Assembly: GCA_958295945.1 (NCBI GenBank)
Contig: OY282386.1
Location: 3,218,204 to 3,282,203, forward strand
Direction: 5' to 3'
From: Candidatus Poribacteria bacterium
GTDB lineage: Bacteria > Poribacteria > WGA-4E > WGA-3G
DNA length: 64,000 bases
The translations under genes were made by a program, and so were the position numbers. Within the stretch, counting starts at the first letter, position 1. Each line of letters starts with the position of its first letter. Positions 1-64,000 of this stretch are shown here, piece by piece. The notes beneath the pieces were generated by a model. That model had not been told where the DNA came from, made no database searches, and saw only the letters and a program-made list of their open reading frames with translations.

Positions 1-1
1 C

Positions 2-787
2 AAAGTTAGGATGAAAGAATAGGTCAAGAAGTGCGATATTATGCCGCCACTTACTATCTCTATTCACCGTTGCCCAACCGACGATTACACCGTCTTGTGT
101 AGTCAATAATTTTGCATCATTTAAGACATCACTTACTTCCAATGTGCGCTTCAAAATCAAAAAGCCGCTTTCCAAATTCGTTGGACCGTAGACGTTCCAT
201 AGCAGGCTACGTAGTATATCCCACCCGACAATACCGGATAACGCAGTTAACTTCGGCCAATCGTGCCATTCAACATCTTTCGGAAGTGCGGTAGTTGTAG
301 CGAAGTATGTTTCCTCAAAATCATCGTTCACATGATACTTCATAAACCCTGATTCTGGATAAACGCTTTCAAATCCAAAGCTGTGGTATATATGATATGG
401 ATGACTGTTGTAACCAGTTCCGAGGTAGAGTGCGTGTCCGTTTCTTTGGCGAAAACCCTCCATTTGAAAAGCCATTGTGCCTTTACACGCCCCTTTTCTG
501 CGTTGATCTGGTAGTGTATAGACATGACCTAATATCCCTATCCCATCATGTTCTACTGTCATGATGTTTGTGATGATATGTCCATCTACTTTTCCAACAT
601 AGAAACGTGTTTCCAGTTCGTCAAGTGGTTCGACTACACACCTTTCAATGTGCCAATCGAAGAATTGCGGTTTGTGTCCAAGAAACTTCTTTATCTCTTC
701 GGCATGGGGTTGATCAGGAGCATTGATTACGCCAACTTCCATTACCTCATCTGTTCTTAACGTTGTCTCTCCAAGTATTTCGTACAT
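2..787 (-). CDS. GNAT-family N-acetyltransferase, partial at left edge
   Basis: The minus-strand frame is open from an ATG at 785-787 to the window edge, so the C-terminus is missing; about 262 codons are visible. The start has a good ribosome binding site (GAGGT a few bases upstream). Residues around 105-150 carry an acetyl-CoA-binding signature (LPDQRRKGACKG, followed by HPYHIYHSFGFES), which matches GNAT motifs A and B. The family transfers an acyl group from acyl-CoA to an amine; the substrate cannot be told. It starts 23 bases after the AddB-like gene and is probably cotranscribed with it and metG. A second acetyltransferase-like region may follow outside the window. Confidence 0.75.
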   Translation of the reverse strand, partial: MYEILGETTLRTDEVMEVGVINAPDQPHAEEIKKFLGHKPQFFDWHIERCVVEPLDELETRFYVGKVDGHIITNIMTVEHDGIGILGHVYTLPDQRRKGACKGTMAFQMEGFRQRNGHALYLGTGYNSHPYHIYHSFGFESVYPESGFMKYHVNDDFEETYFATTTALPKDVEWHDWPKLTALSGIVGWDILRSLLWNVYGPTNLESGFLILKRTLEVSDVLNDAKLLTTQDGVIVGWATVNRDSKWRHNIALLDLFFHPNF

Positions 788-810
788 CTTTACCTCACGA
801 ATAAATGAAA

Positions 811-3800
811 CTATGTGTCTGTTTGGGATGATTCAACAAATGCACCGACACGGCAAATTCGTTTGTAAGTACAATAACTACACGGTTTGGTGTGGTCTTT
901 CGGAGTAAGTGGTGCCTGTCCTTCCTCCACAGAATCTACATAAGAATCAACACGTGTGATGATTGGGAAAATACCGTTAGATATGCTTTCAACGTACTGT
1001 TGAATATAACCACTTACACGATTAAGTCGTGATTCAAATTGTTCGTCATACAACAATTGTCCACTATTTGTGCCTACGGGTTTCCATTCGGCACCATTAT
1101 AATTTCTGAAAGCAATATCATTGTAATCCTCTATACCAATACCCAATTCTACTTTGCATTCGTCTAATCTGATTATGTGATAAAGTCCTGCCGTAGGTTC
1201 TAATCCTGTTCTCCCATTTTGTTCCAATAATTGCTGTGCGATCTGTAGATAGATTGGGAGTTGGATGCTCCGACCTTCAAGTATATCCTGCATTCTTACC
1301 GTTGAACTTCCTGTCTTATAGTCTATGACGTTAAAACTCCCTGCACCAATATCAAGACGATCTATTTTGCAAACCATTTTAACATTGCCTATTGAAACAG
1401 GTTCTGACTGACTCAGTTCCTCATCCCTATTACCTAGTGGATATCCGACACTCACTTCAAAATAACGTGGCATAACAGTTAGATCGTATTTGCGTTGGGC
1501 ATCAAGCCATTTATGTAGTGCCACCCGTTGTTTCTCAATCTCTACAATCCAAAAGAGATTATCTTCACTAACCCCCTCTCGCTTATTCCGTTTTTCTTCA
1601 GATTTACGGTGTAATATTTCATCTAATTGCTGTTTTGCTATATCAAAGTCTTCATCCGAACATAGTGCTATTGCGGGACATTCATTTTCGCGGCGATTGT
1701 TGTGGAATTCAAAAAGGACATCATGAATCAACGAACCCTTTTCAAGAGGAGATGGTTCGTCATCTTCTTCGTCTTCTTCAGCTTTGTATCTCAGTACTTT
1801 ATTGACATAGTATTGAAACGGACAATTCGCATAAATTTCCAAATCTGAGACAGAATATCTCTTTTCATGCAACTTTTCCAATTGTGCTTGACTTTCCTCA
1901 GATAGATTTCCTTCTTTCAATCTGCCTTCGTAAGCCATAAGTTCGTGTGTGTCCTCACGGCTTTTTTCAATAGAAACAACATGGTCTATTAAGGAACGTC
2001 TGTTATCAAGATCTTCAGGGAATGTATTGGTAGATGAATGTTCTGTTGTTGACACATAATTTCCGTAAGCACTGAGGAAACCTGGAACACTCCTTTGCGT
2101 GGGATTTTCAATCGTTTCCGACCCAATATGAGCGATTTCTTGTAGCTGCGACAGAAACAAGGATGGGATTAATTGCGATACATTTTCACGTTGTGGGGTC
2201 AGGAGATATAATCGCTCACAAAATGATTTCAACACACGATAGAATAGAAACCGATTGTCGTAAAGATGTTCATCTTCCGTACGAGATGGTGTGTCGGGTA
2301 GCAAGGGATCGGGACGATAAATCGGAGGAAATCCACCGTCTACAAAATCACCTAAAAAGACATTTTTATACTCCGAACTCCTTAGTTCACCGAGAGTGAC
2401 TATCTTGACTGTCTCACTTTTTGTCTGTGCTCTGTTCTGATAGTGAGTGTGTTTGGCAATATAATGTAGTTTATTGATATAGTATGCAAGTTGAAACGAT
2501 CCTTCCTCTTCAGATGTTAATGTTATGCAAAGTTCTCCAACAATTCTCTTAAATGTATGTAATGCATTCACTTCACCTTCAACGATTTTACTGTTTTTTT
2601 GTAGCATCGGGTTTAGTATGCGTTGTAAAACACCACCCTTATCCAAGATCACGTTGATATAATCCTGGAATTCATTTGGAAGAAATGCGCGTGCCGGTGA
2701 TGCGGGATTGTCATTGGAGAAATAGATATCTCCTATAGCCTCTTTTCTTGATGAAAGTCGGGAGAAGATGGCTTTGACGACTTCTGATTTTGTAAGCGGT
2801 ATGTTTTCCACAAGAGCATAAGGGATACCAAAAGCGGGGAATGTTTCGGCAATCCGCTGTTGGTATTGCGTTAAGTTGTAATATGCCACACAGATGTCTC
2901 CCAGTTTGCAATCTCCATCAGACACATGCTTCTGAATTAGATGTGCAATCTGTTCAACCTCATCGGTTCGGTCAGCAGGTTTTATTACTTTAATCTGTTG
3001 TGTTAGATCCTTCTTGTGCGTCAATGTCTTATTCGTTTGAAACAGATTTTGTGCGAAATAACTATGGTTGTCGTCATTTCGGTCATAGTCGGTATCTATA
3101 TGTGCACCTGCTGTTCTAAATTGGGAGACGAGGGATTTAATTATCTTATATAAATCAGTATTTGCTTCTATACAGTCTGTTCGAAACCACATCTCTATGT
3201 CAGGTATCTGAGCAATACGGGTCAGTATTTTGATATCTGATTTGGAAAGGACAAAGAAACCTTCAACGACGATGAGATTTGCTTTGGGGAATGCCTGTTT
3301 GATAAAGTCGTCTTCAAAATTGTTTGCAAGGTAAAGGTGTTTGCCCTTGTCGTCTATCCACCCGTTTTGAAGTTTTGACTCATATTGACTATATATATTG
3401 GATAGGTCAGTCTTGGTAGGCGTATTTGCTTCAATATCTCGGACAGTCTCCCCCTTTTCTTTTAAATTATTTATCGTGTTAGCAATGAGAGAAAGTGTAC
3501 TGTCTGGAATGGGTTTATTCTGGATTGGTCTGAATGCATTATAGTTATCAGCATCATCTTCAGCGATTTCGTTAAGCCAAAGGTTTTGAATTCCTGTTGA
3601 GATATGTGTTCTTGCAGGACGAACCCGATTGTATAACCTCTGAATAAAATTTTGAATGTCGTAGACTTGTAGATTAGCAACGGCACGGTTCGGATGATAG
3701 TCAATCAACTCGCGTTGACGATTTAAACGTGCTGAATCTGTTGGCACAATGATAACAAACGAATCTGCTTCGTTATTCTGAATGCGGGTTTTGAGGGTTG

Positions 3801-3834
3801 CTTCAATGTTTTGCATTTGTGAGATTAGGGACAA
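811..3834 (-). CDS. AddB-like PD-(D/E)XK nuclease with Fe-S cluster motif
   Basis: A 1007-residue protein of the AddB/RexB type, the subunit of a DNA-end-processing helicase-nuclease used in recombinational repair. The C-terminal nuclease core is visible around residue 838 (VIDYKTGSS, then QLPIYLQ). One Cys near residue 668 (YANCPFQYYV) and a C-x2-C-x5-C cluster near residue 985 (PCSYCTYKRIC) form the four-cysteine iron-sulfur staple known from AddB. The N-terminus (IIVPTDSARLNRQREL) shows no Walker A motif, so this subunit probably does not hydrolyse ATP. The longest frame begins with TTG; an ATG six codons on (3816) is an equally good start and neither has a clear Shine-Dalgarno. No addA is in the window. 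It begins 12 bases after metG. Confidence 0.75.
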   Translation of the reverse strand: MSLISQMQNIEATLKTRIQNNEADSFVIIVPTDSARLNRQRELIDYHPNRAVANLQVYDIQNFIQRLYNRVRPARTHISTGIQNLWLNEIAEDDADNYNAFRPIQNKPIPDSTLSLIANTINNLKEKGETVRDIEANTPTKTDLSNIYSQYESKLQNGWIDDKGKHLYLANNFEDDFIKQAFPKANLIVVEGFFVLSKSDIKILTRIAQIPDIEMWFRTDCIEANTDLYKIIKSLVSQFRTAGAHIDTDYDRNDDNHSYFAQNLFQTNKTLTHKKDLTQQIKVIKPADRTDEVEQIAHLIQKHVSDGDCKLGDICVAYYNLTQYQQRIAETFPAFGIPYALVENIPLTKSEVVKAIFSRLSSRKEAIGDIYFSNDNPASPARAFLPNEFQDYINVILDKGGVLQRILNPMLQKNSKIVEGEVNALHTFKRIVGELCITLTSEEEGSFQLAYYINKLHYIAKHTHYQNRAQTKSETVKIVTLGELRSSEYKNVFLGDFVDGGFPPIYRPDPLLPDTPSRTEDEHLYDNRFLFYRVLKSFCERLYLLTPQRENVSQLIPSLFLSQLQEIAHIGSETIENPTQRSVPGFLSAYGNYVSTTEHSSTNTFPEDLDNRRSLIDHVVSIEKSREDTHELMAYEGRLKEGNLSEESQAQLEKLHEKRYSVSDLEIYANCPFQYYVNKVLRYKAEEDEEDDEPSPLEKGSLIHDVLFEFHNNRRENECPAIALCSDEDFDIAKQQLDEILHRKSEEKRNKREGVSEDNLFWIVEIEKQRVALHKWLDAQRKYDLTVMPRYFEVSVGYPLGNRDEELSQSEPVSIGNVKMVCKIDRLDIGAGSFNVIDYKTGSSTVRMQDILEGRSIQLPIYLQIAQQLLEQNGRTGLEPTAGLYHIIRLDECKVELGIGIEDYNDIAFRNYNGAEWKPVGTNSGQLLYDEQFESRLNRVSGYIQQYVESISNGIFPIITRVDSYVDSVEEGQAPLTPKDHTKPCSYCTYKRICRVGAFVESSQTDT

Positions 3835-3846
3835 GATAGCACGTCG

Positions 3847-5721
3847 TTATCTTACTTGTGTGCCGAGAGGAACTTCAGTCTCAGGACTTACCAACACAAC
3901 AGACTCATCACTTGCGGCGAGGATCATTCCGTGTGATTCTACATTGCGTATGGTCGCGGGTTCTAAATTGACGACAACAATAACCTTTTTTCCTATTAGG
4001 ATGTCTGGCTTATAGTGTTCTGCTATTCCTGCGACAACCTGTCTTTTTTCTGTGCCAAGGTCTACCTGCAATTTGAGGAGACGATCCGCGCCTTCAATCG
4101 GTTCAGCAGATGTGACGGATCCAACACGTAGATCCATTTTCTGAAAATCTGCAAAGGATATGAGACTGGATTTTTGCTCTTTTGTTTTCTTTTCCTGTTT
4201 TGCGGTTTCTTTTTTCAGATCAATACGCGGGAATATAGGTTCACCTCTGCTTACTTCTATGTCAACAGGTAAACGTCCCCATTCTGCGACGGTATCAAAT
4301 TCTGATAAACCGATCTGTTTCTGAATTTTCTCAGCAGTTTCAGGTACATAAGGTGAAATCAGCACAGAAATGTATCGTAACGCTTCCAAACAATTATAGA
4401 GGATTGTTCCCATTCTCGGTATTGTTTCAGGTTTTGCAAGGGTCCATACTTCAGTTTGTTGTACGTATCGGTTGACACGTCGCACAAATTCCCAGATTGT
4501 CTCTAATGCACTATCAAAGGCGAAGGTTGCCATGTGTTCATCCAATTTTTCGGATGTCGTCTGTGCCATCTCCACGATTTCTGTGTCAATATCATCTGGA
4601 GTTGACGGTGCTGGGATTCCATCGAAGTTCTTGTTAACTAAACCGAGAACGCGATTCAGCAGGTTCCCCAAATCATTTGCAAGATCAGCATTGTAGCGTT
4701 GATGTAAGCGAGTGGGACGGTAGTCGCCATCGTTGCCGAAACTAAACTCCCGCATGAGATAATAACGGAACGCATCCACACCGTAAGTTTCGATGTCTCC
4801 ATCCATATCAATGAAGATGCCGCGTGTTTTGCTGAGTGCTTCACCATCCTTCGTCAACCAACCGTGCGCGACAATCTGCTTAGGAAGTGGTAAGTTTGCT
4901 GCCATCAACATGGCGGGCCAAAGAAGCGCGTGAAATCGGGTGATTTCCTTTGCCATCATGTGAACATTCGCGGGCCAAAATGTCCGATATTTTTCGCTAT
5001 CGGCATCATAACCGAGAGCGGTTATGTAGTTGGGTAATGCATCTATCCAGACATAAGCAATGTGTTCTGGGTCAAATGGTAAGGGTATTCCCCACGAAAC
5101 AGAGGAACGTGAGATGCTTGTATCCTCTAAACCTGACTCCAGCACGTTCAATAGTTCATTCCGTCTGCTTTCTGGGTATACGAAATCAGGATTATCACTA
5201 TAATGTTGTAATAACCGATCTTGATATTTGGATAATCTAAAAAAGTAGTTTTCCTCTTTCACCCATTCTAATGGCAATTTATGGATGGGACAGATCTTTT
5301 CATCCGTTAGTTCTTTCTCTGGAAAAAAACGTTCACACGGACGACAGTAATGTCCTTCGTACGGTGCTTTGTAGACATCTCCGCTTTCATATAGGGCAGT
5401 AAGAAACTTTCTTATGCCGCGTTTGTGTAGTTCGCTTGTTGTTCGGAGAAAGATGTCATTTGATATATTTAGACGTTCCCACAACTTAGTAAAAATCGGT
5501 GCTAACTTATCGCAGAATGCTTGTGGTGTAAGTCCTTCGGTTTCAGCTGTTTTATCAATGTTTGCTCCGTGTTCATCAACGCCAGTAAGAAAAGAAACTT
5601 CATTACCTTTGATTCGGTGGTATCGTGCTAATACATCCGCAGCGATTGTGGTGTAGGCGTGTCCGGCATGGGGTTCACCGTTGGCGTAGTAGATAGGGGT
5701 GGTGACGTAAAATGTACTCAT
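3847..5721 (-). CDS. metG: Methionyl-tRNA synthetase
   Basis: A 624-residue class I aminoacyl-tRNA synthetase that charges tRNA-Met in the cytoplasm. The HIGH-type motif is seen as HAGH near residue 20 and the KMSKS-type motif as LSKTRG near residue 300. A metal-binding knob is present with a C-x2-C pair (YCRPC) and a second half C-x2-H (CPIHK) in place of the usual C-x2-C. Residues from about 515 to the end form an EMAP/Arc1p tRNA-binding domain (DLRVGSV...LLKLQVDLG...GMILAAS). The anticodon-binding helical domain lies between. It is the first gene of a minus-strand run with the AddB-like and GNAT genes. I saw no T-box or SAM-responsive leader upstream. Confidence 0.96.
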   Translation of the reverse strand: MSTFYVTTPIYYANGEPHAGHAYTTIAADVLARYHRIKGNEVSFLTGVDEHGANIDKTAETEGLTPQAFCDKLAPIFTKLWERLNISNDIFLRTTSELHKRGIRKFLTALYESGDVYKAPYEGHYCRPCERFFPEKELTDEKICPIHKLPLEWVKEENYFFRLSKYQDRLLQHYSDNPDFVYPESRRNELLNVLESGLEDTSISRSSVSWGIPLPFDPEHIAYVWIDALPNYITALGYDADSEKYRTFWPANVHMMAKEITRFHALLWPAMLMAANLPLPKQIVAHGWLTKDGEALSKTRGIFIDMDGDIETYGVDAFRYYLMREFSFGNDGDYRPTRLHQRYNADLANDLGNLLNRVLGLVNKNFDGIPAPSTPDDIDTEIVEMAQTTSEKLDEHMATFAFDSALETIWEFVRRVNRYVQQTEVWTLAKPETIPRMGTILYNCLEALRYISVLISPYVPETAEKIQKQIGLSEFDTVAEWGRLPVDIEVSRGEPIFPRIDLKKETAKQEKKTKEQKSSLISFADFQKMDLRVGSVTSAEPIEGADRLLKLQVDLGTEKRQVVAGIAEHYKPDILIGKKVIVVVNLEPATIRNVESHGMILAASDESVVLVSPETEVPLGTQVR

Positions 5722-6427
5722 ATATCCGTTTGTTTAGACTCCCGTTTCGGTTGAGAACGCAATTTGTAAATGATTGCAGTTAAGCAATTTTTATTTTATC
5801 CTAATGGTCGGCGTTTGTCAAGGGATTTTGGATTAGGCAGGGAGGTAGGTTTTGGTATTTCCAACGCATTTTTTCACATCAGTTAAGGATGTGAAATTAA
5901 CTTGGTTGTTTTTTTGGTTGTTTTTTACTTTTTTTCTATGACCCTATCAGGCTTGTTGTGGTATGGGTTTATAGTGGTTTTAGTGGTTTATTGAATTTTT
6001 AAAAAAAACAACCAATGTCGTTTTTTAACTTTTAGTTTTTGTTTGTTATTCGTTTTCTGTTCATATATTTGGACATCATTCTAATTGATGGTGGATTGGG
6101 ATTGTTGTATTTTTTGGTGATGGGAACAATGGATTTCATGTATGTTTGGGGTTGAATTTGTCAAGATTTTGTATTACATCCGGGTTGGAAACCCTTCAAC
6201 AATATGGTAATACTATTTCTAATAAAGAATAGTTCAATATGAGATTATAAATTCAAACGAAGGCAAAGAATGTCCGAGGTGAAATGAATTGCGCTACTAC
6301 GAATACCGCAATATCTTAATCGAATGTTCACTTAATTTCTAATTCAATCTAAAAACTACTTTTGTAGAATAGAACTTACAAGACTATTACTTGTGTGCTT
6401 GGGACAATTGAGTGGAAATGGTGTTTG
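5722..6427. other. 706-bp gene-free stretch with palindromic repeats
   Basis: There is no convincing gene here. TTCACATC (5873-5880) pairs with GATGTGAA (5888-5895). A perfect 14-base inverted repeat (TTGGTTGTTTTTTT at 5902-5915 and its complement at 6002-6015) encloses 86 bases. At 6187-6200 there is a GGGTTGGAAACCC-type hairpin similar to one at 12718-12735. From 6209 there is a copy of the ATACCATTTCTAATA repeat seen at 13139 and 35413, and GAATTGCGCTACTACGAA at 6286-6303 recurs at 47586-47603. The stretch appears to be a graveyard of small repeat elements between the metG operon and the Uma2 operon. Confidence 0.5.
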
Positions 6428-7207
6428 TCATGCACTTTCGTATTTTGTGTTTGCGATTTGTGCGCGTAACTGTTCTATCTCAGTTTCTAATTCACTTACC
6501 TTCGCTTCCGCTGCTTCATGAAGGTGTTGTGCTTCTTCCCGCATGTGCTTTTCTTCCATAGATGTCATTATAGGTGTGCCATCAGGGAGATACGGACGCA
6601 TGAGTCTCACCTGCGTATTCTGATTATCTTCCCAACGGAACCAAAGGTTCAATGCTTCGCTAAACAGTCCACCTTCTGTATCTGGTTCTATCTCTACGAT
6701 ATCTCCCGAAGGCATCCGTTGCCATCCTCGGAACTCCGCAGGTTTTTCCATCTCAGGTTGATGGATGAAGTATTCTTGAGCACTCATATCTTGTAGATAC
6801 ACTTGTACTTTTTCGTGCCGATCTTTATCTGCAGTCGCATCGGAAAGAAACTCAAAGACTACTATCGGTACTGCCCCTTCTGACCACGTGTAAAAACTAC
6901 GCCGTTGTGGGTATTTATCTACACCAAACACAACATAAATATCAGGTGCAACTACTTTTGACATGTCACCTTCCTTATAGTAGATGAAATTGTCAACCCC
7001 AATATATATGTGTTCATTCATTGCGAAATAGCGTGAAAGTTGATCAGAAAACGTAGTGATCTGATCAGCGTGAAATCCTGTTGATGCCATAGGTTCATCG
7101 TCCTCATAGGGATACCCTTCTATGTAAACAGTCGGTTTTCCTGCTGCTTTTGGAAAGACTGGTATATATTTTTTCTGTCTTAATTTAAAATCATATAGGG
7201 TGTTCAT
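6428..7207 (-). CDS. Uma2-family (DUF820) putative endonuclease
   Basis: A Uma2/DUF820 protein, a PD-(D/E)XK-fold family found in many copies in cyanobacteria and in environmental bacteria and of unknown biological role. The core is visible as APDIYVVF, then VVFEFLSDATADKDRHEKVQVYL and EYFIHQPEM. The C-terminal 40 residues are a charged coiled coil (HEAAEAKVSELETEIEQLRAQ). The frame extends to an ATG at 7219, but GGAGAA lies just upstream of the ATG at 7207, which gives the better start (MNTLYDFKLR). It lies 65 bases after a small gene on the same strand and probably shares its transcript. Confidence 0.8.
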   Translation of the reverse strand: MNTLYDFKLRQKKYIPVFPKAAGKPTVYIEGYPYEDDEPMASTGFHADQITTFSDQLSRYFAMNEHIYIGVDNFIYYKEGDMSKVVAPDIYVVFGVDKYPQRRSFYTWSEGAVPIVVFEFLSDATADKDRHEKVQVYLQDMSAQEYFIHQPEMEKPAEFRGWQRMPSGDIVEIEPDTEGGLFSEALNLWFRWEDNQNTQVRLMRPYLPDGTPIMTSMEEKHMREEAQHLHEAAEAKVSELETEIEQLRAQIANTKYESA

Positions 7208-7272
7208 AGTCTTCTCCATAAAGTTCTTTGTTGGTGGTCGCCTAGGATAATTTCATAAGATGGAGTAGATAT

Positions 7273-7485
7273 TTATCCCAAATCCTCATTTTCCCAATTT
7301 TCTGTAGCTTTGGCAAATTCTTTTGAAAGGTCTTCAGAGATTGTCTGTTCAAGCAGTTCGATGAGATCTTCACGGAATTTTGTCCAATCATCTCCACGGC
7401 GCGTAAAGCGATGCATTCCTGCAATTTCAACATACATTGTGTCTTGTGGTTCAGACATAGATTCTAAATAACGTTTGACTTCCAT
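7273..7485 (-). CDS. Small conserved-looking hypothetical protein upstream of Uma2
   Basis: A 70-residue acidic protein with no recognised domain. It is supported by a strong Shine-Dalgarno (AAGGAG five bases before the ATG) and by its position directly upstream of the Uma2 gene in the same direction. An overlapping frame on the same strand (7242-7433) has no ribosome binding site. The sequence is mostly helical and rich in Glu (FREDLIELLEQTISEDLSKEF). It could be a regulatory partner of the Uma2 protein, but nothing in the sequence shows this. Confidence 0.6.
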   Translation of the reverse strand: MEVKRYLESMSEPQDTMYVEIAGMHRFTRRGDDWTKFREDLIELLEQTISEDLSKEFAKATENWENEDLG

Positions 7486-7560
7486 TTTTTCTCCTTATTT
7501 ATCAACATTCTTTCTACAGCGTATCTCATAAATATTGTATTCACTACAGAAGTTCACTTT

Positions 7561-7642
7561 CATTGTAGAACGGGGTCTCTGTGTCCGCCATTATTTTCGC
7601 GTGTTTAGGCATTGCGGGGCACAGAGACCCCGCACTACAATG
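7561..7642. repeat. 82-bp palindromic element (CGGGGTCTCTGTG family)
   Basis: The left end (CATTGTAG, two bases, CGGGGTCTCTGTG) is matched by its reverse complement at 7616-7642, with 24 of 27 positions agreeing. About 29 bases separate the arms. The GC-rich core stands out from the AT-rich flanks. It lies between the promoter side of the Uma2 operon and the 3' end of the HAD gene, so it may also act as a terminator, but a MITE-like mobile palindrome is the simpler reading. Confidence 0.75.
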
Positions 7643-7664
7643 ATTAATGAAATACGTTCTAAAG

Positions 7665-8351
7665 TCAAGATGCTTTCATCCATTCGTGGATTTCCCAGTT
7701 TGCTTCAAGTGCCTGTTTGCGAAGTCCTTTGCTCGGATTGACTGCGACAGGTTTGCCTACAGCATTTAACATCGGTAGATCAGATTGACTGTCACTATAA
7801 GCATAGCATATATCAAGTGGAATCTCTGTTTGTTCGCTGAACTTTTTCATTGCTATTGCCTTTTGCTCTCCGATGAGCGGTTCGGATGTGAGTTCACCAG
7901 TGAACTTGCCATCTTGTTCCACAAGTGCGGGAGCTAAGACAGACTCAGCACCGAAAAACTCAGCGATGGGACTGACAATGAAATCAAGTGAGCCGGTCAA
8001 TAGGACGACTTGGTGTCCTTGTTCTTTGTGTTCTTGTATTTGTGTAATGGCTTCAGGATATATTTTGTGTTTCAGATAATTTTCGAACATATCAGATGCT
8101 GAAGTTTTTAATGTGTCTGCGTTCATTCCACGATAATTTCTATAGAATACCCGATTAAACTGTGGTCTACTAATCCGATCTAAAATCAGATAGTATATGA
8201 TCTTTGGTAGGAAACCGATTGTCCAGAATAGTTTCTGTATTCGAGAAAACGATGAAGTCCGAAGCCAGACGTAACAATGCACAATAGTTGTGCTTACCAA
8301 AGTGCCGTCTACATCAAAGAACGCGATTGTTTTATTTTGAAGCGATTCCAA
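7665..8351 (-). CDS. HAD-IB family phosphatase
   Basis: A 228-residue haloacid dehalogenase of subfamily IB (phosphoserine-phosphatase-like). The nucleophile and acid/base aspartates are D13 and D15 (FFDVDGTL); motif II is LLTGS and motif III/IV is YSDSQSDLPML. Such enzymes remove phosphate from small organic molecules or lipids. The start is TTG with AGGA seven bases upstream, eight bases after the large reductase/acyltransferase gene, so the two are translated together. HAD-IB enzymes often sit next to, or are fused with, PlsC and fatty acyl reductase domains, which suggests a phospholipid or ether-lipid phosphatase role here. The substrate is inference. Confidence 0.85.
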   Translation of the reverse strand: MESLQNKTIAFFDVDGTLVSTTIVHCYVWLRTSSFSRIQKLFWTIGFLPKIIYYLILDRISRPQFNRVFYRNYRGMNADTLKTSASDMFENYLKHKIYPEAITQIQEHKEQGHQVVLLTGSLDFIVSPIAEFFGAESVLAPALVEQDGKFTGELTSEPLIGEQKAIAMKKFSEQTEIPLDICYAYSDSQSDLPMLNAVGKPVAVNPSKGLRKQALEANWEIHEWMKAS

Positions 8352-8359
8352 TTTAATTC

Positions 8360-11300
8360 CTAAGATAATTTTTGTTTGAGTTCAGCAACACGGGTTTCAA
8401 GTTCAGTCAGAAATTTCTGGTATATTTCCGAATTTTCCGTGATGTCGTCTGTGTTTTGTGTGCCTTCAAATAGTAGTGGTTCTCCAAAAGCGATCTGAAT
8501 CGGATGTTTTTTTGGTAAGTTTTGTCCTTTTGGCAGTGCTTGATATGTGCCTTTAATATATGCCGGTATTATCGGTACCTGTTCTCCATAAATTAGTAGA
8601 CTGAGGACTCCTGGTTTGAATGGTTGTAGTTCTCCATCAACTGAACGCGTGCCTTCAGGGAAGATGAGCAATCCATTGTTTTGTTCCATCACTGCGTTTG
8701 CCATGCGTAAATCTTGCAGAAACTGGGTGAAATTGCCATCGCGCTCTATAGGCAGTGCATTGAGACAATTGTGTGCAAACCATCCTTGAAAGCGATTGCC
8801 GAACCAGTAGTCGCGTGCGGCAAGCGTCCACAGACGGTGTGAATATTGACCGAGTGCCGTAATCACCGTAAGCGTATCTAAATGGCTCGCGTGGTTGGGT
8901 GTGATGATAAAAGGTTTGTCTTGTGGTATGTTTTCAAGTCCAAAACATTCAAATGAAAAACGGTGTTTGTAAAAGCTTCGTACACTTGCACGAAATGCTC
9001 GTGCATACCAATGTGGTTTTTCTCGCAATTTCAACGGTTTTTCTGACATTTCAGTTGATTGATTTGTATCTGTTTCAGCCAAAGCCTGTGTTAGTTCAAC
9101 AACATCGTTGACTGTCTGCAAGTTGGCAACCATTGCTTCAGGTATTGTCTGACCGAGTCTGGATTCGAGGAGCATCAGCAGGTCAAGGCGCGTGAGTGAA
9201 TCGAGTCCAAGATCGGTATCCAAACGACTTGCACCACGAATCTGATTTGCTGGCATCCGTGCTAATCCTGCAAGTGGTGTTAAAATATCCTCTGGAATAT
9301 TATCAGATTCTTGTGCTGCTTCACTTGAAATTATAATTTGTTCATTTGCAAGATGTTCCTCTAACTGTTCCTTAACCTTTTTCCTGTCAATTTCTCCATT
9401 TTCTGTTTTTGGAAGAGGAGATTGAAACAGATGTGTTTTGTGAAAATGTTGGTAACTCGGTAGTTTTTTAGCAATTTTCTGCAAGTGATGATGGACATCT
9501 GTTTTGGTATTGTCTTTGTCATCAGTTGTAATAATTACTGCATGAACATCAGTATCTGACCCATCTTCGTATGGAATGCCAACTACACAGATTTCGTCAA
9601 TCACTGGACAGTTTTGGTACAGTTTTTCTAATTCGACTGGATAGATGTTTTTGCCAGAGGCGGGAACGATAACATTCTTACAGTGTCCTGTAAGAAATAG
9701 GTAACCATTCTCATCAATGTATCCAAGATCACCTGTGTAAAGCCACCCGTCTTGGATAGCCTTTTCGGTTGCATCTTGATTATGATAGTATCCTATCATA
9801 TTACTGGGACCTTTTGCGATTATTTGCCCAATGCCATTACTATCTGGATTTAAAACTTGAAATTCAACCCCTTCAACAGGAGGACCGACAGATCCACGTT
9901 TACTATTCAGATAAGGATTGACGCTCAGGACTGGTGCTGTTTCGGTCATCCCGTAACCTTGATAAAGAGTTAAACCGAGTTTTTGAAATCCATCATAAGT
10001 TGCATCGTCAAGGGCAGCACCCCCACTGACAAGGACTCGGATGTTTCCACCCATTACATTCTTTGCTTTTTCAGCAATGGTTTCTCCGGGTGTGTCTTCT
10101 CGCGATGCTTGTCGTTCAATAGTGCTTTGCAGCATTTGAAAGAGTCGGGGAACACTGATAAATGCAGTGGTCTTATCCTCACGCATGGCTTTCAAAAGGG
10201 TTGTCGGACGCAGTGCGTTGACATAGGTTGCGGTTGTGCCACCATAAAGAGTCATCAACAGACTACATGAAAAACTCAAGGCATGATACAGTGGCAAAGC
10301 AGACAAGATGCGTTCCTCATCTGTTGGTGGTAATGCTTTTGCTACGGCTTTAACATTAGAGATAAATCCCCCATGCGTTAACATAGCCCCTTTTGGGTCA
10401 ACCGTGGTTCCCATCGTAAAGATAATGGACGCAACTGTGTCCGGTGTAATTTCTATGTTAGGAAAGTCTGATGGAATCTCGTCTTTTAAATTGGCAGTTT
10501 CGTTAAACTTATTGATATTTTGTATGAGAATATCTGCCTCAGTCAGTTGTGTTTTTGAGTTGGCTAAAACAGCATCTGATGCTAAGATTGCTTTTGCGGT
10601 AGTGAACTCAGCGATAGCTAATATCTCTCTTGTCGGTGTTTGTGCGTCAAGCGGAACAATTGCACACCCGATTTGCGAAGCGGCAAGGTAGGCGATGCAC
10701 CATTCGGGTTGGTTTTCTGATACCAGAACAACTCTGTCCCCTTTTCGTAAACCGTTTTTCCATAATTGGTATGCTGCTTGCCGTGAATGTGAGTAGGTTT
10801 CAGCGTAAGTATACCTTTCCCATTCATCTTCGGTTACCATTTGTAGGGCAATTCTATCAGGGATTCGTTTCGCCTGAATCTCAATCAAATCTACGATTGT
10901 CCTTGGTGAAATGTTGTCAATAGGATTTGGGGCAGGTGCAGGATAATCGTCTGCTTCCTCTTGTGTAGATTCTTTTTTCTGTTTAGGCGTATCTTCATCA
11001 AGTTTAAGCACATGTCGTTTTATGCCTGGAATGTGGATGTCTTGGAAATACCGATTCCATTGAATTTGAGACACATCAAAATCAAACAGTTTCTGCTCTT
11101 CAGGTGAAAGTTGTTCATAGAGTGCTTGCATCTTTTTTGTTTCAAATTCAAAGTTTGTGCGGGTATATGGTGCGTAAATCCGAATATAGTGAAGTGCTGC
11201 TTTTATGCTGCTCTGTTTTATGAGCAATCTCCGTCTTTGTCGTTTTGCGGATTTGAAGGGTAGTAGTGTTAAGGCTTTCATTGCGCGGTCAAGCAGACGC

Positions 11301-12595
11301 ATTTTACTGTCTAATTTTCGCTGGAATTCCTCTAAAGAGGGATATTGCCAAACTGGAACAAGAATAGGTTTCCCGTTTTCTATCATAGGATTCTTAGTAA
11401 AATAATCATAGGTAGCTTCTACGATACCTCGGAAATATAGTGGGTTCTGTGTACCGGTAGCGACGTGGTAAACCTCAATTCCACCGCTTTCTGCGATGGC
11501 TTCTGCAGCGGCTAACATTGCATTTACAACGAAATCAACAGGGACAATATCTAAAATAATATCTGGGTCTGCTGGGAAATCAGGGAGTCTTCCTTTTGCA
11601 AAACCGACGATGAGTGGTTCGGACATCCGATATTTACCGAGCCATCCTGGATGCGGTTCTGCGATACTACTTTCAATGATGGAAGGACGAACAATGGCTG
11701 TCGGAAGGTCGCCACGCATTTCCATGATTACTTCTTCGGCGAGGAATTTCATGTAGGTGTATGTGTCGTTCCATCCGCGTGACCGCGCGTGTTCCAATCC
11801 CGCTTCCACCAGACGTTCTTCAAGCCAATCTTCCTTAACTTCATTTGTAAGGGTCTCAAGGTTTTTTCGGCTTTTACGTTTGTCTGCTTTTAATTGCTTT
11901 TCAGCAATCTCTTGAAAATGTGCTATTTGTTCAGCGGATTCAGCATCATCACGTATGGATTGGTTTAAAGCCAGTAGATAATCAATTTCTTCTGTGAGGG
12001 TTGCGGGGATTTTCGTTGAACTTTTTTCGTTATGTTCTTGTGCGTATTGTTCGTAAGGTGGATGGAGTTCTTCTGGCACATGACCTGTTCTGTCACCGCA
12101 GACATACGCAGTGGACACATGTAGAAAAACCGCATTTGAGCAACCTTTTGCGAAAGTCACAACATGTTTAGCAGCGAAGGTATTACCTTTTAGTGAGGCA
12201 TCAAATGGCGGATCAAACTGAACGAGTCCTGCGATATTAATGAAGATGTCAACTTCATTTTGTAGGCGTTGATAGTCGGCATCGCTGAAACCGAGTCTTT
12301 CATCGGTGAGTTCGCCTTCAACAGGAGTGATCTTTTCCTTAACCCATTCTTCAAATTGAGTGCTGTGTTTCTGACGTAATTCTTCAAAAACATCAGAGGT
12401 TAACAACTCTTTTTCAAATCGTGTTTGTGCATTAGTGATTTTACCATTTGACTCAACCCGATTCCGAATAAGCAGGTATATTTTTTTGACATCTGGAAGA
12501 GAGGTAAGGATTTTTGCAACCATCGGTTGCCCGAGGAAGGCGGTACCACCCGTAATCAGCAAGACTTTTCCGTTAAAAAAATCGGTTATTGACAT
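8360..12595 (-). CDS. Four-module lipid enzyme: acyl reductase-like, AMP-binding, ACP, PlsC acyltransferase
   Basis: A 1411-residue cytoplasmic fusion. Residues 1-400: an NAD(P)-binding male-sterility/fatty acyl reductase domain with Rossmann loop TGGTAFLG (15-22; the usual central Gly is Ala) and YTYMK near 281. Residues about 565-1090: an acyl-CoA synthetase domain with TMGTTVDPKG near 728, GYGMTETAP near 880 and WLYTGDLG. Residues about 1100-1190: an acyl carrier domain with LGLDSL, Ser near 1128. Residues 1200-1411: a PlsC acyltransferase with NHASHLD near 1235 and FPEGTRS near 1313. In the A10 motif the usual catalytic Lys is Glu (PKTENGEIDR, near 1068). The likely job is activation or loading of a fatty acid, reduction, and transfer to a lipid backbone. 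It is coupled to a HAD phosphatase. Confidence 0.85.
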   Translation of the reverse strand: MSITDFFNGKVLLITGGTAFLGQPMVAKILTSLPDVKKIYLLIRNRVESNGKITNAQTRFEKELLTSDVFEELRQKHSTQFEEWVKEKITPVEGELTDERLGFSDADYQRLQNEVDIFINIAGLVQFDPPFDASLKGNTFAAKHVVTFAKGCSNAVFLHVSTAYVCGDRTGHVPEELHPPYEQYAQEHNEKSSTKIPATLTEEIDYLLALNQSIRDDAESAEQIAHFQEIAEKQLKADKRKSRKNLETLTNEVKEDWLEERLVEAGLEHARSRGWNDTYTYMKFLAEEVIMEMRGDLPTAIVRPSIIESSIAEPHPGWLGKYRMSEPLIVGFAKGRLPDFPADPDIILDIVPVDFVVNAMLAAAEAIAESGGIEVYHVATGTQNPLYFRGIVEATYDYFTKNPMIENGKPILVPVWQYPSLEEFQRKLDSKMRLLDRAMKALTLLPFKSAKRQRRRLLIKQSSIKAALHYIRIYAPYTRTNFEFETKKMQALYEQLSPEEQKLFDFDVSQIQWNRYFQDIHIPGIKRHVLKLDEDTPKQKKESTQEEADDYPAPAPNPIDNISPRTIVDLIEIQAKRIPDRIALQMVTEDEWERYTYAETYSHSRQAAYQLWKNGLRKGDRVVLVSENQPEWCIAYLAASQIGCAIVPLDAQTPTREILAIAEFTTAKAILASDAVLANSKTQLTEADILIQNINKFNETANLKDEIPSDFPNIEITPDTVASIIFTMGTTVDPKGAMLTHGGFISNVKAVAKALPPTDEERILSALPLYHALSFSCSLLMTLYGGTTATYVNALRPTTLLKAMREDKTTAFISVPRLFQMLQSTIERQASREDTPGETIAEKAKNVMGGNIRVLVSGGAALDDATYDGFQKLGLTLYQGYGMTETAPVLSVNPYLNSKRGSVGPPVEGVEFQVLNPDSNGIGQIIAKGPSNMIGYYHNQDATEKAIQDGWLYTGDLGYIDENGYLFLTGHCKNVIVPASGKNIYPVELEKLYQNCPVIDEICVVGIPYEDGSDTDVHAVIITTDDKDNTKTDVHHHLQKIAKKLPSYQHFHKTHLFQSPLPKTENGEIDRKKVKEQLEEHLANEQIIISSEAAQESDNIPEDILTPLAGLARMPANQIRGASRLDTDLGLDSLTRLDLLMLLESRLGQTIPEAMVANLQTVNDVVELTQALAETDTNQSTEMSEKPLKLREKPHWYARAFRASVRSFYKHRFSFECFGLENIPQDKPFIITPNHASHLDTLTVITALGQYSHRLWTLAARDYWFGNRFQGWFAHNCLNALPIERDGNFTQFLQDLRMANAVMEQNNGLLIFPEGTRSVDGELQPFKPGVLSLLIYGEQVPIIPAYIKGTYQALPKGQNLPKKHPIQIAFGEPLLFEGTQNTDDITENSEIYQKFLTELETRVAELKQKLS

Positions 12596-12615
12596 ATTAT
12601 CCTTGTGACGTTTTT

Positions 12616-12770
12616 ATTTTAACCTAAGTTGCTACCTACTGAATATTAATCATCAAATTACTTTATCAAACGAAGCAATAAATGAATTCTGCATATTTTG
12701 GTGCCACTTCTTATAAATCGGGGTTAGAAACCCCTCCAACAAATAATAGGTGGCAACTTAGGTTATTTTA
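12616..12770. repeat. 155-bp MITE-like element with terminal inverted repeats
   Basis: AACCTAAGTTGCTACCTACT at 12621-12640 is matched in inverted orientation by the end at 12745-12764 (18 of 20 positions). Inside is a CGGGGTTAGAAACCCC hairpin (12718-12733) similar to one near 6190. No protein is encoded. It lies in the 305-bp gap between the large lipid enzyme and a truncated CDP-alcohol transferase gene, so its arrival may be linked to the loss of that gene's 3' part. The rest of the gap holds nothing else that I recognise. Confidence 0.7.
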
Positions 12771-12900
12771 GTCTGTAAACAGAATTGTGTTGTTGTTAAC
12801 ATAGTATGTGGATTTGAGGTGTTCTATTCAAGTAGATATACTTTAACATATTTGGGATTAAAAGTCAAGAATTGCAGGACTATTTCAGGTTTATTTAGTT

Positions 12901-13104
12901 TTAGGCTTTTCTTGTATTTTTTACATTAGTATATTCATTCAGCGCACCATTCGGATAGAACCATAATAGAACACCGATGACTGCTGACAACAGTATTGCC
13001 AGCCAAGTGATAGCGTTGGGTGTGAAACCGATTTTATGGAGTGTTGTTAGCAACGGTTTTAGTAATTGTTGGAACCAAGGTTTTATTTTGTAGGCTGAAA
13101 TCAT
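12901..13104 (-). pseudogene. CDP-alcohol phosphatidyltransferase, N-terminal fragment
   Basis: The 67 residues match the N-terminus of CDP-alcohol phosphatidyltransferases: an amphipathic start (IKPWFQQLLKPLLTTLHKIG), the FTPNAITWLAI motif and the first membrane helix. The frame then ends. The catalytic motif with its aspartates (D-G-x2-A-R-x8-G-x3-D-x3-D) and five further helices are missing, and I found no continuation in the next 300 bases. The ATG keeps a GGAGG ribosome binding site. The intact enzyme would make a phospholipid, which fits the lipid genes downstream. It is best read as a truncated remnant; an independent small membrane protein is possible but less likely. Confidence 0.65.
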
Positions 13105-13138
13105 GGATGTCCTCCAGCATTGGTTTGAATCGATGGTA

Positions 13139-13255
13139 ATACCATTTCTATAAATGTTTATCCCATTAACAATTGTTAAGAATGTCTTGAACGACGGAAA
13201 CCCAAACTGGCAGTTTGGGTTACAAAAATGCGGCGTTTTCTATTAGAAATGGTAT
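13139..13255. repeat. 117-bp MITE-like element with ATACCATTTCTA ends
   Basis: ATACCATTTCTATAA at 13139-13153 is matched in inverted orientation by 13241-13255. In the middle, AACCCAAACTG (13199-13209) and CAGTTTGGGTT (13211-13221) form a perfect 11-base stem with one unpaired base. The same terminal sequence occurs at 6209 and 35413. The rest of this roughly 350-bp gap holds the promoter of the following gene. Confidence 0.65.
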
Positions 13256-13358
13256 AACATACAATGCAAGTGTCACAGTAAGTCATCATTCAAATAATGA
13301 TACTATGCAATAAATAAATGTGCAAGATATGTCTTAGTAAATTTGGTTAAAAACAGGT

Positions 13359-13387
13359 TTGACAAATAGAGGCAGGTTGGATATAAT
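13359..13387 (+). promoter_or_regulatory. Consensus sigma-70-type promoter
   Basis: TTGACA (13359-13364) and TATAAT (13382-13387) are both perfect consensus boxes with a 17-base spacer. The expected transcript starts near 13394, about 80 bases ahead of the phosphatase gene at 13472. It is the best promoter match seen in the window. Confidence 0.8.
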
Positions 13388-13471
13388 ACCACGATTGTCA
13401 AATAAAACCGAAGGTTGAATATGTCTTAAAATAATACTCAATAAAGCACATTGCCGAGGATATTTGTGTTT

Positions 13472-14653
13472 ATGTTAGCCAAAGAGAAAAGCACGTTTCT
13501 AAAACAGACTGAACTTTTTGCAGAACTCTCAATAGCAGATATAGAATCGATTAGTGACATTGCACATGAAATAGTTTTCCAAGAAAGTCACACTATTTTT
13601 AAGGAAGGTGCGGAAGGAGATTCACTTTACTTTTTGGTAGATGGTGAAATCAGCATCATCAAAGCTGAAACAGAAGTATTATCATTTAAAGAGAAAGGAT
13701 ATTGTTTCGGCGAAGTTGCGCTGATTGACGATAAACCGAGAAGTGCAACAATTAAAACATGTACTTTAACACGTCTGCTGCGTATTGATCGTGACGATTT
13801 TTTCCAAGCATTAGCACGCATACCCCTAATTGGTAGAGGTATGTTTCGGGTTCTGAATAATAAGATTCGGAATGATCTTGAAGTTCAGATGAGTGCTATT
13901 CGCAAAGAGGTCGCCCAAGAGGAGTCTATGCGACTCGCAGCGCAGGTGCAGCAATCAATCTTGCCAAACGAAGAGATTAAACATTCGTGTATTACTTCTG
14001 CTGGATATTGCCAACCTACGAACAATGTCGGTGGGGATTATTATGATTATCTCTATCTGCCAAATGAACAAGTTGGTATTTTTATCGGTGATGTGATGGG
14101 TCATGGGTTTCATTCTGCCATGGTCGCCGCGATGACTAAAAGTGGTATTCAGACGCAAATACGATTTGATGCCTCAGTACCAGAGGTAATGAAAACCGTA
14201 AAACGCGTCACAGAGGAAGATGCCCAGACCTTTATCTATATGACATGTTGTTATGTGATTATCCATCAGGACAATCGGCTTGAATTTGCAAACGCGGGAC
14301 ACCCATCAATGCTTCTTTATCGGATGAAAAGTGATGAATTCATTGAATTAGACTCGCAATTTACGCCAGTAGGTATTGCATTACCGGATCAAGATGCAGT
14401 GACGCACTACCATAGCACAGAAACTACATGGGAACCCGGGGACTTTCTCGTGCTTTATTCTGATGGTATCACTGAAGCATTTAATGCAGATGCTGAGATG
14501 TATGGGATTGAACGTTTAAAAGACCTGTTAGTTGAAAACCGTGCCCTTTCTCCCTCTGAAATCAGGACTGAGATATTATCCGATCTTGAAGCATATCAGC
14601 AAGGTGAAAACCTACATGATGACATCACGTTAGTGGTGACAAAATTTCTGTAG
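13472..14653 (+). CDS. Cyclic-nucleotide-binding domain fused to SpoIIE-type PP2C phosphatase
   Basis: A two-domain signalling protein of about 393 residues. The N-terminal part is a cNMP-binding (Crp-like) fold with the phosphate-binding cassette FGEVALIDDKPRSATI. A short helix (EESMRLAAQVQQSILP) links it to a PP2C/SpoIIE Ser/Thr phosphatase domain with the metal-binding acids in GGDYYDY, GDVMGHG, DGITEAF and DDITLVV. RsbU-like proteins of this kind usually dephosphorylate an anti-anti-sigma factor; no STAS or RsbW partner is nearby. The reading frame extends to a TTG at 13451, but the ATG at 13472 with GAGGA about 11 bases upstream is preferred. It is transcribed alone from the consensus promoter at 13359. 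Confidence 0.9.
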   Translation: MLAKEKSTFLKQTELFAELSIADIESISDIAHEIVFQESHTIFKEGAEGDSLYFLVDGEISIIKAETEVLSFKEKGYCFGEVALIDDKPRSATIKTCTLTRLLRIDRDDFFQALARIPLIGRGMFRVLNNKIRNDLEVQMSAIRKEVAQEESMRLAAQVQQSILPNEEIKHSCITSAGYCQPTNNVGGDYYDYLYLPNEQVGIFIGDVMGHGFHSAMVAAMTKSGIQTQIRFDASVPEVMKTVKRVTEEDAQTFIYMTCCYVIIHQDNRLEFANAGHPSMLLYRMKSDEFIELDSQFTPVGIALPDQDAVTHYHSTETTWEPGDFLVLYSDGITEAFNADAEMYGIERLKDLLVENRALSPSEIRTEILSDLEAYQQGENLHDDITLVVTKFL

Positions 14654-14696
14654 GGTGTATATAGTAGATATTGAAAGGACTTGAACACTCTGCATC

Positions 14697-14722
14697 GGCG
14701 AGGATAGGAGACCTCGCCTACC
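14697..14722. repeat. Palindrome GGCGAGG...CCTCGCC (repeat family also at 47680)
   Basis: GGCGAGG pairs with CCTCGCC around ATAGGAGA, followed by TACC. The same element with compensating changes (AACAAGGTTAGGAACCTCGTT, then ACC) is present near 47677-47700. It lies between convergent genes and could stop transcription, but no T-run follows. Confidence 0.55.
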
Positions 14723-14772
14723 GTGGGACAAAGTGTCAACTTATATTTATAATTCTAAACTTCACTGTAACA

Positions 14773-15993
14773 TCATTTTTTAAGCTGCTTCACAGCATAA
14801 TGAAGGATGTTTTCCATTAGCAGTTTGTTGTTGGAAACTGTATACTGTGTATCGTTGCGAAGACTTGTAATGATATATAGCCCTTTTCCATATTTTCGTG
14901 CACCGACAACAAGTTCATTACGTTCTTTTGTAGTTGCAAATACTTGATCGCTTTCTTCCCATTCTACCCACGCATCATCAATAAACAGTGTGCCGGATCG
15001 GATTCTGTTCGGCGTGGAAAATACAGGTTCAGAATTGTCTATAACCACAAAATGTCTATCTGGTGGACTTTCAACACCTGTCAACTTTCCTTGCAACCAT
15101 CCAGTTCCGCAAGGTCTGCGTATTGTGCTGTCTTGTCCTGCAACGACGACAATACCACCTTTTTTGACGAAGTCTTTAATTTTTTTCTCTGACCCAGTAG
15201 GTAAAAGGTGACGTCCGTAGCTTGATATTTCTTCAAATCCGATCCATAGAATATCTGCATCTTTTATGTTTGGTAGCGTTCGCATTTTTGTAGATTCATA
15301 AGCGATAGGACGTTTACCAGCAGTCTTCACATTGCGTAATGCCTTGTATTCATAAGTCATTGTGTTTGTGTGGACATAAGATTGTCCCCAAGTCGTAGAA
15401 GTGCTATTTCCAGTTAAGACGAGAACTTTTACCCCGTTTTTTGGTGCAGTGACCCACATTTTACCTGCTAACATATCACGAACAACTTTTTGAAAATCCT
15501 TTGTCTTTCCATCAAACGTGCGTTTCATCATCGGATCAATATGTGTGAAACTCCACCAAGATGAACCGCTGTTTCTTTCAAGCCTGTTACGTCTACCTTG
15601 ATAACTACGCATCTGAAACCAGGTATTATCAATGAAACACATACTATCAATACCATATTGTTCACGATAGAACACAATTATTGGCATACCCTCTTTTAGC
15701 AGTCGTGCCATTATTTGGGGTGAAGTGTTCTGTTTATATTGTCCTGTAGCAAAATTCATTTTTATTTCTTTTAAATTACTTTTACCCTTTACATCTTCTT
15801 TAACAGTAATGATAGCTTGTAACCTGCGAGCATTGGCAACTTGTACTTCTCCGAACACAATATTTGTGCATGCATCAAGCACTTCGCGTATCGTGAATTC
15901 ACGTTCAATAAAGCCGTAGGAAGGCGATGAAACATAAAAACTAATAAGTAATAGTAAAACAGTCGTTGTTGTCAGGAAACGAGCAAAACGCAT
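14773..15993 (-). CDS. Secreted protein with glutamine-amidotransferase-like C-terminal domain
   Basis: About 406 residues. A signal peptide (RFARFLTTTTVLLLLISFYVSS) directs export. Residues 30-190 are an unassigned domain that begins with FTIREVLDACTNIVFGEV. From about residue 195 there is a ThuA/class I amidotransferase-like Rossmann fold (KVLVLTGNS, ADILWIGF, KKGGIVVVAGQD, KGLYIITSL), a family seen in secreted bacterial proteins without amidotransferase chemistry. The frame extends to a TTG at 15999, but GGAGG seven bases before the ATG at 15993 fixes the start. No enzymatic role can be stated. Confidence 0.65.
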   Translation of the reverse strand: MRFARFLTTTTVLLLLISFYVSSPSYGFIEREFTIREVLDACTNIVFGEVQVANARRLQAIITVKEDVKGKSNLKEIKMNFATGQYKQNTSPQIMARLLKEGMPIIVFYREQYGIDSMCFIDNTWFQMRSYQGRRNRLERNSGSSWWSFTHIDPMMKRTFDGKTKDFQKVVRDMLAGKMWVTAPKNGVKVLVLTGNSTSTTWGQSYVHTNTMTYEYKALRNVKTAGKRPIAYESTKMRTLPNIKDADILWIGFEEISSYGRHLLPTGSEKKIKDFVKKGGIVVVAGQDSTIRRPCGTGWLQGKLTGVESPPDRHFVVIDNSEPVFSTPNRIRSGTLFIDDAWVEWEESDQVFATTKERNELVVGARKYGKGLYIITSLRNDTQYTVSNNKLLMENILHYAVKQLKK

Positions 15994-16088
15994 TATCAAA
16001 CCTCCAAGCAGAATTAGTATTGGTAAAATAATACCATGTTTTCTTTAAATTGGCAAGAGTTCTGTTCCTGAGTGTCCCATAGAAATAT

Positions 16089-16116
16089 TTGCTATTTTTT
16101 CATTTTGTGATATAAT
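16089..16116 (+). promoter_or_regulatory. Putative sigma-70-type promoter for endonuclease III gene
   Basis: TTGCTA (16089-16094) and TATAAT (16111-16116) are separated by 16 bases. The expected start is near 16123, giving a leader of about 25 bases before the gene at 16148. Confidence 0.5.
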
Positions 16117-16147
16117 AATAATAAAAACATTAGAACGGGATCTATCC

Positions 16148-16816
16148 TTGAATTTACATCAGAAAGCACAATACATATCGGACACACTGGAACACTTACT
16201 CGGAATTCCGACTTGGGATGGCACGGAAGATATCCTGGAATGTCTCATCCTGACCATACTGTCACAGAACACAACTGATGTCAGTCGTGATAAAGGATAT
16301 ATACAACTAAGAGAGAAATTTCCGACTTGGGAGGAGGTGTTACAAGCCGATGCCAATGCCGTTGAAGAAACAATAAAGATTGTAGGGTTAGGAAAACAGA
16401 AGACCGAAACCATCAAGAACTTCCTATCTTGGCTTAAAGCTGAATATAATGTTTTGTCATTAGAATTTATCCACGATATGCAAACGGAGGATGCATTAGA
16501 ATTCCTCATTCAACATAAAGGTATTGGAATCAAGACGGCCTCGGTAACACTTTCGTTTGCCTGTGGTAGAGAGGTGTTCCCTGTTGATACACATATCCTA
16601 CGAATATCAAAACGTCTCGGTCTGATTACCCAGAATTGTAGTGCAGAAAAGGCTCATCTTGAATTGCCTATCATAATACCTAAGGGAAAAACATATCCTT
16701 TCCACATGAATCTCATCTATTTCGGTAGGCAAATATGTAATGCAAGAAAACCGCTATGTGAGAAGTGTCCACTAACACAACATTGTCTCTATTATAAAGA
16801 GAATACACAAACATAG
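16148..16816 (+). CDS. nth: Endonuclease III (DNA glycosylase/AP lyase)
   Basis: A 222-residue base-excision repair glycosylase that removes oxidised pyrimidines and cuts the strand. The helix-hairpin-helix plus catalytic lysine is seen as HKGIGIKTA, and the catalytic aspartate as FPVDTHILRISKRLG. The C-terminal 4Fe-4S loop has the expected C-x6-C-x2-C-x5-C spacing (ICNARKPLCEKCPLTQHC). The start is TTG with a weak ribosome binding site; no ATG is available nearby. It is divergent from the secreted protein gene and is followed 27 bases later by a large membrane protein gene. Confidence 0.92.
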   Translation: MNLHQKAQYISDTLEHLLGIPTWDGTEDILECLILTILSQNTTDVSRDKGYIQLREKFPTWEEVLQADANAVEETIKIVGLGKQKTETIKNFLSWLKAEYNVLSLEFIHDMQTEDALEFLIQHKGIGIKTASVTLSFACGREVFPVDTHILRISKRLGLITQNCSAEKAHLELPIIIPKGKTYPFHMNLIYFGRQICNARKPLCEKCPLTQHCLYYKENTQT

Positions 16817-16843
16817 GTGACGAGACTTTATCGGGAGTGAAAA

Positions 16844-19033
16844 ATGTTCAGTTGGAGAAATCTGTCATGGAAACACCTATTTGTTGTGTTGTTGATATTA
16901 CATCTCCTTCCGATTTGGATTTTTGCATATTTCCCATCTCAAGATGGTCCAAGCCATGTTTACAATGCTCTCGTATTAAAAGAGTATGGACAACATGAAA
17001 ACTATAAAATTCGTGATGCGTGGAAACTTAACATTACCATCTTCCCGAACTGGTTGTCACATATAATCCTTGCCGCACTCTTATACATTTTTCCACCTGT
17101 GATGTCTGAAAAGATATTCCTTACAATCGCAGTCGGATTAATCCCTATTGCCTTCTTCTATTTCCTGAGTGCAGTACATAAAGAGCGGGATTCAAAGTAT
17201 CTTTACGCTTGGATAGGGTTTCCATTTGCATATAACTACCTTCTCTATATGGGATTTTACAATTTTACACTGAGTATTAGTTTTTTCTTTTTTAGTTTCG
17301 GTTTCTGGTGGAAACACAAGGAAAATATACAGGTAAGACATCTCTGCATTTTATATATATTGTTGTTACTCACTTATCTGTCACATATCGCTTCTTTTGG
17401 GTTAATAGTGTTAGGCATGTCTGTGGCAGCAGGATGTATATGGGGCATCCATGCCTTGGTTGAGGCATGGAAGGAACGAAATAAAGATTGGTTTGCAGTC
17501 TGCAGACAATTCACCGTAGGTCTCAAACCGTTGTTCCGGTTCCTCCTTTATATGGTCCCAATGTATTTTGTTTTAATGGAATACTATCTGCAAAGTCTCA
17601 AGCAGCATCAATCAGGAAGTCATCGGGGTATGGAATGGATTTGGGATTACTTTTGGGGTGTTAAGTCCATTGTCTACTTTACGGATTGGCATATTCCTGT
17701 CAATTATTCATTGCTTGTGATTTTAGGTGTCGGTGTTATAATTTCTATCATTTATAGAATATACCGAAAACAGTGGATTAAACAGACAGATGTATTTCTA
17801 TTGATAGCATTGCTGTTTACCTATATGTTTGCGAAGGCACCGTGGGGTTATGGACCTGGTGGATGGATCAATGATCGGATTCATATATACATTCTATTGA
17901 TGGTGGCACCATGGTTGCTTATTCCAGATTTTGAAACACAACCTGATAAGGAATTATATCCTGAGAGACCGAAGTTACTACCATTGCTATCTATGAATAG
18001 ACATGGCGTCATACGTTTTGCAATAACAACCTGTCTTGTCATTTTTGTCTTACTCCATTGGGGCAGAACGGCTTATGACCATGCCCGGATATCACCCGAA
18101 ATTGCTGAACTTGTTTCAGGAACAGATTATATAGAACCACATACCACATACTCTATACGCGTGGCACATGCACACAAATCTGAGGCACTCGGAGAAGTCA
18201 AATATGTTACACCCTATATCCATGCACAAGCATTCTATGGTGTATATGTTGATGATGTCGTTCACATGTCAAACTATGAGGCAAACTATGACTATTTTCC
18301 GGTAAATCGCAACAACCAAAAAAGTGTTGGATTAAGTTATATCCGTGCAGATTATGTTGTTGCATGGTACTATCCTGAAACAGAGGAGTTTGCGGATATC
18401 AAAGATAACTATGACATTCTCCATCAAACAGAACATCTGAAACTTTTCAAAAGAAAAACAGCACTTGAACCTGAACTTGAACTTTGGGATAAGACAGAAG
18501 AAGGTAATCTGATAATACGGTTTGATATGCAGCCTGACAGTGCAGAGGTTGAGGAGGATCATCATATTGTCGCGCCGAAAACTATGTATGTCAGTGGCAG
18601 ATACGGATGGGATACAGAGTGGAATCCGAGAGATCCGTTAAATAAAGATAACTGGCGAATCACACCTCGTGCAGCTTATTTGGGACCTCCAGAAAACACA
18701 ACACCTCTCACAAGAGATTCTGTGCATGGTAAAGAGGATGCAGCCTTCAGAATTGACTTGCCTAATGGCACATATAAGGTAACCAATATCTTTCAATCCG
18801 CAGAAGCAGCAACGCATGAAGTTAATATGTTGGCAAATGGCAAACGAATTATAAAGAAACTTCTTGTGCCTCCTAACAACAAAGTGGTTGAAAAAGAAGC
18901 CATTGTAGAGGCAAATAATGAACATATTGCCCTCGTGATTTACACAACGAAAAAGCGGATTGAAACTGCAAAGAGGCACATCCATTGGATATGGAACGGC
19001 TGTATCGTTGAACAGATAGCAACTGAAGATTAA
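16844..19033 (+). CDS. Large polytopic membrane protein, possible GT-C-type glycosyltransferase
   Basis: A 729-residue protein. Roughly the first 400 residues hold about ten hydrophobic helices, beginning with LFVVLLILHLLPIWIFAYF. The first extracytoplasmic loop contains FPSQDGPSHVYNALVL, an acid-containing loop in the place where GT-C glycosyltransferases keep their catalytic acid. The C-terminal 300 residues are soluble and beta-rich with no domain that I recognise. The ATG follows GGGAGTGAAAA. It sits between nth and sat with short gaps. Function is not established; transfer of a lipid-linked sugar is an inference from topology only. Confidence 0.7.
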   Translation: MFSWRNLSWKHLFVVLLILHLLPIWIFAYFPSQDGPSHVYNALVLKEYGQHENYKIRDAWKLNITIFPNWLSHIILAALLYIFPPVMSEKIFLTIAVGLIPIAFFYFLSAVHKERDSKYLYAWIGFPFAYNYLLYMGFYNFTLSISFFFFSFGFWWKHKENIQVRHLCILYILLLLTYLSHIASFGLIVLGMSVAAGCIWGIHALVEAWKERNKDWFAVCRQFTVGLKPLFRFLLYMVPMYFVLMEYYLQSLKQHQSGSHRGMEWIWDYFWGVKSIVYFTDWHIPVNYSLLVILGVGVIISIIYRIYRKQWIKQTDVFLLIALLFTYMFAKAPWGYGPGGWINDRIHIYILLMVAPWLLIPDFETQPDKELYPERPKLLPLLSMNRHGVIRFAITTCLVIFVLLHWGRTAYDHARISPEIAELVSGTDYIEPHTTYSIRVAHAHKSEALGEVKYVTPYIHAQAFYGVYVDDVVHMSNYEANYDYFPVNRNNQKSVGLSYIRADYVVAWYYPETEEFADIKDNYDILHQTEHLKLFKRKTALEPELELWDKTEEGNLIIRFDMQPDSAEVEEDHHIVAPKTMYVSGRYGWDTEWNPRDPLNKDNWRITPRAAYLGPPENTTPLTRDSVHGKEDAAFRIDLPNGTYKVTNIFQSAEAATHEVNMLANGKRIIKKLLVPPNNKVVEKEAIVEANNEHIALVIYTTKKRIETAKRHIHWIWNGCIVEQIATED

Positions 19034-19069
19034 TAACGGTTTTATTTACATTTTATTAAGGAGATACTA

Positions 19070-20263
19070 ATGATTAAACCACATGGAGCCGAAACCTTAA
19101 CACCCCTTTACGTATCGGATGATGCGGAACGTGCTGAATTGATAAAAGAGGCGGATAATCTTCCATCTGTCCTAATCAGTTCAGGAGCAGCTGCATCAGC
19201 CGTTATGCTTGCATCGGGTTACTTTACACCTCTGACTGGATATATGAACATTGCAGAAGCGGTAAGTGTTGCATCAGAGATGCAACTGCCAAATGGACTT
19301 TTTTGGCCAGTTCCTATCATGAATATCGTTTCTGACGATCAACTATCGGATAGAATAAAGAACGCTGAACGTATTACCCTTCGCGACCCGAATGTTGATG
19401 GCAATTCGCCCCTTGCAATTATGAAGGTTTCGGCAATAGAACAGATTTCAGAAGAACAAAAGCAGCTTATTATAGAGAAGACATTTGGCACAACCGATCC
19501 TGAACATCCGGGTGTTCCTGCTTTTGCAGATGTTGGTGATAACGTGCTATCCGGTTTGATTGATGTGTTGAACTACTCCTATTTTCCAACAGATTTTCCT
19601 GGGACATTCCGGACTGCCGTTGAGATTCGCGAAGACATTACTAAACGTGGATGGGAAACTGTCGTTGCATTCCAAACCCGAAACCCGATGCACCGCGCAC
19701 ATGAAGAACTCTGTAAGATAGCACAAAGAGATGTGGATGCTGATGGTGTCTTAATTCACATGCTGCTTGGCAAACTGAAACCTGGAGATATTCCAGCTGC
19801 TGTCCGTGATGCTGCAATTAGAACTATGGTAGACCACTATTTTCCTGAGAATACAGTATCTATCACTGGTTACGGGTTTGATATGCTATATGCTGGACCT
19901 CGTGAGGCACTGCTTCATGCAGTTTTCAGGCAGAACTGTGGAGCAACACACTTCATCGTTGGACGTGATCATGCTGGTGCAGGTGATTTTTATGGTCCAT
20001 TTGACGCACAGACAATCTTTGATGACATCCCGGAAGATGCGTTAGAAATAGAAATCTTCCGTGGTAATTGGACAATGTGGTGCAATAAATGCAACAAGAT
20101 TATCATGATGGGTGACTGTCCGCATGGACCAGATGATTATTTCTCAATTTCTGGCACGAAAATGCGTGAAATGCTTGGCGCAGGTGAGCAGCTTCCACCT
20201 GAAATTTCCAGACCCGAAGTCGCTGAGATATTGATGGAGTATTATCAAAACGAGGCAAATTAG
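19070..20263 (+). CDS. sat: Sulfate adenylyltransferase (ATP sulfurylase)
   Basis: A 397-residue single-domain ATP sulfurylase (ATP + sulfate to APS + pyrophosphate, or the reverse in sulfur oxidisers). The nucleotide-binding motifs are QTRNPMHRAH near residue 200 and GRDHAGAGDFYG near 297. Cysteines in MWCNKCNK and GDCPHG near 343-355 are the metal-binding set of the dissimilatory/thermophilic Sat type. No APS kinase domain is fused, and no APS reductase, cysC or cysH gene is in the window. The ATG follows AAGGAGATACTA, a strong ribosome binding site. A zinc dehydrogenase gene starts ten bases after its stop. Confidence 0.95.
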   Translation: MIKPHGAETLTPLYVSDDAERAELIKEADNLPSVLISSGAAASAVMLASGYFTPLTGYMNIAEAVSVASEMQLPNGLFWPVPIMNIVSDDQLSDRIKNAERITLRDPNVDGNSPLAIMKVSAIEQISEEQKQLIIEKTFGTTDPEHPGVPAFADVGDNVLSGLIDVLNYSYFPTDFPGTFRTAVEIREDITKRGWETVVAFQTRNPMHRAHEELCKIAQRDVDADGVLIHMLLGKLKPGDIPAAVRDAAIRTMVDHYFPENTVSITGYGFDMLYAGPREALLHAVFRQNCGATHFIVGRDHAGAGDFYGPFDAQTIFDDIPEDALEIEIFRGNWTMWCNKCNKIIMMGDCPHGPDDYFSISGTKMREMLGAGEQLPPEISRPEVAEILMEYYQNEAN

Positions 20264-20272
20264 ACTGATACC

Positions 20273-21499
20273 GTGAAAGCCATACAATACACCAAAAACA
20301 TCAAACGTTATATAGTCCTACGCTACCTTGGACATAGGTGGAGAAGTCTCTATACGTCTCCACTCTCATGCACACGACTCGTAGACCTACCCGAACCGCA
20401 ACTCCCTACGCCTCAATGGGTGAAAATCAAAAACCGATTGAGTGGAATCTGTGGTTCCGATTTATCCACGATTACTGCCAAGGGGAGTGTCTATCTGTCC
20501 CCATTCACATCAGACCCTTTTGTGTTAGGACATGAGATAGTCGGTGAAATCGCTGAAATGGGTGAGGACGTTGAAGGTATGTCTATCGGTGATAGGATAG
20601 TTGTTGAACCTGTCTTAGCTTGTCGTGTGCGAGAGATTGATCCCCCTTGTATTCAGTGTCAAAATCAGCAGTATGTAAACTGTGAGAATGTTACAAGAGG
20701 GAGTATTTCTGAAGGATTACAGACAGGTTTTTGTAGAGGGACAGGGGGAGGATGGGGTGAATATGTGCTTGCACATCAATCACAAATCCATCATGTGCCT
20801 GATGATATATCGGATGAAATTGCTGTGCTGCTTGAACCGTTTGCGTGTGCGTTGCATGGTGTCCTACAAACAGAAATATCTGATTCAGACGAAATCTGTG
20901 TGATTGGTGGTGGAACAATAGGTTTGTTGACGGTTGCATCGCTTCGGATGTTGGGTCATCAAAACAGAATCCTTATTTCTGCTAAATACCCGCACCAACA
21001 AGAATTAGCAAAGAAACTCGGTGCTGATGAGATAATTCCTGTGAATAGCAGGAGTTATGATGTGTTCTGTGAATTGACGAATGCGGCTTCATATCAACCT
21101 GAAATCGGTAAGTTGGTCTTACAAGGAGGCGTAGATATTACCTTTGACTGTGTCGGTTCAAGTTCTACCATAGACGATGCTCTCCGTTTTACACAGGTTG
21201 GAGGGAAGGTCGTGTTAATAGGTATGCCGGGAATTCCGAAGAACATAGATTGGACCTCTATTTGGTATAAGCAGTTGCAAGTCAAAGGGTCTTATGCTTA
21301 TGGAATTGAAACTTATAACGATGAACAGATGCATACATTTCAACTCGGTCTGCAGCTGCTACAGAAACATGGGGAGCAATTTCTACCTTTGGTTGGTACT
21401 CCCTTTCCTCTCCGCGACTACAAGCTCGCCATCCAAACTGCACTGAATACAGGAAAATCTGCGAGTTTTAAAACTGTTTTTGATTTGCGGTCAGAGTGA
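20273..21499 (+). CDS. Zinc-dependent medium-chain alcohol dehydrogenase
   Basis: A 408-residue MDR-family dehydrogenase related to threonine/sorbitol dehydrogenases. It has the catalytic zinc ligands in SGICGSD and LGHEIVGE, cysteines for the structural zinc (PPCIQCQNQQYVNC), and the Rossmann loop VIGGGTIGLLT. It would oxidise a secondary alcohol or polyol with NAD(P); the substrate is unknown. The start is GTG, ten bases after the sat stop codon, so the two are likely cotranscribed, although no metabolic link between them is obvious. The N-terminus has about 25 extra residues before the usual first strand. Confidence 0.88.
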   Translation: MKAIQYTKNIKRYIVLRYLGHRWRSLYTSPLSCTRLVDLPEPQLPTPQWVKIKNRLSGICGSDLSTITAKGSVYLSPFTSDPFVLGHEIVGEIAEMGEDVEGMSIGDRIVVEPVLACRVREIDPPCIQCQNQQYVNCENVTRGSISEGLQTGFCRGTGGGWGEYVLAHQSQIHHVPDDISDEIAVLLEPFACALHGVLQTEISDSDEICVIGGGTIGLLTVASLRMLGHQNRILISAKYPHQQELAKKLGADEIIPVNSRSYDVFCELTNAASYQPEIGKLVLQGGVDITFDCVGSSSTIDDALRFTQVGGKVVLIGMPGIPKNIDWTSIWYKQLQVKGSYAYGIETYNDEQMHTFQLGLQLLQKHGEQFLPLVGTPFPLRDYKLAIQTALNTGKSASFKTVFDLRSE

Positions 21500-21523
21500 T
21501 AGTCCTTATTGTAAAGGAACAAT

Positions 21524-24496
21524 ATGCCAAAAAGACGCGAAACCACAATCACAAATGAACTGGTGAACATCTTACGCCACATGCGCCACGGATGGGAACT
21601 TGAAACAGAAGTCAACGCTTTCATTAAAGGCAACAGCGAACTTGATGCCATTGTGATTGAACACGGTAGGGAACCCGTTGGCATTGAAGCGAAATTTGCA
21701 ACCACTACCAACGCTAAAAATCTCATAACACAAGCGGAAACAAGACTTGTTCTTGAACTTGAAACTGAATATCACGTTGTCGGGAAAACCCTCAATAACG
21801 TCATGGCAATCCTTTATCCTGACCGTTTTAAGACGATGGCGGGAAAGGATATCAATCTGCAACTTCGCACTGCTGATGACCTACAATACAAACTTGTGAA
21901 TACAGTCGGTGATACCGTAGGACACTTCCCAGAAAACGGATGGGCAGAAGGCACCGTGGGCGACATTGCAAATGCTCTGCACGTAGGTGCAATGCCGAAC
22001 TCTCAACTTGAAGCGGCGGCAGAAGAGATGGAGAAAAGCATCAATAAGGCAGCTTACCTACTTGAAGATGCTATCGTTGACCATCCTGCTATCGCCAAGA
22101 AAATTGAGACAATTTTACACCAAGAGGTCCTTTCTAAAGACGATTCGTCTGTAGGCGCGATCTCCGAATCGCGACTCCCCAACGTCCAAACGCTCCGTAT
22201 GGCAGCACTAATTATCACCGATGCTTTTGTGTTTCAGAGTTCTCTCGCTGGTAAAGCAGAGATGGAATCTGTCCGCTCACTCCGCCAACTCCTACCGACA
22301 ATTGACTATGCCGATGTCATTGATGACTGGAACACAATCCTCAAAGTCAATTACCGTCCAATCTTTGAGGATGCGCGTAACCTCGTTGAGGCACTTGCGA
22401 CTGATGACAGACTTGTCAAATATATTTTAAAACTCCTATGTGAAGCTGCCAAAGACCTTGTTGATACAGGCATCGCGCAGATACACGAACTCTCGGGTAT
22501 TGTGTTCCAGAAGTTAATCACCGATAGGAAATATGTAAAGGCGAACTATACGCTCCCGGAAAGTGCTGTGCTGCTGTCTACGCTTGTGATGCCTGAGTTG
22601 CCGAAAGGGAAACTTCCAAAAGTTGCAGACTTCGCCTGTGGTACAGGTGCGTTGCTTAACGGTGTCTATCAACGTATTTTATCACTGTATGAACAAGCGG
22701 GTAAAAATGGTAGGGATATCCATCAGAAAATGTTAGAGGAAAACATTGGCGGTGTAGATATTATGCCGAATGCGACACATCTTACGGCTGCTGCACTTGC
22801 GAGCACGTACGCAGGTGTCAAAATCGGTGGGACTCAAATAGTTACTGCCCCCTACGGTGTAATGGAGAATGGAGATTACGCGATTGGCTCATTGGAATTG
22901 CTTGATGATATGAAACTATTTGACACAGAGGCTGAGCAAGTAGGCGGTAAGGAGAACACCGTAGTTAAACTCCAGCAGACGTTCCAGCATGGTGATGTTG
23001 ATATTGTGATACAGAATCCACCCTTTACAAGACCGGGGTCGGATAGTAATTCCGATGTTCCAAAATCTACATTCCAAAGTAGTGATCGTCCCGAAAAAGA
23101 TCAGAAGTTGATGCAAGCCTCGTTGAAATCCAAAAAGACACGGGTAACTGATGGGACTAACGGTTTCGTTTCTGCTTTTGTAGATTTAGCAGACAAAAAA
23201 CTTAGAAATAGCGGCATAATGGGTTTCATCTTACCTCTGACAGTGTTGCGATCTCCCACTACACGTAAACTTCGTGATATGTGGGCAACTGAATATCACA
23301 ATGTAGTCGTGATAACCATGGCACAAGCAAAAGCAGAAGACTGCACATTCTCTGCAGACACTACTATGGCAGAATGTATTGTTGTCGCAACAAAAGGCGT
23401 AGATAAGAACACAGGACGCGGAAAGTTTGTCTGTCTAACTGATAAGCCACATAGTTCACTTGAATCTGTTGAAATAGCAAATCGGATTAACAGAAGCAGC
23501 GAAACACGAAGACTTGAAGATGCCCCTGACGGAGGGGATACTATTAGCGTTGGAAACACAAACAGCGGGCTGATGTTGGACTGTCCAATAAAAAATGGTG
23601 TTCCGTGGATCGCAACACGAGCAAGATCCATGGCATTACTACAGATGGCAAACAAGCTGACAATTGGGAAACTGCACTTTCCGATGTCAAGAGATACTGT
23701 TCCTATTCATATCTGCCAAGTCCAAGACATTGCAAAGGTCGGTTCAGCAGATTCTTATAGAAAAAAAGGCGGTCCGTTTATTATGGTGGAGGGATGTGAA
23801 CCGAACAGTGATGGCTACGATGCTTTATGGAAAGTTAACGCCCCTTTACAACGTGCTATGATTGCTGAACCTGATTATACCGCGATACCGCGTGCAGATG
23901 ATAATGCAATGGTTAAGCGAGTCTTGGATTGTTTCAGTAAAACCCATTATCACATTAATCTCGGTTTCAGCGCAAATTCAATTATATCTTCCTTTACTGA
24001 GAGATCCTCTATTGGAATCCGTTCAATGATAAACGTCTTACTTAATGACTCGCGTCACGAAATTGCTTGGACATTATGGTGCAACTCAAGTTTAGGTTTG
24101 TTTTGCCATTGGGCACACAGCAGCAAACAACAGATGGGACGTGGCACACTACGCCAGCAAACATTAGAAACGCTACCTACGTTGGACATCCGTGAACTCT
24201 CCGATGCGGCATTAGCAAATGCAGAGTCAATTTTTGAACGAATGAAATATAAACGGATGCTGCCTGTCAACGAATGCGCGCATGACCCTGTGCGTAAGGA
24301 GTTGGATCGCTGTCTGCTAACTGAGGTGTTGGGTATTACAAGTGATAACGTGCTTGAATCCATGCAAACTTTGCGTGAGATGCTCTGTGCTGAACCGAGT
24401 ATACACGGTGGGAAGCAGTCTCAATGTGATCTTGATGATGAGTTGGTGATGCTTAAGCGGAAGGGGATTGCTTTTCCGAGTTGGTATGTTGAGTAA
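21524..24496 (+). CDS. Restriction-modification-like fusion: PD-(D/E)XK domain plus N6-adenine methylase
   Basis: A 990-residue protein that looks like a one-polypeptide (type IIG-like) restriction-modification enzyme. N-terminal residues 40-70 carry a nuclease-type core (ELDAIVIEHG...GIEAKF). The methylase motif I is VADFACGTGALL near residue 368, and the catalytic motif IV is IQNPPFTRPGSD near residue 500. The C-terminal 300 residues would hold target recognition. A repeat-derived segment at 22150-22178 adds residues within SSVGAISESRLPN between a helical linker and QTLRMA. The ATG follows AAAGGAACAAT. Two further genes of the same group (24530, 25356) follow on the same strand. Confidence 0.85.
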   Translation: MPKRRETTITNELVNILRHMRHGWELETEVNAFIKGNSELDAIVIEHGREPVGIEAKFATTTNAKNLITQAETRLVLELETEYHVVGKTLNNVMAILYPDRFKTMAGKDINLQLRTADDLQYKLVNTVGDTVGHFPENGWAEGTVGDIANALHVGAMPNSQLEAAAEEMEKSINKAAYLLEDAIVDHPAIAKKIETILHQEVLSKDDSSVGAISESRLPNVQTLRMAALIITDAFVFQSSLAGKAEMESVRSLRQLLPTIDYADVIDDWNTILKVNYRPIFEDARNLVEALATDDRLVKYILKLLCEAAKDLVDTGIAQIHELSGIVFQKLITDRKYVKANYTLPESAVLLSTLVMPELPKGKLPKVADFACGTGALLNGVYQRILSLYEQAGKNGRDIHQKMLEENIGGVDIMPNATHLTAAALASTYAGVKIGGTQIVTAPYGVMENGDYAIGSLELLDDMKLFDTEAEQVGGKENTVVKLQQTFQHGDVDIVIQNPPFTRPGSDSNSDVPKSTFQSSDRPEKDQKLMQASLKSKKTRVTDGTNGFVSAFVDLADKKLRNSGIMGFILPLTVLRSPTTRKLRDMWATEYHNVVVITMAQAKAEDCTFSADTTMAECIVVATKGVDKNTGRGKFVCLTDKPHSSLESVEIANRINRSSETRRLEDAPDGGDTISVGNTNSGLMLDCPIKNGVPWIATRARSMALLQMANKLTIGKLHFPMSRDTVPIHICQVQDIAKVGSADSYRKKGGPFIMVEGCEPNSDGYDALWKVNAPLQRAMIAEPDYTAIPRADDNAMVKRVLDCFSKTHYHINLGFSANSIISSFTERSSIGIRSMINVLLNDSRHEIAWTLWCNSSLGLFCHWAHSSKQQMGRGTLRQQTLETLPTLDIRELSDAALANAESIFERMKYKRMLPVNECAHDPVRKELDRCLLTEVLGITSDNVLESMQTLREMLCAEPSIHGGKQSQCDLDDELVMLKRKGIAFPSWYVE
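22150..22178 (+). repeat. Half of a palindromic repeat element inside a coding sequence
   Basis: The core CGATCTCCGAATCGCGA, preceded by TGTAGG, is the same sequence as one half of the MITE-like elements at 29756-29889 and 37963-38098. With the 29.8-kb copy it agrees at 23 of the 24 positions from TGTAGG to the end of the core. Here it is read in frame in the nuclease-methylase gene. The second half of the element is absent. Confidence 0.8.
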
Positions 24497-24529
24497 TTCA
24501 GACTGCCTGAAAGATAAGGAGATAAATTT

Positions 24530-25336
24530 ATGCCAAACAAGAGATACCAAGAATTGTTATTATCATCTCATAAGCAACTGGAGATGTCTGCAGAACAGAT
24601 CAGGAATTCAATTCCGACTCCGGGTGAAAGAGGAACACTAATTGAAGAAATGTTCAGATCTTATCTAGTGGAAATTCTACCCGAAAAAATAGGTGTATCT
24701 CAAGGATTTGTTATAGACTCTAATGGTCGTGAATCGAAACAAATGGATATTATCTTATACGATAAAATTAATACTCCTTGCATATTTACGAGTCCCGCTG
24801 CTCAGGTTTTCCCTGTTGAGGCCACATACGCTTGTGGTGAAATTAAAACGAGATTCAACACGAAAGAATTGATAGATAGTTTGGAAAAATGTTTAAGTTA
24901 TAAAAATCTTTGCCGGAAAGCTTATTTTTCTGAAACTAATAGCGTTATGAGACACTGCCCAAAATTTTTTGGAGAGGATAAAGAACATTGGCAATCAATC
25001 TTCTTTTGTATTTCTATTAAAAGCATGAGCGGTAGTACATTAAAGGGAAAATACCAGTACATCATAGAGGAAACTAACCTACCTGTACATAAGAGAATTG
25101 ATACGATATTTTCATTAGAGAGTACTGATAGCAAAAACATTTTAACGAATTTTAATGGAGGGTTTGACTTTCTTCCAAGCAAGAATAGTCGGTTATGTGC
25201 CATATATGTGGAAAAATCGTGGGGGTTATTTACTAATTTATTGTTGAGATACATGGTTCAAGCACCAACAGAACCTGTTAATATGTTATATTATGGAGGG
25301 AAATCCCTTGGCGATTACGCGAAATATAAATTGTAG
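24530..25336 (+). CDS. DUF6602-like predicted nuclease
   Basis: A 268-residue protein with a restriction-endonuclease-like core: SKQMDIILYD supplies the aspartate and YACGEIKTRF the E-x-K. The N-terminal helix pattern (GERGTLIEEMFRSYLVEILP followed by GVSQGFVIDSNG) is that of DUF6602-type proteins, which are often found beside methylases and defence genes. It starts 33 bases after the nuclease-methylase gene with an AAGGAG ribosome binding site. By eye its base composition is clearly more AT-rich than the methylase gene, so it may have joined the group later. The family assignment is from memory of the motif. Confidence 0.65.
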   Translation: MPNKRYQELLLSSHKQLEMSAEQIRNSIPTPGERGTLIEEMFRSYLVEILPEKIGVSQGFVIDSNGRESKQMDIILYDKINTPCIFTSPAAQVFPVEATYACGEIKTRFNTKELIDSLEKCLSYKNLCRKAYFSETNSVMRHCPKFFGEDKEHWQSIFFCISIKSMSGSTLKGKYQYIIEETNLPVHKRIDTIFSLESTDSKNILTNFNGGFDFLPSKNSRLCAIYVEKSWGLFTNLLLRYMVQAPTEPVNMLYYGGKSLGDYAKYKL

Positions 25337-25355
25337 TTATTAACGGAGATGTACC

Positions 25356-25691
25356 ATGCAAATTGAAGATTACTTCAACTTTTTGGCAGAAGATGATATT
25401 CGCATTAAAGGCACACGCATAGGTATAGAATCTGTTCTATACGAGTATATTTACAATGGCAAAACACCAGAGGAGATTGATCAACGTTTCCACACGGTGA
25501 CATTAGAACAAGTCTACGCCACAATTCTATATTTCCTTCAAAATCAGCAAAAAGTGAGTGCATATTTAGCGGATTATCTGGAATTCTGTCGGAATGCACG
25601 AGAAGAACAGGCGAAAAATCCGTCACCCGCTGTTGTTCGTCTGCGTAAGATTTTAGCGGAAAGAGAGAAAGAGCAACTTAACCTACCTTGA
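25356..25691 (+). CDS. DUF433 domain protein, antitoxin-like
   Basis: A 111-residue protein. Residues 15-75 show the DUF433 pattern (IRIKGTRIGIESVLYEYI, then KTPEEIDQRFHTVTLEQVYATILYFLQN), a winged-helix fold found in VapB-type antitoxins. The C-terminal tail is charged and helical. The ATG follows ACGGAGATGTACC, 19 bases after the DUF6602-like gene, so the three genes are likely one transcript. No toxin gene lies beside it; it may be an autoregulator of the restriction-modification-like group. That role is inference. Confidence 0.8.
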   Translation: MQIEDYFNFLAEDDIRIKGTRIGIESVLYEYIYNGKTPEEIDQRFHTVTLEQVYATILYFLQNQQKVSAYLADYLEFCRNAREEQAKNPSPAVVRLRKILAEREKEQLNLP

Positions 25692-25766
25692 ATATAGTAA
25701 GCATTTGCAACTAACCTACCGTGCATGTTAAAATATCCCTATAATCCCATCATCGGTTAACATCAC

Positions 25767-27638
25767 ATGCACACAATGCCGTTCATAAAACACTACTTAT
25801 TCCTCTCCATCATATTTTTCGCTCTTGCATCAGGACCAAATTGTGTGTCTGCCATTGACGAAACACAACAGGATACACCGCTTACCAACGAATCAGAAAA
25901 CAAAGATTCAATTCCGATCTACATCATATCCCAACTCAAGTTTGATGGAAATAAACATTTCAATCAAAAGAAGTTGCGCGATCTATTCGGTTGGCAACCG
26001 AAAAAAGTATATTCTCGGAATGAAATCAGCGATGGGTTTGAACGTATCGTGAAGGCATATAAAAGAGATGGTTATGTGTTCGCACAAGTTGTTCCATTGC
26101 CTTCTCCTGCTTCAACAAACAATGTTAGCATCGGTATTGAGGTGAAAATCCGTGAAGGAAAAAGATTGCGTTTTGGGAATTTTTCTATTTTAGGTAATAA
26201 ACTGTTCTCAAAATCCAAAATACTACGTGAACTCGGTTTACGAAAGGGACAGTTCTTCACACAGGAAGCACTTGAAACAGGTATTGAACGGATTCAGATG
26301 ATATACAGTGAGTATGGACATCCCAAAGTTGAAATTGAACCTGCTATACAAAATCTTTCTCCTACACACGGTAGTTTAGATTTCAGTTTGCATATACGGG
26401 AAGGTGAAAAAGTTAGGATTAGTGATTTGAAGGTGAGTGGTCTTGAGAAAACGAAGCAGCATGTGGTGATACGAGAAATACCAATAAAAGCCAATGAGGA
26501 GTATGACCAGAAAAAGATTGATGGTAGTTATCACCGTTTACGGAATTTAGGATATTTTCACTATGTCAATCCAACTTTAATTGAGGAAGGTGCAACTGAA
26601 GACACGGTCATCTTTCATGCCAAAGTGACGGAAGGAAGAACGGGACGACTCATAGGTGTACTCGGTTATGCCCCACCTGTTGAAGGTTCAGAATCTGTTC
26701 CGCAACTTACAGGTGTTGTGGAATTTGGCGAAACAAACCTGTTAGGAACTGGACGAGATATCCATTTCCATTGGAAATCGGGTCTACTGAATGCACTACG
26801 AGTTGGATATAAGGAACCGTGGATATTGGGAAGACCTATTACATTAGGTGTAGCATACAGTCAACTCAAACAACGAAATCCCTTCAATGATGAAGAATCT
26901 GAAGAAAAAGAAGCAAACTTAAGCGGGTTTTCCAAATTTGATAGATATTATGAAGGAGAAGTTACGCTCGGATATAAATATCTTAATTTTGAAAGTATCA
27001 TTCCAACACTACCTGCGCAAAATATAAATGATCCGCTGAATATGCCTCCACATCCTACCGATGTTGACCGAATACCTACCACAGAAAGTGGACGCGGATT
27101 AAAGTATAGTATCACCTTAAGGTTGACTCGCGATTCACGTGATTATTACCTAAATCCGACACGTGGAAGACGCGATAGTTTTGCAGTTGAACTTTCAAGA
27201 AGTGAATTTAGACTTCGGAAAATCTGGTTTGACATTCAGCAGTATTTTCAAACATGGGAAAATCAGATAATCGCTATTGAATTACACGGGGCAGCCGCAT
27301 GGGGTGTCAATATTCCACCCACAGAACTCTTTTATTTGGGAGGTGCAAGCAATTTACGTGGATATGATGAAGATTGGTTTTCTGGTCCACGCAGAGTACA
27401 TGCAAATCTCGAATATAGATTCATAATGGGACGCAATTCGCAATTCTTTACATTCCTTGATTTAGGTTCAGTTACTTTCATCGACCGTCCTTCTGAGTTT
27501 GACAGATTAAGGCTTGGATACGGGTTTGGGGCAAGACTGGAATCTAAAGGTGGGATTATTCAATTGGATTACGGTCTTGCAGCGGGGGATTCTGCGTTAC
27601 GCGGTAAAATACATGTGAAGTTAGGAGCATCGTTTTGA
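25767..27638 (+). CDS. Omp85/BamA-TamA family outer-membrane protein
   Basis: A 623-residue outer-membrane beta-barrel protein with an export signal (FIKHYLFLSIIFFALASGPNCVSA). Residues about 45-330 hold three POTRA-like repeats (QLKFDGNKHFNQKKL, FSILGNKLFSKSKI, DLKVSGLEKTKQHVVI). The C-terminal bacterial surface antigen barrel carries the diagnostic GGASNLRGYDED near residue 529. The family inserts or translocates proteins at the outer membrane; the short POTRA set suggests a TamA-like or specialised member rather than the essential BamA. A second ATG lies three codons in. TATAAT at 25740 and a weak TTGCAA further upstream may be promoter elements. Confidence 0.9.
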   Translation: MHTMPFIKHYLFLSIIFFALASGPNCVSAIDETQQDTPLTNESENKDSIPIYIISQLKFDGNKHFNQKKLRDLFGWQPKKVYSRNEISDGFERIVKAYKRDGYVFAQVVPLPSPASTNNVSIGIEVKIREGKRLRFGNFSILGNKLFSKSKILRELGLRKGQFFTQEALETGIERIQMIYSEYGHPKVEIEPAIQNLSPTHGSLDFSLHIREGEKVRISDLKVSGLEKTKQHVVIREIPIKANEEYDQKKIDGSYHRLRNLGYFHYVNPTLIEEGATEDTVIFHAKVTEGRTGRLIGVLGYAPPVEGSESVPQLTGVVEFGETNLLGTGRDIHFHWKSGLLNALRVGYKEPWILGRPITLGVAYSQLKQRNPFNDEESEEKEANLSGFSKFDRYYEGEVTLGYKYLNFESIIPTLPAQNINDPLNMPPHPTDVDRIPTTESGRGLKYSITLRLTRDSRDYYLNPTRGRRDSFAVELSRSEFRLRKIWFDIQQYFQTWENQIIAIELHGAAAWGVNIPPTELFYLGGASNLRGYDEDWFSGPRRVHANLEYRFIMGRNSQFFTFLDLGSVTFIDRPSEFDRLRLGYGFGARLESKGGIIQLDYGLAAGDSALRGKIHVKLGASF

Positions 27639-27933
27639 TACCTGAACTTTGCAATATGAAATCAACTTTATTGACGCTCATACGTCTTGAATTACAGAAC
27701 TTTGGTAATTACCACAAATTATTCAAAATATGACAGAATTGACATTTATTTTTGCCGGATTGTAAGTATCCGACACGCTTACAAAGCGAGTCTACCGTTT
27801 AGGCGTAAGTCTTGAATTATAAGCATAATAAGTGTAAAACGGTTATATACACAACATCACCCTTTAATTTTAGAATTGCAACATTTCTTTATATCTGCTA
27901 ATATAGTTTCACTAACAACAATGGAGGAATTGA
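27639..27933. promoter_or_regulatory. 295-bp leader region with repeat and promoter of pckG
   Basis: CACGCTTACAAAGCGAGTCTACC near 27772-27794 belongs to a repeat family also seen near 29968 and 61625. TTGCAA (27876-27881) and TAATAT (27899-27904), 17 bases apart, are a plausible promoter for the gene at 27934, giving a leader of about 22 bases. Confidence 0.5.
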
Positions 27934-29724
27934 ATGACGAACAATAGTAAACTGCTCAGTTGGGTACAAGAAGCAGCAGAATTGTGCCAACCTGATGAAA
28001 TTTATTGGTGCGACGGTTCTCAGGAAGAGAATGACCGTCTATGCGAGGAACTCGTTCAGAGTGGGACATTTATACGGTTGAACCCAGATAAACGTCCAGG
28101 AAGTTACCTTGCACGTTCTAACCCGGCAGATGTAGCCCGTGTAGAGGGAAGAACATATATATGCGCCAAAACCCCGACTGAGGCAGGACCGACAAACAAC
28201 TGGCACGACCCTGATGAGATGAAGGAAACCCTAAAAGGATTATTTGAAGGATGCATGAAAGGACGCACGATGTATGTCGTTCCTTTCAGTATGGGTCCGC
28301 TCGGATCGCCTATATCTCATATCGGTGTGGAAATCAGTGATTCACCTTATGTCGTTGTAAATATGCGGATTATGACACGCATGGGTAAAGATGTATTGGA
28401 CATTTTAGGTGAAGATGGAGATTTTGTCCCGTGCTTACATTCTGTAGGAATGCCACTTGAACCCGGACAAGAAGATGTTTCATGGCCGTGCAATCCTGAC
28501 AATAAGTATATAGTTCATTTTCCTGAAGAACGTTCCATCTGGTCGTATGGAAGTGGATATGGTGGTAATGCGTTACTCGGTAAAAAATGTTATGCCCTTC
28601 GCATCGCTTCTATAATGGCGAAAAACGACGGGTGGATGGCAGAACACATGCTCATTTTGGGATTGACCAACCCGGAAGGTGAAAAAACCTATATTGCTGC
28701 TGCATTTCCCAGTGCGTGTGGAAAAACAAATCTTGCGATGCTAACACCTACTATACCTGGCTGGAAGGCTGAAACTATTGGAGATGATATTGCCTGGATG
28801 AAGTTTGGTGAAGATGGACGACTTTATGCTATCAATCCTGAAGCTGGATTTTTCGGTGTTGGACCTGGAACGTCTATGGATACAAATCCAAATGCAATGC
28901 ACACACTTGCATCAAATTCCATCTTTACAAATGCTGCCCTCACGGAAGACACAGATGTCTGGTGGGAGGACATGACCGAAGAAGAACCTGAAACACTTAC
29001 AAGTTGGCTTGGAGAAGAATGGCATCCCGGTGATGAAAAGACTGCAGCGCATCCGAATTCACGTTATACAACACCTGCATCACAATGCCCTATCATAGAC
29101 CCGAATTGGGAAAATCCGAATGGTGTGCCTATTTCCGCTATTCTATTTGGCGGACGCCGTGCTTCCACAGTTCCACTTGTCTTTGAAGCATTTGATTGGC
29201 AACACGGTACATTCATCGGTTCAATTGCCTCTTCTGAACGAACTGCCGCTGCCGCAGGTACAGTCGGTGAACTCCGACGCGATCCGATGGCAATGCTTCC
29301 CTTCTGCGGATATAACATGGGAGATTACTTTGCACATTGGTTAGAAATGGGTAATAAATCCGATGCTGACAAACTCCCCAAGATATTTTATGTTAACTGG
29401 TTTAGGAAAGATGCTGATGGTGGATGGCTATGGCCTGGTTTTGGTGAAAATAGTCGCGTCCTGAAATGGATTGTTGAACGGATCAGTGGCAAGACAGATG
29501 CTGTTGAAACACCGATCGGTTACTTACCTACGTCAGATGCACTTGATACATCCGATCTTGATGTGACTGAACAGCAGATGAATGAACTTTTGAACGTGGA
29601 TAAAGATGAATGGCTTAACGAAATTAAGTCCATTCGTGAACACTATGAACGTTTTGAGGACAAACTACCTGACGCGTTAAGAGAAGAATTAGAGGCATTA
29701 GAAACACGCCTGCGTCAGAACTAA
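27934..29724 (+). CDS. pckG: Phosphoenolpyruvate carboxykinase (GTP)
   Basis: A 596-residue enzyme that converts oxaloacetate and GTP to phosphoenolpyruvate, GDP and CO2. The GTP-type P-loop with the reactive cysteine is seen as [13 protein letters not shown] near residue 257. Further family blocks are [54 protein letters not shown] and [15 protein letters not shown]. Length and motifs are those of the GTP form, not the ATP form. The ATG follows GGAGG by six bases. It is flanked by repeat-rich gaps and appears to be a single-gene unit, pointing to gluconeogenesis or anaplerosis. Confidence 0.97.
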
Positions 29725-29755
29725 TAATACAGTAAATTTGGGTTAAATTATTGTT

Positions 29756-29889
29756 TATGGTAGAATTTAGAATTAAATGAACATTAGGAATTGTAGGAGG
29801 GAACTCCGATTCCCGATAATCACTGAATTAAATCGCGATTCGGAGATCGCTCCTACAGTGGTGTATAATTATTTTCATACTTCACCATA
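29756..29889. repeat. 134-bp MITE-like palindromic element, copy 1
   Basis: The ends TATGGTAGAATTT (29756) and, inverted, TATGGTGAAGTATG (to 29889) form imperfect terminal inverted repeats. Inside are two GC-rich arms, TGTAGGAGGGAACTCCGATT and its near complement ending CGGAGATCGCTCCTACA. In reverse complement the element matches the one at 37963-38098 in order, spacing and length. It encodes nothing. Confidence 0.8.
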
Positions 29890-30224
29890 ATTGGACATCC
29901 GCTTGATAGGTAGGCGCGCTTTATGAAGATAAAGAAATAAATAGGGTAATTTGACTTATAAGTCCAACGAGCTTACAAAGCGCCAAATCAAGAAATCAAC
30001 GGTATGAACGCCTTTTGGCGTTCCCCGCCTACGGGGTTTGTGAAATCTATGATAACCCGTTTAATAAATTAATCTTCATTACATACTTGACCACTGTTAA
30101 TGTTCACTATTTTCTTTATCGGAGCCTTATATCGAAAAAAATTGGATCCGTAGCGAATTTCTTTGAAATAGAATATATCACAAGGAGCAATTTATAATCG
30201 AAATTATGAATTGATACATCGTGA
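29890..30224. other. 335-bp gene-free stretch with repeats and tandem hairpins
   Basis: GGTAGGCGCGCTTT near 29911 and AAAGCGCC near 29976 form a loose inverted repeat of the CTTACAAAGCG family. At 30006-30036 two small hairpins share a base: GAACGCC/GGCGTTC with a TTTT loop, then CCCCG/CGGGG with a CCTA loop. The rest is AT-rich and I saw no purine-riboswitch core ahead of the permease gene. Confidence 0.45.
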
Positions 30225-30239
30225 ATGGGGGTAGGTACG

Positions 30240-31598
30240 ATGTTGGAAAAATTATTTAAGATAAAGGAAAACGGTTCATCTGTTAGAAGAGAGATAGTTG
30301 CTGGTTTTACAACTTTTACGACTCTCTCTTATATCATCTTTGTTCAACCTGCACTTTTGAGGATAGCAGGAATGGACGACGGTGCGGTAATGGTTGCCAC
30401 CTGTCTTTCAAGCGCAGGCGCGACGATACTGATGGCGTTTTTCACGAACTATCCTGTTGCGCTTGCACCTGGTATGGGTATAAACGCCTATTTTGTTTTT
30501 GATGTCTGTCAAGAACTTGGTGTGCATTGGACAGAAGCGTTAGGCATCGTATTTATATCGGGTATGTTGTTCGTGGTCCTTTCATTTGTCGGGTTACGTG
30601 CTGCAGTGATGAATGCTCTGCCATCTTCTTTACACAATGCAATTGCGGTGGGAATCGGTGTCTTCATTGCGTTCATTGGCTTGCAGATGAGTGGAATCAT
30701 CACGTCACACGGTGCTACATTTGTCACACTCGGTGATATCCATTCTAAGCCTGTTCTGATCGCAATTTTCGGTATATTTATCATTTTCACCCTTATGGCA
30801 CACCGGGTAAAGGGTGCCATTCTAATGGGCATTCTTGCGACAACTGTTCTATCTATAATTTTAGGAATGGTTCAATTCAAAGGTGTCGTCTCTACACCAC
30901 CATCCTTAGCCCCAACCTTTCTTCAACTAAGATTACCTGATATCTTCAGCAGGGTAGAGTTAATACCGATCATTTTCGTCTTCTTTTCTGTTGACATGTT
31001 TGATAGTATCGGCACACTCACGGCAACCGGCCATGAGGCTGATCTGCTTGAAGATGGAAAACTATCTAAAGGTAGACAAGCTCTCTTGACAGATGCGATC
31101 GGTTCAGTAGGTGGTGCTTGCCTCGGAACTTCTACAGTGACATGTTATATTGAAAGTGCTTCTGGTATTGCTGAAGGAGGAAGAACTGGTCTCACTTCAG
31201 TTGTTGTTGGGTTTTTGATGTTACTCGCTCTATTTTTCTCACCGCTTATTGAACTTGTTGGCGGGGCATTTCAGTTTAATCATTCTATAGTAATTAATGG
31301 GAATCTTACACCACAAACAATTCCACTCCATCCCATCATCGGACCAGCACTCATTGCTGTCGGAAGTATAATGCTTAAAGACCTAATCAATATCAATTGG
31401 GACGATTTTACTGAGTCAATCCCTGCTGCTTTGACCGTATTTATGATGCCGCTGTCCTTCAGTATTACCGATGGAATCGCTTTCGGTTTTATTTCTATCT
31501 CATTTCTAAAGATAGTAACTGGACGCAGTAAAGAGGTACATCCACTGGTCCACTATTTCGCAGTATTCTTTGTTGCTCGTTATATTGGGTTTGCGTAG
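30240..31598 (+). CDS. AzgA/NCS2-type purine permease
   Basis: A 452-residue inner-membrane transporter of the AzgA (hypoxanthine/guanine/adenine) branch of nucleobase permeases. Diagnostic segments include REIVAGFTTFTTLSYIIFV at the start of helix 1, LAPGMGINAYF, GIGVFIAFIGLQ and the substrate-site motif FVFFSVDMFDSIGTLTATG, followed by GTSTVTCYIESASGIAEGGRTGL. About 12-14 hydrophobic helices fill the length. The frame extends upstream to an ATG at 30225, but the ATG at 30240 with GGGGGTAGG just upstream begins the family's usual N-terminus (MLEKLFKIKENG). Confidence 0.92.
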   Translation: MLEKLFKIKENGSSVRREIVAGFTTFTTLSYIIFVQPALLRIAGMDDGAVMVATCLSSAGATILMAFFTNYPVALAPGMGINAYFVFDVCQELGVHWTEALGIVFISGMLFVVLSFVGLRAAVMNALPSSLHNAIAVGIGVFIAFIGLQMSGIITSHGATFVTLGDIHSKPVLIAIFGIFIIFTLMAHRVKGAILMGILATTVLSIILGMVQFKGVVSTPPSLAPTFLQLRLPDIFSRVELIPIIFVFFSVDMFDSIGTLTATGHEADLLEDGKLSKGRQALLTDAIGSVGGACLGTSTVTCYIESASGIAEGGRTGLTSVVVGFLMLLALFFSPLIELVGGAFQFNHSIVINGNLTPQTIPLHPIIGPALIAVGSIMLKDLININWDDFTESIPAALTVFMMPLSFSITDGIAFGFISISFLKIVTGRSKEVHPLVHYFAVFFVARYIGFA

Positions 31599-31626
31599 AT
31601 AACATTATAGTGAGTGATTTAACATA

Positions 31627-31671
31627 CAACAGACACTTCCATTTTTACGGAATGAACTCAAATGTCTGTTG
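31627..31671 (+). terminator. Nested inverted repeat after the purine permease gene
   Basis: CAACAGACA (31627-31635) pairs perfectly with TGTCTGTTG (31663-31671), and TTCC/GGAA form an inner stem. There is no T-run directly after it, so it may be a Rho-independent terminator variant, an mRNA stabiliser, or a leader structure of the small gene at 31697. Confidence 0.4.
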
Positions 31672-31696
31672 AATATTTATGGAGTGTTAAATTTTT

Positions 31697-31978
31697 ATGA
31701 TTCGGATAATCGTAGGTCCTGATGCAATCAAAAAAGAAGGATTAGATAAGATCACTAAATCTCTTGTCAAGCGACTCTACAAATATACGGATGAGCCTTA
31801 TTGTGAAGTTTTGTTTCTCGTTGACGTAAAAAAAGAAGACATAAGTTACATGTTGCGGCAAATTCTTAGGGTCCTAGATATGGGGATGACAATAATGACG
31901 CGTGTTGACGTAAATGATATACAGAAAAATGTTGGTATTCAAGGAGGTGAATTGGAAGTAACTTTAAGAGCTACATAG
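31697..31978 (+). CDS. Small hypothetical protein
   Basis: A 93-residue protein that I do not recognise. It has a clear alpha/beta pattern (MIRIIVGPDAI, then CEVLFLVDVKKEDISYMLRQIL, then GMTIMTRVDVND) and no signal peptide or membrane helix. It lies 98 bases after the purine permease on the same strand; GGAG stands 12 bases before the ATG. The fold pattern would suit a small regulatory or binding domain. Nothing more can be supported. Confidence 0.5.
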   Translation: MIRIIVGPDAIKKEGLDKITKSLVKRLYKYTDEPYCEVLFLVDVKKEDISYMLRQILRVLDMGMTIMTRVDVNDIQKNVGIQGGELEVTLRAT

Positions 31979-32150
31979 TGCACACTCAAACGGAATAATA
32001 CTGATGATATATCACTTGGCTTTCATGAAAATCCTTTCTACAACATAAGAATCAGGTGAATTTGTTAGTCCAGATATACCGAATTTCTTTATTATTCGTG
32101 TTATCTGGTTTATATAATAAAAAATAAAGAGTAGATTTAGGAGTAAAAAA

Positions 32151-33473
32151 ATGCATAGAAAATTGGCTTTAACCATACTTACCTGTTTGATGATAGCACT
32201 AATTAATTCTGGTATCGTCATAGCAGAAGAACCTAAAAAAGATGACCAGAAAGAAAGCGTTGATAAACATACAGAAACCTGCAAACATAATTTACAAACA
32301 ATCGGCACAGCCATAAAGGAATATCATGAGAAAAATGGAGATTATCCAGAATGGCTTTCAGATCTTCTCACGGAACACTTAGATGATGCCAACATTTTGA
32401 TCTGTCCATCAGATAACAATGCAGGCAAAGCTCTCTACACACGGGCACAAGATCCAAATAAACCTGTGAGTTATAATCACGAGTTACTCGCTGCACAGCG
32501 AACGCAGGTACTTGATACACATGAAATGTTTGGTGATATCACTCCGCTTGTGCGTTGTATGCATCATAACGAGAAAAATTCTATTGATAACATCATGAAC
32601 CTGAGTTTTGGCTATAAAGTATATCAGGCACATTATTATTGGCAGAACCATTTAGTGGAAATTTATGGAGGCGTTGAAGAAGCAATCAGTGCATTGGAAG
32701 ATGGCTTCCAGAAAATGCCTAATAATCCGCGTTTCTTCAGTAGCTATCCTACACTTCTTAAACTCTATATCAGCACTGATAAAATGGATGATGCTGAGAA
32801 ACTCATAGAGCGTTACAAAACAGTCATAGATTCTAAAAACGTGTATCATTATGGGTACCTTGGAGATATGCTGAAAGATATGAATCGCCATGATGAGGAG
32901 CTTCAACTCTATGAGGAGCTTGAAGAAAAGATGCCGAAAAACCGTATTGTTTTACAACGGCTTGAGAACATACATGAACTACGCGGAAATGAGGAATTGG
33001 CGTTAGAATACCGGAAAAAATATGTGCCGGGTTTAGCGTTCCTTGGAGAAATGGTGCCTGATTTTGAAGCAACAGATCTTGAAGGTAAACCTATTTCCAT
33101 TGAAGCATATCGCGGGAAAGTCGTATTGGTAGATTTCTGGGCAGTCTGGTGCGGTCCGTGTATTGCAGAAATGCCAAATGTCAAGAAGGTCTACGAATCA
33201 TATAAAGACAAAGGATTTGATATCATTGGAATCAGTCTTGATCATGATGAAACTAAGTTGCGCGATTACCTAAAAGAGAATGAAATTCCTTGGCGGCAAG
33301 TCTTTAGTGGGGAAGGATGGAATAGTCCAGTCTCTCGTCAATACGGTATTTATGCCATTCCCACGATGTGGCTTATTGACAAAGAGGGCAAACTCATCTC
33401 ACACAAAGCCAGAGGTGAGAAGTTAGAGAGTATGATCGCGGAAGCATTGAAGGTTAAGGCTGAAGAAGAATAG
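32151..33473 (+). CDS. Exported TlpA/ResA-type thioredoxin with N-terminal helical repeats
   Basis: A 440-residue periplasmic or surface protein. A signal peptide (KLALTILTCLMIALINSGIVIA) is followed by a pseudopilin-like segment (CKHNLQTIGTAIKEYHEKNG...ILICPSD), then a TPR-like helical region (residues about 165-290). The C-terminal 150 residues are a TlpA-type thioredoxin fold with the redox motif WCGPC near residue 332 and the cis-Pro region YAIPTMWLID. It likely reduces or isomerises disulfides, for example in cytochrome c assembly, though no cytochrome gene is near. The combination of pseudopilin-like and thioredoxin parts is unusual. The ATG follows AGGAGTAAAAAA. Confidence 0.85.
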   Translation: MHRKLALTILTCLMIALINSGIVIAEEPKKDDQKESVDKHTETCKHNLQTIGTAIKEYHEKNGDYPEWLSDLLTEHLDDANILICPSDNNAGKALYTRAQDPNKPVSYNHELLAAQRTQVLDTHEMFGDITPLVRCMHHNEKNSIDNIMNLSFGYKVYQAHYYWQNHLVEIYGGVEEAISALEDGFQKMPNNPRFFSSYPTLLKLYISTDKMDDAEKLIERYKTVIDSKNVYHYGYLGDMLKDMNRHDEELQLYEELEEKMPKNRIVLQRLENIHELRGNEELALEYRKKYVPGLAFLGEMVPDFEATDLEGKPISIEAYRGKVVLVDFWAVWCGPCIAEMPNVKKVYESYKDKGFDIIGISLDHDETKLRDYLKENEIPWRQVFSGEGWNSPVSRQYGIYAIPTMWLIDKEGKLISHKARGEKLESMIAEALKVKAEEE

Positions 33474-33484
33474 TCAAATATCAA

Positions 33485-33520
33485 TAGGCGTGGTTAAATC
33501 CACGCCTACAACCAATTTTT
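33485..33520 (+). terminator. Hairpin with T-run after the TlpA gene
   Basis: TAGGCGTGG (33485-33493) pairs perfectly with CCACGCCTA (33500-33508) over a six-base loop, with ATTTTT at 33515-33520. It is a plausible intrinsic terminator, although the T-run is seven bases away. Confidence 0.5.
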
Positions 33521-33560
33521 CTAAGGTTATATGGAGTGAACTATAAAACCGCATAATAGC

Positions 33561-34313
33561 ATGAGGCGCATTCTACCTTTGCTCTGCATCGTATATCTGC
33601 TGTTTTCATGTGGGTCGGATGACATTCCTGAACCTATTGAAACGAAACTAAACTATTTTCCAGATTCTATCGGAAGCAGATGGGTTTATAGGAATGCAGA
33701 TGGCCAAGAATGGACAAGTGAAATTAGAAACGGAAATGACTCTCAGGACGATAACTATCAGACCTTCAATTATACCCCCACCGATTTTGAAACAGATACC
33801 AATATTCTAAAACCGACATACTTTCGAGTTACTCAAAACAACATGCTTTTCAATGTAAGTGACACGATAGATCAATATATCCAAACTGAATTACCAAAGT
33901 CAGTCCAAGATGATTTTGCAGGATTAGATATCAAGGTTGTCACAGAGCAGATATTCTATCCTGAATTGATTTTTCTACACCTACCTTTAACTTCAAATTT
34001 GAATTGGGAAGCATTTAATGTACAAGTCCGAGGAGACCTCATCCTGCAGGAGCTAACTCTTCTGCACATCCCATTTAGCACCATCATAAATGTTAATGCT
34101 GAAGTGTTAGGAGTAGTTCTGATCGAAACCCATGCTGGTAGTTTTGAGAATACATATCAGATCGAATATCAGATAGATATAACACATACAGTTTTTTCAG
34201 AAGAAGATTCCTCCATTCAAACACATACAATTTGGTTCACCCCACATGTTGGTATTGTTAAAATTGAGGATAATAAAGGCGTATCAGAACTGATTGATTA
34301 TACACTAAAATGA
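33561..34313 (+). CDS. Putative lipoprotein of unknown function
   Basis: A 250-residue protein with a lipoprotein signal: RRILPLLCIVYLLFSCGSDD, where LFSC is the lipobox and the cysteine at residue 17 would be lipidated. The mature part starts like secreted proteins that begin with a whole-protein assembly pattern (YFPDSIGSRWVYRNADGQEW) and is beta-rich throughout. No enzyme motif is visible. Its stop overlaps the start of the next gene by four bases (ATGA), so the two are translationally coupled, suggesting a cell-envelope role for both. Confidence 0.7.
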   Translation: MRRILPLLCIVYLLFSCGSDDIPEPIETKLNYFPDSIGSRWVYRNADGQEWTSEIRNGNDSQDDNYQTFNYTPTDFETDTNILKPTYFRVTQNNMLFNVSDTIDQYIQTELPKSVQDDFAGLDIKVVTEQIFYPELIFLHLPLTSNLNWEAFNVQVRGDLILQELTLLHIPFSTIINVNAEVLGVVLIETHAGSFENTYQIEYQIDITHTVFSEEDSSIQTHTIWFTPHVGIVKIEDNKGVSELIDYTLK

Positions 34314-35371
34314 AAGTTGTAGTCTTAAGCGACAAAAAACCTGGACATTACAATCAATCATTAGGCATTGTGCAAAATATGACTGAATGCCAGATGGAAT
34401 GGCTTGAGATACAATATAGAGATAAGTGGCGCGATAATATCCTCCGTGTTTTCACGTCTATATGCGGTGGCATAGGACTATCAGCATCGTTAATTCACTC
34501 TCTTCTTTGGTGGAGTCTGGATATATCCTGCTATGATGCGCTTATCAAAATTCAAGATGCAGATGTGATTTTATCCGCGGGTTCCTCTGTTGGTGCAATC
34601 AATTTGCTTCTCGGCAAAATCTTACATGCTAAAACGGTTACATGTGGTAGACCCTCCCCTATTGGTATCCGACATTTTGACCTTGCTATTCTACCTATGC
34701 TTTCATGGAAGCGTGCAAAGAATAGAAGAAATGTTTGTAAAACCATCGGCGTGCCAAATCCAATTTCAGTAGACATATTAAATATCAAACGGCCATCACT
34801 TCTAAACTCTCTTAAACTGAAAGATTGTCCACGTATTGGTATTCTCCTCGGCGGAACAGATCAACATGAAACTATAACTGTTGAAGATGCAAAGCAGTTG
34901 TTTGAGATTTGCAGTATAGTTTCAAAACGGATGAATGCAGAATTATTACTGACAACATCTCGCAGAACTCCGTCGGAAGTCACAGCATATTTGAAATCAA
35001 CATTTGAGTCTGTAGACTGGTGTCCACTTTTTGTTGAGCCAAATACGCCATCAGAACTTGATAATCCATATAATGCTATTTTGGCAATAAGCGATCTGCT
35101 TATTGTAAGTGCGGATAGTTTTTCGATGGTATGTGAGGCGGCGAGTAGTGGACGAAATGTGATTGTCCTATCTCTATCACAGAGACATCAAAAGCAACCG
35201 AAAAGATATATTGTATATCAGCACATGTTAGAACAATCCATCATAAACATGTGTATTCTTGAGGAATTAGCACAACAGATAACTACTGCAATTACGCAAC
35301 CATCCGATAACACCTATCTTCAGGACACTCAGAAATCAGTCAGTGCAATTCGTCAATTATTAGAAGCGTAA
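34310..35371 (+). CDS. ELM1/GtrOC1-like putative glycosyltransferase
   Basis: A 353-residue protein of the mitochondrial-fission-ELM1-like (DUF1022) group, with a GT-B fold. The N-terminus VVVLSDKKPGHYNQSLGI and the block GILLGGTDQHETIT are family signatures, and LLIVSADSFSMVCEAASSGRNVIVLSL is the sugar-nucleotide-binding region. Bacterial members sit in envelope polysaccharide clusters. It overlaps the upstream lipoprotein gene by four bases. The exact acceptor and donor are unknown. Confidence 0.75.
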   Translation: MKVVVLSDKKPGHYNQSLGIVQNMTECQMEWLEIQYRDKWRDNILRVFTSICGGIGLSASLIHSLLWWSLDISCYDALIKIQDADVILSAGSSVGAINLLLGKILHAKTVTCGRPSPIGIRHFDLAILPMLSWKRAKNRRNVCKTIGVPNPISVDILNIKRPSLLNSLKLKDCPRIGILLGGTDQHETITVEDAKQLFEICSIVSKRMNAELLLTTSRRTPSEVTAYLKSTFESVDWCPLFVEPNTPSELDNPYNAILAISDLLIVSADSFSMVCEAASSGRNVIVLSLSQRHQKQPKRYIVYQHMLEQSIINMCILEELAQQITTAITQPSDNTYLQDTQKSVSAIRQLLEA

Positions 35372-35412
35372 TTCACCTAATCTATCAGAACTATATTTCA
35401 CATCATGTGTGT

Positions 35413-35460
35413 AATACCATTTCTAATAGAGAATATCTCGTTATGAGAGTATAAATTCTA
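35413..35460. repeat. Copy of the ATACCATTTCTAATA repeat
   Basis: GTAATACCATTTCTAATAG at 35411 onward, followed by a GAGAATAT...GAG.GTATAAATTC segment, matches the repeat near 6207-6255 in order and spacing, and its first part matches the ends of the element at 13139-13255. Confidence 0.5.
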
Positions 35461-35517
35461 ACTTATGGTAAATTATTGAACTGATATTTATCAAAAAATG
35501 TCCTAAATCAATAGTTA

Positions 35518-36162
35518 TCAAGGTTCTTTCGGGTTTAGTTCATGAAAATGCGCCATGATTTCAAGTAACATCTGTCTTTGTCCAGTGAGTTGAAGTTGTC
35601 CTTGATGGAATGTGCGACGCTCTAAGATGCTTATCTGCAACAACATGAGGTAGCTCAAAACTTTTATACCGAGACCCGCATATGCGCCTTGCGTGCTCTC
35701 TAAACTCATATCGGACAAGTGCAGACTGGATTTCAATTGTTTCCAATAGTGTTCGATGCCGTTGTGTTGAGACCATATTCTGAGTGCTTCACAAGTGCAG
35801 TCCGACATTGTTTTTCCATATCGATCTACATGACTGTCATCTACACTGAGAGTAGGACGCCGACGAGATTGTGTTGAAGCACTCTTAGATTCGGTATCTT
35901 TGATCAACTCTAGTGTCATAGCACATCCGAGCCGCACATTCAAACATTCCCAGTGATACCGGCTCATTGCGTGAAGATCCCGATAAAGACCCGCTTTGGG
36001 AAGTGTCAACGCATCTGCGACTTGGTTCGGATTATAGAGACCAAATAGATGACAAACGGATAACAAAAGTCCAGTGTCAATGATTTGTGATCGAATACGG
36101 TGAAAACGAGAAAAAAGAAGATGTTGAAAAAAATTCATAGATTTGATAATCTGATAATGCAT
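35518..36162 (-). pseudogene. DDE transposase with internal deletion (insertion sequence remnant)
   Basis: The 214-residue frame joins the N-terminal third of a DDE transposase (helical region, then LSVDDSHVDRYGKTM holding the first catalytic Asp) to its C-terminal end (CEALRIWSQHNGIEHYWKQLKS, holding the catalytic Glu, and GLGIKVLSYLMLL). The 150 or so residues between, with the second Asp, are absent, so it cannot catalyse transposition. The join is in frame. The pattern is that of the IS4-like or ISH3-like transposases. A possible pair of ends reads inward from about 35531 and from about 36283, sharing ATGAAAATGCG. Confidence 0.7.
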
Positions 36163-36283
36163 GAAATGTCCTCCTATGTATAATCAAAATGGAATTAATG
36201 TTTATACTATAGGATGACATCTCATGTGCAAAAAATCAAGTCAACTCTTCAAAATGGACGCATTTTCATTGCTCAAAACCCTC
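35531..36283. mobile_element. Possible non-autonomous insertion sequence
   Basis: GGGTTTAGTTCATGAAAATGCG (from 35531) and, in inverted orientation, GGGTTTTGAGCAATGAAAATGCG (ending 36283) agree at about three quarters of 35 positions and contain an exact 11-base block. Both read into the deleted transposase gene. The left end would lie just inside the gene's stop codon, which is unusual, so the boundaries are tentative. Confidence 0.35.
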
Positions 36284-36323
36284 AATATAGTGATATTTCG
36301 TGGATTCTCCGCTATTCTGATAA

Positions 36324-36836
36324 ATGTCAGCTTTGTACTATTTCTACTTTGATGCCAGTGCATTAGTCAAACGGTGTACTAACGAAATAGGAAGCGATTT
36401 GATAGATTTTCTATTTGAAAATGTGCCGTTGGAACGGATGTGGTGCTTATTTCTTGGAGCCATAGAAGTCTTCTGGATATGTGTCCGTAAAAGAAATGAT
36501 GGACGAATCACAACAGATCAGTTTGCTCAAGCAACAGGTTACTTAGATCATGAAGTGATTAGTATTATATCGGATTTCAATACTATTTCTACTGCAGACA
36601 CCCTTGTTTTAAATTTAGTTTCTTTGATTGAAACACATTCGCTCAACAGTGTTGATGCTCTGGTATTAAGGTCTGCACTGGACATAGATACAGAACTCAG
36701 TAATGACGGTGATAGATTAGTGTTAGTTGCCTCAGATCAAAGGCTTCTTAGAGCTGCAAACACTGAAGGGTTATTAGTCTTTAATCCTGAAACAGATTCA
36801 CAACAGGAACAAACGAATTGGATTACAGTTATATGA
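36324..36836 (+). CDS. PIN-domain ribonuclease, VapC-like
   Basis: A 170-residue PIN-domain protein. The acidic site is visible as YFDASALVK (Asp10), an acidic residue in GAIEVFW, NSVDALVLRSAL, and VASDQRLLRAANTEGLLVFNPE at the C-terminus. PIN domains are metal-dependent RNases, mostly toxins of toxin-antitoxin pairs. No antitoxin gene is adjacent: upstream lies the transposase remnant, downstream a dehydrogenase whose ATG overlaps this gene's stop by four bases. It may be an orphaned toxin whose antitoxin was lost next to the insertion sequence. The ATG has no strong ribosome binding site. Confidence 0.8.
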   Translation: MSALYYFYFDASALVKRCTNEIGSDLIDFLFENVPLERMWCLFLGAIEVFWICVRKRNDGRITTDQFAQATGYLDHEVISIISDFNTISTADTLVLNLVSLIETHSLNSVDALVLRSALDIDTELSNDGDRLVLVASDQRLLRAANTEGLLVFNPETDSQQEQTNWITVI

Positions 36837-37885
36837 ATACAAAAATTGGTATCGGTATAATAAGTTTCGCACACGGTCACGCAAACGTATATTGCAACAA
36901 ATTGATGGGGTTTGATGATGTAAAACTAATTGCATGTTGGGACGACAACAAAGATCGCGGAGAAAATGCTGCAAATCAATACGGGATGCGTTTCTCTCCT
37001 CATCTTGAAGATGTTGTTAATAATAAAGAAATTGATTCAGTAATCGTGACGTGTGAAACAAATCGGCATGCAGAAATGGTCGCAGCTGCAGCATCTGCGG
37101 GGAAACATATTCTTTGCCAAAAACCGATGGCACTTACCTTAGAAGATTGTGATAAGATTGCGGAGGATGTTGAAAAATCTGGTGTAAAGTTTATGATGGC
37201 ACACCAAATGCGTCGCGATCCTGCCAACATAAGAATGAAGGAACTGATTGAAAGCGGAGACTTAGGGAAAATAGGATTGCTCCGCAGGCGACACTGTATC
37301 AATGTACTCTTTAACGAAGCTTTTGTAACAGGACCGAGTCGTTGGCACATTGACCCAGAAAAGAATATGGGTATGTTCATGGATGACGCATCCCATGCCA
37401 CGGATTTTATTTATTGGATGCTGGGAAAACCGAGTAGTGTTATGGCAGAAATAGATAATGTCCTGACAGATGTCGCACCTGATGATACCGGTGTTGCAAT
37501 TTACCGGTTTCCAAGTGGTGAAATGGCTATCCTGACAAATACCTCCGTTACACATGCTGGTGAAAATACGACAGAAATATATGGTGATAAAGGCGTTGCC
37601 ATTCAGAACTATGGAGACGGCCCTTCTTGTAACGTCCCACGTCCCGAAGATGCAATCGCGTTGAAATTGTATACCACAGAACATCCTTCGTGGAAAGACC
37701 TTGGAATTGCAATTCCAAACAATCACGGTGAACGGATTGGCGGTGTCCCTCGTCCGTTTATTGATTGTTTGAAAAATGACACAGAATCAGACGTGTCTGT
37801 TGAAGCAGGTCGGGTATCTGTGGAGATGGTTTTGGGGGCATATCGTTCAGCAAAAGCAGGAAAACGCGTGCAATTTTCGCTATAG
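36833..37885 (+). CDS. Gfo/Idh/MocA-family oxidoreductase
   Basis: A 350-residue NAD(P)-dependent dehydrogenase. The Rossmann N-terminus is GIGIISFAHGHANVY, and the catalytic lysine of the family is in CQKPMALTLEDC (the EKP-type motif with Gln for Glu). The C-terminal alpha/beta domain contains WHIDPEKNMGMFMDDASHATDF. It would oxidise or reduce a sugar or cyclitol. The open frame starts at a TTG at 36818; the ATG at 36833, which overlaps the PIN gene's stop codon, is preferred. A strong terminator follows at 37910. Confidence 0.88.
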   Translation: MNTKIGIGIISFAHGHANVYCNKLMGFDDVKLIACWDDNKDRGENAANQYGMRFSPHLEDVVNNKEIDSVIVTCETNRHAEMVAAAASAGKHILCQKPMALTLEDCDKIAEDVEKSGVKFMMAHQMRRDPANIRMKELIESGDLGKIGLLRRRHCINVLFNEAFVTGPSRWHIDPEKNMGMFMDDASHATDFIYWMLGKPSSVMAEIDNVLTDVAPDDTGVAIYRFPSGEMAILTNTSVTHAGENTTEIYGDKGVAIQNYGDGPSCNVPRPEDAIALKLYTTEHPSWKDLGIAIPNNHGERIGGVPRPFIDCLKNDTESDVSVEAGRVSVEMVLGAYRSAKAGKRVQFSL

Positions 37886-37909
37886 CATAGCAATAGAACT
37901 GGACAAGTT

Positions 37910-37943
37910 GCACCGAGTTGAACACCTCACTCGGTGCGTTTTT
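37910..37943 (+). terminator. Intrinsic terminator
   Basis: GCACCGAGT (37910-37918) and ACTCGGTGC (37929-37937) form a perfect nine-base stem over a ten-base loop, followed at once by GTTTTTAT. It lies 25 bases after the Gfo/Idh/MocA gene. Confidence 0.85.
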
Positions 37944-37962
37944 ATATTAATGGGTTATTGAC

Positions 37963-38098
37963 TATGGTGAAGTATTGAATTAATTAGACATTTCACATGT
38001 CCGAGCGATCTCCGAATCGCGATGGACCGGACGAACAGTCGGGAATCGGAGTTCCCTCGGACAGTTCTGACATGTCCAATTAACTCTAAAAACTACCA
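37963..38098. repeat. 136-bp MITE-like palindromic element, copy 2
   Basis: It begins TATGGTGAAGTAT and ends with the inverted TGGTAG-type terminus at 38098. The inner arms GAGCGATCTCCGAATCGCG and CGGGAATCGGAGTTCCC are the same as in the element at 29756-29889 (opposite orientation). The second-layer arms differ (ACATGTCCGAG here) but still pair with each other, so the hairpin is conserved although the sequence changed. Confidence 0.8.
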
Positions 38099-38100
38099 CG

Positions 38101-38186
38101 CTCATGTAAAGATTGAGTGCGTCGTTTTTCAACGAAGTCAATGGCCACGCGGGTTTAAATTCTTTATTAGCACTTATTCTTTACAT
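38101..38186. repeat. Inverted repeat, 86 bp, upstream of the WD40 gene
   Basis: CTCATGTAAAGATTGAGTGCG near 38101 pairs with GCACTTATTCTTTACATGAG ending near 38186 (about 18 of 21 positions), enclosing about 45 bases. It is a further palindromic element or a leader structure of the WD40 gene. Confidence 0.55.
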
Positions 38187-38278
38187 GAGCCAACTACCAT
38201 ATAATGAAGAAACAACTGATATCTACCAACAAACAGGAAAGTGTTATTCAAATCATGTTTTAACTAAGGAGACATCAC

Positions 38279-40225
38279 ATGAAACATCGGTTGGTTAAGA
38301 TTATCATCTTTGGATGTGTTGCACTCACCTTTCTGCCAAATACTTATGCGGAATACTACTTTTACACACCTCTATATGGTCATAGCGATTATGTCTATTG
38401 TATTGCCTTCAGTCCAGATGGGTTAACGCTGGCAAGCGGAAGTGCAGATAATACTATCCGTATCTGGGATACATCAACAAATGAAACTAAGCAGATACTC
38501 ACAGGACACACAAAACGTGTAAACGCTCTTGCATTTCATGCTTCTTCAGAAAATAATGAACTTCTACTCGCGAGTGGCGGTGAAGATAGGACAGTCCGAA
38601 TATGGGATGCAGTAACAGGAAATACGAAGAAAGCTATCAAGACAAATGCTGGGCCAGTCTATTCTTTAGCATATAGCCCGAATGGAAAGTTACTGACAAT
38701 TGGAAATTCTAATGGATCAATTCAATTGTGGGATTATAACACAGGTAATAAAATAGAAACTTATATCGGACATAATGGCCCCGTCACTTGTATTGAATTT
38801 AGTCAGGATGGCGGAATGTTTGTGAGTTGTGGTAACGACGGTACAATTCGATTGTGGGATACAAAGACAGGAAAAACAGTAAGAACTTATGTTGGACATA
38901 ACGGCTTAGTTAGAAATGTAGCATTTAGTCCGGATGAACAGACATTAATTAGTTGTGGTGATGACTGGACAATCAGACTATGGGACATTAATAAAACCGA
39001 AGCAAAAACTATTATCAAAGGTCATGAAAAGAAAGTGCGTTGCGTCGCCTCCAGTCCTAATGGTAAAACATTGGCAAGCGGCAGTGATGACCGAACTATA
39101 CGAATTTGGGATACAAACACCCACAATGAAAAGCAAATATTATGGGTTGGATCAAGTGTTGCCTGTATGGAATTCAGTCCTGATAGTTGGACGCTTGCTA
39201 TAGGGTTATGGAACGGTAATATAAACTTGTGGGATTTAAATACGCGCAACATGAAAATACTCAGAGCCCCTGCAGATGATGTCAGAATAACAGTTGCCAG
39301 TCCAGATGGACACACCCTCGTAAGTGGATGTCAAGATGGAACTATCCACCTATGGGACAAAACAACCGGAAAGACGCAGAAAATACTTGAAGGACATACC
39401 GAGTATATTGACCACATAGCGTTTAGTTCAGATGGGAAGATACTCGCAACTGGGGATGGTTACTGGACTACTCATCTGTGGGATATGAAATCAGGAAAGA
39501 CAACGCGAGTGATCGGTACACATACTGAAGACCTGTGGAGTATAGCACTCAGTCCAGATGGGCGACTGCTCGCAGCAGGGGGCAGAGACGCGATCCTGCC
39601 AACCTGGAATCTTTACCTACTTTTACGACAGCTTTTTGATATCAATAATGATAATCAAGAACCAATAGGTTTATATGACACTAAATCCGGAAAACTAAAG
39701 AAGATACTATTGGAAAATACAAGTATTATCAATAAACTGACATTCAGTCCAGATGGGAAAATGCTTGCAAGTAGTTCTGATGATGGAGACATCCGAATTT
39801 GGGATACAAGAACCGGGAGAACAAGGATCAAACTTCCAAGACAGTCCGCGGACGTTGATTTTTTAGTGTTCAGTCCAGACAGCAAGATACTTGCAACCGA
39901 TGGTGAATGGAAAAAGTCAGCAATTCGCTTTGTAGATACAAAAACTGGTAGGACTAAGAAAACCTTTTCAGGACACAAAGTAAGTGTTATTTGTGTTGCC
40001 TTTAGCCCGGATGGAAGGGCACTTGCAAGTGGTGGTTCTGATGGTTCCATACGATTATGGGATATACCTACTGCAAAGCAAAAAAATGAAGTCTATTGGT
40101 ATAGAAGGGCAATAGACAGTGTTAAATTTAGTCCTGATGGGAAACAGATTGTATATGGTACTGTTGATGGGAATGTCCTCTTGTGGGAAATTGCAGCCAA
40201 TACCAAAACTTCAGAACAGAAATAG
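38279..40225 (+). CDS. Exported WD40 protein with 14 repeats
   Basis: A 648-residue protein with a cleavable signal peptide (residues 1-24, ending NTYA). I count 14 WD40 repeats by their IRLWD-type ends and SPDG-type turns; the tenth and twelfth are degenerate (GLYDTKSG, IRFVDTKTG). Fourteen repeats would make two seven-bladed propellers. It is a protein-binding scaffold in the periplasm or on the surface, with no catalytic part. The ATG follows AAGGAG by seven bases. It ends five bases from the convergent SDR gene. Exported WD40 proteins are common in bacteria with complex cell biology. Confidence 0.92.
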   Translation: MKHRLVKIIIFGCVALTFLPNTYAEYYFYTPLYGHSDYVYCIAFSPDGLTLASGSADNTIRIWDTSTNETKQILTGHTKRVNALAFHASSENNELLLASGGEDRTVRIWDAVTGNTKKAIKTNAGPVYSLAYSPNGKLLTIGNSNGSIQLWDYNTGNKIETYIGHNGPVTCIEFSQDGGMFVSCGNDGTIRLWDTKTGKTVRTYVGHNGLVRNVAFSPDEQTLISCGDDWTIRLWDINKTEAKTIIKGHEKKVRCVASSPNGKTLASGSDDRTIRIWDTNTHNEKQILWVGSSVACMEFSPDSWTLAIGLWNGNINLWDLNTRNMKILRAPADDVRITVASPDGHTLVSGCQDGTIHLWDKTTGKTQKILEGHTEYIDHIAFSSDGKILATGDGYWTTHLWDMKSGKTTRVIGTHTEDLWSIALSPDGRLLAAGGRDAILPTWNLYLLLRQLFDINNDNQEPIGLYDTKSGKLKKILLENTSIINKLTFSPDGKMLASSSDDGDIRIWDTRTGRTRIKLPRQSADVDFLVFSPDSKILATDGEWKKSAIRFVDTKTGRTKKTFSGHKVSVICVAFSPDGRALASGGSDGSIRLWDIPTAKQKNEVYWYRRAIDSVKFSPDGKQIVYGTVDGNVLLWEIAANTKTSEQK

Positions 40226-40230
40226 GACAG

Positions 40231-40965
40231 TTACGGACTATTACGCCGCATAATGCTAAGAATCTGCCCAGTCATGCCGCTATCAGTCGGCTGCGTAGCG
40301 AGGAACAAAGCGGAAGCAACTACTTTTTTTGGATCCTTCCACGGGTCACTTTGTGCTCTGAATATCTTGTCGCCTTCCCAAACAGGTCTTGAGAGTTCTG
40401 TTTTGACAGGACCGGGTATGAGAACATTGGCTATGATTCCATCTTCCCACACCTCTTCTGCAATTGCTTGTGTCAATCCGTGTAATGCCGCTTTTGATGC
40501 ACAATAAATACTGAGATTTGCATGGCCGACTTGCCCCATTCCTGAACCGATGTTGATGATATTGCCGCTTCCTTGCTGTTGCATAATCGGCAACACTGCA
40601 CGGCAACAGTGGACAACACCCATGACATTGATTTTCCAAACTTCATCCCACTCTTTGTCAGTTGTTTCCAAAAAGAACCCTCTGGGATTGATACCAGCAT
40701 TGTTGACAAGAATATCTATCTGTCCATATTTTTCTATTGTCTGTTGAACAAGGTTCTCTACCTCAGCACGATTCCGTATATCCGCTTTCACAGCGAATAC
40801 ATCTCCGCCTTGTGTTGATATAACATTCGCCACTTCGTCAAGCTGATCCTGACTTCGTGCAGTGATAACAACCTTCGCACCTTCAGCAGCATAACCGATA
40901 GCAATGGCTCTGCCGATACCACGTCCACCACCAGTTATTAAAGCGACTTTATCTTTGAGTTGCAT
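40231..40965 (-). CDS. Short-chain dehydrogenase/reductase
   Basis: A 244-residue classical SDR of the FabG type. It has the cofactor loop TGGGRGIG near residue 10, NNAG in ILVNNAGINPRG, a catalytic Ser in NIGSGMG and YCASK for the catalytic Tyr and Lys. It would reduce a keto group or oxidise an alcohol with NAD(P); the substrate is unknown, and assignment as FabG is not justified without acyl-carrier context. The ATG follows AAGGAATAAGAT. It is the last gene of the long minus-strand run that begins at 51927. Confidence 0.92.
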   Translation of the reverse strand: MQLKDKVALITGGGRGIGRAIAIGYAAEGAKVVITARSQDQLDEVANVISTQGGDVFAVKADIRNRAEVENLVQQTIEKYGQIDILVNNAGINPRGFFLETTDKEWDEVWKINVMGVVHCCRAVLPIMQQQGSGNIINIGSGMGQVGHANLSIYCASKAALHGLTQAIAEEVWEDGIIANVLIPGPVKTELSRPVWEGDKIFRAQSDPWKDPKKVVASALFLATQPTDSGMTGQILSIMRRNSP

Positions 40966-41018
40966 ATCTTATTCCTTACAGAATGAAGTGAAAATCCAAT
41001 ATGTAGGTTTCTGGTTGA

Positions 41019-41843
41019 CTATGCTTTTTTATTTCCACCCCACAGATTTTTCAATCGTGTCAGCTGGACGCGACTTGCTTGAACTTTTCGTTTGATATCT
41101 GCTGCGAGTGTTGTCAGCAGGTCATTCCCTTTATTTTCTGCGGTTTCAACTTGTTGCTTTAGTTGATAGGTACGCCCCGCTTTGACCCTATTAATATCAG
41201 AGCGTAATTCACTTGTTGCCCGGTTCAGACTACGTAGTTCAATATGAAGTCGTTCCATTTTTTGCGAGATTGATTCTTCAGTCTGCAGTGTAGCCTCAGT
41301 TTCTCCAAAACTTAACCTTTCAAGAATTTGAAGATCATTCTCCTTATATGCCCGATTGATCAACGGCATCAGTTGTAATCGACGATTCTGTTCATCAGCA
41401 TCCTCAGATTTATCTGGATGAAACCGTTTTGCGAGTTTTCTATATAGTTTCTGTAGATACTTTGCTTCTTCGTCTGGCAGCTCGTTTGTTTCAGTGTCTT
41501 CATCAGAATCTGATTGTTCTGTGGCTGCATTGATACGTGCCCGGTTTTCCCGAAAGCATGCTTCCACCCGTGCCTCAATCTCATCTTCAGAGATATCTTC
41601 GCGTCGCAATTGTATCCGAAGACGATATTCCTTTGATTCAAGATCTACTTTATCAAGTTCAAAGTAATATCGTCCCACATGAGCATTATAACGATGTTGA
41701 AATAAATCAACTTCTGCCTTTAGGTTTTCCATAGTCACCGTGAGTTCTTCAATCTGTCCACGTTTTTCTTCAATAGTCTGGAGTAATCTGTTTACCTCTT
41801 TTTCTTCCTTACTATTGATATAGACTAAGGTTGCAGGGTTCAT
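41019..41843 (-). CDS. J-domain-like coiled-coil protein
   Basis: A 274-residue cytoplasmic protein. Residues 12-60 are a coiled coil (NRLLQTIEEKRGQIEELTV). The middle has a J-domain-like helix pair with the HPD motif (KLYRKLAKRFHPDKS), which in DnaJ-type proteins stimulates the ATPase of Hsp70. The C-terminal third is again coiled coil and very basic (AADIKRKVQASRVQLTRLKNLWG). No zinc-finger or substrate domain of a true DnaJ is present. It follows the IF-1 gene by 40 bases and precedes an SDR gene. It may be a co-chaperone; this is inference. Confidence 0.75.
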   Translation of the reverse strand: MNPATLVYINSKEEKEVNRLLQTIEEKRGQIEELTVTMENLKAEVDLFQHRYNAHVGRYYFELDKVDLESKEYRLRIQLRREDISEDEIEARVEACFRENRARINAATEQSDSDEDTETNELPDEEAKYLQKLYRKLAKRFHPDKSEDADEQNRRLQLMPLINRAYKENDLQILERLSFGETEATLQTEESISQKMERLHIELRSLNRATSELRSDINRVKAGRTYQLKQQVETAENKGNDLLTTLAADIKRKVQASRVQLTRLKNLWGGNKKA

Positions 41844-41883
41844 GACACTTTCCTAAAGAGTTCATAAGCAAATATTGAATATG

Positions 41884-42255
41884 TTACTTCGTCTTACGAT
41901 AAGTGATGCGTCCACGTGTCAAATCATAAGGAGATAGTTCTACAGTAACTTTATCTCCAGGTTCAATTTTGATGAAGTATTTCCGCATCCTGCCAGAGAT
42001 ATGTGCAAGTATTCTATGCTTATTCTCCAATTCTACACGGAACATTGCATTTGGCAAAGGTTCAACGACAACACCTTCTACCTCAATTTTATCTTTTTGA
42101 GATGGTGAGCGTTCAACTTCTTCTGTCTCAGCATTGACTTCAACTGCATCATCTTGTTGTTTTTTCTTTTTCTGTTGTTTCTTCCGATTTTTTCCTCGTT
42201 GGTTTGAAAACCTTGATTGCGGTTTCTTCCTATTTCCTGAAGGTCTACGATTCAA
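41884..42255 (-). CDS. infA: Translation initiation factor IF-1 with an N-terminal extension
   Basis: The C-terminal 70 residues are a clear IF-1 S1/OB fold ([40 protein letters not shown] and [11 protein letters not shown]). Ahead of it stand about 53 extra residues: a Lys/Arg/Gln-rich stretch (1-34) and an acidic one (35-48). Ordinary IF-1 is about 72 residues. No ATG, GTG or TTG occurs in frame at the usual start; the only start with a Shine-Dalgarno is the TTG at 42253-42255 (AAGGAG nine bases upstream). It is not in a ribosomal protein cluster but in a run with CinA-like and J-domain genes. It could be a second, specialised IF-1. Confidence 0.85.
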
Positions 42256-42323
42256 AATATAATTCTCCTTACAAAAATGTCTGTATTGTCATGACTTTTG
42301 TTGCCGACAATACATGTGTAAAT

Positions 42324-43121
42324 TTATTCAGATGGTTCATCATAACTGAATGTTTTTCCTGTTTCAAGAACAAGTTCCTTGAAAAAGTTAATAGCTAATT
42401 TAAGTTGTTTTTCAGACTCCTCTCTATCGTCACATGTTGAAACGAAGTCAACAGGCATAGTGTTTCCACTCACTTCACACAGAGAAACATAAGCCTTTAG
42501 ATATACATCTGGATGTCGTTCCATCACCTTCTGCATCAGTGGTGAAACTTCAGCTTCAAACATATTTACATGAACCCGTGCCGTGCTAATTTCTGAACGG
42601 TAACGTTCTACTATTATGGGTTGGATATGTGCTTCAAAGATCGCCTTCATCTCTCGGGGTGGACCAGGCATCATCATAATGGTTGAATTTTGATGTTCAA
42701 CACTAATACAAGGTGCCCATCCTGCTGGATTCTGAAGGACTTGTGCTGTCTCTGGCATAGTTGCCATTTTAGTCAATGCTTCATTTAGCGGGTCGTCATC
42801 TGACATCTCACGACGTTTGCGATATTCGGCGATAGTCTCATCACTGACGATAATTTTGGTTCCGATGAGTGAAGAAATCACTTCAACGGTCATATCATCG
42901 GGTGTGGGTCCGAGTCCCCCTGTTGTTAAGATGAGTGCACTATCACGTTGGATTGCTGTGTCCAATGCTTCAGTCATCTCATCAAAGTTATCACGTAGCA
43001 TTGTAACCCGTCGTAGTTCCCCACCGAGTTGTAGAATCTGCTGTGCGATCCAGTGTGCATTCGTATCCTGAATTTGACCGAGTACTAACTCAGTGCCAAT
43101 TGAAAATAACTCTATTGCCAC
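42324..43121 (-). CDS. CinA N-terminal-domain protein (MoCF-like fold)
   Basis: A 265-residue protein that corresponds to the molybdopterin-binding-like (COG1058) domain of CinA without the C-terminal deamidase domain. Signatures are MAIELFSIGTELVLGQIQDTN at the N-terminus, LILTTGGLGPTPDDMTVE and MMMPGPPREM. Known members hydrolyse ADP-ribose or related pyrophosphates in nucleotide recycling. The start is GTG with AAAGGAG upstream, 11 bases after the esterase gene, so they are cotranscribed. The function of single-domain members is less certain. Confidence 0.88.
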   Translation of the reverse strand: MAIELFSIGTELVLGQIQDTNAHWIAQQILQLGGELRRVTMLRDNFDEMTEALDTAIQRDSALILTTGGLGPTPDDMTVEVISSLIGTKIIVSDETIAEYRKRREMSDDDPLNEALTKMATMPETAQVLQNPAGWAPCISVEHQNSTIMMMPGPPREMKAIFEAHIQPIIVERYRSEISTARVHVNMFEAEVSPLMQKVMERHPDVYLKAYVSLCEVSGNTMPVDFVSTCDDREESEKQLKLAINFFKELVLETGKTFSYDEPSE

Positions 43122-43132
43122 GCAATACTCCT

Positions 43133-44173
43133 TTACAAAACCTTCTTTAGAAATTCAAAAGCACCGACTCCATAAAAACTGTGTCCTGCTTCAAACACTT
43201 CAAGACCTAAGTTGTCTTCTGCATTGAAGTGTTTATAAATTGACTTTGCGCGTTCCACAGCGAGTCGGGTAGCATCAATTGGAAAAATTGTATCTTCAGT
43301 GCCGGACTCCGCGAAAAGTGCGCGTGGTGCGATTAATCCTGCAATATCGGACATCTCAGCATATTTTAACACATTCGGAATATAATTGTCCATACAATGA
43401 CTAATACTCAAAATGCTATCTTTGAAAGTATTGAAATATCCGCTAATAACAGCAGCCTTCACCCGTTGATCAACTGCAGCCGTGTAGAACGAAGTTGTCC
43501 CACCACCTGAGATTCCCATAACTCCGAGTCTTTTTATGTCAACTTCAGGACGAGTTTTGAGGTAATCATAAGCGCGAATTGCATCGTAGACTCTCCAACC
43601 TATCATCGTTTGTCCGAGTAGCAATGCGGCACCCGAACTCGGTTGACAGGACGAACTACCACCGCCTCTCCCGCGCGCTACCTCATCTCTCCTATGACCG
43701 AAACCGAATTGTTCTATAGCAAGGACATTATACCCGTATGCTAAACATTGTAAAGCAAAATCGTTTTGATATCCACCATATTCCTCGCGCATCGTGCCGT
43801 CCTCTTCAATCCCTACAATGTCATCTACACCGCGACCGTGTCCCGCCAAACACAGAATTGTGGCGTTTGGTGAGGGAATGTCTGTGTGGGTTGGAGTGAG
43901 GTAGTATCCGTAGACTTCCATATTTGGACGGCTTTGGAACAACACTGTTTCACGGATGTATCCTTCAAATTCTCGTGTTTCCAATATTTCTGGTTGTAAT
44001 TCACACTTCGTTGAAGGAAACCCACCCATCAATTCTATAAGTTTTTCACGTAACACCTGCTGCCATTCTTCTGCTTCTGTCTTGTTTGTAGCTCGGAATT
44101 CTAACTCGCGCGGTGTTTCATCGTATAGGTGATGTGAGAATGCTAATGTGTCTAATGATTGTTGATTTGACAT
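43133..44173 (-). CDS. Alpha/beta hydrolase, acetyl-esterase-like
   Basis: A 346-residue cytoplasmic alpha/beta hydrolase. The oxyanion strand is ATILCLAGHGRG, the nucleophile elbow is MGISGGGTT (Ser), the acid is likely in FAESGTEDTIFP, and the catalytic His in FEAGHSFYG. It resembles acetyl-xylan-esterase/dienelactone-hydrolase relatives common in carbohydrate-degrading bacteria. The substrate is unknown. The ATG follows AGGAAGATATA. Thirteen bases upstream lies the left copy of the DUF1015 gene end, so the gene was originally directly behind DUF1015. Confidence 0.82.
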   Translation of the reverse strand: MSNQQSLDTLAFSHHLYDETPRELEFRATNKTEAEEWQQVLREKLIELMGGFPSTKCELQPEILETREFEGYIRETVLFQSRPNMEVYGYYLTPTHTDIPSPNATILCLAGHGRGVDDIVGIEEDGTMREEYGGYQNDFALQCLAYGYNVLAIEQFGFGHRRDEVARGRGGGSSSCQPSSGAALLLGQTMIGWRVYDAIRAYDYLKTRPEVDIKRLGVMGISGGGTTSFYTAAVDQRVKAAVISGYFNTFKDSILSISHCMDNYIPNVLKYAEMSDIAGLIAPRALFAESGTEDTIFPIDATRLAVERAKSIYKHFNAEDNLGLEVFEAGHSFYGVGAFEFLKKVL

Positions 44174-44182
44174 TATATCTTC

Positions 44183-44304
44183 CTAATTACCCATTCAATA
44201 AGTTCACAACAAACCCCGTTGCCATCTTCGGATAGAAATATGTTGATTTCTGCGGCATTACTGATCCTGCCATTGCAACATCTAAAACTTGTTGTACAGG
44301 TGTC
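44183..44304 (-). repeat. Left 122-bp direct repeat: orphan 3' end of the DUF1015 gene
   Basis: It aligns without gaps to 48217-48338 with four mismatches in 122 bases. It encodes the last 38 residues and stop codon of the DUF1015 protein, with the upstream part of the gene missing. Three of the four differences are silent third-position changes; one changes Lys to Met. Its stop codon lies 13 bases before the esterase ATG. Confidence 0.95.
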
Positions 44305-44384
44305 AAAATGGTGTTCGTTATACATTTTTTGCTTTTGAGTAAGTGATTTTAGTTTGTAAATAAATAGTTTCAGACTTGAGACCT

Positions 44385-44879
44385 TTAAGCGTTAAATAAT
44401 GTGTATTGATGTGGACTTTCACGTATTATTTTTATCAAATAATTTTTTGTCCATGATAGTGCAGATTGAAGGTCTATAGATTCATTCGGTTGTAAATATC
44501 CTTCTCGTTTGTTTTGTCTACGAAGTGAGCTAAGACTCATTGTATTTGATTTCATTGAGTTGCAGGGTTGACACAGCAGTGCGCGGTTATCTATATGATT
44601 TGTACCTCCATCGCTCTTTGGTATAATGTGGTCAAGGTGTAAATACCTTTTGTTTGGCGGAATGTAATTGCAACCCCAACATTTAAGCCCAAATTTATTG
44701 ATAAGAATTTCGTGCATTTCGGCATGGGTAAGTGGGTTTTCAGGTTCGGCAGAATAGACATGTGGTAATTCGGGCGAATCTTTTTCATCTTGGTCTGTGC
44801 GCGCGGGAGGAGCAGTCTGATAGTGCATTTCATACTTTCCCATTTGCTTATCAAGCCATTTTTTATCAACCGCATGTTT
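44385..44879 (-). CDS. HNH endonuclease part of a methylase-HNH pair, separated by a frameshift
   Basis: The domain reads CWGCNYIPPNKRYLHLDHI, then KSDGGTNHIDNRALLCQPCN: an HNH nuclease with two C-x2-C zinc pairs and the catalytic His in LDHI. An ATG at 44843 with only a weak GAT-rich leader can start it, but the same frame stays open upstream to about 44888 (KHAVDKKWLDKQMGKYEMHYQ), which looks like genuine protein and lies in the place where related methylases run straight into an HNH domain. The methylase frame leaves this frame near 44877-44882 (GGAAAAC). It is therefore either a recent one-base change, a base-calling error, or a split gene. Confidence 0.75.
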   Translation of the reverse strand, partial: KHAVDKKWLDKQMGKYEMHYQTAPPARTDQDEKDSPELPHVYSAEPENPLTHAEMHEILINKFGLKCWGCNYIPPNKRYLHLDHIIPKSDGGTNHIDNRALLCQPCNSMKSNTMSLSSLRRQNKREGYLQPNESIDLQSALSWTKNYLIKIIRESPHQYTLFNA

Positions 44880-45847
44880 TCCATTCGCTCACGTTCTTTG
44901 CGTGAAATTCCCATAAGACGAGTGATGATATGGTAACGTGCATCTTTCCGCCTATCAACCCCTATCCAACGTCGTTTTAGATCAGCAGCAGCAATAATCG
45001 TTGTTGCACACCCACAGAAAGGGTCTAATACAAGGTTACCTTCGCTGCTACTGGCTTTAATTATGCGCTTGTAGAGGGCAAGTGGTTTTTGGTCAGGAGA
45101 TCCTGTGCGTTCGTTGGATTGTGAGTTAAGTTGTTGAAACTCGCTTTCTTGTATATATGTCCAAACGTCGTCGCAAGTTTGTCCCTCATCTAAGTAATAG
45201 CGGTTGCCTTGTCCGTTTACGTCATAGGCACGACCATATTCGTCAATATACTTATATCTTGCGGGGTTTCTCACTGGCTTCGACTGACGGTTAAAATCGT
45301 ATTTAGAAGTTTTGGTATAAAAGAAGACAATATCATGCTTTCTCTTAAAAGCAGTTTTTGGACCTTTACCTGCTTGATAATGCCACACAATTTCATTACG
45401 AAAGTTCTTTTTCCCGAAGATAGCATCCATACACATTTTGATATAATGGCTTGCAGTTGGATCGCAATGCAAATAAATACTACCAGTTTCTTTTAGGATA
45501 CGGTGCATTTCGAGAAGTCTTACACTAAGGAAACAGATAAATGCAGCAGTATCTTCGCCTTGACAGTGTTTGGCTGCATCAATTGCATGATAAAGTTCAA
45601 TATGATTGTCCTTAATTTCTTCAAGCCATTTTGGATGGACTTCGTTCCATTTCCACTGGTCAGGCAGTATGTCAGTATCTCCCCATTTCCAATTGTCAAC
45701 ATAAAAGCCTGCCGTTCCAGCACGGTTCCGTTTGGTATTAAACGGTGGATCGGTAGCAATCAGGTCTACTGTCTCACTATTCATTCCGCGAAGAACAACT
45801 AAATTGTCCATTTCATAGAGAGTATTATCTGAGAAATTTTGTGTCAT
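44591..45847 (-). CDS. Beta-class DNA methyltransferase (N4/N6), C-terminus frameshifted
   Basis: The true start is the ATG at 45845-45847 (AGGAGCATTAAT upstream); the frame is open further to 45925 without support. The catalytic motif IV is ATDPPFN at residues 31-37 and the AdoMet-binding motif I is LDPFCGCATTIIAA near residue 279. This order, IV before I, defines the beta class. Around residue 325 (ISRKERERMENM) the frame departs from the HNH-coding frame; the last 95 or so residues to 44591 overlap the HNH gene in another frame and are probably not native. It probably protects DNA against the HNH and/or other nucleases of the cassette. It starts 65 bases after the OLD-type gene. Confidence 0.85.
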   Translation of the reverse strand: MTQNFSDNTLYEMDNLVVLRGMNSETVDLIATDPPFNTKRNRAGTAGFYVDNWKWGDTDILPDQWKWNEVHPKWLEEIKDNHIELYHAIDAAKHCQGEDTAAFICFLSVRLLEMHRILKETGSIYLHCDPTASHYIKMCMDAIFGKKNFRNEIVWHYQAGKGPKTAFKRKHDIVFFYTKTSKYDFNRQSKPVRNPARYKYIDEYGRAYDVNGQGNRYYLDEGQTCDDVWTYIQESEFQQLNSQSNERTGSPDQKPLALYKRIIKASSSEGNLVLDPFCGCATTIIAAADLKRRWIGVDRRKDARYHIITRLMGISRKERERMENMRLIKNGLISKWESMKCTIRLLLPRAQTKMKKIRPNYHMSILPNLKTHLPMPKCTKFLSINLGLNVGVAITFRQTKGIYTLTTLYQRAMEVQII

Positions 45848-45912
45848 ATTAATGCTCCTATAAAAATATACGCAATAAGTAGTTTTGGGATATGTTAAGT
45901 TGAGTTTCACAT

Positions 45913-47454
45913 TTAATTTTCGCAAAGAAAATTTTGAATTTCCTTAATCGTATCAATTACTGGACCAAAAAATTCGTAATCATTGTTCTCAGCTTCACTT
46001 ACAAAAAAATCAGCTAAATCTGGTTTCTGCAAAACGAGATATTTTTCAGTAGGTTCTTCTCCATAGTACTGTTTGGTAAGTATTTGCAAAACTTGTCCCA
46101 GTTCTTTATAGGCTTTTTCGATTATATGGTTTGGGATTAAATTTTCTATTCCTTTCTTCACGTGATTATCCTTTTGATAGGATAATTCTAATAGAAAAAG
46201 ATGATCATGTTCAGCTATACGTTTGCGTAAACGTTCAATTTTACTTACTTCCTCATTGGGATCAAGAATAAATAAACTTGGTTTATTTATAGTTGTAAAA
46301 GCCGTAATATACTTTTCTAAATTATTTTTCCCACCCATCTCTACAAAATGAACTTTATCAGAAATTCCTTTCATTCTAAAAAGTCCTTGGTATATCTTAG
46401 CATCTGTCTTGCCTTCAGAAATTACGTTTATGACAGAATCGCTCCTTTCTATTTCTTCAATGAGATCGAAAGCTAGTGGTGAAAGATTGTAAAATCGTTC
46501 CGAATCGTATTCTTCAAATTTGCAGACTGATAAATCACCAGCAGCCTCTGTCAATGTGCATATAACATTATTACGTTCAGGCAATAGGTGGGGGCAATGC
46601 GTTGCGTAGATAATCTGAAACCTTTGGCTTAATGATTGAAGCATACGACTTACTTCCCGCTGTGCCTTTGGGTGTATATGCGTAAAAGGTTCGTCCATAA
46701 CAAATATCTTTTCCGATTTATCTTGATCGTTAAAAAGATAACTACAGATAGCGATTAGAGTCTGAAAACCCTCAGATTCATAACTCAAATCAACCCAGGA
46801 TGATTGTTTATCAAATTCTCTATCACTTTCCTTGTAAGAAATATGAAATTTAACTACTAATTGGTCTCCACTCCTTTGAAAAGCCACTTCAAATTCATAC
46901 TTCCTTCCAATACTGCCGCTAAGTATGTCATTAAAAGTATTTGTAAATTTCTCCAACATACCTCCTGAGTGTTCCTTATTAAATCTCCAAGCCTTATCGG
47001 GAGTACCAGTTGATGCAGCAATAGTCTTTAAAGTAAAATCACATTGACTCAAAATGTTCTGCCATGCTTTATCTTTAATATCATGATTTTTTATAGGTTG
47101 ATCGTAGTGCGGATTTTCTTCCACAGTAAAGGTATAAGATGCTGTGATCGGACTAATAGATGTAATGCATTCAGGAAGGGAATTATCGTCCCCACGTTCA
47201 ACCTCTTGGATATTTTTAGACAATTCCCTTCCGTTTTGAAGTGCTAACAATAAAGATGTCGTATTAATATCATTGATACCTACCTTGCAATCATTTTGAG
47301 GTATCGGATTATCTGAGTTTAATAAGTGTTGGATAGCTTGGATTATTGTACTCTTACCTGTACTATTCTCTCCTATAATGCATGTAATGTTAGAAAACTC
47401 AATGGTTGTGTTACTAAAACCTTTATATGATTTCAGTTCTAAAGATTTTATCAT
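45913..47454 (-). CDS. OLD-type ATPase with C-terminal TOPRIM-like nuclease domain
   Basis: A 513-residue ABC-like ATPase with Walker A GENSTGKST (28-36), a signature-like segment LSYESEGFQTL, Walker B IFVMDEPFTHIHP near 253 and a switch His in YATHCPHLL. The C-terminal TOPRIM-like domain has its Glu in ISEGKTDAKIY near 343, but the DxD motif reads DPN (LFILDPNEE near 400), so one metal ligand is replaced. The layout matches class 2 OLD proteins, GajA of Gabija and the PARIS ATPase, which act in phage defence. No GajB-type helicase is present; the partner here is the methylase-HNH gene. The ATG is at 47454 with GGAGGTTTA upstream. Confidence 0.85.
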   Translation of the reverse strand: MIKSLELKSYKGFSNTTIEFSNITCIIGENSTGKSTIIQAIQHLLNSDNPIPQNDCKVGINDINTTSLLLALQNGRELSKNIQEVERGDDNSLPECITSISPITASYTFTVEENPHYDQPIKNHDIKDKAWQNILSQCDFTLKTIAASTGTPDKAWRFNKEHSGGMLEKFTNTFNDILSGSIGRKYEFEVAFQRSGDQLVVKFHISYKESDREFDKQSSWVDLSYESEGFQTLIAICSYLFNDQDKSEKIFVMDEPFTHIHPKAQREVSRMLQSLSQRFQIIYATHCPHLLPERNNVICTLTEAAGDLSVCKFEEYDSERFYNLSPLAFDLIEEIERSDSVINVISEGKTDAKIYQGLFRMKGISDKVHFVEMGGKNNLEKYITAFTTINKPSLFILDPNEEVSKIERLRKRIAEHDHLFLLELSYQKDNHVKKGIENLIPNHIIEKAYKELGQVLQILTKQYYGEEPTEKYLVLQKPDLADFFVSEAENNDYEFFGPVIDTIKEIQNFLCEN

Positions 47455-47777
47455 AAACCCAAATAAACCTCCTTTTGTAGTTTTGGCTTGTTTTTTATTT
47501 TTCGTTGAGTCTTGAGATTACACCAATTCTAATAATTAAAGACGCATTTATGTGGTTCATATAAGATAAATGTAAGAGACGCAATGAATTGCGTGACTAC
47601 GAACAGTCTATTTCTTTAAGCGAAGTCATTTTTTAAAATTGATATAAGCATTAGAATAAAATAGACACATTACCTCAACAAGGTTAGGAACCTCGTTACC
47701 GTAGGAGGAAGATGTGTTTTATTCTTAGGTTTCACCACATATAAAACATCAAATACCCCAAATAACCCCATCAACGT
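47455..47777. repeat. 323-bp gap with palindromic element at 47653-47725
   Basis: AGAATAAAATAGACACAT (47653) is matched in inverted orientation by ATGTGTTTTATTCT ending at 47725. Inside is AACAAGGTTAGGAACCTCGTT, the same hairpin family as at 14697. GAATTGCGTGACTACGAA at 47586-47603 repeats a sequence at 6286. No gene was seen. The promoter of the OLD-type gene must lie here. Confidence 0.6.
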
Positions 47778-48116
47778 CTAAGCAAATTCGTTAAGTGGCG
47801 GTCTAAGATGGGCAATTAAATCATTTTCAATTTCAAAGCGCGATTCTGTAGGTTGAGGAACATATACAAAAATACAATTCATACCTTGACGGAGCGCTTC
47901 GTCCCATTTTTCATGGTTTGGATTCAATCGCTCTTTAAAAGCTGATGTTTCTCCAATGTATAGAAAGTTATGGTCTGTTGCACCTTGTGTGTTTGGTACG
48001 GCTTTTGAAAAAATATAGACTCCTGGGGCATTATAAATTGGTCCCTCTAAATCATATACTACAAACGGGTATGAATGATTACCTACACCGACATTCATAG
48101 GTCCTATTCTTGTCAT
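47778..48116 (-). CDS. GIY-YIG nuclease
   Basis: A 112-residue protein with a GIY-YIG core: APGVYIFSKA supplies the first motif and NFLYIGETSAFKERL the second with its Arg, followed by an acidic residue in FEIENDLIAHLRPPLN, where the metal-binding Glu and the final Asn-type residue lie. The frame is open to 48173, but AAGGAGCACAAAA directly before the ATG at 48114-48116 fixes the start. It is the first gene of the cassette, 100 bases downstream of the DUF1015 stop codon. GIY-YIG proteins act as homing or restriction nucleases; here it may be the mobility or restriction part. Confidence 0.82.
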   Translation of the reverse strand: MTRIGPMNVGVGNHSYPFVVYDLEGPIYNAPGVYIFSKAVPNTQGATDHNFLYIGETSAFKERLNPNHEKWDEALRQGMNCIFVYVPQPTESRFEIENDLIAHLRPPLNEFA

Positions 48117-48216
48117 TTTTGTGCTCCTTAAGTATGAAATACACACTTGTTTATGCCTGTCCAGACTTATCAATACCTATTACATTATAGCACAATCTGT
48201 TGCGTAATTTTAGGTA

Positions 48217-48338
48217 CTAATTACCCATTCAATAAGTTCACAACGAAGCCCGTTGCCATCTTCGGATAGAAGTATGTTGATTTCTGCGGCATTACTGATC
48301 CTGCCTTTGCAACATCTAAAACTTGTTGTACAGGTGTC
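48217..48338 (-). repeat. Right 122-bp direct repeat: functional 3' end of the DUF1015 gene
   Basis: This copy forms the last 38 codons and the stop of the intact DUF1015 gene and pairs with the orphan copy at 44183-44304 (118 of 122 bases identical). Confidence 0.95.
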
Positions 48339-49483
48339 GGATTCATGAGTAATGCGACACGATCAGAACCCTCTTTTACATGATCAATGACATCATCAGT
48401 ATAAGCGGTATAGCTGATATGGTCTGCTAATGTTTCAATCTTAAAGAGTTTCTGAATTATAGTATCTTGAACAAGCGTAACATCTAATTGTCCTTCAGAT
48501 ATTGAATGTGGTATCAATAAACGAAATTTATTGTCAGGAGTGGACATCCCAACAGCAGGAGATTTCCCTCTAAACGCTTCCAATTTTGCCATAAGGTTTG
48601 AAAGGGAGTCTAATTCGTGTACCTCAAATACTTCAGGCATTCCAGCAATTGCCTGATTGATCTGTTCCGCAGTTAACTCACTGAGCAAGCGATGTATTGC
48701 TAATACTGCCAATCCGGGTGATTCCATTCGAACAAGATTGACCATCATATAGTCATATCCAAGTGATGTGTTGATGCCTCTCTGGCGAGACATCTCATCT
48801 CTGAATGACAGTGCAGTTTCATACCGATGATGTCCATCTGCAATTAATAGTGGTTTGGCGGAAAATAGTTTTTGTATTTTGTTATTAGAATCGGGATTTT
48901 CCATACACCATAATTGATGTGTGCTCCCAAAAGTCTCCGAACAATCTAGCTCAGGTGGATTGTCATCAGTAAAATCCTGCATGATTTGTTCAATATCACC
49001 GTTAATATCTTGATAGAGAAGAAATATCGGACTAAGATTGGCGTGGCATGCACGCATAAGGTTGAGTCTGTCTATTTTGGGTCCGGCGTGTGTCTTTTCA
49101 TGGGGGAGGATAACCTTGTTCTCAAACGGTTCAAGTTTGATGAGCGCAATTATTGCCCGACGCGTATAGTGTTTTCCATCTGGAGCAGTAAATGATTGAT
49201 CGTAGATGTAATAACGGGGAGTAGTGTCTTGGACGAGGGTATTATTTGACATCCATTGCTGCATCAATTTCGCTGCACGCGTATATTGATTGTTTTTTTC
49301 AGTATCATCATCCTGGGGTTGGCTCAAAATTAGTCGGATGATATTTTGAGGGTGGTGTGCTTCCAATTCAATTCGTTCTTCAGGCTTTATCACATCGTAG
49401 GGTGGTGCAATTACATCTGCGATATCACCTACTTTCTCTACATTGTAACGCAAGCCTTGAAAGGGTACAACCGTAGTTTCCAT
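48221..49483 (-). CDS. DUF1015 family protein
   Basis: A 420-residue protein of the widespread DUF1015 family, of the family's normal length. Family blocks are VVPFQGLRYN, IAPPYDVIKPEER, LPHEKTHAGPKIDRLNLM and LIADGHHRYETALSF. The biochemical function is unknown; members are often next to serine or cysteine metabolism genes, and here cysteine synthase is 47 bases upstream. The last 38 codons lie in a direct repeat that marks the border of the inserted cassette, so the terminus may come from a related allele. Confidence 0.92.
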   Translation of the reverse strand: METTVVPFQGLRYNVEKVGDIADVIAPPYDVIKPEERIELEAHHPQNIIRLILSQPQDDDTEKNNQYTRAAKLMQQWMSNNTLVQDTTPRYYIYDQSFTAPDGKHYTRRAIIALIKLEPFENKVILPHEKTHAGPKIDRLNLMRACHANLSPIFLLYQDINGDIEQIMQDFTDDNPPELDCSETFGSTHQLWCMENPDSNNKIQKLFSAKPLLIADGHHRYETALSFRDEMSRQRGINTSLGYDYMMVNLVRMESPGLAVLAIHRLLSELTAEQINQAIAGMPEVFEVHELDSLSNLMAKLEAFRGKSPAVGMSTPDNKFRLLIPHSISEGQLDVTLVQDTIIQKLFKIETLADHISYTAYTDDVIDHVKEGSDRVALLMNPTPVQQVLDVAKAGSVMPQKSTYFYPKMATGFVVNLLNG

Positions 49484-49530
49484 AAATCTCCATTCTCATA
49501 TAGGGTTTGGATTTCAAAACCAAAGTCGGC

Positions 49531-50460
49531 TTAATCCCACAAGCTCGTACTAAAATACCTTTCACCGAGGTCATTAAATACAGTGACGATTACACCTTCT
49601 TTTATTTCTTGTGCCAGTTTGTATGCCCCGTATAGATATCCGCCTGAAGATTGTCCAACAAACCAACCTTTCTTTGTTAGACGGGTACACATATCATAAG
49701 CATCTTCAATAGTTGCAGGAATTTGACTATCAATTATATTTACATCAAGAATTTTAGGCACAATATCTTCTGCACCACCAAGTTTTTTCAATCCCTCAAT
49801 TCCGGGAAATTCTTCAGGTGCTATTGAACAGATATGAATATTCGGATTATAATCTTTCAGACAACGTCCAACACCTGTAATAGTGCCACCAGTCCCTACA
49901 CCTGCTACGAAATGCGTAATTCTTCCATCTGTTTGTTTCCAAATTTCCTTACCTGTAGTATCAAAATGTGCGCGCCAGTTATCATCATTGTCATATTGGG
50001 ATTTGAAGAAATATCTATCGGGTTGTGCTTCGTATCTGCGTTGCACTTCTCGTAACGCTTCATCATATCCAAGTATTGCGTCAGTATATATAATCTGCGC
50101 ACCGTGTGATCGAATTCGTTTTTTCCGTTCTCCACTGGCGTTATCTGGGATAACGAGTTCAACTTGGTACCCAAGTATCGCTCCAATCATTGCATAGGCG
50201 ATTCCTGCGTTGCCTGAACTTGAATCCAATATGACTTTATCTCGAGTCAGTTCTCCAGATGCAATTGCTTCTGTTACCATTCTTAGGACGGGTCTATCTT
50301 TTATAGAACCGCCTGGGTTATAGGTTTCCACTTTTGCATAGATCTCAACATTTGGCAATTCGTCTTTAAAGAGATCAATTCTTGCAAGAGGTGTATTTCC
50401 AATCTGCTGTAGTAGTGGATAATCAGAAAGCTTCACTATTGAACCTGTTCGGTTGTCCAT
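49531..50460 (-). CDS. Cysteine synthase family PLP enzyme
   Basis: A 309-residue fold-type II PLP enzyme. The PLP lysine is K54 in NPGGSIKDRP; SSSGNAGIAYA is the substrate loop, and GVGTGGTITG holds the phosphate. The C-terminus GWFVGQSSGG supplies the pyridine-nitrogen serine. It would make cysteine from O-acetylserine (or O-phosphoserine) and sulfide, thiosulfate or a related sulfur donor; CysK, CysM and cystathionine beta-synthase types cannot be told apart here. It fits with sat and the sulfite-oxidase-like gene as sulfur metabolism. It starts 24 bases after an unknown gene and precedes DUF1015. Confidence 0.92.
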   Translation of the reverse strand: MDNRTGSIVKLSDYPLLQQIGNTPLARIDLFKDELPNVEIYAKVETYNPGGSIKDRPVLRMVTEAIASGELTRDKVILDSSSGNAGIAYAMIGAILGYQVELVIPDNASGERKKRIRSHGAQIIYTDAILGYDEALREVQRRYEAQPDRYFFKSQYDNDDNWRAHFDTTGKEIWKQTDGRITHFVAGVGTGGTITGVGRCLKDYNPNIHICSIAPEEFPGIEGLKKLGGAEDIVPKILDVNIIDSQIPATIEDAYDMCTRLTKKGWFVGQSSGGYLYGAYKLAQEIKEGVIVTVFNDLGERYFSTSLWD

Positions 50461-50484
50461 ATAGTGTAATATACCCTACCTTTT

Positions 50485-51099
50485 CTATATTATGTCTGCG
50501 ATGCGACCACTTATGAGTTTCTTCATATATGAAATAGCAGCATCTTCAGTTAATTCACCGTTTAGTATAGGTTTTACCTCAAATTCTGCGAGTCTTATAG
50601 TGGGATTGAGTCCGTGCTGCGGGGGTAACCAATCCCTGAACGTATCAAAAAAAGCCCGTTGCGCTGCCCTGCCGTTCACATAAGGAAAATCTGCTGTATG
50701 CCTTCTGAATCGGTCTGGACCTTTTGCAAGTGCTGCTTGATGGTGTTCCTTGCAAAACGTAACATATTTATCTGGTTCGTAGGCAAGCGGTATGTTTTCA
50801 GAATAATATTTGAATGTCAATTCTCTATATTTTGTGAAGTGCTGTAATTCATCAAACTCAAAGATAAAATTATATGGTTCAGGAAAATATGCGTCAGGAG
50901 TAAGATAACCGTCTGCTTTTGCTTCAGTGCCTTGCCAATCTCCGTTGAGTTCTCCGTAAAGGTGCATCAACTTGTCATAAAGATTCCCGACATACTCAGG
51001 ATAAGGTTTGTTCCGAAGCCATTCAAACTGTGCGCGTTTTTCAGCAGAAATCTCTAATGTTTGTTCAAGGAGAGCGATGATACCGACTTCTAATCGCAT
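50485..51099 (-). CDS. Unrecognised protein with a Vsr-like nuclease signature
   Basis: A 204-residue protein that I cannot assign to a named family with confidence. The segment AYFPEPYNFIFEFDELQHFTKYR, with E-x-D-x-x-Q-H followed by an Arg and a helix, resembles the catalytic region of Vsr/DUF559-type nucleases. A conserved-looking CKEHHQAALAKGPDRFRRHTADFPYVNGR follows. It is cytoplasmic. It lies between the sugar isomerase gene (21 bases upstream) and cysteine synthase. The ATG has no obvious ribosome binding site, so translation may depend on the upstream gene. Confidence 0.55.
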   Translation of the reverse strand: MRLEVGIIALLEQTLEISAEKRAQFEWLRNKPYPEYVGNLYDKLMHLYGELNGDWQGTEAKADGYLTPDAYFPEPYNFIFEFDELQHFTKYRELTFKYYSENIPLAYEPDKYVTFCKEHHQAALAKGPDRFRRHTADFPYVNGRAAQRAFFDTFRDWLPPQHGLNPTIRLAEFEVKPILNGELTEDAAISYMKKLISGRIADII

Positions 51100-51120
51100 G
51101 TAAGAAAAAGCCGACTCTGT

Positions 51121-51927
51121 TTATACAGACTCGGTGTCCAGATTTTTCAATGAATTCTCAACTAAAGGTGTAGTTAGACTTGCGAGAAAATCTCTATCCC
51201 GTTGTAAAGCATCCATTTTGTTATCACCGTGGACAAATTCGACGTGAATATATCCATCATAACCTTGACTCCCAAGAGTTTCAACGACCCTGCTATAGTC
51301 AACAACGCCGTCAGAGATTGGACATGCTTTACCGTTTTCATCAAAGTTCTGCGCGTGAATATTGACAACGTGGGGTGCAAGTCGTTGGGCAGCAGTATGC
51401 GGTTCATCAGCATCATATCGTGAAAGTGGTTGATAATATGTCTTTAGAGATGGCATATTGGTGTTTTCAATAATTTCAAGGATGGTGTCAACTGTATCAG
51501 ACAGATGGTTATTGTGCATCTCCAAACCCATGACAATACTCCGGAAATTTGCCCATTGTGACAAACTGACTAATCGGAATAAGATCATTCGTTTATCGTC
51601 AGGTATAATAGATTTTGACGGACCGCCTCCAGACCAAATCCGAACCAGATTTGTGCCAAGACCGTGTGCAATTTTAAATGCATCCTCAAAATGCTTCTGA
51701 TGAAATTCCATCAAGGGATTAACATAGGATCCATAAGCAGAAATCGACAATCCTTTCTGTTGCACCAACTGCTTAATGTTCTTCACATAAGTATCATCGT
51801 ATTCAAGTGGCATGTGTGGTGGTTTTCCCCATACTTCGATGCCATCAAATCCGTAGTCAGCAGCAATATCAATTACCTCTTCTAATGGTTTTTCTTCAAA
51901 TGCGATTGTACATAAACCCAATTTCAT
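51121..51927 (-). CDS. Sugar phosphate isomerase/epimerase (xylose-isomerase-like TIM barrel)
   Basis: A 268-residue TIM-barrel protein of the AP-endonuclease-2/xylose-isomerase-like fold. Metal-site residues are visible in MGLEMHNNHLSDT (Glu, His), VVNIHAQNFDENG (His) and YIHVEFVHGD (Glu). The frame is open upstream to 52227, but that part overlaps the divergent promoter of the superoxide dismutase gene and reads as non-protein; the ATG at 51925-51927 with GGGGA upstream begins the family's N-terminus (MKLGLCTIAFEEKPLEEV). The substrate is unknown. It heads the long minus-strand run. Confidence 0.88.
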   Translation of the reverse strand: MKLGLCTIAFEEKPLEEVIDIAADYGFDGIEVWGKPPHMPLEYDDTYVKNIKQLVQQKGLSISAYGSYVNPLMEFHQKHFEDAFKIAHGLGTNLVRIWSGGGPSKSIIPDDKRMILFRLVSLSQWANFRSIVMGLEMHNNHLSDTVDTILEIIENTNMPSLKTYYQPLSRYDADEPHTAAQRLAPHVVNIHAQNFDENGKACPISDGVVDYSRVVETLGSQGYDGYIHVEFVHGDNKMDALQRDRDFLASLTTPLVENSLKNLDTESV

Positions 51928-52106
51928 TGATCTGTCCCCGCTTGAATATAACTTATAGATAGGATACCACAAATCATCGTGGATTGCAAGGAAAGTTGAT
52001 TCCTTGGGGTATGTAAAGTTTTTGGCACTACAATAGGTAACAGGTTTTTCACTTGAATTGATGTCTACGATGACAAAAACTTTACACACACAGAAAACGC
52101 ATACTC

Positions 52107-52135
52107 TTGACACAAACAATATTATCTGGTAACAT
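52107..52135 (+). promoter_or_regulatory. Promoter of the superoxide dismutase operon
   Basis: TTGACA (52107-52112) and TAACAT (52130-52135) are separated by 17 bases. It lies 30 bases upstream of the gene at 52166. Confidence 0.6.
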
Positions 52136-52165
52136 ATACTCAAAACTATTTTGTGAGGAAAAACC

Positions 52166-52891
52166 GTGAACCGCAGAAAATTTTTGACGAGTGGCAGTAC
52201 TTTATTAGCAGGAATATTTGTTGCCAAAAACCCATTAAATGTCTTTGCAGACCATCATGAGAGTGGTGATCATCCACATGGACATGAACTACCCAAATTA
52301 CGATACGACTATGACGCACTTGAACCGCACATTGACAAACGCACAATGGAAATCCATCACGGGAAACACCATCAAGGTTATGTCAATAAGCTAAATGCAG
52401 CAATTGGAGATGATCATAGGTTAGCTGATCAATCTATAGAGGATTTATTGCAAGGCATAGATAAAGTTCCCATGAAAATTCGACAAGCAGTAATCAACAG
52501 TGGTGGTGGACATGCGAACCACACTCTTTTCTGGAGCACAATGATTCCTGGGGGCAGAGAACTAAAAGGTAAAGTTGCTGAGGCGTTACAGGCTGATTTT
52601 GGTTCAATTAATGCTGCATATGAGAAATTTAACAACACAGCAAAAACACATTTCGGATCGGGGTGGGCATGGCTTGTTGTTGATGACAAGAAGAAGTTAC
52701 AGATATATTCAACTAAGAACCAAGATAGTCCACTGATGAAAGGACATACTCCTATTCTCGGATTAGATGTATGGGAACACGCATACTATCTGAAATACCA
52801 AAACCGACGCACAGATTATATTAGCGCATGGGACAATGTCGTTAATTGGACACAGGTTAACCTTAACTACACCACAGCAATGAAAGGTTAG
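52166..52891 (+). CDS. Tat-exported iron/manganese superoxide dismutase
   Basis: A 241-residue Fe/Mn superoxide dismutase with an N-terminal twin-arginine-type signal ([20 protein letters not shown]), so it acts outside the cytoplasm, which is unusual for this enzyme class. Metal ligands are in [23 protein letters not shown] and [10 protein letters not shown]. The sequence between the signal and the enzyme is His-rich ([15 protein letters not shown]), a possible metal-binding linker. The start is GTG with TGAGGA upstream, and the following two genes are ten and 11 bases apart, forming one operon. Confidence 0.93.
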
Positions 52892-52901
52892 AGGTGTATC
52901 T

Positions 52902-54038
52902 ATGGATCGTAGAGATTTTATAAGAAGCAGCGGTTTAACGATAACTGCCTTTTTGCTCAGTCCTTGGGCGATTCATGCCTTTCCTAAAATTGAAGGTGAA
53001 GTACTAATTCCTTTTCTGGATCAATCCACACAATCCTCATCAAATCGTGTTTTGCTTGATTGGAGCAAATTCGATTCTTTCATTACACCCAATGATGAAT
53101 TCTTCAATGTATCACACTATGGGAAACCAAAAGTTGATCTTGAAAATTGGAAATTAGAAATTAGTGGGTTAGTTGAAAATCCGATGACGCTCACAATTGA
53201 TGACATCAAAGCAAGACCAAAGCAGGAGGTAACCTTTACGTTGGAATGCTCTGGCAACCACGGTTTTCCAACATTTACAGGTGCTATCGGTACTGCAAAA
53301 TGGGGTGGTACACCGATCGCGCCTATCCTCAAAGAAGCGGGAATAAAAGAGGAAGGGATTGAAGTTATTTTTTTCGGTCACGACACAGGAGAAGAAAAAC
53401 GTAGAAATGTCACAATGCGTCAGAACTTTGCAAGAAGCATGTCTGTTGAGGACGCATTAGAGGGGACGAATTTGTTATGTTACGAAATGAACGGTGTTCC
53501 ATTACCGCATGACAACGGTGCCCCTCTTCGGTTGATCGCTCCAGGTTGGTATGGAATTGCATGTGTCAAATGGCTCAAACGCATTGAGGTGCGGAACACG
53601 CGTTTTATGGGGAAATTTATGGCACGTGATTATGTGACTATGCGTAAAGAAACCCGTCCTGATGGTGAAACTGTATGGATGGAAACATCTGTCGGCAGAA
53701 CTCAGTTGAAATCGTTAGCAGCCAAAGTGACACGCAATACTGATCAATACCGAATCTACGGTGCTGCTTGGGGAGCACCTATTCAGAAAGTAGAAGTGAG
53801 TATTGATGGTGGCACTTGGCATGCTGCTACGATAGATACGGAAGAAGACGCTGAATTTGCTTGGAAAATCTGGCACCTTGATTGGGACAATCCCGCAAAA
53901 GGTGAGCATACCATCGTCTCCCGTGCTATTGATACAAAGGGGAATGTCCAACCCGCTGGGGATTCAGATTACATAAAAGGCAAACACACCTATTGGGAAA
54001 GCAACGGACAGGTGGTACGCCGAATTAACATAGAATAG
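52902..54038 (+). CDS. Exported sulfite-oxidase-family molybdoenzyme
   Basis: A 378-residue enzyme with a Tat-type signal (MDRRDFIRSSGLTITAFLLS). The molybdenum-cofactor domain has the ligand cysteine in TLECSGNHGFP and the cofactor loops HDNGAPLRLIAPGWYG and VKWLKRIEV; the C-terminal 110 residues form the Mo-co dimerisation domain (GAAWGAPIQKVEVSIDGG). It would oxidise sulfite to sulfate or, as in YedY relatives, reduce sulfoxides. No cytochrome subunit lies beside it. It starts ten bases after the superoxide dismutase gene (GAGG eight bases before the ATG). Both are exported and may protect the periplasm. Confidence 0.9.
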   Translation: MDRRDFIRSSGLTITAFLLSPWAIHAFPKIEGEVLIPFLDQSTQSSSNRVLLDWSKFDSFITPNDEFFNVSHYGKPKVDLENWKLEISGLVENPMTLTIDDIKARPKQEVTFTLECSGNHGFPTFTGAIGTAKWGGTPIAPILKEAGIKEEGIEVIFFGHDTGEEKRRNVTMRQNFARSMSVEDALEGTNLLCYEMNGVPLPHDNGAPLRLIAPGWYGIACVKWLKRIEVRNTRFMGKFMARDYVTMRKETRPDGETVWMETSVGRTQLKSLAAKVTRNTDQYRIYGAAWGAPIQKVEVSIDGGTWHAATIDTEEDAEFAWKIWHLDWDNPAKGEHTIVSRAIDTKGNVQPAGDSDYIKGKHTYWESNGQVVRRINIE

Positions 54039-54049
54039 GAGAGCCAAAT

Positions 54050-54820
54050 TTGATTAACATTACCGATGAACAGAAACAGCAATATCAGGAAGAAGGCTAT
54101 TTCATTTTGGAAAGTGTGATTCCTGAGAGCTTTTTGGAACTGCTGCGTGGCGAATGTGGCACCTTCATCAGCCAAATGGATGAGCGAATGGAACAGGAAG
54201 GCAAGGATGTGATGGGACTTAATCATCGGAATAAACGTTATTTTGTCTCAAACTGCTTCAGACAACAACCGAAACTTCGCGAATTTCTGTTCAGCGATCT
54301 TATGGCAGAGGTGTGTCGTGCGGCTTTAGGAGAGAATGCTTATCTCTTTTGGGAGCAATATGTTGTCAAAGGTGCTGAAGCAGGCATGAAGTTTAGTTGG
54401 CATCAAGATTCTGGTTATGTCGGATATCCTGATCACAAACCGTATTTAACCTGTTGGTGTGCACTTGATGATATGTCTGAAGAGAACGGTACAGTTTACG
54501 TCATGCCGTATTCACATATCGGTATCCGTTCTTGGGTGAAACATATCCGTGAAGAGGGGAGTAATGATTTGGTTGGTTATTTCGGACCGGAAAAGGGAGT
54601 GCCTGCCATTGTTCCTGCTGGGAGTATCGTTGCATTTACAAGTGTCAATTTTCATAGTAGCGGAACAAATACGACAAATTCCATGCGTAGAGCTTATTTA
54701 GCACAGTATTCTGCTGAACCGCTTTTGTCGCACGATGGGAGTCGTTTGTGGGGAAATGCTGAGCCGTTGTTGCGTGATGGAAAGTCTGCTGTGGGTGAAT
54801 CGCCGCCAGAGGTTTCGTAG
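54050..54820 (+). CDS. PhyH-family (phytanoyl-CoA dioxygenase) oxygenase
   Basis: A 256-residue Fe(II)/2-oxoglutarate dioxygenase. The iron ligands are H and D in SWHQDSGY near residue 117 and a second His in NFHSSGTNTT near 200; Arg in MRRAYLAQ binds 2-oxoglutarate. The family is expanded in marine symbionts and hydroxylates varied small molecules; the substrate here is unknown. The start is TTG with AGGAGAG upstream, 11 bases after the molybdoenzyme gene; no ATG is available before conserved sequence. It is cytoplasmic, unlike the two genes before it. Confidence 0.9.
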   Translation: MINITDEQKQQYQEEGYFILESVIPESFLELLRGECGTFISQMDERMEQEGKDVMGLNHRNKRYFVSNCFRQQPKLREFLFSDLMAEVCRAALGENAYLFWEQYVVKGAEAGMKFSWHQDSGYVGYPDHKPYLTCWCALDDMSEENGTVYVMPYSHIGIRSWVKHIREEGSNDLVGYFGPEKGVPAIVPAGSIVAFTSVNFHSSGTNTTNSMRRAYLAQYSAEPLLSHDGSRLWGNAEPLLRDGKSAVGESPPEVS

Positions 54821-54842
54821 TGGTGTGAACGAAATATTTGTT

Positions 54843-57272
54843 CTATTCGTTATTATCAAGTTCTTGGAGTGATTGTTTAATTTCTTCTATTAGTTCTTGT
54901 TTATCTTCTTGTTCTGCCAGTTCTAAGGCTTTTTGAAAGTCTTCTCTTGCTTCCTGAGTTCTTTCCAATAATTTATATACTTTGCCACGTGTTGCATAAG
55001 CATCTGCCAAAGTTTTGTCTAGACTTATTGCCTTATCACAGTCTATCAAAGCAGACTCCGTTTGATCTAACATCATTTTTGCATACCCGAGATTTGTGTA
55101 TGCCCACGCGTGGTCTGGATCTAAACGAATACATTCATTACAGTCGTCAATTGCAGATTCATATTGTCCGAGTTTGTTTTTCAGATGTCCCCGATTGTTA
55201 TGGGCATCTGCGTAGTCAGGTTTTAAGCGAATGGTTTCATCAAAATCAGGAATTGCTTCTTCGTCCTGTTTTAATCCATATTTTGCATAACCGCGCATGA
55301 AGTATGCTTGCTCATTGTCAGGATTGAGTTGTATACATTTGTTAAAATCAATAATCGCTTCTTCATATCGTTTTAATTTGAATTTCGCATCGCCTCGATC
55401 AAAATATGGTTGAGCGGTATTTGGTTCAAGTCGTATACCTTCATCAAAATCAATAATCGCTTCTTCATATCGTTCCAACTCAGTTTTAACTGAACCTCGT
55501 CTGAAGTAAACATAAGCCTCATTTGGATCAAGTTCAAGACTTTTATCAAAATCTGCGATTGCTTCATCATAGTACTCTAATTTATCATTTGCATAGCCTC
55601 GTAATAGGTAAGCCCCTTCATTGTCTGGTTTGAGTCGAATAGCTTCATTAAAATCAATAATCGCATCCTTATATTTATCAAGTTCATATTTTACATAACC
55701 GCGCATAAAGTGGGCATCTGCAAAATCAGGTTTTAGTTGGATAGACTCATCAAAATCAGTTATCGCATCTTCATAACGCCCTAATTCATCCTTCGCTGAA
55801 CCTCGTCTGAAATATGCAAACACATCATCTGGTTCAAGTTTAATACACGCATCAAAATCAGTTATCGCATCTTCATGACGCCCTAATTCATCTTTCGCAC
55901 TTCCGCGCCTGAAGTAGGCATAGGCATCATCTGGTTTTAGTTGGAGACCTTTATCAAAGTCAGTTATCGCTCCCTCATAGCGTCCTAATTCATCTTTCGC
56001 ACTTCCGCGCATGAAATATGTTTGGGCACGGTTCGGTTCAAGTTTAATACTCTCATCAAAATCAGTTATCGCATCCTCATAGCGTCCTAATTCATCTTTC
56101 GCACTTCCGCGCATGAAGTAGACATAAGCATCATCTGGTTTTAGTTTGAGACCTCTATCAAAGTCGGTTATCGCATCCTCATAGCGTTCTAAACCAAGCT
56201 TTGACCTGCCTCGTTTGAAATAGGCAAGGACATCATCTGGTTTTAGTTGGAGACCTCTATCAAAGTCGGTTATCGCATCCTCATAGCGTTCTAACTCACC
56301 CTTAATATGCCCCCGCAGGAAGTATGCTTCTGCAAAATCAGGTTTTAGTTGGATAGTCTCATCAAAATCAGTTATCGCATCCTCATAGCGTCCTAACTCA
56401 CCCTTAATATGCCCCCGCAGGAAGTATGCTTCTGCAAAATCAGGTTTTAGTTGGATAGTCTCATCAAAATCAGTTATCGCATCCTCATAGCGTCCTAAAC
56501 CAATTTTTGACGTGCCTCGTCTGAAGTAGGCAAGGATATCATCTGGTTTGAGTTCAATACCGCTATTGAAATCAGTTATCGCATCCTCATAATAACCTAG
56601 CATATTCTTGGTATGTCCGCGCATGAAAAAAGCGTGGGCATCATCCGGTTTAAGTCGTATACCTTCATCAAAATCAGTTATCGCATCCTCAAGTTGCTCT
56701 AACGCACCTTTAGCAATTGCTCGATAATTGTAGACCTCCGCATAATCTGGTTTTAGACGAAGTGCTTCGTCATAATCGGCGATTCCAGCTTCATGATTAT
56801 TGAGACCATCCTTTGCCCTTCCCCGATTGTAGTATGCTTCAACATACTCAGGATTCAGACGTATTGCTTCATCATAGTCAGAGATAGCAGACTCATATTG
56901 ATCTAAAATGGATTTCGTAGCACCCCGATTATTATAAAAAACAGCACTATTGGGTTTCAGGTTAATCGCATTGTCGTAAGCGAGAATGGCATCCTCTGGA
57001 TTGTGATTCAAGAGGAGAGTACCGACAGAAAACCAGGCATGGGCAGTGAGGTCGTTATCTATTCCTTTTGCAATATTTGCAATGGAACGCCACTTTTCTG
57101 TCGCTTCCGGGATTTTACCATCCTGTTCAAGCAAGTAAGCCTCTATTATAGCGTTGTCTATGAGCGATAACTCGGCGTTTCGCAGCTCCTCTTGCAAGGC
57201 TTCAGGTATTGTCCCAACCTTCTCAGGATTACTGATATTCTCAATGATTTCAAGTATAGTTTTTGTGTTCAC
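54843..57272 (-). CDS. TPR protein with about 21 tandem repeats
   Basis: An 809-residue cytoplasmic protein. From about residue 65 to the end I count about 21 tetratricopeptide repeats of 34 residues, with the pattern AYFxRGxAKxELxRYEDAITDFDExIxLxPD. Several units are nearly identical at the DNA level, and one pair (56291-56392 and 56393-56494) is a perfect 102-bp tandem duplication. It is a protein-interaction superhelix, with no catalytic domain and no signal peptide. The start is GTG. It is convergent with the PhyH operon. The copy number of repeats may vary between strains. Confidence 0.93.
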   Translation of the reverse strand: MNTKTILEIIENISNPEKVGTIPEALQEELRNAELSLIDNAIIEAYLLEQDGKIPEATEKWRSIANIAKGIDNDLTAHAWFSVGTLLLNHNPEDAILAYDNAINLKPNSAVFYNNRGATKSILDQYESAISDYDEAIRLNPEYVEAYYNRGRAKDGLNNHEAGIADYDEALRLKPDYAEVYNYRAIAKGALEQLEDAITDFDEGIRLKPDDAHAFFMRGHTKNMLGYYEDAITDFNSGIELKPDDILAYFRRGTSKIGLGRYEDAITDFDETIQLKPDFAEAYFLRGHIKGELGRYEDAITDFDETIQLKPDFAEAYFLRGHIKGELERYEDAITDFDRGLQLKPDDVLAYFKRGRSKLGLERYEDAITDFDRGLKLKPDDAYVYFMRGSAKDELGRYEDAITDFDESIKLEPNRAQTYFMRGSAKDELGRYEGAITDFDKGLQLKPDDAYAYFRRGSAKDELGRHEDAITDFDACIKLEPDDVFAYFRRGSAKDELGRYEDAITDFDESIQLKPDFADAHFMRGYVKYELDKYKDAIIDFNEAIRLKPDNEGAYLLRGYANDKLEYYDEAIADFDKSLELDPNEAYVYFRRGSVKTELERYEEAIIDFDEGIRLEPNTAQPYFDRGDAKFKLKRYEEAIIDFNKCIQLNPDNEQAYFMRGYAKYGLKQDEEAIPDFDETIRLKPDYADAHNNRGHLKNKLGQYESAIDDCNECIRLDPDHAWAYTNLGYAKMMLDQTESALIDCDKAISLDKTLADAYATRGKVYKLLERTQEAREDFQKALELAEQEDKQELIEEIKQSLQELDNNE
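56291..56494 (-). repeat. Perfect 102-bp tandem duplication within the TPR gene
   Basis: Bases 56291-56392 and 56393-56494 are identical; 102 bases equal one 34-codon TPR unit. Identity at silent positions shows that the duplication is recent or maintained by gene conversion. Confidence 0.92.
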
Positions 57273-57539
57273 AATTCTCTTGATGATAAACGCAGCAAAA
57301 GTAAATTCTATTTTTAGAATTTGATCTGCTTACAGGATGCTGGTTAGAAGATGAAGGTGTGTGTTTAGAAATGCTGAGATTTATGCATGAACTTAATTTG
57401 AATGTATTTCTCATATTCTCCTACCTAGTTAACGACTCAGTAGGGAAAACTATAAATGTTTTTGCAGTATGAAATCTCTCTAATGGTTTTGTTGAATGAT
57501 TGAATTATCATAATTTCGGACTGACTATATTAAAACTTA

Positions 57540-57902
57540 CTATTCACCCCAGATAATCGTTTCTAATATCTGAGAAACTGCAATTACCGTATCATAAGGC
57601 ATTTTACACCGAAATACTGCTCTTCTGGCATGCCAATCGAGGCTTTTAACCTGGTCTGTTCGTATAACACCATTTACATCAAGTCCTGTAGGAATTTCAA
57701 TTTCAAAAGGTCCTCCTCTTTTTGTACTTGTGATCGGACATATAATCGCTAAATTTTTATCGCAATGAAAGTCTGATGAGGAAATAACAAGCCCAGGTCG
57801 TACATCCCAAATTTCTTTCCCCGCTTGGGGATCGAAGTCAATATCAACTACGTCACCTCGCAAAGGGATATAGTTTGGATCGTACACCGTTCCAGCTACC
57901 AT
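57540..57902 (-). CDS. mazF: MazF/PemK-type endoribonuclease toxin
   Basis: A 120-residue toxin of the MazF/PemK family that cuts mRNA at short sequences. Family blocks are LRGDVVDIDFDP, RPGLVISSSDF, LAIICPITSTKRGGPFEI and GVIRTDQVKSLDWHARR, with the catalytic Arg and Thr in these segments. Its ATG overlaps the 3' end of the upstream gene by seven bases (ATGGTAG), the usual coupling of toxin to antitoxin. The upstream gene, however, is not a normal MazE. Confidence 0.93.
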   Translation of the reverse strand: MVAGTVYDPNYIPLRGDVVDIDFDPQAGKEIWDVRPGLVISSSDFHCDKNLAIICPITSTKRGGPFEIEIPTGLDVNGVIRTDQVKSLDWHARRAVFRCKMPYDTVIAVSQILETIIWGE

Positions 57903-58702
57903 ATCTCATTGCCTACTGCTTTACCTGAATCTGCTTCCTCAGATGCATTGTCATTGACTCCTTCCGTTAAAAGGTCCGCTAGTTTTAAACGTGGGAGCGT
58001 AGCGGGCCGACCTGTCTTTTCCAAACGATGCGGCTCATATGCGACGGTATTTGCTGTGTTTCTGCGATTATCAATTTCCTGCTTTAAAAGGTCCGCTAGT
58101 TTTAAACGTGGGAGCGTAGCGGGCCGACCTGTCTTTTCCAAACGATGCGGCTTAAGGGCAATGGTGTTTTCTACGTTTCTACTAATTTCAGTTTCAGATG
58201 ACAAGAGACCAGATACCTCATTACTATTTTTAATAAGATTTCCAATGAAATGTATAAGTGTAAGAAAAAGATGATTTTCATTATCACCAACTGCATCTTT
58301 TAATTTGTTTTGTGCCGAAACCAGTATATGAAAATCGTCTGTTGTCCATGCAGAAGAGAGAAGAATTTTATCCTCAACGATTAAGGTTGTCAGTCTATCC
58401 ACAATTGCAACAATAGATTGTGGTAATGTTTCCACTTTACTTGTGGACACTCTATGTGAAGCCGTGAAATCAGATTTCACATGGATTTGCTTCTGAGGGA
58501 TACTCGTATATTCGCCAGCATTTTTAAAAGCAGATATGAACTCATCCAAGTGTGCAATTGGTTTATAATGCGGGACAGATTGTGTCTCAGGAGTGTTTAA
58601 ATCAAGCCATCGTGATCTACTTTCATCTTCAGACTTACGTGGAAATTTAGACACAAATGTCATTCTCGATTTGCGTCGCACCGTTTGGCTTTCGTGTACC
58701 AT
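57896..58702 (-). CDS. Unusual MazF partner with a duplicated C-terminal peptide; putative antitoxin
   Basis: A 268-residue hydrophilic protein with no recognised domain. Its C-terminal 90 residues contain two copies of PHRLEKTGRPATLPRLKLADLL, coded by two perfect 69-bp DNA repeats. By position (seven-base overlap with mazF) it should be the antitoxin, but MazE proteins are about 80 residues with an AbrB-type DNA-binding domain, which I do not see. The repeated LKLADLL resembles the short acidic or hydrophobic C-terminal peptide by which MazE blocks MazF. The N-terminal 130 residues are unassigned. The ATG follows GAGGAATATAAT. Antitoxin function is inference. Confidence 0.65.
   Translation of the reverse strand: MVHESQTVRRKSRMTFVSKFPRKSEDESRSRWLDLNTPETQSVPHYKPIAHLDEFISAFKNAGEYTSIPQKQIHVKSDFTASHRVSTSKVETLPQSIVAIVDRLTTLIVEDKILLSSAWTTDDFHILVSAQNKLKDAVGDNENHLFLTLIHFIGNLIKNSNEVSGLLSSETEISRNVENTIALKPHRLEKTGRPATLPRLKLADLLKQEIDNRRNTANTVAYEPHRLEKTGRPATLPRLKLADLLTEGVNDNASEEADSGKAVGNEIW
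57967..58152 (-). repeat. Two perfect 69-bp direct repeats in the mazF partner gene
   Basis: Bases 57967-58035 and 58084-58152 are identical over 69 positions; the period is 117 bases (39 codons). The spacers between copies differ in sequence. The repeats are more GC-rich than the surroundings. Confidence 0.95.
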
Positions 58703-59225
58703 ATTATATTCCTCAAATTCTCCTCAAGATAATATTGTTGAAATGATAGCAGTGCATAAAATCACTTCAACTAATTTACCCTATGAGATGGTTTGTCAAT
58801 TTCTCTTTCTCATTCAAACAGTATTTCAAAACCATACAAATAAATCATCTAAAACATCGGTTATTATAATACTTTATATCTAGGAAGGCAAGAAAATTAA
58901 TCTATAAGATTACTCTTTACATATCATTCACAATGCTGAGGGTGGGTATCGGATTGAAATGTTCTCAAATGTTTAATAAATGCTATATCATATGTTAGTT
59001 CTGGAATGTATTTATCTTCATAGGTCTAAATAGATTTACCAATGGGACCTGTGAACGAAGACAAGATATTATTAGGTTCCACTGAAGACATCAATTAAAT
59101 CATCTAACATCATAACAAGTTTTTCGTAGTCTTAAACAATATTATATCACAGAAAATTCTTGTTGACAAGAATTTTCTGTGATATGACAATAAAATCATT
59201 GTATTTTTCAGGTATAAGTTACTAT
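58703..59225. other. 523-bp gene-free stretch with a perfect palindrome
   Basis: No gene was seen. The stretch is AT-rich. At its end, 59144-59163 and 59166-59185 form a perfect 20-base inverted repeat around TG (arms ATATCACAGAAAATTCTTGT). The promoter of the mazF pair must lie near 58710-58780. Confidence 0.6.
59144..59185. repeat. Perfect 42-base palindrome (20-bp stem, 2-base loop)
   Basis: The arms ATATCACAGAAAATTCTTGT and ACAAGAATTTTCTGTGATAT are exact complements. It lies 40 bases past the dacB stop codon. It may be a bidirectional terminator, although no T-run follows, or a protein-binding site or target of a mobile element. Confidence 0.9.
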
Positions 59226-60494
59226 TTAACGTTTATTTGCAGCATGCCGACTAAACTGCGTCAATACATCCCCAATCTTATCTTGTATCCCACGTGCTAC
59301 TGCAGCAGAACCAACATAATGACTGATGAGGATTCCAAAAGCAAACACTTCACCATCGGCTGTCCGAGTGTAGCCAGCGAGTGCAGAAACACCACTTAAT
59401 GTTCCCGTTTTCGCGCGGAGCACTTTCTCTGCATACATGCCTTGCATCCTATTTTTCAATGTGCCATCAACACCAGCAATCGGTAGTGATGCCGTAAATT
59501 CTGGCATCAACTCAAAATTGTTATACATATATACAAGTAGATTAGTAAGCAATTCCACGTTGAGAAGGTTGTACCGAGAAAGTCCTGAGCCGTCAACAAA
59601 CCGATGTGCAGGTGGTTCGTCAAAAATTTCACCTAAAAAATCAGTAATAGAATCTCTTCCCTTTCGCCACGTCCCCGGTTCACCTTTAACCACCGCTCCG
59701 ATGCTTTTGAATAAGAACTCCGCAATCCAATTATCACTCGGTTTATTCATTAATCTTATGATTTCCGATAGAAAAGGTGATAAATGCGTGGTAACAATCT
59801 GTGCATCAGAAGGCACAGGACCAGCAATCACATCACCAGATACTGTCATCCCTTTTTGAATAAGAGTTGTTTTCAAAAGATTACCACATGCGATTGCTCT
59901 ACTGCCAGTTTTTACATCAGGTTCGAGATCGCGTATACTTAATGAACTCACATGAAAAGGTTTATCATCCCACATCCAACCCGGTCCTTCGCGGACAGTA
60001 TCAAAGTAAGTTTCATCAACGACGATGTTTCCCTCAATTGACTTTAAACCTGATTCTAATAAAGTATTACATAATGCTACAATATCAGCAGAATCAAGCA
60101 ACGGATCACCACTTCCTTTGAGATATAGGTTTCCAATAACATGTGGGTCAAAGGTTTTCACCACATGTAATGTTGTTTCAAATTGAAAGTTTGATCCCAA
60201 TTTTGCTAAAGCAGTTGCTGCTGTAAAGAGTTTCGTTGTGGAAGCGGGATGGTGTAGTTTATGTGCATTTTTGACATATATCACCTCACCCGTTTCTACG
60301 GAAACTACTTTGATACCTACGCTTGCTGTCCTAAACAAGGAATCCTGTAATACCTCATCAATATCTGAACGTAATTGTTCAAGTGGATTGACACCTTCTG
60401 GTGGTGAAAGTTTTTCCACAGGTTTAGTAGAAAATATCCCACAACCTGAAATTAGAATTACCCAACAGATAAGAATTACGCTATATATTCTCAT
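59226..60494 (-). CDS. dacB: D-alanyl-D-alanine carboxypeptidase/endopeptidase (PBP4 family)
   Basis: A 422-residue S13-family penicillin-binding protein that trims peptidoglycan peptides. It has SxxK as PASTTK near residue 87, SxN as KPSDNW and the KTG triad in RAKTGTLSG. The N-terminus carries a lipoprotein signal with lipobox LISGC, so it is likely anchored in a membrane. The domain II insert of the family is shortened (usual length about 450-480). The ATG is at 60494 with no clear ribosome binding site. The gene stands alone between a palindrome and a repeat-poor gap. Confidence 0.93.
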   Translation of the reverse strand: MRIYSVILICWVILISGCGIFSTKPVEKLSPPEGVNPLEQLRSDIDEVLQDSLFRTASVGIKVVSVETGEVIYVKNAHKLHHPASTTKLFTAATALAKLGSNFQFETTLHVVKTFDPHVIGNLYLKGSGDPLLDSADIVALCNTLLESGLKSIEGNIVVDETYFDTVREGPGWMWDDKPFHVSSLSIRDLEPDVKTGSRAIACGNLLKTTLIQKGMTVSGDVIAGPVPSDAQIVTTHLSPFLSEIIRLMNKPSDNWIAEFLFKSIGAVVKGEPGTWRKGRDSITDFLGEIFDEPPAHRFVDGSGLSRYNLLNVELLTNLLVYMYNNFELMPEFTASLPIAGVDGTLKNRMQGMYAEKVLRAKTGTLSGVSALAGYTRTADGEVFAFGILISHYVGSAAVARGIQDKIGDVLTQFSRHAANKR

Positions 60495-60663
60495 GATACG
60501 TTAATATTATCACACATTTTGAGAATATGAAAGGAAAACAACCGGGAATAAGTTTTGTACAAATTTTTACTTGTTTTATTATTGCCATTACACATCTTAA
60601 AATTGTATAATTTTAAAAGTTGTTGAATTGGTCAGCGTAAGAACTTAGTCAATTTCTAAGATC

Positions 60664-60692
60664 ATTCCCATTATTGGGAATATTAGTATACT
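60664..60692 (+). promoter_or_regulatory. Possible operator and -10 box of the LamG gene
   Basis: ATTCCCA (60664-60670) and TGGGAAT (60675-60681) form an inverted repeat just ahead of TATACT (60687-60692), a -10-like box. The repeat occupies the spacer position, as operators often do. No good -35 box was seen. Confidence 0.4.
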
Positions 60693-60712
60693 GAATTAAT
60701 GAAGGAGTAAAC

Positions 60713-61513
60713 ATGCGTAAAATAGTCTTACTTATTGGAATTACTTGTTTGTTCGGTTCAATCTTACCACATTTTACTTCGGCTGAAATTGATCCTGAAA
60801 AAGCAGCTGGTATTTGGTTATTTGATGAAGGAGCGGGTAATGATGTTGAAGATTTATCTGGAAAAGAGAATCATGGTGCTATTACAGGGGCAAAGTGGGT
60901 TGAAGGTAGGTTTGGTGATGGACTTGAGTTTAATGGTGGACAATCCGTAGAAATTGCCTCAACACTAGATCTGCAACTTGGTGATGAGCATACAATGATG
61001 GCGTGGTTATACGTAACCAACATAGCCGAACATCGGCAACTCATCGCAAAAAACAATGAATATTTATTACGTGTTGACAGAGCTGGAGAAGGTAATAAAA
61101 TGTCTGCTTTTGTCAGTATTGGTGGATGGGAACCGAGAGCATCTTCTGTTGTACCTGAAACAGATAAATGGATTCATTTCGCCGCTACTTATGATAGTGG
61201 AGCCAATGCCGACCAACTGGTTGTATATGTCAACGGTGAACGTAAAGGATCAAGTGCACGTCCTGGAAAAGGTGCTGGTAATAATGATCCTGTTACTATC
61301 GGAAGATGGAATGCTGGTTCATTCTTCGTCGGAATAATTGACGAAGTAGCCATATTTAAATCTGTTCTAACAGAAGATGATTTGCAGACAATTATAGAAC
61401 ACGGTTTAGAAAAAACCATAAAGGGAATTGCTGCTGTTGAAGCAACTAATAAATTGGCAACAACATGGGGCACTCTGAAACAGAAGCATAGTATTCGTCG
61501 TGTGTCAAATTGA
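60713..61513 (+). CDS. Secreted LamG-domain protein
   Basis: A 266-residue exported protein. A signal peptide (KIVLLIGITCLFGSILPHFTSA) is followed by a LamG/concanavalin-like domain with AAGIWLFDEGAGNDVEDLSG, HTMMAWLYV, WIHFAATYD, LVVYVNGERKGSS and IDEVAIFKSVLTEDDLQTI. The C-terminal tail contains NKLATTWGTLK, a short segment that recurs in such proteins of Poribacteria-like genomes (from memory). It likely binds carbohydrate or sulfated glycans at the surface. The ATG follows GAAGGAG. Confidence 0.88.
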   Translation: MRKIVLLIGITCLFGSILPHFTSAEIDPEKAAGIWLFDEGAGNDVEDLSGKENHGAITGAKWVEGRFGDGLEFNGGQSVEIASTLDLQLGDEHTMMAWLYVTNIAEHRQLIAKNNEYLLRVDRAGEGNKMSAFVSIGGWEPRASSVVPETDKWIHFAATYDSGANADQLVVYVNGERKGSSARPGKGAGNNDPVTIGRWNAGSFFVGIIDEVAIFKSVLTEDDLQTIIEHGLEKTIKGIAAVEATNKLATTWGTLKQKHSIRRVSN

Positions 61514-61584
61514 CGTTCGTATTGAAAGTTCATTGCGTTTAAAACTACCAATTTGACACAAGCTCCATGAAAATCTACTTGTAG

Positions 61585-61662
61585 AAAACCTATAATTGCT
61601 TGAATTCTATTAACGTGTAGGCTCGCTTACAAAGCACGCCTACCAGATATGGTATAGGTTTT
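61585..61662. repeat. 78-bp palindromic element (CTTACAAAGC family)
   Basis: The outer ends AAAACCTATA (61585-61594) and TATAGGTTTT (61653-61662) are inverted. Inside, GTAGGC/GCCTAC and GCTT/AGC form a GC-rich hairpin around ACAA (61617-61643). Related cores occur at 27776 and 29968. The remaining sequence to 61948 contains a possible relic: two frames around 61677-61858 read DFLFGVGTDVALIHS and WVAAAQTTDGGYTWN but carry no intact gene. Confidence 0.6.
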
Positions 61663-61948
61663 TAGACTTGACTATGATTTTCTGTTTGGTGTTGGCACAG
61701 ATGTTGCTCTGATACATTCACTAAGGAATATAAAAGTTGTTTAGAACGTCGGTTTTGGGTAGCAGCTGCCCAGACTACTGATGGAGGCTATACTTGGAAC
61801 ATCACTAACGGTTATGCTGATTTGCGATTTAGAATATTGATTGGTATGCATTAGAAGTTACTATTGTCTATTATGAGAGAACATCTAACAAATCAATTTG
61901 ATGATCAGGTACAAGATTCGATTTACCTCGTTTGGAGGGACATTATAT

Positions 61949-63337
61949 ATGAATAAATTACGGTTCCATTACCTAAGTTGGGTTGGAACCATTTTACTAC
62001 TATTGCTAACATTGTCAGCATCCGCTGAAGAAGCTAAGGTGTTTAGTCTTGAAGATAGTCTACAAATTGCAAAACAGAACAATCTTACTATTCAGGTAGC
62101 TGAACAAAACTTACAATCTGCTGAAGCACAAATCAGTACTGCCCGCGCTACAATGCTACCAAGACTTTCTGCAAATGGAAACTATACATATTTTAAAGAT
62201 GTACAAAAATCAGTAATTCAAGCAGAGGGAGGTTTTGGGTTTCCTATACCTGGCGAAAACATGGATGAAATGTTGACACCGAGTGTAGATAATGAGACTG
62301 AACTGATTGAATTGGAGTTTGGGGCACATCATAATGTTCAAGGTACAGTCAATTTAACACAACCTGTTTTCGCATGGGGACGCTACTACTACGGTTACCA
62401 AGCAGCAAAACTTCAATACGAAGCAACGCAAAAAGAACTAAACGCTGCTTATGAAAAACTCCGTATGGATGTAATTGAGGCATTCTATCGTGTGTTGATA
62501 GCACAAGAACTCGTGGCAGTGGCAGAACAAAGTGTTGAATTAGTAAAAAAGCAACTTGGTATTGCGGAAACATCTTTTGATGCTGGTGTTACAACTAATT
62601 TTGATGTCCTGCGGGCAAACGTCCAACTTGCAAATGCTGAATCACAATTAATTCGTGCCAAAAACGGAGTCAAAACAGCACAAAACTTATACAAAACCTT
62701 ACTTAACCTACCACTTTCTGACGAGATTTCTGTTGAAGGTTCTTTTGAAATAACTGAAGTCCAAGTTCAACTGAACGAATTAATTAACTCGGCTTTGGAA
62801 ACACGTCCAGAAATCAACAGATCTCAACTGAACGAACAAGCAGGTCAAAAGCAACTGAGTGTCGCGAAGACTCGCCGCCTTCCTGATCTCGCCTTTTTTT
62901 CAAACTACCAAATTTCCCATAGCGAAAGACTTACGGAAATGAACCGAATCTGGAGTCTAGGTCTGCAAATCAATATACCTATTTTTGATGGATTTGCTTC
63001 TCGAGCGGGTGTAAAACAGAGCGAATCGGTTCTAAAGCAGCTTCAATTGGGCACTAAACAGGTTATGTCGGCTGTTGAGTTTGAGGTGCGCAATACCTAT
63101 CTCGCCTTGCTTGAAGCAAAAGCTCTCATTGATGTCCAGCGTGAAACCGTTACACAAGCAGAAGAAAGTGTTCGTATTGCAAACCTGCAATTTAAGAACG
63201 GTATGATTACGACTGTAGGACTGACTGACACACAACTCGCATTGATGCAGGCAAAAGTTAATCGCCTACAAGCACAACACGACTATGTTGTGGGTTTAGC
63301 ACGACTGGAGAAAGCAATAGGACAAAAAATAGAATAG
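61949..63337 (+). CDS. TolC-family outer-membrane efflux protein
   Basis: A 462-residue outer-membrane channel. The signal peptide ends at about LTLSASAEE. Two homologous halves each contain the long helical hairpins of the OEP family: SLEDSLQIAKQNNLTIQVAEQ, DVLRANVQLANAESQLIRAKN and, in the second half, ESVRIANLQFKNGMITTVGLTDTQ. The frame is open upstream to 61898, but GGAGG before the ATG at 61949 sets the start. It is followed 75 bases later by an adaptor gene; together they form an export system whose inner-membrane pump is presumably beyond the right edge. Confidence 0.92.
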   Translation: MNKLRFHYLSWVGTILLLLLTLSASAEEAKVFSLEDSLQIAKQNNLTIQVAEQNLQSAEAQISTARATMLPRLSANGNYTYFKDVQKSVIQAEGGFGFPIPGENMDEMLTPSVDNETELIELEFGAHHNVQGTVNLTQPVFAWGRYYYGYQAAKLQYEATQKELNAAYEKLRMDVIEAFYRVLIAQELVAVAEQSVELVKKQLGIAETSFDAGVTTNFDVLRANVQLANAESQLIRAKNGVKTAQNLYKTLLNLPLSDEISVEGSFEITEVQVQLNELINSALETRPEINRSQLNEQAGQKQLSVAKTRRLPDLAFFSNYQISHSERLTEMNRIWSLGLQINIPIFDGFASRAGVKQSESVLKQLQLGTKQVMSAVEFEVRNTYLALLEAKALIDVQRETVTQAEESVRIANLQFKNGMITTVGLTDTQLALMQAKVNRLQAQHDYVVGLARLEKAIGQKIE

Positions 63338-63412
63338 GCATCTCTTACCTAAGAGATACTAATCAGACATGAAGGTGGATATTTATCTATCATTGGAAGG
63401 AGAATTAGACAA

Positions 63413-64000
63413 TTGAAAAGACTTTGGATTGGCATTATCGTAATCGCAGTAATCGCAGTAATCGCAATGTTCCGATTCTTGAAACCTGAAAAACCTGCAA
63501 TTGAAGCCACAGATCAAACTGATGTTTCTAAACCTGTAGAAATTAAAAAAGCCAAACGTGGAGAGATTCGCTCGGAACTCCAGTTGTCAGGAACAATAGA
63601 AGCAGCATCGCATGTGAGGGTAATACCCAAAATCTCTGGACGTATTATTTCCCTTTCTGTAAATGAGGGGGACCGTGTCAAAAAAGGCCGTTCACTTGCT
63701 GTCATTGAACATGAGGAGTTAACACTTGCGGTAGAACAAGCAGAAGCAACCCTTGAATCTGCTGAGATTGGATACTCTCAGGCACAGCAACTTGCCGAAG
63801 TGCGCGTGCATTCACAGGTCGCGCAGGCAAAAGCACAACTCATGGCTGCCGAAGTATCATTACAACAGGTCCAAGAACTTGCCAAAATTCGAACGGATAC
63901 GCAAATAGATCAAGCTGAAGCAGGTTTAAAATCCCTTGTGGCAAATTTGGAAAAAATCAAAACTGGGGCGCGCGATGAAGACCGTCGTCAGGCTGAAGCA
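63413..64000 (+). CDS. Membrane fusion (HlyD/RND adaptor) protein, partial at right edge
   Basis: The frame starts at TTG (63413-63415) after AAGGAG and stays open to the window end; 196 codons are visible. An N-terminal membrane anchor is made partly of three tandem copies of GTAATCGCA (VIAVIAVIA). A lipoyl/biotinyl-like half follows (GTIEAASHVRVIPKISGRII, VNEGDRVKKGRSLAVIE), then a long coiled-coil hairpin (AEATLESAEIGYSQAQQLAEV). This is the order of periplasmic adaptor subunits that join an inner-membrane pump to TolC. The rest of the protein and the pump gene are not in the window. Confidence 0.85.
   Translation, partial: MKRLWIGIIVIAVIAVIAMFRFLKPEKPAIEATDQTDVSKPVEIKKAKRGEIRSELQLSGTIEAASHVRVIPKISGRIISLSVNEGDRVKKGRSLAVIEHEELTLAVEQAEATLESAEIGYSQAQQLAEVRVHSQVAQAKAQLMAAEVSLQQVQELAKIRTDTQIDQAEAGLKSLVANLEKIKTGARDEDRRQAEA

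Follow-up and report, generated by a model that had tools for sequence, protein, structure and literature searches.

How did a short palindromic repeat come to lie, in frame, inside a nuclease-methylase gene of a Candidatus Poribacteria bacterium, and what has happened at that site since? We analysed a stretch of 64,000 nucleotides (the window) of this genome, a 5.34-Mb single contig. An earlier note, made from the letters of the window, had described a mobile palindrome captured in a linker of the gene, and the repeat is indeed found there, in frame and with a close match to a genome-wide repeat (Table 1). Positions 22150-22174 read TGTAGGCGCGATCTCCGAATCGCGA and lie inside the ORF at 21524-24496; 22150-22178 read TGTAGGCGCGATCTCCGAATCGCGACTCC, where the translation of the ORF runs ...SSVGAISESRLPN..., and the 24 nucleotides at 22151-22174 encode VGAISESR, residues 210-217 of the host protein. 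The best explanation as a whole, which we consider very probably correct, is that a single REP of the GTAG superfamily entered the linker of this gene and survived in frame, and that the site has varied since.

Table 1. Coordinates of the host gene, the repeat within it and the intergenic elements of the window
Feature	Position in window	Strand	Evidence
Host gene, 990-aa nuclease-methylase	21524..24496	+	Eco57I-type methylase domain, PF07669, 1.3e-9
Variable linker, residues 205-219, site of REP entry	22136..22180	+	Insert-free homologues up to 91% identity, net +5 residues
REP singlet (T)GTAG-GC-GCGAT-CTCCGA-ATCGC-GA in host gene	22150..22174	+	24/25 positions match genome-wide REP TGTAGGAGCGATCTCCGAATCGCGA
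MITE-like element, ends TATGGT...ACCATA, two inverted REPs	29756..29889	+	Family of 47 matching genome segments; alignment
REP arm, stem GGGAA/TTCCC, GTAGGAGGGAACTCCGATTCCCGA	29793..29816	+	
REP arm, stem GCGAT/ATCGC, GTAGGAGCGATCTCCGAATCGCGA, type found in host gene	29833..29856	-	
Second MITE-like element, both REP tags GTCCGAG instead of GTAGGAG	37963..38098	-	Alignment
REP arm GTCCGAGCGATCTCCGAATCGCGA	37999..38022	+	
REP arm GTCCGAGGGAACTCCGATTCCCGA	38039..38062	-	

The 17-nt core of the repeat occurs in 90 exact copies genome-wide, or 104 when up to one mismatch is allowed, and the reversed core, used as a control, gave no match in the whole genome. Within the window, five matches were found at up to three mismatches (0.35 expected; none of 100 shuffles reached five), and the 16-mer GATCTCCGAATCGCGA is exact at 22159-22174 (+), 29833-29848 (-) and 38007-38022 (+). 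In the unit, a GTAG tag is followed by two unpaired bases, then by a 5-bp stem that encloses CTCCGA, and last by GA, with the generic layout GTAG-GA-[GCGAT-CTCCGA-ATCGC]-GA; the tag of the gene copy, at 22151-22154, is terminal and unpaired. Stems vary with compensation (GCGAT/ATCGC and GGGAA/TTCCC in the window, GCGAC/GTCGC and GGGGAT/ATCCCC among the matched stems in relatives), while the tag and a trailing CGA stay constant. Judged by its sequence, the repeat is one GTAG-tagged REP, and its build comes closest to that of GTAG-1, the member of the GTAG superfamily found in Pseudomonas, Xanthomonas and Thauera (Di Nocera et al. 2013, PMC3733652); the GTAG-1 build is described in the same paper and tabulated in a study of REPs and of REP-associated tyrosine transposases, or RAYTs (Nunvar et al. 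2010, PMC2817692). Elsewhere in the genome (L104, 3569268-3569459), six REP cores stand in tandem with a 35-bp period. The REP 24-mer had no exact match among IMG/VR viral contigs.

The host-gene copy is exceptional for its location. Within the fetched genome regions we listed 114 REP copies at up to three mismatches, preceded by the tag GTAGGAG in 80 cases and GTCCGAG in 17. Coding signal on both sides was seen at only one of the 114, the copy in the host gene; two further listed copies score as coding but sit at the end of an ORF. With no coding filter applied, ORFs of 200 aa or more take in four of the 114, although they make up 85% of the window; the REP is therefore strongly intergenic. 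The view that coding insertions can be tolerated therefore stands with a qualification: in this genome they are tolerated but rare, a single listed copy being well supported as coding.

The two intergenic elements named in the earlier note exist and are intergenic, and by their layout they are MITE-like shells, larger carriers of two inverted REPs. Their two arms are alike in tag and loop and differ in stem (GCGAT/ATCGC versus GGGAA/TTCCC), and the same REP is found also in other element contexts of this genome. The gene copy had been taken for half of such an element; instead, it matches one REP unit per element, and the flanks in the gene have no similarity to the MITE-like elements beyond the REP, the outer terminal inverted repeats being absent. 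We therefore weighed the idea that a TATGGT...ACCATA MITE inserted into the gene and was then trimmed to half its palindrome. The MITE does contain the same 24-nt unit, and most REP copies of this genome lie in MITE-like contexts, but the missing outer sequence makes this history very improbable, as do the bases after the gene REP, which are CTCC where the MITE has TTTAATTCAG or TGGACC, the many solo REPs of relatives, which are followed by CGACTCC or similar, and the RAYT association that these REPs have of their own. Some elements, the one at 37963-38098 among them, have GTCCGAG in place of the tag GTAGGAG, frequently in the two arms together, as if the outer pairing TGTAGGAG...CTCCTACA were being kept. 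Clustering of the element families by their flanks chained into one group and was left unused.

The protein that received the repeat has, as its best PADLOC match, a type IIG REase-MTase, and this match is weak. D41 and E55-x-K57 are invariant in the alignment of its N-terminal part, a putative PD-(D/E)xK nuclease. An AlphaFold2 model of residues 1-420 is of moderate confidence (mean pLDDT 68); in it, residues 205-216 have pLDDT below 50 and are flanked by two helices, C-terminal to the putative nuclease domain. The REP residues lie within or adjoining this low-confidence stretch, and the linker that carries them is thus modelled as disordered. In insert-free homologues the linker reads, for example, SKEEDNAEEKPN. 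The gene adjoining the nuclease-methylase (24530-25336) encodes a NucC-like / PD-DExK nuclease (DUF6602), and the two genes may form a defence island. Over residues ~500-900, homologues of the host gene fall into two classes, with ~85% or 55-60% nucleotide identity and similar ends, as if the target-recognition part had been swapped between alleles. A mosaic breakpoint at the REP, prompted by identities of 92% versus 73% in two parts of the gene, was rejected: windowed identity puts the break near residues 480-500 and 900, away from the linker, in what is probably the target-recognition part.

Homologues of the host gene were found in 39 of the 60 genomes searched, its own included, and at 34 loci of named genomes; the named relatives that carry it are all Poribacteria MAGs. 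At the linker these loci are in different states. Insert-free relatives of ~90% identity read EVSSKTEDNTEEKPNVQTLRMA where the host protein reads EVLSKDDSSVGAISESRLPNVQTLRMA; a single REP copy is present at L265, L256, L257, L258, L259, L268 and L270, two tandem copies with a 36-bp period at L263 and L267, and in-frame deletions within the REP region at L253, L264 and L266. More distant family members miss the whole linker and have no VGAISESR. Orthologues without the repeat-encoded residues thus exist and the frame is kept, as in an intragenic REP. The earlier note had predicted homologues shorter by 10-20 residues. Insert-free homologues were found, but the close ones are shorter by five, the net gain being this small because acidic native residues of the linker were replaced. 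In the carriers, the REP has taken the place of native linker sequence instead of being cleanly inserted into it, and an exact pre-insertion allele is not known; both points count against the explanation that we prefer.

When the linker was left out of the tree, the 13 carriers failed to group as one clade (AU p 1e-15), and five or more changes are required. Between two carrier groups, the 24 nucleotides coding VGAISESR differ at 0-2 positions, with 0-1 of six fourfold sites changed, against 49-64% of the fourfold sites in the flanks; similarly, the first copy at L263 is the same as that at L258 over 24 nucleotides, while their flanks differ by 24%. Near-frozen REP codons in carriers that are not one clade indicate repeat DNA rather than an old conserved peptide, and as a cause the latter is strongly disfavoured by this codon pattern. 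That VGAISESR is an ordinary or conserved protein motif, matching the repeat by chance, we regard as vanishingly improbable in spite of the identical peptide in about ten carriers: the exact 17-mer is common to about 90 mostly intergenic sites, the near-invariance of synonymous sites already contradicts such a motif, unrelated proteins that contain this DNA have the identical peptide, and the peptide is absent from distant family members.

A different history is one ancient REP insertion in the ancestor of the family, followed by many losses, with the DNA conserved by selection or conversion. All carriers agree in position, strand and frame, and several have similar upstream bases (GATTC...TCTGTAGG), as this history would have it. 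We nevertheless judge it unlikely, given the scattered carriers and the changes that they force, the clade-specific linkers of the empty alleles, and REP codons that are too alike given their flanks. The shared place, strand and frame of copies in different clades are also unexpected for independent random insertions, and to that extent count against entry of a REP followed by variation, the explanation favoured above. Transfer of alleles by recombination is possible and would mimic either history, ancient or repeated insertion. The codon pattern suggests that REPs were inserted repeatedly, that alleles were transferred or that genomic REPs converted the gene copies, three processes that are not separable here.

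The earlier note had proposed a search of the genome for other genes with the same core, and REPs were found in other genes of a relative. Four of the 46 REP copies sampled in the relatives G020, G036, G038 and G039 are inside ORFs that show coding signal. All four belong to G020, and the genes are a phosphodiester glycosidase (PF09992), rpoC (PF04998), an SMC-like ATPase (PF02463) and a DNA methylase, whose ORF (L323) reads the REP in another frame (QQRESRCGDRSYQHL). For each of the first three, 14 orthologues lack the REP residues. The REP is a clean insert of ~9 residues in the glycosidase, stands in place of ~15 native residues in rpoC and is part of a longer insert in the SMC-like gene, and the same REP DNA gives the same peptide in these unrelated proteins. 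Presence and absence among homologues, together with these REPs in other genes of a relative, support the mobility of the element that had been proposed. The rpoC of G020 (L325/L385) has a very large repeat-rich insertion, and an HNH-like motif (CEQCG...HVHHRRG...LCIGCH) lies within it. In the SMC-like ATPase (L331/L370), the insert includes a stretch of ~40 residues with about 35 further occurrences in G020, which looks like another repeat family translated in frame. Tentatively, and with more doubt than conviction, one could go further: in these bacteria the REP may serve again and again as a prefabricated linker module, taken up more than once at this site and also in rpoC, the phosphodiester glycosidase and the SMC-like ATPase. 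The frame would usually be that of VGAISESR, native residues would often be lost in exchange, and a continuing traffic of REPs would keep the in-gene copies identical.

Many relatives have RAYTs that match NF047646 at 121-132 bits (cut-off 80) and that have on their flanks REPs of this build, with stems of their own (L213, L218/L285, L223, L237, L241, L242, L250, L291, L292 and others). Neither this genome nor the relatives sampled yielded a RAYT beside exactly this REP; the closest are L285, whose flanking REP, GCGAT-ctccgc-ATCGC, is one loop base off the gene REP, and L291, which differs in the stem (flanking REPs of the GGGAA/TTCCC and GGGAT/ATCCC types). A Y1 transposase of this genome (L172, 1609796-1610140) was rejected as the mover, being of IS200 type and adjoining four flanking palindromes of another type (CGCTCC-gct-GGAGCG), and a weak Y1 match at 4508523 (L231) is a different protein. 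The genome also has a second REP system, in which a 272-aa RAYT-like transposase (L313, 2314263-2314649) is flanked by GTAGCACAAACTG...CAGTTTGTG REPs.

We infer that the mover was a RAYT, of the kind associated with relatives of this REP in the same bacterial order, and that it acted by a single-strand route. The REP would have entered the gene by insertion or copy-in, at the expense of a few residues of the linker, which is acidic and non-conserved and joins the putative nuclease domain to the helical/methylase part that follows. The REP is open in five of six reading frames (by inspection). An intact frame and the lack of structure in the linker would have let it survive, presumably with neutral effect on the enzyme. 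Later variation among related species would then have produced the empty, single-copy, 36-bp tandem duplication and in-frame hairpin deletion states.

A catalogue of intragenic GTAG REPs, many of which lie in replication and repair genes, appeared in 2013 (PMC3733652). The repeat described here resembles the GTAG REPs in its tag, two unpaired bases, short hairpin, trailing bases and high copy number, in being mostly intergenic with some copies in frame in genes, and in the REP-flanked RAYTs of relatives. It differs from them in its 6-base loop and 5-bp stem, in the many copies held in MITE-like shells, and in that this genome has no RAYT beside this REP; Poribacteria are, moreover, absent from the published list (PMC3733652). 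The likeness to Rickettsia palindromic elements (RPE; PMC3733652) drawn in the earlier note holds for behaviour, both being short palindromic repeats that sit in frame in genes that stay open, with insert-free homologues here, but not for family: the R. conorii RPEs examined in that paper end in CGTC, not in the GTAG of the gene copy, and CGTC elements have no associated RAYT. The inner part of both intergenic elements is like a REPIN, an inverted REP pair (Bertels and Rainey 2011, PMC3116915), with the tags outside. The differences from a REPIN are that the gene copy is a singlet and that the pairs here have two stem types inside an outer terminal-repeat element.

Our literature search found no paper on REPs in Poribacteria. 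Since intragenic GTAG REPs and Rickettsia elements are already documented, what is new here is the phylum, its REP-RAYT systems and the allelic series at one gene. With these results, the known range of RAYT-associated GTAG REPs, coding insertions included, comes to take in the sponge-dwelling Poribacteria. The results also give a presence/absence series (empty, one, two and decayed) at one gene across close species. This series is a good setting for studying how REPs move, whether they are neutral within genes, and whether genomic REPs go on rewriting gene copies.

What the first reader, a model, noticed from the sequence alone, without database searches (positions are those of the whole stretch)
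57896..58702. MazF partner of unusual size with two identical candidate toxin-binding peptides
The gene upstream of mazF overlaps it like an antitoxin but encodes 268 residues without an AbrB domain. A perfect 69-bp direct repeat doubles the peptide ending LPRLKLADLL, similar in character to the MazE tail that blocks MazF. Two binding peptides could neutralise both sites of a MazF dimer. Identity at silent positions means that the duplication is recent.
Basis: inference. Interest (0 to 1): 0.6.

Follow-up and report, generated by a model that had tools for sequence, protein, structure and literature searches.

The report
Antitoxin with doubled MazF-binding helix
In a family of uncultured bacteria the antidote to a common RNA-cutting toxin has lost its usual DNA-binding half and carries two copies of the short helix that plugs the toxin, probably one for each of the toxin dimer's two pockets.

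Summary
In detail: a 268-residue ORF overlaps mazF by 7 bp, has no AbrB domain and carries an exact 69-bp repeat. The peptide is MazE-like: a profile of 18 AbrB-less tails has three MazE chains as its top PDB hits. What is doubled matches MazE sites III+II (residues 48-67), whose site-II helix inhibits MazF on its own (PMC12557383); the site-I tail occurs once. Doubling is not a one-off: of 68 AbrB-less partners in Poribacteria 48 have two copies, 20 one, none three; 0 of 14 AbrB-type partners are doubled. Copies lie 41 residues apart in 33 of 48, and both are under strong purifying selection. The duplication is old and homogenised, so 'recent' is wrong. Three genomes carry MazF as a tandem fusion whose second half lost the catalytic residues; their antitoxins keep both helices but lack the site-I tail. 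Best reading: a bivalent antitoxin that fills both site-II pockets of one MazF dimer. Binding and neutralisation are untested. A new variant of MazEF.

The parts
57896..58702 (-). AbrB-less MazE-like antitoxin gene, 268 aa
   Evidence: ORF; 69% identical orthologue over residues 1-267 in G007; dN/dS 0.45 over the whole gene against it
58079..58153 (-). copy 1 of the toxin-binding unit, residues 184-208 (KPHRLEKTGRPATLPRLKLADLLKQ): MazE site III + site II equivalent
   Evidence: dN/dS 0.13; helix 202-214 predicted
57962..58036 (-). copy 2 of the toxin-binding unit, residues 223-247 (EPHRLEKTGRPATLPRLKLADLLTE)
   Evidence: dN/dS 0.14; helix 241-247 predicted
58084..58152 (.). 69-bp exact direct repeat, copy within unit 1
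57967..58035 (.). 69-bp exact direct repeat, copy within unit 2
57899..57961 (-). single C-terminal tail, residues 248-268, MazE site-I equivalent (...SGKAVGNEIW)
   Evidence: alignment to MazE 1mvf_D/1ub4_C ends at the same Trp; single in all AbrB-less partners that have it
58211..58426 (-). three-helix module, residues 93-164, function unknown, recurs in other ORFs of these genomes
   Evidence: AlphaFold2 pLDDT about 85-88 over its best part; recurrence; no fold match
57540..57902 (-). mazF toxin, 120 aa, with equivalents of E. coli MazF E24, R29 and T52 (here E30, R35, T58)
   Evidence: PF02452 E 8.6e-20; alignment to 3nfc/1ub4; family alignment
59226..60494 (-). D-alanyl-D-alanine carboxypeptidase-like gene (dacB by inspection) upstream; conserved neighbour
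   Evidence: also beside the partner in L143, L144, L145, L147
54843..57272 (-). TPR-repeat gene downstream; conserved neighbour
   Evidence: also found in L143, L144, L145, L147, L148

Best explanation
The gene encodes the antitoxin of the adjacent MazF. It is a MazE whose AbrB DNA-binding/dimerisation domain is gone and whose MazF-binding segment is duplicated. Each copy has the MazE site III extended stretch followed by the site-II helix; only the last copy is followed by the acidic site-I tail. MazF is a symmetric dimer with two identical site-II pockets on its concave face. The two helices of one antitoxin chain, joined by a linker of fixed length, fill both pockets of one MazF dimer and so block both RNA sites at once. 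This replaces the second chain that AbrB dimerisation would bring. Shown here: homology of the tail to MazE, doubling as a family trait, selection on both copies, fixed spacing, homogenisation, co-occurring tandem MazF. Taken from print: site II alone inhibits, two site-II peptides bind per dimer. Inferred: that the pair binds, that it binds one dimer, and that it neutralises.
For: Tail homology: top PDB hits of the AbrB-less tail profile are MazE chains 1mvf_D 8.2e-6, 1ub4_C 8.9e-6, 7d2n_E 2.4e-5; NCBIfam MazE model matches 16 of 48 AbrB-less partners, best 2.5e-7. The doubled unit corresponds to MazE 48-67; MazE 54-67 alone inhibits, 48-53 and 68-82 alone do not, and two site-II peptides bind one dimer (PMC12557383, sections 10 and 11). 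48 of 68 AbrB-less partners doubled, 20 single, 0 triple; spacing 41 residues in 33 of 48 and 39-43 in 44 of 48. The tail G-x-G-x-E never stands between the copies (0 of 35). dN/dS window vs G007: copy 1 0.13, copy 2 0.14, N-terminus 0.60, three-helix module 0.44; in a seven-member clade 0.065 and 0.047 against linker 0.35 and N-terminus 0.58. Tandem MazF in L016, L026, L179 (two PemK domains each), all with doubled antitoxins lacking the site-I tail.
Against: No binding, structure of a complex or toxicity was tested. 20 of 68 AbrB-less partners get by with one copy, some close relatives of doubled ones (L183 against L184), so two copies are not essential to the type. In E. coli MazEF one tail serves one dimer; whether the site-I stretch leaves the second pocket free was not checked. 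MazF of the tandem type does not prove that both helices sit on one dimer.
Confidence: 0.58

Rival explanations
1. Bridging: the two copies bind two different MazF dimers, so that one chain rebuilds the MazF2-MazE2-MazF2 arrangement that an AbrB dimer would hold together.
For: MazE dimers bridge two MazF dimers in E. coli (PMC12557383 passages); all 14 AbrB-type partners have one copy and doubling is seen only without AbrB, as expected if doubling replaces dimerisation.
Against: Only the last copy has the site-I tail, so the two binding units are unequal; the tandem-MazF systems, with a covalent dimer and no site-I tail, fit one-dimer binding more simply. On the MazF tree AbrB changes only twice at least, so the association has few independent events.
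Confidence: 0.2
2. Redundancy: the upstream copy is a by-product of a recombination-prone repeat; only the last copy with its tail binds MazF, copy 1 is a spare.
For: Copy number flips between one and two in relatives (at least 6 changes on the MazF tree; L183/L184), and some repeats are exact, as in young duplications.
Against: Copy 1 is conserved as strongly as copy 2; L063 keeps 23 of 25 residues with 16 silent differences in those codons; spacing is kept.
Confidence: 0.13
3. Two targets: copy 1 binds another partner, for example a paralogous MazF or a protease.
For: The genome has six PemK/MazF matches; in one clade the two copies differ consistently (LEDLLAQ against LKDLLDQ).
Against: In the window and several relatives the copies are kept identical to each other while changing between genomes, which points to one shared target.
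Confidence: 0.07
4. The ORF is not an antitoxin of this MazF; a MazE elsewhere does the job.
For: Other MazE-like genes exist in the genome (L002, L003, L009). Some copies of the family stand without any MazF.
Against: Operon overlap kept in orthologues L014, L015, L146; tail homology to MazE.
Confidence: 0.04

Closest known systems
E. coli MazE/MazF (PDB 1UB4; MazE 1MVF)
   Same: Gene order, overlap, MazF family with the E24/R29/T52 equivalents, C-terminal tail aligned over MazE 48-82 including the final Trp.
   Different: No AbrB domain; sites III+II present twice; extra 180 N-terminal residues with a three-helix module.
Deinococcus radiodurans MazEF (7D2N) and Klebsiella complex 7BYE
   Same: Closest solved MazFs by sequence, 1.4e-21 to 1.4e-19; MazE tail of 7D2N found by the profile.
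   Different: AbrB-type MazE with one tail (the 7d2n_E chain is named AbrB/MazE/SpoVT, 80 aa).
SamF, a designed peptide inhibitor of E. coli MazF (9PME, PMC12557383)
   Same: Site-II helices alone inhibit; two bind one MazF dimer. The natural doubled antitoxin looks like two such peptides on one chain.
   Different: SamF is a selected 12-mer and not linked; no evidence of common origin.
PaaA2-ParE2
   Same: An antitoxin without DNA-binding domain (PMC8630535, passages).
   Different: Other toxin family (ParE), separate regulator PaaR2; no doubled motif described in the passages read.

Membership tests
MazE (AbrB/MazE antitoxins) | N-terminal AbrB/MazE DNA-binding and dimerisation domain (PF04014) | tested here: not met
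   0 of 48 AbrB-less partners match PF04014 at E<=0.1; a local profile of six AbrB-type N-termini scores 14 of 14 AbrB-type at E<=7.5e-7 and no AbrB-less one of 68 below 3.4
MazE (AbrB/MazE antitoxins) | C-terminal MazF-binding tail (sites III, II, I) | tested here: met
MazE (AbrB/MazE antitoxins) | Gene directly upstream of and overlapping mazF | tested here: met
MazE (AbrB/MazE antitoxins) | Binds and neutralises MazF | not testable with these tools
   needs expression or binding assay
MazE (AbrB/MazE antitoxins) | Represses its own operon by binding DNA | not testable with these tools
   no DNA-binding domain recognised; the three-helix module had no fold match, which does not exclude DNA binding
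MazF/PemK toxins (PF02452) | Pfam profile over its cut-off | tested here: met
   71.4 bits against 23.1
MazF/PemK toxins (PF02452) | Residues equivalent to E. coli E24, R29, T52 (E24 from PMC12557383; R29 and T52 recalled) | tested here: met
   E30, R35, T58 of the window MazF, aligned
MazF/PemK toxins (PF02452) | Sequence-specific endoribonuclease activity | not testable with these tools
   needs assay

The most novel reading that the evidence does not exclude
A natural bivalent antitoxin: loss of the AbrB dimerisation domain is made good by doubling the site-II helix on one chain, so that one molecule shuts both pockets of one MazF dimer by avidity. In one branch the toxin followed by fusing into a covalent MazF-MazF pseudo-dimer with one dead half, and the site-I tail became dispensable. 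The same trick arose a second time in a PemK-like/TPR toxin system with a doubled DEPEYTLDMLI-type peptide.
Probability: 0.42. Interest if true: 0.76.

Novelty: new variant of a known kind. Interest (0 to 1): 0.62.

Why it matters
MazEF is one of the best studied toxin-antitoxin systems, and why one MazE chain serves a dimer with two equal pockets has been a structural curiosity. Here nature offers a series of variants: one helix or two, with or without AbrB, with homodimeric or covalently tandem MazF. It makes the question of what valency and the site-I tail contribute directly testable. It also gives a ready scaffold for how short antitoxin peptides can work without a folded domain.

Tried and rejected
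Recent duplication: rejected, and the shared locus. Fold of the three-helix module: Foldseek gave 79 matches at E<=10 and none at E<=0.001, best E 3.0; no conclusion. Mobile spread: no match in PLSDB plasmids (tblastn of residues 187-268) or IMG/VR (180 pattern matches, none confirmed); only these two collections and one genome-contig scan (6 loci, all titled Candidatus Poribacteria) were searched outside the phylum genomes. The antisense ORF 57825-58274 (+) mirrors the repeat and was not taken as a gene. Resemblance of the three-helix module to the N-terminus of HigA-type antitoxins was only recalled and not tested. Literature on doubled MazE, tandem MazF or Poribacteria MazEF: searches listed no paper whose title or abstract start describes them; the library is open-access PMC only, so this is no proof of absence.

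Rows dropped before counts: L053 (protein identical to L033, second contig of the same genome), L051 (truncated), L056 (42-residue remnant), L061 (stop inside), L028 (same place as L044), L181 and L191 (same contigs as L146 and L147). Copy counts came from a regular expression for the helix core checked by eye; one false third hit in L179 (SSRSLVAVV, residue 101, outside the tail) was discarded and its true spacing of 35 added by hand. L025 and L027 hold runs of N; they count as doubled but were left out of silent-site comparisons, and the spacing 31 of L027 is unreliable. Of the 14 AbrB-type partners only some reach PF04014 (9 of the 62 rows of A3; L090 does not); the rest are assigned by the local profile.

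Full report
What is there. The 268-codon ORF at 57896-58702 (-) overlaps mazF (57540-57902, -) by 7 bp. The MazF has PF02452 at E 8.6e-20; the partner has no Pfam match at E<=1. The longest exact repeat in the gene is 69 bp, 57967-58035 and 58084-58152. AlphaFold2 on a 21-row alignment gives a mostly disordered chain (mean pLDDT 61.7, pTM 0.35) with three confident helices at 93-110, 121-138, 147-164 and one helix in each repeat copy, 202-214 and 241-247.

The peptide is MazE's. A profile of 18 tails, all from partners without AbrB, was run against all PDB chains. Its three best hits are MazE chains: 1mvf_D (8.2e-6), 1ub4_C (8.9e-6) and 7d2n_E (2.4e-5). The aligned part of 1mvf_D is residues 48-82. 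In the numbering of PMC12557383 (passages, sections 10 and 11 read) that is site III (48-53), site II (54-67, helix H2) and site I (68-82). The repeat unit covers site III and site II. Site I stands once, at the end; in 35 doubled proteins none has it between the copies. The same paper reports that the 54-67 peptide inhibits MazF while 48-53 and 68-82 do not, and that two site-II peptides bind one MazF dimer in identical pockets.

Family census. A search of 59 relatives with the partner matched 29, all in one family of three genera. MazF itself was sought in the same 59 genomes (49 matched), and 80 further regions were fetched, of which 79 hold a MazF listed there from that family or its order (the listing was cut and not all matches were fetched). 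Partners with a MazE-like tail were collected and, after a phylum search. Of 68 without AbrB, 48 have two copies, 20 one and none three. All 14 AbrB-type partners have one. The set leans to doubled forms, because part of it was found with a doubled query. In the phylum search (84 genomes) the nine genomes outside the family that matched did so only with the last copy and tail (model positions 92-130 of 130). Copy spacing: 41 residues in 33 of 48, 40 in 5, 43 in 4, 39 in 2, 35 in 2, 76 and 31 once each (with L179 corrected to 35).

The duplication is old. The G007 orthologue (69% identical) has the same two copies. Comparing the four copies over 120 nt, 13 sites are shared by position and 8 by genome; in the printed sequences the former lie mostly in the flanks, where both first copies are followed by KQEIDNRRN, and the latter in and just before the repeat. 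So the pair existed before the split and the repeat was homogenised in each line. The gene pair also sits in a shared locus: a dacB-like gene on one side and a TPR gene on the other in L143, L144, L145 and L147. Three of these four are doubled and L147 is single. Across 33 doubled proteins free of N, 25 of 66 units have their sister copy as nearest unit and 39 a unit at the same position elsewhere. Both histories, homogenised and long diverged, therefore occur.

Both copies matter. Between the window and G007 dN/dS is 0.13 for copy 1, 0.14 for copy 2, 0.28 for the linker, 0.43 for the tail, 0.60 for residues 1-90, 0.44 for the three-helix module, 0.98 for 166-184 and 0.20 for mazF; these are short stretches and the single values are rough. 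In the L029 clade (7 members) copy 1 core is 0.065, copy 2 core 0.047, linker 0.35, N-terminus 0.58. In L063 the copies share 23 of 25 residues with 16 silent differences among those codons.

The toxin side. In L016 and L026 and L179 MazF is 234 residues with two MazF domains; Pfam counts two PemK stretches in L016 and L026. The first halves keep the equivalents of E24, R29 and T52, the second halves of L016 and L026 have lost all three. AlphaFold2 folds both halves of L026 as MazF (mean pLDDT 79.6); the first half matches 7d2n_B (Z 18.7, rmsd 1.9, 108 residues) and the second 3nfc_A (Z 16.1, rmsd 1.2, 94 residues). The partners of all three are doubled and have no G-x-G-x-E tail. L022 carries a deleted remnant of such a fusion. 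On a tree of 52 MazF rows the first and second halves of L016 and L026 form two clades within the window's own subgroup; one against two copies needs at least 6 changes, AbrB against none 2.

How it most likely works. MazF offers two equal site-II pockets. An AbrB-type MazE brings its tails in pairs by dimerising. Without AbrB, a chain with two site-II helices 41 residues apart can fill both pockets of one dimer. The tandem toxin, a covalent dimer with one dead half and an antitoxin that kept both helices and dropped site I, is what this reading would expect. Steps shown: homology, doubling, spacing, selection, homogenisation, tandem MazF. Steps inferred: binding, one-dimer geometry, neutralisation. 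Bridging of two dimers remains the main rival.

What is known. I found no description of a doubled MazE tail or tandem MazF in nine searches of an open-access library (listings and starts of abstracts seen). PMC2701414 was read only in passages and PMC8630535 in passages. By membership it is not an AbrB/MazE protein, as the AbrB domain was tested and not met; its C-terminal part is MazE-homologous. I file it as a new variant of MazEF.

Noticed in passing
L043 1581-2354, L044 2140-2919, L045 1801-2568, L179 2-289; single form L013 1808-2140: Second system: antitoxin-like ORFs, most with the same three-helix module, with a doubled peptide of type DEPEYTLDMLISVNPDY (DEPEYTPAQLDLINSQY in L045). 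In L043, L044 and L045 the next gene is a TPR protein; PemK is reached only weakly in L043 (19.5 bits, below cut-off) and over the cut-off in L013. Doubling may have arisen twice.
   Followed up: partly
L016 794-1498, L026 2004-2708, L179 downstream of 1532: Tandem MazF fusions with a second half that lost the catalytic residues (last point checked in L016 and L026 only).
   Followed up: yes
L017, L019, L024, L033, L034, L052, L058: Antitoxin genes of this family with no MazF detectable nearby: orphan antitoxins or toxin loss.
   Followed up: partly
window 58211-58426; also L004, L005, L007, L040, L047: A three-helix module (pattern VGEDENHPLxPLMxFIxxLIExYE) recurs in unrelated ORFs of these genomes, among them TPR proteins; no Pfam family, no fold match.
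   Followed up: partly
55973-56395: TPR gene 54843-57272 has exact repeats at offset 102 bp, the longest 105 bp, so its array expanded or was homogenised recently.
   Followed up: no
59144-59185: Perfect 20-bp inverted repeat with a 2-nt loop just behind the dacB-like gene, a likely terminator.
   Followed up: no
L183 1158-1544 and L184 1359-1622: Two genomes hold near-identical antitoxins, one with two copies and one with a single copy of the unit: a recent gain or loss.
   Followed up: partly
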